From: a virus
Virus record (IMG/VR): IMGVR_UViG_3300012022_000007
Location: 1 to 20,840 of that record
Reading direction: 5' to 3' (one strand)
Length of the DNA stretch: 20,840 nucleotides
This document shows, piece after piece, positions 1 through 20,840 of this stretch. The notes beneath the pieces are model-generated. The model was given only the letters and a program-made list of their open reading frames with translations. It was not told where the DNA came from and did no database searches. Both the position numbers and the translations under genes were made by a program. Within the stretch, counting starts at the first letter, position 1. The number at the start of each line of letters is the position of its first letter.

Positions 1-150
1 AAAGATTCGCCTGTGCTTCACCTCGACACTCAACCAATCGTGCGCAATGTCCGGCGCATCTCCCCGCTGTCTGCCGGTCACCGGGACACGACGCCCGCCG
101 ATGAGTTCGGCAATCTTTCGTTCTACCTTCTTCCAAGTTTTATCAGCCAT
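1..150 (-). CDS. PDDEXK-like phage nuclease (N-terminal part, cut by window edge)
   Basis: Only the first 50 residues are present; the gene starts with ATG at 150 and runs off position 1 in frame. An AGGA ribosome site lies 4-5 bases upstream. The visible protein begins MADKTWKKVERKIAELIGG and continues with VPVTGRQRGDAPDI and then EVKHR. The acidic D of GDAPDI followed by E-x-K in EVK fits the core of PDDEXK-fold nucleases, and this N-terminal pattern is familiar from small phage proteins of Holliday-junction-resolvase or endonuclease type found near replication genes. It is probably the last stage of the minus-strand replication operon, 13 bases after the preceding gene. The family assignment is by eye; the C-terminal half that would confirm it is outside the window. 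Confidence 0.7.
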   Translation of the reverse strand, partial: MADKTWKKVERKIAELIGGRRVPVTGRQRGDAPDIAHDWLSVEVKHRRIF

Positions 151-163
151 AAATCCTCGATGG

Positions 164-355
164 TTATTTCCTACCGGCTTCGAGCGCGGCGTCGTCGCCG
201 CGCCGCGCCGACTCCGCGCGTAACGCTCGCGCGTATGCGACCGGCGCGAAGCCGTCACGAGTGCAGATGTAGATAGAGCGCAGCGCGCACCGGCGCGTAA
301 AGCCGGACGCTCGGGCCGATCGGTACACTGACCATAAATCCTTTATTCGTCTCAT
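164..355 (-). CDS. small basic phage protein, unknown function (63 aa)
   Basis: ATG at 355 has an AGGTGA ribosome site just upstream; a GTG six bases further up (361) is possible but would lie inside that site. The protein starts MRRIKDLWSVYRSARASGF and is rich in Arg and Ala. The RIKDLWxxYRxARxSGF stretch resembles the start of many tiny phage early proteins of unknown role, probably an amphipathic helix pair. It ends 13 bases before the nuclease start, so the two are probably co-transcribed. No catalytic motif or membrane segment is visible. I do not recognise a function. Confidence 0.55.
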   Translation of the reverse strand: MRRIKDLWSVYRSARASGFTRRCALRSIYICTRDGFAPVAYARALRAESARRGDDAALEAGRK

Positions 356-408
356 AGTCACCTACACATTATTACATAAGGCTCATTATCAGACCCAAAG
401 ACAATACA

Positions 409-426
409 GCGTCTCATCTAAGACGC
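409..426 (-). terminator. weak hairpin at the end of the 102-aa gene
   Basis: GCGTCT at 409-414 and AGACGC at 421-426 form a 6-bp stem with a 6-base loop spanning the stop codon of the upstream gene. On the minus strand it is followed by TGTATTGTCTTT, only a poor T tract. It could be a weak terminator or an RNA-stability hairpin. The 52 bases between this gene and the next hold nothing else clear. Confidence 0.25.
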
Positions 427-722
427 AAACGTCTCTTTGCCAAATCGTCCCCTGTTTCGATCAGGGGTATATCGTTCCAGCCGTCCGGGACTGCCCAATC
501 CAAATACCACCGGCGGTTGTACTCGCGCATTTCGAGGATGTAGCCGTTCACGGTCTGCACTTCCCGCGCGTACTCCGGCGCGTCGGCGAAGCGGCGCACG
601 CGCTCGACGTGGGGGCAACGCGCGTAGAAAGCCGAATGGCTGATGAAGGCCAGGACAAGGGCGAAGGCCACAAACCCGGCAGGAATCGAAAGCAGGACGA
701 AAAGACGGGTATTTCTCACCAT
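414..722 (-). CDS. small membrane-anchored protein, unknown function (102 aa)
   Basis: ATG at 722 is preceded by GAGGT three bases upstream, and the start overlaps the end of the upstream gene by 7 bases, as expected in a compact phage operon. Residues about 6-30 (LFVLLSIPAGFVAFALVLAF) form one hydrophobic segment after a short basic start, so this is a signal anchor or an uncleaved membrane helix. The remaining ~70 residues are soluble, with many Arg and aromatic residues (YNRRWYLDWAVPDGWNDIP). No enzyme motif is seen. It might be a host-interaction or superinfection protein, but that is only inference from size and topology. Confidence 0.6.
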   Translation of the reverse strand: MVRNTRLFVLLSIPAGFVAFALVLAFISHSAFYARCPHVERVRRFADAPEYAREVQTVNGYILEMREYNRRWYLDWAVPDGWNDIPLIETGDDLAKRRLRLR

Positions 723-976
723 CTGACCTCACTTTGAAACAGGGGACGATAACCAAGGGCTTCAGGGGTCAAAATCCGGCGCGCAGGGGTCACCAGCTCG
801 GGCGAGTGTCCCAAACCAGCACCGACGCCAGAATGCTCGACCCAGAACCGGCGGCGACCGCGCGCCAGCCGTGCGGCGTACGCGGCGAAGCGCAACGCCA
901 TATCCTCGTGTTGCCAGGGGGTTCCCTGCCCCTTCTGGCCTGATTCATCTTCCCAGCAAACGGTAAATGTTCTCAT
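716..976 (-). CDS. small phage protein, unknown function (86 aa)
   Basis: ATG at 976 overlaps the TGA stop of the upstream gene as ATGA, and its own ribosome site is weak (GAAG ten bases upstream), which points to translational coupling. The protein starts MRTFTVCWEDESGQKGQG and has a short Arg/Ala-rich helix (MALRFAAYAARLARGRRRF). No transmembrane segment and no recognised motif. It is read as real because both ends overlap neighbours in the way of a phage operon. Function unknown. Confidence 0.6.
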   Translation of the reverse strand: MRTFTVCWEDESGQKGQGTPWQHEDMALRFAAYAARLARGRRRFWVEHSGVGAGLGHSPELVTPARRILTPEALGYRPLFQSEVRW

Positions 977-1188
977 AAGTGCTTCAGATGCGTACGTTTA
1001 AGTGCAGATGCTCGGCGAGACGCGTGTTTAATCGCGCAGAACGCGCACGCGGGGGCGAAACGTGCGCGTGTGGCGGGACTATCAATTCTGATTGCGTCAG
1101 TAGCTGTCAGCATTGGATTAGAACGGGCATTTCCAGTCGGGCAAATCGGCGTCGCTTTCCTGCGGGAACGGCGAACGCGTCCGAGCAT
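973..1188 (-). CDS. small Arg/Ala-rich protein, unknown function (71 aa or 46 aa)
   Basis: Two starts are possible. ATG at 1188 has a GGAG site five bases upstream and gives 71 residues, but overlaps the end of the 410-aa gene by 71 bases. ATG at 1113 gives 46 residues, beginning just past that gene's stop, but lacks a clear ribosome site. The stop overlaps the next start as ATGA, which supports translation through here. The common part has a CxxC with a nearby His (CAFCAIKHAS), possibly a minimal metal site. The biased Arg/Ala/Ser composition could also come from a non-coding frame of GC-rich DNA, so confidence is moderate. Confidence 0.42.
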   Translation of the reverse strand: MLGRVRRSRRKATPICPTGNARSNPMLTATDAIRIDSPATRARFAPACAFCAIKHASRRASALKRTHLKHL

Positions 1189-2350
1189 CTTCACTCCGCG
1201 TCCGCTGCTCGTCTGCTGGCGAGAAATTGCACACGTCTCTTATAAGAGGGACGTGTGCAAAATCGATCGGCTCGGCTTCGGCGTCTGCGTGTCGCGTATC
1301 GAACGCGGCGATTTCGTCCGCGCTTGGCAACTCGCGTTCCGCGTCGGCTGGGCCTTGGGTGAAATCGGGCGAAAAGTGAGTGACATTTGCACAAAGTGGG
1401 TCCGTAACTCCTTTGTCTCCTATAAAAGTGGTGAGACAAATGTCACCCTGGATTATTGTTTCCTCATCAAGAAACTCAGGGTCGATTTGGGCGCTTTGTT
1501 TCTCGATTGGGACAAGTTTTTGCTGAAGGATCGCAATCAACTTACGGACATCATCGGCTTGGAATTTGGCCAGGATCGCATCTGAGAACTCATCGAGGGC
1601 GACGGCTTCCCCTCTGGCGGGCCGGGCAACATCCTTGAAGTACGCTTTGCTGGCGAGCGTGGTAGCGCGGGCATAATCGGAGGTAGACGAATGTGTCCGC
1701 TTTTTCCCTTCCTTCTTTGCCGTGCCATCGAACAGATTCAGGAACTCATCAAGATGAAACTCGATTGTTGATCTGATGTTCTCGTCATGGCATCCGATGG
1801 GACATTCTTTGATGATGTTGTTCAGGAGATCGGAGAGGGCGGGATACCGATACTGTGAAACCTCGTGGGCCGCTGTCTCTGCGGCAGCCAATTGGTGTTC
1901 AATCAAGATCGGATTGCCCGCGATTCCCTGCCAGTCGTTCAGGCGCTTCCGGGCCTTTCTGATTGTGTTGAGAATCTTCTTTTTCGTCTCTTCGGCGGAT
2001 TCGCGCACGGGAGCGGCGACGGCATCAACGAGCCATTCATCAAGGCAGGTTTGCCATTCGGGTAGCTCGAATCCATTCTTGATAATGACCATCTCGGCAA
2101 AGTCAACGCTTGGCGCACCGAGAGCAGACCAGATCATTTTGATAATCTTGGCAACGTGGCGATAGTTCGCCTTCATATGGTCGGATTGTGAAGCGTTGGC
2201 ATCGAGGACGATGGCCGACGATCGTTTATTGCGCTTAGGCAAAGCTGTTGTGATGACGCCTATTGATTTTGTGATCTTTGCGCCACTGTCGTTATGGGTC
2301 TCGTACCGATCGTCAAACTGATATGGGGAGTCAAAATTGTCAGGCTGCAT
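1118..2350 (-). CDS. replication-operon protein of unknown function (410 aa)
   Basis: ATG at 2350 is chosen over a TTG at 2371 because AGAGGG lies six bases upstream of the ATG; it overlaps the end of the primase gene by 11 bases, so the two are surely co-expressed. I see no Walker, helicase or nuclease motif. The middle (about residues 60-290) is predicted mostly helical, with a Lys/Arg-rich helix (ETKKKILNTIRKARKRLNDW). The C-terminal quarter is acidic and low in structure, with two short Cys-containing stretches (DPLCANVTHFSP and IRDVCNFSP) that coincide with strong DNA inverted repeats. Position directly after a PrimPol suggests a primase partner, replication initiator or helicase-loader role; this is inference from context only. 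Confidence 0.8.
   Translation of the reverse strand: MQPDNFDSPYQFDDRYETHNDSGAKITKSIGVITTALPKRNKRSSAIVLDANASQSDHMKANYRHVAKIIKMIWSALGAPSVDFAEMVIIKNGFELPEWQTCLDEWLVDAVAAPVRESAEETKKKILNTIRKARKRLNDWQGIAGNPILIEHQLAAAETAAHEVSQYRYPALSDLLNNIIKECPIGCHDENIRSTIEFHLDEFLNLFDGTAKKEGKKRTHSSTSDYARATTLASKAYFKDVARPARGEAVALDEFSDAILAKFQADDVRKLIAILQQKLVPIEKQSAQIDPEFLDEETIIQGDICLTTFIGDKGVTDPLCANVTHFSPDFTQGPADAERELPSADEIAAFDTRHADAEAEPIDFAHVPLIRDVCNFSPADEQRTRSEDARTRSPFPQESDADLPDWKCPF
1227..1260. repeat. 11-bp perfect inverted repeat inside a coding region
   Basis: TTGCACACGTC at 1227-1237 pairs perfectly with GACGTGTGCAA at 1250-1260, around a 12-base loop that contains the palindrome TCTTATAAGA. It lies in the C-terminal part of the 410-aa gene, at the codons for residues around VPLIRDVCNF. 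A stem this strong inside a gene is unusual and resembles the one at 1380-1446. Confidence 0.8.
1380..1446. repeat. nested inverted repeats inside a coding region
   Basis: GTGACATTTG at 1380-1389 pairs perfectly with CAAATGTCAC at 1437-1446. A second perfect pair, TTTGTCTC at 1412-1419 with GAGACAAA at 1433-1440, shares part of the same right arm, so the two pairings exclude each other. The core GTCTCCTATAAAAG resembles GTCTCTTATAAGAG of the repeat at 1227-1260. Both sit in the acidic C-terminal part of the same gene. Confidence 0.75.
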
Positions 2351-3491
2351 TTCTTGCCCTCTTCTGTCCAAATCCCTTGTTCCCTAAGACTCGCGCAGCT
2401 CTGGAGAAATCACCATTGCATTCGAGCACAGCAAAGACAGCGTGTGGTCTGTAGCCTTGTCCGGCTTCAAACTCAGTTGATGTGGAGAAAACGAGGAAGC
2501 CGCCATCAGGGAATAGTGTGGCGCTGGAATCGTTCTCTGTGTTGGGGTGACGCCAGGACTCACCATATTGACCCTCACCGACGTACACCCAACCGGCGTT
2601 TTCGAGGACTTCGCGGACGTTCCCGCGTTCGTCGAAGTCGTGGCGGCTGCACAGCCAGAAGTCATTACACGCGCGGCATCCGTTCGAACTCGCGACGCGC
2701 TGGAACTCCGGGCGCTGTGGGCGTTCGGCGATCGGTCGGACTGGCTTCGGCGGCATTCGATCGAATGAGCGGGCTACATCAAACAGCACTTCCCTTTCCT
2801 CTGGTGTGATTGTGGGGAGGCGTGAGTAGTCGAGGTTGACGAATCGATACGGCTTGTTCAGTCGATGAATGCGGGCGGGCGAACCGACCGCGCAGGCATA
2901 GCCACCAGACCCACGGGTTTCAATCCGAACTTTCTTCACAACCCATTGGCCGGCGTCGTTCTGGTGCGCCTTGCGGTGGAATCGAGGCTTGCCGAACCGG
3001 TCAAGGATTTGTTTACCGTCCTTATCCTTCGTCGGCTTCAGTTCGATCTCTTCCGGTTTGGCTGGCACTTCGTGAGCGGCAAGCGGTTGGTTTCGTCCGA
3101 TGATCTCGCAGCGGTAGGCGATCTGATAGCCAGGTCTCGGGCTCTCGACGACGCATAGGCGGGCCATCAATCCCGGCGCGCGTTCCTCGACCAGATCGCA
3201 GTAGGGGCGCATCAATTGCCCCTCGTCAATATCGATAATTTCGAGGTTCCCGCTGACCGGGCCGCACACAACAGCGATTCCAAGCGACTCCTCGACGAAC
3301 CATTCCGTTATCTGTTCCTGTCCCGGAATCTCCGATTGCCATTGCTTCCAATAGCGGGCGGGACGTTTGCACTTGATACCGTCCACGTGGAGTGGTACAA
3401 AGGATATTCCCGCTGAAACTAAATTGTTTGCGGCTGACAGACTGTCAGTATACTTATTGAATGAATCTGTTGGGCGTGGTAAGGTGTGCAT
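2340..3491 (-). CDS. bifunctional DNA primase/polymerase (PrimPol, AEP superfamily)
   Basis: It would prime and extend DNA for phage replication. Numbering from ATG 3491 (383 aa): the N-terminal PrimPol domain (about 10-220) carries the metal-binding motif LEIIDIDEG with D87 and D89, a second motif SPRPGYQIAYR at 117-127, and VRIETRGSGGY near 188-198, which corresponds to the third motif. The usual His of motif II (SGGxH) is Gln123 here. The C-terminal part has a Cys/His cluster (CRACNDFWLCSRHDF) followed by a segment of the kind ATLFPDGGFLVFST and a final NGDFSRAARVLGNKGFG, as often seen behind phage PrimPol domains. An in-frame GTG at 3503 is an alternative start; a stop lies directly before it. 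No strong ribosome site is seen for either. Confidence 0.88.
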   Translation of the reverse strand: MHTLPRPTDSFNKYTDSLSAANNLVSAGISFVPLHVDGIKCKRPARYWKQWQSEIPGQEQITEWFVEESLGIAVVCGPVSGNLEIIDIDEGQLMRPYCDLVEERAPGLMARLCVVESPRPGYQIAYRCEIIGRNQPLAAHEVPAKPEEIELKPTKDKDGKQILDRFGKPRFHRKAHQNDAGQWVVKKVRIETRGSGGYACAVGSPARIHRLNKPYRFVNLDYSRLPTITPEEREVLFDVARSFDRMPPKPVRPIAERPQRPEFQRVASSNGCRACNDFWLCSRHDFDERGNVREVLENAGWVYVGEGQYGESWRHPNTENDSSATLFPDGGFLVFSTSTEFEAGQGYRPHAVFAVLECNGDFSRAARVLGNKGFGQKRARNAA

Positions 3492-3510
3492 AGTTTTTGA
3501 CACTTACGAT

Positions 3511-3546
3511 TTGACGCGCTCGGTCTTGGCAGAGAGAGCGCGTCAA
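3511..3546. repeat. 11-bp perfect inverted repeat in the primase leader
   Basis: TTGACGCGCTC at 3511-3521 pairs with GAGCGCGTCAA at 3536-3546 around a 14-base loop, ending 20 bases upstream of the primase ATG. It could be an operator or an RNA hairpin in the leader of the primase transcript. On the minus strand the first arm also starts with TTGACG, a possible -35 box, but no good -10 follows at 17 bases. Confidence 0.7.
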
Positions 3547-3584
3547 GTTGTTTTCCTTTCTGTTAACCATTAACGTCAATAAGA

Positions 3585-3631
3585 AAACCCGCACACCCAA
3601 CGATCCGGCAGGCTCGTTAAGTGGCGGGTTT
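3585..3631 (-). terminator. possible second minus-strand terminator
   Basis: AAACCCGC at 3585-3592 pairs with GCGGGTTT at 3624-3631, with an inner pair AACGA/TCGTT at 3599-3603 and 3614-3618. Read on the minus strand the stem ends GCGGGTTTT and is followed by CTTATT. The long loop makes it weaker than the neighbouring hairpin at 3668-3695; together they would form a tandem terminator. Confidence 0.45.
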
Positions 3632-3649
3632 GCTTGCTCCTCTTGCGGA

Positions 3650-3695
3650 GCGTTAGAAAAATAAAAATCGCTGCCGGGCGATTGCCTGACAGCGA
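3650..3695 (-). terminator. rho-independent terminator of the repressor operon
   Basis: On the minus strand TCGCTG at 3690-3695 pairs with CAGCGA at 3668-3673, with an inner five-pair extension and a tetraloop (one C-A mismatch between the two parts). It is followed by ATTTTTATTTTTCT, a strong T tract. It lies downstream of the minus-strand repressor genes at 4119-4872 and would separate that transcript from the primase operon. Confidence 0.75.
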
Positions 3696-3728
3696 CCGTT
3701 GAAACCAAAATGTTTCAGATTCTGTATA

Positions 3729-3757
3729 CAGTCATTGAATGTCATCGAAAATGACTG
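3729..3757. repeat. 8-bp inverted repeat with GTCAT units
   Basis: CAGTCATT at 3729-3736 pairs with AATGACTG at 3750-3757. A further GTCAT lies between the arms, giving three copies of the pentamer within 29 bases, two direct and one inverted. It could be an operator or a small origin-type binding cluster; nothing visible decides this. Confidence 0.45.
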
Positions 3758-3797
3758 CATAATGAATAAGAGTTTCTTGCCCGCTGTCAAGGCGGAG

Positions 3798-3845
3798 AGG
3801 GCTAACCGGTCTCACTTTTGGGAAAATGGGCGACCTGTTAGCCCT
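3798..3845. repeat. long imperfect hairpin (13-bp arms, one mismatch)
   Basis: AGGGCTAACCGGT at 3798-3810 pairs with ACCTGTTAGCCCT at 3833-3845 except for one position. The 22-base loop contains CTTTTGGGAAAA, which can extend the fold. There is no T tract on either side, so a simple terminator is unlikely; a replication or regulatory structure is possible. Confidence 0.6.
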
Positions 3846-4118
3846 TCAAATTTTCAGAGATCACATTAGCAGAGACATCCCATCTCGTGCAAGATGTACC
3901 TACGGTTCTAAAATCCAGTAAAATCACGTATTTAATCGGATTACGTTCGCGGCTGGCTTGAAGGTTCGTTAGGGGTCGAATCTTAAAAACCAGGGCAACA
4001 ATATCTGTCTCACGGGGCATTTGTGAGGGCGAAACTAAGCACCAAAAGTGTACGCTCTTAACCATTGTACATCAAGCGAACGTAATGAGAAATCTTTCGA
4101 GGCCAGCAATCAAACCAA

Positions 4119-4406
4119 TTAGTTTGATGACTCAGCTACCAGAGGCGATTGAACGGCGCTGTCCCACTGGATCGTGTACCAATTGGCATAGATCGCTTTC
4201 GCTCGGTTCAGATCACGCTCGGGGGCAGTCGCGACGAACGCCGCAATCTCAGCTTCACGCGCGAAAGTGGCATTACAATCAGACCACAATCCGTGTTCGT
4301 CCGTGGTCTCGTTGTAGTTTCGGCCAGCGGCAACGCCAGCATTCAGACCGTCCATTTGAGCGGCGGCTTGTATCGCTTCCCTGATTTCCTTGGTGAGTGT
4401 TGACAT
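4119..4406 (-). CDS. small acidic protein, unknown function (95 aa)
   Basis: ATG at 4406 has AAAGGAC eight bases upstream. The protein starts MSTLTKEIREAIQAAAQMDGL and is mostly helical and Ala-rich, with the central stretch NYNETTDEHGLWSDCNATF. No transmembrane segment or known motif is seen. It is the third gene of the minus-strand operon that begins with the Xre-type regulator, and transcription should end at the hairpin near 3668. A role in the repressor circuit, such as an antirepressor or regulator partner, is only a guess from position. Confidence 0.65.
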   Translation of the reverse strand: MSTLTKEIREAIQAAAQMDGLNAGVAAGRNYNETTDEHGLWSDCNATFAREAEIAAFVATAPERDLNRAKAIYANWYTIQWDSAVQSPLVAESSN

Positions 4407-4423
4407 TCGCTATTGTCCTTTCG

Positions 4424-4630
4424 TTATGCGGCGAACTTTCGTTCAGTGTTCTGAATTCGGATTCGCCATAGTTGGGATTCAAATGATGGGCGCTCGACGG
4501 GCGGCGCGTCCTTCTTTATCAGTCGTGGTTTGTCGATCGTCGTGATACCGGGCGGCTTCGAGATGTAGACCGTTTCATATATTTTGGAGTCTCTTTCGAC
4601 GCGTCGCCGATATTGGATAATCTGCGGCAT
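4424..4630 (-). CDS. small basic protein coupled to the repressor (68 aa)
   Basis: The start overlaps the stop of the regulator gene as TAATG, so it is almost certainly translated by coupling; an AAGGG also lies about ten bases upstream. The protein starts MPQIIQYRRRVERDSKIYETV and has many Arg, Lys and Pro residues, without a membrane segment or a clear HTH. I do not recognise the family. It may act with the upstream regulator, as suggested by the overlap. Confidence 0.65.
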   Translation of the reverse strand: MPQIIQYRRRVERDSKIYETVYISKPPGITTIDKPRLIKKDAPPVERPSFESQLWRIRIQNTERKFAA

Positions 4631-4872
4631 TACTTCTTACCCTTCCCTTTTACTTTCCCTTCGTCGTATACCTCAATCAGATCACCGGGCAGGCAGTCAA
4701 GCGCGCGGCAAATCTTTTCGATGGCTTCGAACGAGATGAACTTGGCCTTGCCGTGCGCCAGGTTCCACAAGCTCGCGTGTTGCAACCCGGTATCCTTCGT
4801 CAGTCGGTACAGCGTCTTCTCTCGCTTTTCTAGCATCTCATTGAGTCTAAATTTGATCATTGGTTGAATCAT
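4630..4872 (-). CDS. Xre/Cro-type helix-turn-helix repressor (80 aa)
   Basis: A one-domain Cro/C1-type DNA-binding protein. Residues about 8-66 follow the family pattern: a first helix with LNEMLEKREKTLYRLTKDTG, recognition region LQHASLWNLAHGKA, then ISFEAIEKICRALDCLPGDLIEV, ending in a Lys/Gly-rich tail. This matches the short YozG/HTH_26-like branch of the Xre family. ATG at 4872 has GAAAGGG seven bases upstream; a second ATG at 4860 is less well placed. It faces away from the + strand early operon, and a promoter on its own strand sits 37-65 bases upstream. It is the likely regulator of both divergent promoters, in the manner of a temperate-phage switch. Confidence 0.85.
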   Translation of the reverse strand: MIQPMIKFRLNEMLEKREKTLYRLTKDTGLQHASLWNLAHGKAKFISFEAIEKICRALDCLPGDLIEVYDEGKVKGKGKK

Positions 4873-4908
4873 CTCGATTCCCTTTCAAGTGTTATTTGAG
4901 CCAGGAGC

Positions 4909-4937
4909 AATATATCAACAGGCTTGACGTAAGTCAA
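4909..4937 (-). promoter_or_regulatory. sigma70 promoter for the repressor operon
   Basis: On the minus strand: -35 TTGACT (4932-4937), 17-base spacer, -10 TATATT (4909-4914). Five of six bases match the consensus in each box. Transcription would begin near 4902, giving a leader of about 30 bases before the repressor ATG. The -35 box lies within the operator-like palindrome at 4924-4937. Confidence 0.8.
4924..4937. promoter_or_regulatory. operator-like palindrome O1
   Basis: TTGACGTAAGTCAA has 5-bp perfect arms around GTAA. Read on the minus strand it is TTGACTTACGTCAA, and it covers the -35 box of the repressor promoter. A related site lies at 4973-4986, with centres 49 bases apart. A direct repeat TCAACAGG also occurs at 4916-4923 and 4934-4941, 18 bases apart. 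Confidence 0.6.
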
Positions 4938-4972
4938 CAGGAAATATTTATCACAAATATATGTAAAAGGTG

Positions 4973-4986
4973 TTGACTTAGATCAT
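4973..4986. promoter_or_regulatory. operator-like site O2
   Basis: TTGACTTAGATCAT matches the minus-strand reading of O1 (TTGACTTACGTCAA) at 11 of 14 positions and covers the -35 box of the + strand promoter. One factor binding both sites could control both promoters; the adjacent Xre-type protein is the obvious candidate. Confidence 0.5.
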
Positions 4987-5001
4987 TCTCTTATATATAC
5001 T
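4973..5001 (+). promoter_or_regulatory. sigma70 promoter of the + strand early operon
   Basis: TTGACT at 4973-4978, 17-base spacer, TATACT at 4996-5001: near-consensus. Expected start of RNA is near 5008, 33 bases before the ATG at 5041. The surrounding 168-base gap is AT-rich and is fully explained by the two divergent promoters and their operators. Confidence 0.85.
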
Positions 5002-5040
5002 CTGCTTGTTGGTAAGGAAAACGAAAGGGCTTTAAACACT

Positions 5041-5655
5041 ATGAAATGTCAAATCTGCAAACGAACACTGAGCGCAACGGACAGCATCCTAAAAGGCATC
5101 GGGCCGGAATGCGCTGGCAAGTACGCCAACGGCATCCAAGCGGCGGGCTCATCGTTCGCGCAGATCGAAAAGCTTGAAGCTCTCGACGCTCCGACCGTCA
5201 ACCGTTGGATCAGTTGCGCCAAGCAAGCGATTGGACGGAATCGAATTCAAGAGGCAAAGGATTTTATCGCGGCGGCTGAAAAGGCTGCCGCCCTCAATGG
5301 GGGCACAATGACATATTCAGTACTCGGCAACGAGAAAGCGGCGGACGTACTCACGGACAATGATGTAGTGATCGGTAGCGGGCTCGAACTGGAAGAGGCG
5401 CGGCGGGTTGCGGCTTGCGCGCAGCGGTTCGAAGGGTTCATTGCGGCGTGGGTTGTCGAGGACGCGGCGGAACTCAAGCACGTGTTCATTCCGAGCGATG
5501 GCACGGAACCGGCAGAGAGTTACGACGAATTCACTTGCATTTGTGGAATCGTCAATCAGGTTTTTGATTACGCGGGGGAGACTCACCTTCCCTGCGAATG
5601 TGGACAATTGATTATGGTGTCGGAGGCTCCGGCGCCTTTCGCAATGGCAGCATAA
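5041..5655 (+). CDS. early protein with N-terminal Cys motif (DUF6011-like) and C-terminal CxC pairs (204 aa)
   Basis: The start MKCQICKRTLSATDS followed by GIGPECAGKY gives Cys3, Cys6 and Cys24 in the arrangement of small DUF6011-type zinc domains common in phage and mobile-element proteins. The middle is helical (residues 40-90). The C-terminal part holds a second metal-type pattern, C166-x-C168 and C185-x-C187. These suggest nucleic-acid binding or a structural zinc site; no enzyme motif is seen. It is the first gene after the near-consensus early promoter. AAAGGG lies 12 bases before the ATG, a long spacing, but no better start exists. It is followed by a second small Cys-containing gene after 20 bases. 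Confidence 0.8.
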   Translation: MKCQICKRTLSATDSILKGIGPECAGKYANGIQAAGSSFAQIEKLEALDAPTVNRWISCAKQAIGRNRIQEAKDFIAAAEKAAALNGGTMTYSVLGNEKAADVLTDNDVVIGSGLELEEARRVAACAQRFEGFIAAWVVEDAAELKHVFIPSDGTEPAESYDEFTCICGIVNQVFDYAGETHLPCECGQLIMVSEAPAPFAMAA

Positions 5656-5675
5656 CAACTGAGGGAGATAACATT

Positions 5676-6089
5676 ATGTCAACAGCAGCAACGCAGCAGA
5701 CCGAACAGCAGGTTACTTTTGATCCGATGGACGAAGCACCTATTTCCTTGAACGTCAGAGTCATTAACCCGGACGGGTTTGACGTTCAGATCACGATCCG
5801 CGAACGCGTCGCGAGCGACAACCGGGCGGACGGTCGGGCATTCGCCCGTCTAAACACAATCTTAACTAAGCTCAAAGGGGACGGATGGACGCCAGCACCG
5901 ACCAAGGGCGGAGGTTACAACGGCGGCGCGCAGCGGGCGGAACCGAACGGCGAAGCGTCGCCAGCATCGAGCGTTCCGAGTTGCCGGATTCACGGCGGCG
6001 AGATGAAGCCAAGTAAGAAATCCGGCTCATTCTTTTGCACGCGCAAGAATGCCGATGGATCGTATTGCAAGGAAACGGCTGGTGAGTAA
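5676..6089 (+). CDS. early protein with C-terminal zinc-finger-like motif (137 aa)
   Basis: ATG at 5676 has GAGGGAG eight bases upstream, and upstream in-frame sequence overlaps the previous gene, so this start is preferred. The N-terminal half (about residues 15-75) resembles a small beta/alpha fold with ISLNVRVINPDGFDVQITI. A Gly/Ala/Pro-rich linker follows. The C-terminus has C103-x2-H106-x14-C121-x9-C131, a single zinc-ribbon or finger. This architecture occurs in phage and plasmid proteins thought to bind single-stranded DNA or other nucleic acid, but I cannot name the family. It lies in the early operon beside another Cys-rich protein. Confidence 0.75.
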   Translation: MSTAATQQTEQQVTFDPMDEAPISLNVRVINPDGFDVQITIRERVASDNRADGRAFARLNTILTKLKGDGWTPAPTKGGGYNGGAQRAEPNGEASPASSVPSCRIHGGEMKPSKKSGSFFCTRKNADGSYCKETAGE

Positions 6090-6091
6090 AC

Positions 6092-6130
6092 GGGAAAGGG
6101 GCTGGCGGCTGTCACCGTCAACCCCTTCCC
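6092..6130 (+). terminator. possible attenuator hairpin after the zinc-finger gene
   Basis: GGGAAAGGGG at 6092-6101 can pair with CCCCTTCCC at 6122-6130 with one bulged A, and the inner TGGCGG/CCGTCA adds pairs with a wobble. There is no clear T tract after it, so it may act as a processing or attenuation signal rather than a full terminator. Confidence 0.3.
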
Positions 6131-6174
6131 TCAGATCAACGTAGTAATAACTAGATGCGAAAGGATTATATATC

Positions 6175-6390
6175 ATGAAAAAAGGATTGACCATCAGGCG
6201 CAAAGACTGGACGGTTCAACCGCACATATGCCCGCACTGCAAACCAACGGTTGTGGCGCGACATAAGAGCGCAGACCTGAGCACACCGTTGACTGTCGGT
6301 GAACCGGTATTGATTCAGAGGGCCGATGGAGATTGGATCATGGGGCTGGCGAGAGATGGAGACGTAGCGGGCAAGCCGCAAACTGAGTGA
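6175..6390 (+). CDS. small CxxC protein, unknown function (71 aa)
   Basis: ATG at 6175 has AAAGGA eleven bases upstream. The protein begins MKKGLTIRRKDWTVQ and has Cys19-x-x-Cys22 (HICPHC), a half zinc-ribbon. The rest (TVGEPVLIQRADGDWIMG) suggests a small beta barrel. It is the last gene of the early operon and is followed by a bipartite hairpin. No function recognised. Confidence 0.55.
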   Translation: MKKGLTIRRKDWTVQPHICPHCKPTVVARHKSADLSTPLTVGEPVLIQRADGDWIMGLARDGDVAGKPQTE

Positions 6391-6417
6391 AGACAGGGAC
6401 GCAGATTGAAAACACGA

Positions 6418-6466
6418 ACGCCGCGAGTGCATCGATAAAACACGGTTTTATTAAATCTCGCGGCGT
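6418..6466. terminator. bipartite hairpin, likely bidirectional terminator
   Basis: ACGCCGCGAG at 6418-6427 pairs perfectly with CTCGCGGCGT at 6457-6466. Inside the loop ATAAAAC (6435-6441) pairs perfectly with GTTTTAT (6445-6451), forming a second stacked stem. It lies between two convergent genes and is followed by CGTTATTTT on the + strand and TCGTGTTTTC on the minus strand. Position and structure fit termination of both transcripts. Confidence 0.65.
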
Positions 6467-6483
6467 CGTTATTTTAAAGGGCG

Positions 6484-6497
6484 TGCTCACGTGAGCA
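6484..6497. repeat. 14-bp perfect palindrome
   Basis: TGCTCACGTGAGCA is perfectly self-complementary with no spacer. It lies between the bipartite terminator and the end of the minus-strand HTH gene. It could be a protein-binding site; no partner is evident. Confidence 0.6.
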
Positions 6498-6531
6498 GCC
6501 GCAGGCAGTGTACTTGCATTACTTCTACCGT

Positions 6532-6747
6532 TCAACCCTTCCCTTTTCTCTTTACCGGGCGACCGCGCGCGGGTTGCTGCATCGCTCTTACGGCGCTCTC
6601 CGGAATGCGCCACACATAACGCGTTTGATTCTCATTCAGCACCATCTCGGCACCGGGCACAAGCCGCTTTGTCAGCCATCGGCTAACGGTTCGTAATGGT
6701 CTGTTGATTCGTTCGGCGAACTGTTCAGGTGTAAGATAGGCGGGCAT
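6532..6747 (-). CDS. excisionase/MerR-like helix-turn-helix protein (71 aa)
   Basis: The protein starts MPAYLTPEQFAERINRPLRT and continues VSRWLTKRLVPGAEMVLNE, then RYVWRIPESAVRAM: the pattern of the HTH_17 / excisionase-type domain, a winged helix-turn-helix of the MerR superfamily used by phage excisionases and small regulators. The tail is Arg/Lys-rich. ATG at 6747 has GGAG nine bases upstream. A strong minus-strand promoter sits 40-68 bases upstream, back to back with a + strand promoter of the membrane-protein cassette. It is therefore a candidate regulator of that cassette, or an excisionase whose integrase lies outside the window. Confidence 0.8.
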   Translation of the reverse strand: MPAYLTPEQFAERINRPLRTVSRWLTKRLVPGAEMVLNENQTRYVWRIPESAVRAMQQPARGRPVKRKGKG

Positions 6748-6786
6748 TCTTTGGCGCTCCGTCGCTCTAAATTTAACAACATAATC

Positions 6787-6815
6787 ATTTTAAATATGTG
6801 GCTGATGTTTGGCAA
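6787..6815 (-). promoter_or_regulatory. sigma70 promoter for the HTH_17 gene
   Basis: On the minus strand: -35 TTGCCA (6810-6815), 17-base spacer, -10 TAAAAT (6787-6792). Each box has at least four consensus matches, with ideal spacing. RNA would start near 6780, giving a leader of about 33 bases. Confidence 0.7.
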
Positions 6816-6839
6816 TGAATAAATTGACGTAGACATCAG
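6802..6839. promoter_or_regulatory. inverted repeat spanning two divergent promoters
   Basis: CTGATGT at 6802-6808 and ACATCAG at 6833-6839 form a 7-bp inverted pair with the -35 boxes of the two divergent promoters lying between them. This is a plausible operator arrangement for the adjacent HTH_17 protein, although 7 bp alone is weak evidence. Confidence 0.35.
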
Positions 6840-6852
6840 ATTATGGTAGCTT
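6824..6852 (+). promoter_or_regulatory. sigma70 promoter of the membrane-protein cassette
   Basis: TTGACG at 6824-6829, 17-base spacer, TAGCTT at 6847-6852. The -35 box is strong and the -10 box moderate (T, A and final T match). RNA would start near 6859, at the base of the first leader hairpin, leaving an untranslated leader of about 230 bases before the ATG at 7090. Confidence 0.55.
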
Positions 6853-7089
6853 GTGACTGTCGATTGAAACGGGGGGTTTCAGTCGAAAGTGTGGAACGTC
6901 GGTCTCGTCGGCAGAGCTAGGAACCGATCAGTACACGCGGCAAGCCAGCGGACAACCCGAAACACCGCTGGCTTGTTACTTGAAACGCCAGCGGTTCTTT
7001 GTGGGAAGCCGCTGGCGTTCGCGTTGGTTGCTTGTCAAAACGTCCGACGCACTTTCATTCTATCCCGCCATAGCAGTAAAGGAAATCAA
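6853..7089 (+). ncRNA. structured ~230-base leader or small RNA
   Basis: No convincing gene lies here; the frame open across it has no ribosome site and the downstream ATG at 7090 has a good one. Three strong hairpins are visible. The first, at 6860-6886, has 11-bp arms (one T-G wobble) and a GGGGG loop. The second pairs CAAGCCAGCGG (6941-6951) with CCGCTGGCTTG (6965-6975). The third pairs AACGCCAGCGG (6984-6994) with CCGCTGGCGTT (7009-7019). The second and third share the core GCCAGCGG/CCGCTGGC, so the middle arms can also pair with each other, allowing two exclusive folds as in an attenuator or riboswitch-like switch. No T tract follows either fold. Not a tRNA and no known riboswitch is recognised. 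Confidence 0.5.
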
Positions 7090-7569
7090 ATGACGACTTC
7101 GGACAAGATCACGCTGTTTGTGATGCTGGGATTAGTGGCAACTGCCGCACTCGCTTTCATCGGCCTCGTTATCAAAATGAATTTCGATCTGAAATTGATT
7201 CAAGCTCGGGCCGAAGCTCGGGCGCAAGGTCGAGAGGAAGCCATAAAGGAAATGGCTCAGCTCGCAATTTCTCCCTTGCCTCTGACACGTGAAGAGTACA
7301 TGGCGCGGCTGGATCACTCATACGATTCCCTGCGCGCATCGCTCGACAGGTTACAGGAATCGGTTGACCGCTTCGCCGACTCAATGGAGAGGATGACGGC
7401 GGAGATTGTCGAACTGTTGAGGCAGATCGTCTATGAGTTGAGGCTTCGGAACGCGCTGTTCGATGCTTACTTTCAGCACGAGAACGAGCGGCGGCAGATC
7501 GCAGCCAATAGCCAATTTGAGTTTGCGCAACATATTGACATTGAATTCAAGAGGCTGCCGAACGAGTAG
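7090..7569 (+). CDS. single-TM coiled-coil membrane protein (159 aa)
   Basis: ATG at 7090 has AAAGGAAA six bases upstream, far better than a GTG-type start in the leader. Residues about 7-29 (ITLFVMLGLVATAALAFIGL) are one transmembrane helix with few residues before it. The rest is a long, charged, helical cytoplasmic or periplasmic part: an Ala/Arg/Glu-rich segment (ARAEARAQGREEAIKEM) then heptad-like stretches DSLRASLDRLQESVDRFADS and EIVELLRQIVYELRLRN, likely a coiled coil that oligomerises. No enzyme motif. It forms a cassette with the larger membrane protein downstream; a partner in a membrane complex is a reasonable inference, but the function is unknown. Confidence 0.75.
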   Translation: MTTSDKITLFVMLGLVATAALAFIGLVIKMNFDLKLIQARAEARAQGREEAIKEMAQLAISPLPLTREEYMARLDHSYDSLRASLDRLQESVDRFADSMERMTAEIVELLRQIVYELRLRNALFDAYFQHENERRQIAANSQFEFAQHIDIEFKRLPNE

Positions 7570-7590
7570 GCGGCAATGTCGCATCATTCC

Positions 7591-7624
7591 GAAGTGTCGC
7601 ACGGAAGCGGCACTTCCCTTTTTT
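7591..7624 (+). terminator. terminator or attenuator between the two membrane-protein genes
   Basis: GAAGTGTC at 7591-7598 pairs with GGCACTTC at 7609-7616 (one T-G wobble), followed by CC and six T at 7619-7624. It has the shape of an intrinsic terminator, yet the next gene's ribosome site starts right after the T tract, so it probably lowers rather than ends transcription into the 431-aa gene. Confidence 0.6.
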
Positions 7625-7636
7625 AAGGGGGGCGAT

Positions 7637-8932
7637 ATGTTCAAAGACGTAATCAAAAAATCATTCGAGCGAAACCCTGACCTGTGGAAATGGGGAGCGG
7701 TAACGGTTGCTATCGTCATTCCATCGTTCATTGTTCTGTACTGCAATCACGAGAACATCAAGCGGCATTTGCTGCCGTTTGATCTACTCGTGGTTATGAC
7801 GGTTGGGGCAAGCTTACTTGTGGCAAAGCTCACGGATGTTAAAGAGGCTTTCCGTGTTTGGTTTCCTGCCTGTCTGCTCGAAATCCTGATGTCTCTCGGG
7901 CTCGTCTTTCAGCTTGGCGTACACTTCTATGTTTTGCGAGGCGTGAGCATTGCGGAGGACGCAGAGGCGAGATACGAACGGGAGAAAGTCGAGGCTGACC
8001 GGAAGTTTAGCGAGGACTGGACTCGCTATGAAGGTGACCGGAACTCCTTCGAACGGCAGCAGGCGACCGCATCGAAGACGGCAGAACACAATCGTCTATC
8101 ACTCGCAAACCTGAACAATGCATTAAACAAGTTGCAACCACAGGAACGGAGTGGGCGGGCGCTTCCCAACGGGACGAGTCAATCCCCCGCCCTTGTCCAG
8201 CCGATTGCGCCCGTCCGTCCTGTAGTTCCCCGTCCGCAGATGCCGGAGGATGTCCAGCGGGACGCGTCCAAGTGGTTTATGTTCGCGGGCTGTTCTGAGT
8301 TCTTGGTTGTGGTCTTGGGCATTACTCTAATCCAGCTTTTCCGCTCATCGTGGCTGGCAAAGGTCAGCCGAAACTTCCCTTCCCCGTTGGCACAGCTCGC
8401 GGCTCGACTCGGGGGGCGTCCTGCTATGGGCAACCTGACCGTCCCGCAGGACACTCCGGAACCGTCCTTGAAAACCGTCCTCGGGGACGATCTGGCGGAC
8501 AGAAAACCGTCCTCGGTAAAACCGTCCTCGGGACAGTCCCGTAAAGTGTTGAAAACACGTGCGGTAGACCGTCCGCATGCGGACACTGAGGACGATCAAA
8601 AAAGGACGGTCGGGAAACCGTCCCTGAAACCGTCCTCGAAATCGTCCGGGCGGGCCGTCCTCAAGGCTGGCGTCTGGACGGTCATGGGGGTGAGGCTGCC
8701 CCACGTTCCGGGAACGCGTCCAATGGGCAAGCCAGGGCGGGGATGTATCAACATCCTGCCTGACCCGGCGGACGACAACGGGGCGCAGTATGTGACGAAT
8801 CTCAGCAAGGGGGACATCGACCGTTCCAAGTCTATGGATGAGGGGCAATGGTTCGAATACGTCCGGGTTAAGATCACAAAAGGATTGGCTCGACGTTCAG
8901 AGCGGGCCTTTGCAATGGGGGAAGGGGACTAA
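7637..8932 (+). CDS. multi-pass membrane protein with coiled coil and variable linker (431 aa)
   Basis: ATG at 7637 has AAGGGGGG upstream; in-frame sequence before it crosses the terminator hairpin and is not coding. Three hydrophobic segments at about 19-36, 46-64 and 73-99 are followed by a charged helical stretch (about 104-165: EARYEREKVEADRKFSEDW), a Pro-rich segment, a fourth membrane segment at about 212-235 (FLVVVLGITLIQLF), a disordered Lys/Pro/Ser linker (about 270-345), and a compact C-terminal part of about 85 residues that starts near VWTVMGVRLPHVPGT. The linker is encoded by an unusual DNA repeat. The architecture suggests a membrane scaffold or sensor with a cytoplasmic tail. 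I do not recognise the family; it is not a holin by size or topology. Confidence 0.75.
   Translation: MFKDVIKKSFERNPDLWKWGAVTVAIVIPSFIVLYCNHENIKRHLLPFDLLVVMTVGASLLVAKLTDVKEAFRVWFPACLLEILMSLGLVFQLGVHFYVLRGVSIAEDAEARYEREKVEADRKFSEDWTRYEGDRNSFERQQATASKTAEHNRLSLANLNNALNKLQPQERSGRALPNGTSQSPALVQPIAPVRPVVPRPQMPEDVQRDASKWFMFAGCSEFLVVVLGITLIQLFRSSWLAKVSRNFPSPLAQLAARLGGRPAMGNLTVPQDTPEPSLKTVLGDDLADRKPSSVKPSSGQSRKVLKTRAVDRPHADTEDDQKRTVGKPSLKPSSKSSGRAVLKAGVWTVMGVRLPHVPGTRPMGKPGRGCINILPDPADDNGAQYVTNLSKGDIDRSKSMDEGQWFEYVRVKITKGLARRSERAFAMGEGD
8459..8640 (+). repeat. GTCC-rich imperfect direct repeats in a coding linker
   Basis: AAAACCGTCCTCGG occurs exactly three times, at 8471-8484, 8503-8516 and 8518-8531, with near copies at 8459-8470 and 8614-8640. 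The first copy is read as K-T-V-L-G, the next two as K-P-S-S, so the same DNA word is used in two reading frames. GTCC and GGAC are strongly over-represented from about 8170 to 8720. Confidence 0.8.
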
Positions 8933-9201
8933 TGACGGAAGTAATTAAAAAGAAGACTCGACGCCGACGACGGAAATCAACCTCTGTCGTCGGCTATTTC
9001 TGTGTGATCGAGGGCAGGGCATACCCAATGAGTAGTGAAGATTGGGCGGAGGCGTGGCGGCTTCGGTTGCTGCGCGTGATCGACCCGGACAAGCCGAACG
9101 TGGCACAGCCAGCGCGGGGGCTTACCGCTGTACTCCTGGGAAACACCTTCGAATTCTTCCATCTCGGGCCGCGCATCCGAAGCTCTTTAGCAGGGAAGTA
9201 A
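8932..9201 (+). CDS. small basic protein, unknown function (89 aa)
   Basis: The start overlaps the stop of the 431-aa gene as TAATG, showing translational coupling. The N-terminus is strongly basic (KKKTRRRRRKS), followed by a compact part with GYFCVIEGRAYPMSSEDWAEAW and GLTAVLLGNTFEFFHLGPRI. No membrane segment. The basic tail suggests contact with nucleic acid, or with an acidic or lipid surface. It closes the cassette; 62 bases without a clear terminator separate it from the late module. Confidence 0.65.
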   Translation: MTEVIKKKTRRRRRKSTSVVGYFCVIEGRAYPMSSEDWAEAWRLRLLRVIDPDKPNVAQPARGLTAVLLGNTFEFFHLGPRIRSSLAGK

Positions 9202-9264
9202 GCCAACAGTCTCAGCCACTTACAGCCAGCGCAACAATCATTTCACTTGCAATACACAATTGAG

Positions 9265-9302
9265 TGTGGCATTTTTGCAACATGAGTCGCAAAAATGCCA
9301 CA
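9265..9302. promoter_or_regulatory. perfect 14-bp inverted repeat enclosing a start codon
   Basis: TGTGGCATTTTTGC at 9265-9278 pairs perfectly with GCAAAAATGCCACA at 9289-9302. The 10-base loop holds ATG at 9282-9284, the likely start of the HTH gene. As DNA it is an ideal operator for a dimeric regulator; as RNA it would place the start codon in an exposed loop. A weak promoter-like pair (TTGCAA, 17 bases, CATTTT) overlaps its left arm. Confidence 0.8.
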
Positions 9303-9599
9303 TCGAAAACCGAACAGTTGCCCCAAAAGGAGACAACTGAAACGGAGTTGTTTACAGAGGATCAATTCCGGGCCTTGCTTCGGCATCTCGCGGAGAAAGA
9401 TGGATCAATGGCCGAACTCGCGGGGCGGCTCGGGGTGTCCGGTCAGCTCATCGGCTACGTGATCGCAGGGCAGCGGGCACCGGGCAAGAAACTCGTTGAG
9501 GCGTTCAGCGGGCGGATAGTGGTCAAGAAGATGATCGAACTCCCAATTATCAAAGAGGAAGCAAATGGAGAGTCAGGAACTCGCGCAGACATTCAGTGA
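9282..9599 (+). CDS. helix-turn-helix regulator at the head of the late module (105 aa)
   Basis: Start chosen at ATG 9282; a GTG at 9264 would add six residues, and neither has a good ribosome site, so the RNA may be leaderless or the start controlled by the hairpin around it. After a Thr/Glu-rich N-terminus, residues about 28-80 (FRALLRHLAEKDGSMAELAG, then RLGVSGQLIGYVIAGQRAPGKKLVEAF) fit a Cro/C1-type HTH: AELAGRLGVSGQLIGYVIAG is the helix-turn-helix core. It overlaps the next gene by 35 bases. It may bind the inverted repeat at its own start and control itself and the late genes, or contribute DNA recognition for packaging. Confidence 0.75.
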   Translation: MSRKNATSKTEQLPQKETTETELFTEDQFRALLRHLAEKDGSMAELAGRLGVSGQLIGYVIAGQRAPGKKLVEAFSGRIVVKKMIELPIIKEEANGESGTRADIQ

Positions 9600-10038
9600 G
9601 GAACAGCGGCTTAAGCTCGCGCTCACGCTCGCGGTTCCGACCGGCGCACAACCGGCGGCGTCTCCACGTCTGGAAGATATGGCCGAAGCGATGGGCGTAT
9701 CGACCGGCGACCTTGCCTTACTCCTGAATGACGAGGGGTTTTTGAAGTTGGTTCGGGGGCTGACCAGGGCGCAAGCAAACCTGACCCTACACAGCAAGGG
9801 CGTTCAACGCCTCGTGGACATCATCGGCAGCAAAGACGACAAGGCCGCACTCACAGCCATTAAACTCATTGGCACACTGACGGGAGACTTTCGAAACAAC
9901 ATCACGCACGAGGTGAAAATCACCTACGAGGATTTGCGCAAACGTTCGGCAGGGGAAACCAATGACCCGTTGATTGGGCTGTTCGACATCAAAAAGGACA
10001 TCATCGACGCGGCAGAGGTGTTGGAAGGGGATGAGTAG
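9565..10038 (+). CDS. putative small terminase subunit (157 aa)
   Basis: ATG at 9565 has AGAGGAAG five to six bases upstream. It lies directly before and overlaps the large terminase gene by 8 bases, the usual place for the DNA-recognition subunit. Residues about 35-65 (LEDMAEAMGVSTGDLALLLN) can form a helix-turn-helix, followed by helical repeats (GVQRLVDIIGSKDDKAALTA, IKLIGTLTGDF) that could form the oligomerisation core. The tail is acidic, as in many small terminases that contact the ATPase. The length is typical. Direct family proof is lacking, so the call rests on position, size and HTH. Confidence 0.65.
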   Translation: MESQELAQTFSEEQRLKLALTLAVPTGAQPAASPRLEDMAEAMGVSTGDLALLLNDEGFLKLVRGLTRAQANLTLHSKGVQRLVDIIGSKDDKAALTAIKLIGTLTGDFRNNITHEVKITYEDLRKRSAGETNDPLIGLFDIKKDIIDAAEVLEGDE

Positions 10039-11944
10039 CATTACGTCCGAACAACTGAAGATTGCCGCAGTCGATGCAGACCCGGCGCGCATCGCCGCAG
10101 AGGTTGCGAAGTTCGAAGCCGATCCGGAAGGGTATATTCAGCAGAACCACACGCGGCTGACGAACTATGACTTTCCAGTCTATGCCGCCACCAACCTAAA
10201 AATCTCCACTAAACTTGGTGAGCTAATCCCGCTGAGATTCAATCGAATGCAGCGCTACCTGTGGGGTTTGCTGCTGGAAGACTTGGCCGCAGGGCGTCCG
10301 GTCAGATGGTTCATTTTGAAGGGGCGGCAGCTCGGGACAAGCTCATGGGTGTTGGGCCTGTTCTATTGGCTGACATCGACGCAATCGAACCGACAAGCTT
10401 TGATCGTTGCGCACGACGACGACGCGACGCAGAACTTTAACGGCAAGGTCAGATATAATTATCACGCGAACTCTCACGGATTGCTCAAGCCAGATACGAC
10501 GCTCTCAAACAGGGACAAGGTTCACTTCGGCGTCAAGGCGACAGCGGGGAACGCATCGAAGGGGCCGGGCCTCAACTCGGCCATTTCGTTCGAGACAGCC
10601 AACAAACCAAGCTTGGGCCGATCGTTCACACTCCAATACATCCTACTTTCCGAATTCGCGCTGTGGGAATCCTACGGCATCGATTGTGATGAGGTTTTGC
10701 CGGGACTCTATCAGGCACAGCCGAAGCGCGGCGGAACGATCCTGATAAAAGAGAGCACGGCAAAGGGAGTAGGGCAGGCACACAACTTTTGGCACGATCC
10801 AACGAATAACTACCGGAAGATTTTTATAAGCTGGCTTGCAGAGGATGAGTATCGAAAGCCGCTTCGGGATGATGAAGAGTTTGAACTGTGTGACTCTGAG
10901 GAAGACGGCGGCTATGCGACGAAGTACGGCAACGAGATTGAAGAGGCGGAGTTAATCCGGAAGGAACTCTTACAGTGGTATCCGGAAGAGGCAGCCAACG
11001 AGGAATGGTTACACGCTGAAGTACTGGCGCGGCTCAATTGGCGTCGTGACAAAATCAACACAGACTTTCGAGGGGACAAGACGCTATTCCGAAATGAATA
11101 CCCGACGATTCCGGCGCACGCTTGGGCCGCGCAGTCTCGGCAATGCTTTGACGGCGGCTCAATCGCTGCAATGCGGGCTCACGTCCACGAAGAGGGACTT
11201 ACACCATACCGATGTAACTACATTCACGACGTAGAAGAGACCAACCCGAACAGGAAGTTTAAGGTAGAGCCCTACGGCAAGGTTCTCTTTTACCACCTAC
11301 CGGAAGAGGGCGAGACCTATGTTATAGGAGGTGACCCGTCGATGGGCTTTGCCGAAACGTCCGACCCTAGTGCTTTGATTGTTCTCAAGACGCCGAACTT
11401 GGAAGAGGTAGCCAGCTTCAACGCGATTATGCCGCCGGAGGAATTCGCGGAGATGGCTTTCTATATGGGCAGGCTCTACAACAACGCGTTACTTGGGGTT
11501 GAGCACAATGAACGCGGCGGGGCTGTGGCAAACAGCATCCTTTCGAAGACTCTTCATTACCCAAGACTCTATTACGCGCGTGATCAGTACACGAACAAGC
11601 GGGCGAAGATACCGGGCTTCGTGACGACCGCAGTAAACAAAAGCAAGATGGTTGCAGACCTCGCGCAAATGATCAGAGATCACGCTGTATTGTTCCGATC
11701 ACCGGGCCTGATTGATCCGGTCAAAGGTCAACTCATCCACTACGAAGAAAAGAAAGACGGCTCTCTGGGCGGCGCGCAGGGCTGGAAGGATGATTTTGTT
11801 TCAGCCGCGTTAATCGCCGTGTGCCTTGCGTCCAAGGTACATCAGTATCCGCAACAATCACCGGGCATTCCGCCGGGCAGCTTTGCCGAAGCCGCTGAAA
11901 TGATCAGGCAACGTAATCGTAAATTGGGACGGTTGCGCAGATAA
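10031..11944 (+). CDS. terminase large subunit (packaging ATPase-nuclease, 637 aa)
   Basis: This is the motor that cuts concatemeric DNA and drives it into the procapsid through the portal. Start ATG at 10031 lies directly after GGAAGGGG and overlaps the upstream stop. Walker A is K97-GRQLGTSS; Walker B-like YILLSEFALWE lies at 203-213, with the catalytic Glu208 in the S-E form known from one branch of terminases. The RNase H-like nuclease domain carries D435 in IGGDPSMGF, E491 in GVEHNERGG and D587/D588 in GWKDDFVSAA. All key acidic residues are present, so the enzyme should be active. The C-terminal tail is basic. The portal gene follows after 14 bases. Confidence 0.92.
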   Translation: MSSITSEQLKIAAVDADPARIAAEVAKFEADPEGYIQQNHTRLTNYDFPVYAATNLKISTKLGELIPLRFNRMQRYLWGLLLEDLAAGRPVRWFILKGRQLGTSSWVLGLFYWLTSTQSNRQALIVAHDDDATQNFNGKVRYNYHANSHGLLKPDTTLSNRDKVHFGVKATAGNASKGPGLNSAISFETANKPSLGRSFTLQYILLSEFALWESYGIDCDEVLPGLYQAQPKRGGTILIKESTAKGVGQAHNFWHDPTNNYRKIFISWLAEDEYRKPLRDDEEFELCDSEEDGGYATKYGNEIEEAELIRKELLQWYPEEAANEEWLHAEVLARLNWRRDKINTDFRGDKTLFRNEYPTIPAHAWAAQSRQCFDGGSIAAMRAHVHEEGLTPYRCNYIHDVEETNPNRKFKVEPYGKVLFYHLPEEGETYVIGGDPSMGFAETSDPSALIVLKTPNLEEVASFNAIMPPEEFAEMAFYMGRLYNNALLGVEHNERGGAVANSILSKTLHYPRLYYARDQYTNKRAKIPGFVTTAVNKSKMVADLAQMIRDHAVLFRSPGLIDPVKGQLIHYEEKKDGSLGGAQGWKDDFVSAALIAVCLASKVHQYPQQSPGIPPGSFAEAAEMIRQRNRKLGRLRR

Positions 11945-11958
11945 ACAACGGGGGAACT

Positions 11959-13935
11959 ATGCCAAGAAAACCGAGACCGAAGCCGCAGCAGCGCACATAC
12001 AATTCAATGTTCGAACCGGCGGCGGGCAGTAATGCTACCCGCATTTCGCGATCACGAAAGATACTCGGCTCACGCGTACAGGAGACCGGCGACCCGGCGC
12101 GAGACGGGGACATCTGGCTTTCACGGCTGGCGAAGACTCGACGCCAGCGGATGGAACAGACGAACGGGGAAAAGGACTGGATGCGCTATTACCAGTGGTA
12201 CGAGGGGCAGGGGCATTGGACAGATAGAGGCGATCCAGGGAAGGGCAGGCAGGCCGCAGACAACGCGAGAGAGACGGCGGTTGTAAACAAGGTGGGAAGC
12301 ATCGTCAATTCAATGGTTCCTTTCGTTGTGAACAATGACATCCGTTTTCTGCTGAAGCCGCGCAAGCCGTCAGAGACAATCTCCGCCGAACTACAGCAGG
12401 CACTGCTTAATTACGAGTGGCGCGAACGCGACATGACGCGATCAGTGAAGATGTGCGTTAGGGACGCGGCGATTATCGGCCATTGCGTCGCGAAGACCGG
12501 TTACACGATCGAGATTGCAGAGGGGCGGGCGAAAGCGGACGGTGAGATTGTTTACGCCGACTACATCCGGAAGGATGCGCCATACATCGAGCGCGTAAAC
12601 CCTCTTAACTTCTTCTTCGATCTGTCGGCGCACGACGGAACGTTACACACCGCGCGCTGGTGCGCAGAGGTTTTCTATGTCCCGCTTTACGATGTGCTGG
12701 GGAACAAGGATTACGACTCGAAAGCGTTGGCATTGATTACAGCGGGCGAACACGTGGCGGTGACACGCTCGGCATTCGCTGGCACGAGTGAATCAGTGTG
12801 GACTGATGCGTTCAACGCGTCGAGCGCGGCACTGCCGGAAGATACGCTTGTCGTTCTGATTGAGATATGGGACAAGAAGTATAAGAACCGGATCATCATG
12901 GCTGACGGCGTTCCTATTCCGTTGCTCTCCGAAAAGTGGCCTTACGACTATCTCGACAATTTCCCCTACGCAATGGCGAATTGGACGGACGTACCGAATA
13001 AGCCCTACGGCATGGGTGTTATGCGTAACGTCGAGGATCAGCAAAACCAGCTCAACCGCATTCGGACATCACAGTTCAATCATATTCGGTCTCATCAAAG
13101 AAAGTTCATCGCACAGACCGGGATCGATAAAGGCGAATTGGAGAAGTTCACCGACGAAGGGGACGGCGCTGTCATCATTGCGGAGAGTACAGACGCAATC
13201 AAGCCGATTCCTGACGCGGCTATGAGCGGAGACTTTCAGCTTATCGAGGGGCGGATTGTAAACGACATCAACGAGGGCAGCGGCGCGGATGGCATCTTGC
13301 AAGGGCAGGCACTGCCAGCGCGAACAACAGCGGGGGAAGTGGGAACACGGGCAAGAATCCAGGGGCTCAAGCTCGACGCGATTGTAGACAACGTTGAATC
13401 CTTCGTTGAGGACTTGGCCGTTCAAATCCTTCACCATCTGAAGGCGTGGCGAACGATTCCCGATGTAGTCGAGATTGTCGGCGCGCAAGGCAATTTCTGG
13501 CGAGAGTACACCAGCGAAGAAATCCAGGCCGACGCGGACGTAGAGGTTCACCACTTCAACGCGCCGAAGGAAGACCCCGGCATCATCAAGAACCAGGCGA
13601 TTCAGATTTTTCAGATGGCAACTCAGGCGCTTCCCGTGCTCGCACAGTCCGGGCCTAACTCGCCGATCGATATGCAAGCGTTGCTCGGTTGGGTTCTCGA
13701 CAAGTTCGGCGAGCGGGATATTGGTCGATTCTTCAAGCCAGCATTGGCACCACGTCCGCCACTGGTCGAGGGCGAACAGCAGAACGCAGGGGAAGGACTG
13801 CCGCCAGCACTGGCCGGGCAATTCGCACCGGCGCAAGCACCAACACAGCCGCAGTTACCAGAGCAACCGGGCGAAGGTCTGACGGTTCAAGATTTACTCG
13901 CGGGGCTGCAAAGCCAATCCCGAATGGTTCAATAA
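11959..13935 (+). CDS. portal protein (658 aa)
   Basis: It forms the dodecameric ring through which DNA enters and leaves the head. It follows the large terminase, with a GGGGGA ribosome site before ATG 11959. Portal-like features are the N-terminal QTNGEKDWMRYYQWYEGQG, the NPLNFFFDLSAH stretch typical of portal wing regions, and YGMGVMRNVEDQQNQLNRIR ahead of the stem helices. The last ~60 residues are rich in Pro, Gln and Ala and probably disordered. The length is close to that of podovirus-type and P22-like portals, larger than HK97-type ones. Confidence is high from position and pattern, lower for the subfamily. Confidence 0.85.
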   Translation: MPRKPRPKPQQRTYNSMFEPAAGSNATRISRSRKILGSRVQETGDPARDGDIWLSRLAKTRRQRMEQTNGEKDWMRYYQWYEGQGHWTDRGDPGKGRQAADNARETAVVNKVGSIVNSMVPFVVNNDIRFLLKPRKPSETISAELQQALLNYEWRERDMTRSVKMCVRDAAIIGHCVAKTGYTIEIAEGRAKADGEIVYADYIRKDAPYIERVNPLNFFFDLSAHDGTLHTARWCAEVFYVPLYDVLGNKDYDSKALALITAGEHVAVTRSAFAGTSESVWTDAFNASSAALPEDTLVVLIEIWDKKYKNRIIMADGVPIPLLSEKWPYDYLDNFPYAMANWTDVPNKPYGMGVMRNVEDQQNQLNRIRTSQFNHIRSHQRKFIAQTGIDKGELEKFTDEGDGAVIIAESTDAIKPIPDAAMSGDFQLIEGRIVNDINEGSGADGILQGQALPARTTAGEVGTRARIQGLKLDAIVDNVESFVEDLAVQILHHLKAWRTIPDVVEIVGAQGNFWREYTSEEIQADADVEVHHFNAPKEDPGIIKNQAIQIFQMATQALPVLAQSGPNSPIDMQALLGWVLDKFGERDIGRFFKPALAPRPPLVEGEQQNAGEGLPPALAGQFAPAQAPTQPQLPEQPGEGLTVQDLLAGLQSQSRMVQ

Positions 13936-13945
13936 GGGGGGAACT

Positions 13946-14197
13946 ATGCCGAAAGCAAAAGCAGTATTTGAAGGGAATCAAACCACAGCGGGCGAGTTGT
14001 ACGCGGGGCGCACACGATCCGCAGAGTTTCAGGAGCGTGACAAGCCGCTGATTGAGGCTGAACTGAAGGCAATGGTTGACGAGGGGCTGCGGCTAAATGG
14101 GCCTTTCTCAATCGCTAGATTGTGCCTGCCTGAGAATATCGACGCGCATTACATCTTACGCGTTGAAGTGCTGGCAGTTCAGGAAGGGGGGCAATGA
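13946..14197 (+). CDS. small late protein, unknown function (83 aa)
   Basis: ATG at 13946 has AAGGGGGG five bases upstream. The protein starts MPKAKAVFEGNQTTAGELYAG and is charged and probably helical in its middle (EFQERDKPLIEAELKAMVDE). No membrane segment or known motif. It lies between portal and scaffold genes and its stop overlaps the next start as ATGA, so it belongs to the late operon. Function unknown; perhaps a head-assembly accessory. Confidence 0.7.
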   Translation: MPKAKAVFEGNQTTAGELYAGRTRSAEFQERDKPLIEAELKAMVDEGLRLNGPFSIARLCLPENIDAHYILRVEVLAVQEGGQ

Positions 14198-14457
14198 TGG
14201 AGGAACAAAGACGCGTTCTCACGAAGGGAATTGAGGACGGTAAGGACACGGTAACCTTTGACGACAACAACGAATCGATGACGGTTCGCGCGCCAGAGGG
14301 ACAGCTCTTTGTGATCGGATCGACCAGGGGGCGGGTTATTCGCTCGCTCCCCGGCAGCTCGGTCACCTTCACTAAACACGTACCGGACAACGAGGATGTG
14401 ACGCTGTTAGTTGCAACAAGCGTTCTCGGTTGCTGGACGTTCTTAAGCGAGGAATAA
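14194..14457 (+). CDS. small late protein, unknown function (87 aa)
   Basis: The start overlaps the previous stop (ATGA), with GGAAGGGGGG just upstream; a second ATG directly follows the first. The sequence alternates charged and hydrophobic residues (DTVTFDDNNESMTVRAPEGQ, LFVIGSTRGRVIRSLPGSSV), suggesting a small beta sandwich or barrel. No signal peptide or catalytic motif. It may be a minor capsid or chaperone-like component; that is only inferred from its place. Confidence 0.7.
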   Translation: MMEEQRRVLTKGIEDGKDTVTFDDNNESMTVRAPEGQLFVIGSTRGRVIRSLPGSSVTFTKHVPDNEDVTLLVATSVLGCWTFLSEE

Positions 14458-14461
14458 GTAA

Positions 14462-14887
14462 ATGCCGCTCTATGAATTTGAATGTCCGACGCACGGCGCG
14501 TTCGAAATCTACTCTTCGAAGATCAGCGCTGCTGATGAAATGGAGTGCGATAAACCGGATTGTGAGGAGATGGCCGGGCGTCTGTGGTCACGCGTCACGA
14601 TGAAACCGGATGCGCTCTGGGCGGGCCAGATGACCGAATACGGTTATGTGACATCGGCGGGGAAGGTGAAACAGATCATGAAGGAAAGACACCTTGTCAC
14701 CGTTGGCGATCGGACAGACCACGAGGGCATCAAGAAGATGGCAGAGAATGGCCGCAAATCCGCTCAAGAGCGCGTAGACAGGCAGTTAAGCGAAGCAACA
14801 CGCAAGTTTTTTGGTCCTTCCGGGCTCGGAATCGGGAGCACGGGGAAGATTCCGGAGGCTTTGAGGCTTCGGGAAGACGCTGGTTAA
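14462..14887 (+). CDS. FmdB-like zinc-ribbon protein (141 aa)
   Basis: The start MPLYEFECPTHGAFEIYSS matches the FmdB-type zinc ribbon (MPxYEYxCxxCG in the classical form; here C-x2-H replaces C-x2-C), and the second pair is C-x4-C in MECDKPDCEE. The rest is a charged helical tail (KMAENGRKSAQERVDRQLSE). Such zinc ribbons are common among phage late genes, but their role is not settled; regulation or virion assembly are both possible. It begins 4 bases after the preceding stop. The 62 bases after it hold a possible promoter for the capsid genes. Confidence 0.75.
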   Translation: MPLYEFECPTHGAFEIYSSKISAADEMECDKPDCEEMAGRLWSRVTMKPDALWAGQMTEYGYVTSAGKVKQIMKERHLVTVGDRTDHEGIKKMAENGRKSAQERVDRQLSEATRKFFGPSGLGIGSTGKIPEALRLREDAG

Positions 14888-14906
14888 GTCAAGGTAGATG
14901 ATGGAT

Positions 14907-14935
14907 TTAACTTGCATTTCCTAATGAAATACTTT
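14907..14935 (+). promoter_or_regulatory. possible promoter before the scaffold and capsid genes
   Basis: TTAACT at 14907-14912 and TACTTT at 14930-14935 are 17 bases apart. Only four and three of six bases match consensus, so this is weak; its place in the only sizeable gap before the scaffold gene makes it worth noting. Confidence 0.3.
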
Positions 14936-14949
14936 AAGAAGGAGTCAAT

Positions 14950-16068
14950 ATGTCAACTATAAAGGTTCCCGTGGTTGGTTCGGGCATCAACTACGAAGGA
15001 TCAGACAACCAGGGAGTTACGCCAACAACCGGCGCAGAGGGCGGCGGACAACCCGCAACGTCTGTACAGGGCGAATACCAAAGGCCGCAGACACCGGCGC
15101 AACAGTTCAAGCCACAGCCGCGCTATCAGCAGCAAATCGCACGACAGAACGGAAGGGCATCGTTACATGACTTCCATCTGCAACCGGGAGCGCAACCGGC
15201 GGACGGTCAAGTTGAAGATGGCGGGCAGAGAAACAGCTTCCATCCTGACCTCGACCCGGAGAAGTTCGATTTTAGCTTTGATCGCTTCGGGCGATTGCTG
15301 AAGACGCCGAAGGCCGCGCCAGTCGCGACCGCAGAGACCGTAGAGGAAGCACCGGCGGAGGATGTGCCAGACGCAGCGGCGGCAGTCGCAGCCGCGCAAT
15401 CGACACTTGCCGGGCAGCCTACGCCCGGTATGAACGATATGGACGCGCTCAGACAGCACGTCAGCCAATTAACCCAAGTCGTTTTGGGGATGGCTCAATT
15501 ACAGAACGGGCAGGGCGCACAACCGGCACAGTCGGCACAACCCGAAGCACCGGATTATTCGAACATTGATATGTACGATCCGGCGCAAGTCGTAGCGCTG
15601 TCGGAGCGCGCAGCCGAAGCGCGATTCAATAAGCTGATGAAAGAGCAGTTTCAACCGCAGGTAAGCCGCATTGACGAGCAGAACGCGCAGAGCCAGGTAA
15701 ACCACATCATCAGCACCTATGGACGCGCAGCCGTCGAGCAGCGGGCAGAGTTATTGATGGAATTGGCCAAGAGCAACCCGACAAGCAACGTCATTCAGCT
15801 TTGGGACTTGGCGGATAGATTGGTAGGACAGGTTACTACCACGACGAAACCAGCGGTTACGCAACCGCTGACACAAGCCACACGAACGATTACAGCCAGC
15901 CAAGCGGCGGAGAAGGTCGAACAGGCCAAACGTCTCCCCTCAAAAGCTGCGAGCAGTAACAGCGGAGTGACCGGCGCAAGCACACGAAGCGGGCCACCGG
16001 AGAGGATGCTTAAAAACCTCGCCCTTGGTTCGATCGCAGCTTGGAACAGCGTGCAGAATGGGAGATAA
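14950..16068 (+). CDS. scaffold-like head-assembly protein (372 aa)
   Basis: ATG at 14950 has AAGGAG six bases upstream. The protein is rich in Gln, Ala and Pro, largely disordered in residues 1-170, with an FDFSFDRFGRLLKTP stretch, then helical (DALRQHVSQLTQVVLGMAQL and EARFNKLMKEQFQPQVSRID) and with a basic C-terminal tail. Such a composition directly upstream of the major capsid gene is that of a scaffolding protein, which templates the procapsid and contacts the coat through a basic C-terminal helix. No protease motif is seen. It could also be a minor internal head protein. The capsid gene follows after only 6 bases. Confidence 0.75.
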   Translation: MSTIKVPVVGSGINYEGSDNQGVTPTTGAEGGGQPATSVQGEYQRPQTPAQQFKPQPRYQQQIARQNGRASLHDFHLQPGAQPADGQVEDGGQRNSFHPDLDPEKFDFSFDRFGRLLKTPKAAPVATAETVEEAPAEDVPDAAAAVAAAQSTLAGQPTPGMNDMDALRQHVSQLTQVVLGMAQLQNGQGAQPAQSAQPEAPDYSNIDMYDPAQVVALSERAAEARFNKLMKEQFQPQVSRIDEQNAQSQVNHIISTYGRAAVEQRAELLMELAKSNPTSNVIQLWDLADRLVGQVTTTTKPAVTQPLTQATRTITASQAAEKVEQAKRLPSKAASSNSGVTGASTRSGPPERMLKNLALGSIAAWNSVQNGR

Positions 16069-16074
16069 AACCAA

Positions 16075-17076
16075 ATGGGCACAATGCTAAGAACCACGTG
16101 GGGACAGGTAGACGCAACGTCAATGTCCGACTTCTCACGTGCGCTTACTGACAACATCACATCTAATCAGGTTATCCTGTGGATGCTGTCGCAGCTCGGC
16201 GGGATTGTTCCTCGTGGGGGTAAAACAATCGTCGAGCCACTGATTATTGACGATAACGCCAGCGTTCACTGGTATTCGGGATACGATCCGCTCGATATGA
16301 CGAATAACGAGGGGATCACGTCGGCTGAATACGCGTGGAAGCAACTGGCGGGCGTCGCTCAGTTGTCAGGGATTGAGAAGGCGCAGAACGCGGGCAGTAC
16401 GCAGTTGATCGACCTGATGGACGCCAAAGGCAAACAGCTTGGCCTGTCGATGCGGCGCGCTGTGAACCAGGCCATTCCATCGGACGGCAGCGCGGACGGC
16501 GGAAAAGCTCTTGTCGGCTTGCTGTCTGCGGTTGAGAACGGCGATACGTTCACGACCTACGGCACGATCGACAGCGCAACCACGACCAACTGGCAAAACC
16601 AATGGTTGGACGGCGGCGCGTACAGCACAAGCACAAACTTCCTCGACGGGTTGCGGCGCATCATCATGCTTTGCAGCGCTGGCACCGATCGGCCACACCT
16701 CGGGATTACCACACAAACCCTCTACGCCTATTTCCTTTCACTCTTGGAAGCGAAAGAGCAATTCATCCGTGTTGCTACTGATGAATGGATGGCGAACGCG
16801 GGCTTTGAGAACATCGTCTACATGGGCGTTCCGATCACATGGGACGAAAACATGTTGCCGAACACGACGACCGGCAGCACGGACGATGCCCAAGGGCTCG
16901 TGGTTCTGAATCTGGATTACGCCAAGCTCGTGATCATGAACGATTACGAATTCAGCTTCACAGAGCCACAGTCACCGAACAACCAGGACGCCGAAAGCTG
17001 GAAGTGCCTGCTTTACACGAATCTCGTGTTGAGCAATCGCCGCCGTCAGGGACGCGTCAACTACGATACCCCGTAA
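16075..17076 (+). CDS. major capsid protein (333 aa)
   Basis: The N-terminal stretch FSRALTDNITSNQVILWMLS followed by GGKTIVEPLIIDDNASVHWY is the pattern of HK97-fold phage coat proteins of this size: an N-arm, a helix of the type DNxxxNxxLLxxL, then GGxxIxxPL and a tyrosine-rich strand. The middle contains the variable EAYSTSTNFLDGLRRI-type region and a C-terminal VITWDENMLP segment that fits the P-domain and A-domain order. ATG at 16075 lies after GGGAGATAAAACCAA; an internal ATG three codons later is possible. Upstream scaffold and downstream decoration genes support the call. No large N-terminal prodomain is seen. Confidence 0.85.
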   Translation: MGTMLRTTWGQVDATSMSDFSRALTDNITSNQVILWMLSQLGGIVPRGGKTIVEPLIIDDNASVHWYSGYDPLDMTNNEGITSAEYAWKQLAGVAQLSGIEKAQNAGSTQLIDLMDAKGKQLGLSMRRAVNQAIPSDGSADGGKALVGLLSAVENGDTFTTYGTIDSATTTNWQNQWLDGGAYSTSTNFLDGLRRIIMLCSAGTDRPHLGITTQTLYAYFLSLLEAKEQFIRVATDEWMANAGFENIVYMGVPITWDENMLPNTTTGSTDDAQGLVVLNLDYAKLVIMNDYEFSFTEPQSPNNQDAESWKCLLYTNLVLSNRRRQGRVNYDTP

Positions 17077-17106
17077 TAACAGCGAGAATATAGAAAGGAG
17101 AAAAGC

Positions 17107-17625
17107 ATGGCTTTTATTGACCAAGGCGTCAACATCACAACCGTTGATTCATCCGCTACATTCCCGCTGGGCACCGAGATTGACGACCCGAGAGGGAACA
17201 GCACGTCAGGCGGGCCGCGCGGATCGAATCGTTTTCGCTACGTCAAGGCGGGTTCAGCGATTTCAGCGGGTAACGCTCTCGTTGTCTCTCTCGCCGACGC
17301 AGACGAACCGAACACCCTTGTCCCGTGTTCAGCCGTTAATCAGGTGACCGTTGCAGTTGCAGAAGTGGCGATTGCGTCGGGCTCTTACGGCTGGGTTCAG
17401 GTGAAAGGAAGACACGCAGGAGCGGTCAACCTCGGCACCATCTCAGCGGGCAACAAGCTCACCACGTCCGGAACCGCAGGGGCCTTTACGACCGTTGCAG
17501 AGGCGGACTCTAACGTTACTTCGACCAAACTGAACGCGGCAATTGCAATGGCGGCGGGCATCGGCGTTATGGCGCTCGATTCCAACGACAGCAACGCGGC
17601 GGTTATCGAAGTTCTCATCAACTAG
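17107..17625 (+). CDS. capsid decoration-type protein (172 aa)
   Basis: ATG at 17107 has AAAGGAG about seven bases upstream, the best ribosome site in the window, as expected for an abundant virion protein. The sequence is Ala, Ser, Thr and Val-rich with short beta strands (NRFRYVKAGSAISAGNALVV and YGWVQVKGRHAGAVNLGTIS, with AGNKLTTSGTAGAF) typical of head-stabilising or decoration proteins next to the coat gene. The N-terminal segment with FPLGTEIDDPRG may be an extended arm. A UUCG-loop hairpin follows the gene. No membrane segment or enzyme motif. Confidence 0.75.
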   Translation: MAFIDQGVNITTVDSSATFPLGTEIDDPRGNSTSGGPRGSNRFRYVKAGSAISAGNALVVSLADADEPNTLVPCSAVNQVTVAVAEVAIASGSYGWVQVKGRHAGAVNLGTISAGNKLTTSGTAGAFTTVAEADSNVTSTKLNAAIAMAAGIGVMALDSNDSNAAVIEVLIN

Positions 17626-17648
17626 GCCGCAAGCCTGAAAGTAATGGC

Positions 17649-17668
17649 GGGGAGGCTTCGGCCTCTCC
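17649..17668 (+). terminator. UUCG-loop hairpin after the decoration gene
   Basis: GGGGAGGC at 17649-17656, loop TTCG, GCCTCTCC at 17661-17668: eight pairs with one G-T wobble and the extra-stable UUCG loop. The tail GTCTCATT lacks a proper T run, so read-through is expected; it would reduce expression of the enzyme gene behind the abundant coat genes. Confidence 0.6.
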
Positions 17669-17689
17669 GTCTCATTCCGATTACAAACG

Positions 17690-19054
17690 ATGAACTACAA
17701 CACAACAGACATTGACGGATTTCTGAAGGATGCAAAGGGCATCATTCATATAGGCGCGCACACCGGGCAGGAACGCGACACATACAGATCATACGGCTTG
17801 CCTGTCATCTGGATTGAAGCGCAACCAGCCATTTTCAAAGAACTGGTTGCCAACATCGCAGACGGTTACCCCGGACAGATCGCATTCAACTATCTGGTGA
17901 CCGATGTTGACGATCAAGAGTATCAATTCGGCATCGCGGACAACGACGGGATTTCAAGCTCCATCTTCCCGTTGAAGGATCACAAGTTAGTTTGGCCGCA
18001 CATCGACTATATCGGCCATCGTTCTTTGAAATCGAACACGCTCAAGACCATTGTTGAACGCGAGGGAATCGACATGTCCTTGTATGACACCCTTATCCTC
18101 GATGTGCAGGGCGCGGAACTGAAGGTGTTGGAGGGCGCAAAGGACATCATCGAACAGTTCCGATTCATCAGATGCGAGGCGGCAGACTTCGAAATCTATG
18201 AGGGATGTTGCCAGGATCACAACCTTGACGCATTTACCCGGTTCTACGGGTTCACGCGGGCGGTAACGTGGTCTATGAAGGAATCGACGCCAGGGCGGGG
18301 AATCTTCGAAATCCTCTATGAGTCAATCAAGACGCGGAAGAATACACAGATAATCGACCCGGAGACCGGTAACGAACTGTGGGTAAAGGTTGGCGTCTTA
18401 ACTTCAGTCCCTCGGCTCGGGTTTCAGATTCACGACACGATCATGCATAACGCGTTCGGCGGGAAGGGCTACCCCATTGTGAAGGTGGGCGGCGCGTTCT
18501 GGGAACAGTCGATGCAAAACGGATTCAACCGATTGATTAAGCTCGGTTGTGATTGGGTGATCACGGTTGACTATGACTCAATCTTTCACCCGGACGACAT
18601 TTCAGAAATGTTGTTGATGGCCGCACGCTATCCCGACGCGGACGCCATATCAGGATGGCAGGTGAAGCGGCAGGGGAACGGCGAAACCCTCATGGGATTT
18701 AAAGACGCGGACGGGAATTTCATCTCACTTGTTCCGCGCGAGATGTTCGAATCAGAAGTAACTGAGGCAGATCACACAGTGTTTGGCCTTACGCTCATCA
18801 AGACGGCATCGTTAGTGAAGATGCCGAAGCCTTGGTTTCAGTCTTTCCCGAACGCGCAAGGCGAATGGTTACCGGGCAAGACGGACGCGGACGGTTATTT
18901 CTGGAAGAAGTGGAAGGAAACGGGGCTGACCATCTACGCGGCAAATAACGTGCAGATCGGACACCTTGAGGAATTCATCCGATGGATTGACCGTGACTTC
19001 AACGTCTCAACTCAACCATTGAATGACTTTTATCAGAAGGGGAGACCCTTTTAG
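17690..19054 (+). CDS. FkbM-like methyltransferase fused to a GT-A glycosyltransferase domain (454 aa)
   Basis: Two enzyme domains in one frame. Residues about 1-215: an FkbM-type SAM-dependent methyltransferase, with HIGAHTGQE (20-28) as the SAM-binding loop, VIWIEAQPA for the second strand and LDVQGAELKVLEGAK (137-151), the FkbM hallmark (DVxGxExxVLxG). FkbM enzymes O-methylate sugars and polyketides. Residues about 228-454: a glycosyltransferase of GT2-like type with DWVITVDYDSIFHPDD, in which D294-Y-D296 is the metal/nucleotide-sugar DxD motif, and later WKKWKETGLTIYAANNVQIG. No signal or membrane segment, so cytosolic. ATG 17690 lacks a ribosome site. A product might be a methylated glycan on virion or host surface; the substrate is not visible. 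Confidence 0.8.
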   Translation: MNYNTTDIDGFLKDAKGIIHIGAHTGQERDTYRSYGLPVIWIEAQPAIFKELVANIADGYPGQIAFNYLVTDVDDQEYQFGIADNDGISSSIFPLKDHKLVWPHIDYIGHRSLKSNTLKTIVEREGIDMSLYDTLILDVQGAELKVLEGAKDIIEQFRFIRCEAADFEIYEGCCQDHNLDAFTRFYGFTRAVTWSMKESTPGRGIFEILYESIKTRKNTQIIDPETGNELWVKVGVLTSVPRLGFQIHDTIMHNAFGGKGYPIVKVGGAFWEQSMQNGFNRLIKLGCDWVITVDYDSIFHPDDISEMLLMAARYPDADAISGWQVKRQGNGETLMGFKDADGNFISLVPREMFESEVTEADHTVFGLTLIKTASLVKMPKPWFQSFPNAQGEWLPGKTDADGYFWKKWKETGLTIYAANNVQIGHLEEFIRWIDRDFNVSTQPLNDFYQKGRPF

Positions 19055-19144
19055 TAACAAGCTTCCGGTCTCTGCTCTCCCGTCGCTGCACGGAATGACA
19101 GCACGGTTCTTGAGTTGGGGCCGGAATAACATCGGAGAACAATC

Positions 19145-19354
19145 ATGAACGTACTGAAAGGCACGAGAAAAGCAAAGAATCCAACAAGCGGCTTGGTTTC
19201 TCCGCAGCTTCCCTTGACTCGCGGAAAGGCGAAGACGGCGAAGTCTCAGGGCTCGGGCATCGTCGGCGGCTATCCGCTCGACTTTGGTTGCAGCGGCGGC
19301 AAGAAAGTTGGCGCAAAGGCTGCCGCTCGTCAGAAACCTACCAAGATGTACTAA
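19145..19354 (+). CDS. small basic Gly/Lys-rich late protein (69 aa)
   Basis: ATG at 19145 has GGAGAA seven bases upstream. The protein starts MNVLKGTRKAKNPTSGLVSP and has many Lys, Gly and Ala residues, with one Cys; no clear secondary structure. It lies between the enzyme gene and a structural gene and could be a minor DNA-binding virion protein. The 90 bases before it contain no clear signal. Function unknown. Confidence 0.55.
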   Translation: MNVLKGTRKAKNPTSGLVSPQLPLTRGKAKTAKSQGSGIVGGYPLDFGCSGGKKVGAKAAARQKPTKMY

Positions 19355-19363
19355 GGGAGAATT

Positions 19364-19942
19364 ATGGCCAGCAAAAACAATCAACTTCGAAGACAGGGAA
19401 ACCAGATCGTCTTAACCGATGACGCGGCTTTGCCTGTCCCCGAGACCTTGCCTGATGTCGCAATCGAGCAGGAACTTGACGACTCAGACGCCGCTCGGAT
19501 TCTGCAAATCCACGCGGAGACCGATCAACAGTTCATGGCGCGCACCGCAGAGATGCAGCTCAATGCACGCGACCGGACGAACATGGTGCAGATCACAAGG
19601 GTAATTGATCCGCACGAGGGGCGTCTTGCCACGATCCGGAAAATCTGGGTTGAGGTGACACCGAGTCTTTGCATTGATTGCGGCTACGATGCGGCGGAGG
19701 CTATCGGCTTCGGCAGGCCGCATCCGATCAGCGGGAAAACCGGATGGCACAGCATCGCGGAAGACTTGCAATTTGACGTGAATCGAACCGTGAGGGAGTT
19801 CGCGCTTCAGACGCTCGAACGACACAAGATTATCCGTCACGCTGCGGTCAGACAGGACAAAATCAAAACGCGTGCTGAAGTCAAAAACCTCAGAAAGCGC
19901 TCGGCTCTACCGGAAGGATTCGTTACCAATCCCAAGGTGTAA
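19364..19942 (+). CDS. late protein of unknown function with CxxC (192 aa)
   Basis: ATG at 19364 has GGGAGA six bases upstream. The first 70 residues are acidic and helical; the rest contains RKIWVEVTPSLCIDCGYDAA (a single CxxC) and GKTGWHSIAEDLQFDVNRTV, with a basic C-terminal tail. No known domain is recognised. Its place between the capsid block and the adaptor suggests a minor virion or head-completion protein. Confidence 0.7.
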   Translation: MASKNNQLRRQGNQIVLTDDAALPVPETLPDVAIEQELDDSDAARILQIHAETDQQFMARTAEMQLNARDRTNMVQITRVIDPHEGRLATIRKIWVEVTPSLCIDCGYDAAEAIGFGRPHPISGKTGWHSIAEDLQFDVNRTVREFALQTLERHKIIRHAAVRQDKIKTRAEVKNLRKRSALPEGFVTNPKV

Positions 19943-19957
19943 AGCCAGGAGAATACT

Positions 19958-20662
19958 TTGGCAACAGTCAATTCAATTGCACTCGACTTGCTCCGTGAGT
20001 TTGATTTCAGCACCGATGATTCAGGCTTAGTGTCGCAAGTCGAGCGATGGGTAAACGATGCGTTGGACGAAATCGCTGTAGCCACGGACTGGAACCACTT
20101 CCACACGCGCGGCACGATTCCGACCGTCATTGCTCAAGCGCAATACACATTGCCAGCGGGCGCAAGAGAAATCATTCAATTGCGCTACATCGCCACGGGC
20201 GAACCAATCGAGCATTGGACAGTTCAAGAGGCGGCAAGGCGGGGCGTCATTCTCGAAACAGCGGGGCGGGCTCGGGCTTGGCTGGAAGATGGAATTCTCC
20301 TGTCCGGATCGAACAACCTTTACCGCATCCGTCTCTATCCCGTCCCGGATGCCGTCGTGAGTATCGAGGCGGAGTATTACTACCATCCTTCAGACGTGGC
20401 GAGTGGTTCAGTCCTACCTGTCCAAGATCAACATATCGTGCTCGTGAAAGATCGGGTTCGGGCGTACATCTTGGAAGAGGGCGAAGACCAGCGGTATGAA
20501 GCCGCAGACCGAGCGCAGCGGCGATTTGAGAGCAATCTTGCAAAGCTCGTGAAGCGAGAGAAGCACAAAGTAGCCGCAAACCTCGTGCTCAAGCCGTCCG
20601 ACATTCGAAGGACACGCAGGCCGGAAGCGATGTTTGACGCGTCGCATTACAGCAATCCATAA
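19958..20662 (+). CDS. head-tail adaptor (gp6/gp4-like connector, 234 aa)
   Basis: The start is TTG at 19958 with AGGAG seven bases upstream; the sequence after it (MATVNSIALDLLREFDFSTD) fits the family start. The pattern ERWVNDALDEIAVATDWNHF, then ARAQYTLP-like AQAQYTLPAGAREIIQLRYI, a central GEPIEHWTVQEAARRG and the final long helix RAQRRFESNLAKLVKRE matches phage adaptor proteins that cap the portal at the head-tail junction (T7 gp11 / P22 gp4-type function). The domain order is helical hairpin, beta domain, then C-terminal helices. Its location downstream of portal and coat genes agrees. Tail genes should follow beyond the window. Confidence 0.7.
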   Translation: MATVNSIALDLLREFDFSTDDSGLVSQVERWVNDALDEIAVATDWNHFHTRGTIPTVIAQAQYTLPAGAREIIQLRYIATGEPIEHWTVQEAARRGVILETAGRARAWLEDGILLSGSNNLYRIRLYPVPDAVVSIEAEYYYHPSDVASGSVLPVQDQHIVLVKDRVRAYILEEGEDQRYEAADRAQRRFESNLAKLVKREKHKVAANLVLKPSDIRRTRRPEAMFDASHYSNP

Positions 20663-20676
20663 AGGAAGGGGAACAA

Positions 20677-20840
20677 ATGGGAGAAGCATACGGACAGGCA
20701 AGACCCGTGATCCGACGACCGGCGGGGATACTTCCAACAGATGGCAGCCAGACCGCGAATCACGCAAATTCGACATCACCAAGTTCGGCCACACTGTCGA
20801 ACACAGCGGCGGGTTACGCAAAGCTCGGGGGACGATGGCA
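20677..20840 (+). CDS. late protein, N-terminal part, cut by window edge
   Basis: ATG at 20677 has GGAAGGGG about five bases upstream; the frame stays open for 54 codons to the window end. The visible part starts MGEAYGQARPVIRRPAGILP and is rich in Ala, Ser, Thr and Pro, probably disordered. The last visible residues read GYAKLGGRW. Position suggests the next head-tail connector or a tail protein. The product cannot be named from this fragment. Confidence 0.65.
   Translation, partial: MGEAYGQARPVIRRPAGILPTDGSQTANHANSTSPSSATLSNTAAGYAKLGGRW

Follow-up and report, generated by a model that had tools for sequence, protein, structure and literature searches.

The window, as the whole stretch of DNA analysed here is called, comprises the 20,840 nucleotides of the IMG/VR virus record IMGVR_UViG_3300012022_000007, and on its plus strand it carries the head genes of a phage. 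The portal protein (11959-13935; SU10/P22 portal Pfam families, phrog_156) is followed by a probable scaffold protein of 372 residues (14950-16068), assigned by its position and low-complexity composition, and by a major capsid protein (MCP) of the Mx8/Mx9 type (16075-17076), which matches phrog_9953 (E 7e-62) and is 33% identical to its counterpart in phage Mx9 (E 2e-41); a single-protein search of viral contigs with this MCP gave no match. Directly 3' of the MCP gene lies the gene for a decoration-like capsid protein of 172 residues (17107-17625) with homologues in the contigs L006 and L146, whose pairwise identity of 32% to the 'major virion structural protein' of Mx9 is not significant by phmmer. 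Folding places an 11-bp stem with a UUCG loop (17646-17671) in the gap after it, and then comes an open reading frame of 454 codons (17690-19054), the subject of this work. It had originally been placed between the decoration protein and the head-tail adaptor. The decoration gene does precede it, but two small genes lie before the adaptor: one for a basic protein of 69 residues (19145-19354; open reading frame with a positional counterpart in L006) and one for a 192-residue protein of the head-tail region (19364-19942; positional counterparts in L006 and L146). The SU10-type adaptor itself (PF24175, E 3.5e-17) is encoded at 19958-20662. Outside the head genes, the window encodes a Prim-Pol domain protein on the minus strand (2340-3503; PF09250, E 9e-9), likely a phage primase, and on the plus strand a protein with an N-terminal DUF6011 zinc-binding-like domain (5041-5655).

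As described in the original prediction, the 454-residue frame contains FkbM methyltransferase (MT) motifs followed by the DYD motif of a GT-A glycosyltransferase (GT). The FkbM domain (Methyltransf_21; residues ~18-188, nucleotides 17741-18253) bears HIGAHTG at residues 20-26 (nucleotide 17747) and LDVQGAE at residues 137-143 (nucleotide 18098), and its scores against PF05050 (E 8.8e-11, 42.7 bits, cut-off 22.7) and the NCBIfam model TIGR01444 (E 1.3e-11, 45.2 bits, cut-off 37.7) both exceed the curated cut-offs, which makes it a member of that family; the window member differs in being fused to a GT. The motifs [IV]HxG...GQE and DxQGAE, together with E43, are invariant across the window, L006 and L069. 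The second domain (residues ~228-454, nucleotides 18371-19051) contains DYD at residues 294-296 (nucleotide 18569), DADGYFW at nucleotide 18884 and GH at 18959. Against PF00535 (Glycos_transf_2) this half reached 16-17 bits, under the cut-off of 23.3, and by sequence it is not a GT2 member; PDB sequence searches with each half returned chance matches or none. It does match phrog_1574 ('unknown function') with an E-value of 6e-9. That profile has 240 positions, the size of the GT only, without an MT, and the match suggests that PHROG 1574 is a GT-A family.

Structure prediction gave a clearer picture. In a model of the window protein built from 35 aligned window and locus sequences, the GT-A half is confident (pLDDT mostly 82-98 over residues 231-454) and the middle of the FkbM half is poor (pLDDT 32-57). 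The best PDB fold match of this model is 2c0n (A197 of STIV; E 4e-9, TM (target) 0.71), and the GT-A fold proposed from the motif is thus present in the model. Next come human lysyl hydroxylase LH3 and the polypeptide GalNAc-Ts, among others; these and COLGALT1, also a fold neighbour of the GT, are protein glycosyltransferases, and together with the viral A197 they support glycosylation of a virion protein. A second model, of the relative L054 with its different MT, has high confidence over its whole length (mean pLDDT 87), and its fold matches comprise class I methyltransferases as well as glycosyltransferases. The residues expected of a GT-A enzyme (DxD, acidic base and C-terminal His) are conserved: D294, D296, D399 and D401 are invariant and H425 nearly so among 35 relatives, and in a 39-sequence alignment, whose numbering becomes that of the fusion protein by adding 214, D80, D82, D185 and D187 are invariant and H211 is kept in at least 90%. 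The GT domain is therefore barely visible by sequence and clear by predicted fold. The same one-frame fusion occurs in the independent contigs L006 (60% identical), L069 (49%) and L146 (45%), which rules out an assembly join. The reading frame is a genuine two-part enzyme gene, in which a sugar-type MT is joined to a GT.

Relatives of the GT domain are numerous in metagenomes. A profile search of IMG/VR found first 64 and then at least 589 stretches carrying them; tblastn found none in 50,697 phage records, where the FkbM part did match some. Nor did either of two pattern scans, which covered 84,980 prokaryote genomes, find any, although they required near-exact short motifs such as DADIYFW, where the window itself reads DADGYFW, and absence in them is not proof. 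The relatives are phage head-cluster genes, as had been anticipated in preference to host genes at a prophage border. No description of the MT-GT fusion family was found in the open-access literature searched, and the family, which is large and occurs in uncultivated phages, is apparently undescribed.

The domain models built here were applied to 129 distinct contigs, all of them metagenomic and chosen with a bias to GTs near that of the window; 105 of the 117 genes uncut at their 5' end are MT-GT fusions. The most frequent architecture (86 genes) joins the GT to a COG4627-like MT, a label coined here for the class with the KLNLGGG motif (Methyltransf_11/23 in Pfam, phrog_6636 in PHROGs). A CmoB/DUF1698-like MT precedes the GT in 12 genes and an FkbM domain in three, the window included; four combine two MTs with the GT, in three orders, and the GT stands alone in 12. 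Pfam matches support these assignments. Two further fusions came from a later scan: a fourth FkbM-GT (L146) and an FkbM_B-GT (L150). The pairing of both activities, which had been thought unusual, is thus the rule within the family, with three kinds of MT. Related to this, an FkbM-like MT adjoins the fusion as a separate gene in L007, L008, L104, L106, L107, L133 and L138, which is a further link between the two activities. In the contig L068 (73-1929) the order is permuted within one frame: GT first, then an FkbM-like MT and then a COG4627-like MT.

A GT tree of 85 rows needs at least 13 changes of architecture. The CmoB-like fusions fall into a single clade with full support. Those with FkbM, joined by L068, make up a supported group nested in a supported clade of COG4627 type. 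The MT domain is an exchangeable module on one GT lineage. In a focused tree the members with Mx8-type MCPs (window, L006 and L146) group together (94/94, not starred) and are nested in relatives with HK97-type heads. The simplest reading is one gene transfer into the Mx8-type head together with an earlier swap of the MT domain; through that one transfer the gene would have come to occupy the identical slot in two unrelated head types. Both domains are under purifying selection in the relatives: in nine pairs dN/dS was 0.05-0.32 for the MT parts and 0.03-0.17 for the GT parts, the saturated window-L006 pair being left out.

The position of the gene is nearly constant. Of the non-redundant loci, 67 have 2.5 kb or more of upstream sequence; 62 of them carry an MCP gene no farther than 2.5 kb upstream of the gene, and 60 a decoration-like gene no farther than 1.5 kb upstream, which supports a recurrent place directly after the decoration gene. 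PHROG tallies agree with these counts: phrog_5707 is immediately upstream in 41 of 77 cases, the head-tail adaptor phrog_442 is downstream in 37 of 77, and two genes upstream (n = 67) the major-head families phrog_617 and phrog_10 occur in 48 and 46, as overlapping sets. PHROG 5707, of unknown function (e.g. L002:441-884), stands almost always between the MCP and the MT-GT gene and is probably a decoration protein of the head. In the cultured relative Mx9 the genes follow the order of the window (MCP, decoration and following genes) but the fusion is missing; only the Mx9 MCP is significantly similar by phmmer. The gene has in this respect the character of a moron; a consensus scan found neither a sigma-70-like promoter nor a plus-strand terminator flanking it. 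The claim that it was added to the late operon as an extra is upheld by the gene order of Mx9 and by the tree, which suggests entry from another head type, but the hairpin that had also been invoked is no sign of it, for reasons given below.

With respect to the donor, ten contigs encode a homologue of GDP-mannose 4,6-dehydratase (GMD) no farther than about 7 kb from the MT-GT gene, and in several of them (L109, L118, L099) the two genes are direct neighbours; Pfam E-values are 4e-143 for L107 and 4e-111 for L065. Inside the head cluster, GMD genes lie beside or near the fusion at L107:7513-8580 and L065:9368-10417 and in L109, L118, L126, L105 and L099. Besides, a nucleotidyltransferase, sugar-kinase-like by eye, is encoded directly downstream of the MT-GT gene at L036:8716-10080, with a homologue at L051:1250-2335. 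These neighbours point to GDP-deoxyhexose or similar donors in the phages that carry them, and the GMD genes support a role in glycosylation. In the window itself no sugar-nucleotide gene was recognised; its donor would be supplied by the host or by the missing part of the genome. The association of a GT with structural or sugar-nucleotide genes, as expected of virion glycosylation, is thus observed in both forms, with MCP genes beside 62 of the 67 loci and GMD genes in ten contigs.

With respect to the acceptor, the GT trees track those of the decoration proteins best (mirror-tree rho 0.58) followed by MCP (0.44) and the adjacent adaptor (0.32), and this modestly favours the decoration protein; its advantage over the MCP is itself modest, not being larger in 5.8% of subsamples. 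These figures come from a tree-distance version with the adaptor as control, a first identity-based version having given a larger effect. Serine plus threonine amount to 22.5% of the decoration proteins versus 13.7% of the capsid proteins, which is a weak pointer because such folds are often rich in both residues. Joint movement of decoration protein and enzyme was also considered. It is strong between the window and L006 (identity 58% for decoration, 60% for enzyme, 36% for MCP) and fails between the window and L146 (59%, 45% and 55%, respectively), and it is not used as main evidence.

Taken together, these observations lead to a reading that is held with slightly more confidence than doubt: the fusion would act in the cytosol, adding a sugar to a virion protein (most likely the decoration protein) and methylating that sugar. 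The soluble two-domain enzyme would be a late product of the infection. Its GT-A domain at the C-terminus, with a divalent metal and a nucleotide-sugar, would transfer a sugar to the decoration protein encoded just upstream or, alternatively, to the capsid protein, and its N-terminal FkbM domain would use S-adenosylmethionine to O-methylate the transferred sugar. With exchangeable MT modules, related phages would complete one kind of glycan in different ways. What the analysis establishes directly is the identity of the domains, the predicted fold, the conservation of catalytic-type residues, the position, the exchange of MTs and the purifying selection in relatives; from sequence and models we infer the catalytic activity, the donor, the acceptor, the order of reactions and the benefit to the phage.

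Viral enzymes with comparable tasks have been described. In PBCV-1, the GT-GT-MT polypeptide A064R has been shown experimentally to build and O-methylate the end of the major capsid protein glycan (PMC9614988). A064R (with A061L) resembles the fusion as a virus-encoded single polypeptide with a GT-A glycosyltransferase and a SAM methyltransferase, and the chlorovirus also encodes a GDP-mannose dehydratase; however, it belongs to a eukaryotic virus, acts on N-glycans and has the order GT-GT-MT, whereas that of the window is MT-GT. A064R was absent from the PDB sequence matches and from the best 50 fold matches listed, and the fusion does not qualify as a member of its family. A197 of STIV, for which glycosylation of the STIV capsid protein has been proposed (PMC4187194), is likewise a viral GT-A protein and the best fold match, but it comes from an archaeal virus, is a single domain without MT, and has a putative activity. 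In mycobacteriophages (Che8, cluster O; Freeman et al. 2023), phage-encoded GTs modify capsid and tail tube proteins (PMC11256854, PMC11600133), and in cluster O an O-methyltransferase gene adjoins the GT genes (PMC11600133). Unlike the fusion, these systems keep MT and GT in separate genes, and in Maravista, a relative of Che8, the glycosylation genes lie near the 3' end of the genome, whereas the window fusion lies in the head operon. The MT-GT family may work like the systems of PBCV-1 A064R and the mycobacteriophages, to which it appears by the tests made not to be homologous.

Several alternatives have to be weighed. It is unlikely, but deserves attention, that the enzyme alters a glycan on the surface of the host (LPS, capsule or glycolipid), blocking superinfection or changing the receptor, with its place in the head cluster reflecting late timing only. 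Phage GTs that change the O-antigen are well known, bacterial glycan pathways contain FkbM and COG4627-type MTs, and lysogenic conversion is thinkable since integrase genes are present in seven of 16 carrier contigs (L006, L036, L109, L126, L127, L138 and L105), from which part of the family would be temperate. Despite these integrases, the pattern scan found no carrier in prokaryote genomes. The position of the gene is tied to MCP and decoration genes in two head types, whereas the usual place of lysogenic-conversion genes is close to an attachment site or away from the virion operon, and the fusion protein has no membrane segment (highest 19-residue hydropathy 1.04). A capsid or decoration protein is therefore favoured over host glycans as the target. 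That the substrate is not the decoration protein but a tail protein, a receptor-binding protein or more than one virion protein seems quite unlikely: cluster O mycobacteriophages, with an O-methyltransferase gene and three GT genes, modify both capsid and tail tube (PMC11600133), but the MT-GT gene is nearly always found with capsid and decoration genes, not with tail genes, and the adaptor trees match the GT trees most poorly. It is very improbable that one or both domains are non-catalytic and serve for structure or binding in the head, as the weak sequence match to GT families might suggest, given that the DxD, the second acidic motif and the C-terminal His are conserved, the MT motifs are intact, purifying selection in relatives is strong and in most lineages the MT has been swapped for other MT families, not lost. 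Hypermodification of DNA bases is hardly credible: glycosylated and methylated DNA does exist in some phages, but FkbM MTs are sugar-type O-methyltransferases, the known phage DNA glucosyltransferases are GT-B enzymes, the GMD neighbours supply deoxyhexoses, and the gene lies in the head cluster, away from replication genes.

Glycosylation of the virion protein by the fusion enzyme, the preferred reading, has a wider form. Phages of the MT-GT family probably equip their virions with a methylated sugar. An evenly balanced case can be made for the full proposal that, in uncultivated phages, one fusion enzyme supplies the capsid with a methylated glycan, the GT being kept while unrelated MTs are swapped singly, paired or reordered to diversify the surface glycan, and the gene entering one and the same slot when it jumps from one head type to an unrelated one. 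Few systems of phage virion glycosylation are documented so far; if the proposal is true, uncultivated phages would commonly glycosylate their capsids and methylate the sugar, gene order alone would be enough to detect this, the replaceable MT module would offer a natural series for studying capsid-glycan variation, PHROG 1574 would acquire a function and one would be suggested for the decoration-like PHROG 5707.

The gap before the fusion gene also has features of its own. The UUCG hairpin and the missing ribosome site noted originally were both found. The 91-nt stretch that contains the stem folds at -28.4 kcal/mol (z -3.3); hairpins stand at the same place in most loci of the family, z being below -3 in 64% of the 45-125-nt gaps before the MT-GT gene versus 12% of the other gaps in the same loci (Mann-Whitney p 7e-11). 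A T-rich tail lies 3' of the stem in L124 and L136, not clearly in the window. Mx9 and a Bradyrhizobium phage, both without the fusion, have a hairpin after the gene that follows the MCP gene (L141:5927-6012 in Mx9; also L142:6253-6320), which rules it out as a mark of insertion, contrary to what had been supposed. Because of its presence in these phages, the hairpin is probably a conserved end signal or transcription attenuator of the capsid genes. Of the 13 translation starts tested, that of the fusion is the sole one without a Shine-Dalgarno sequence, its anti-Shine-Dalgarno duplex being +0.3 kcal/mol versus -3.3 to -11.8 for the other 12. A gene placed just past the capsid-gene hairpin and, in the window, lacking this sequence would fit an enzyme made in catalytic, not structural, amounts. 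In L006 the fusion starts with a TTG that overlaps the stop codon of the decoration gene and has a fair Shine-Dalgarno sequence.
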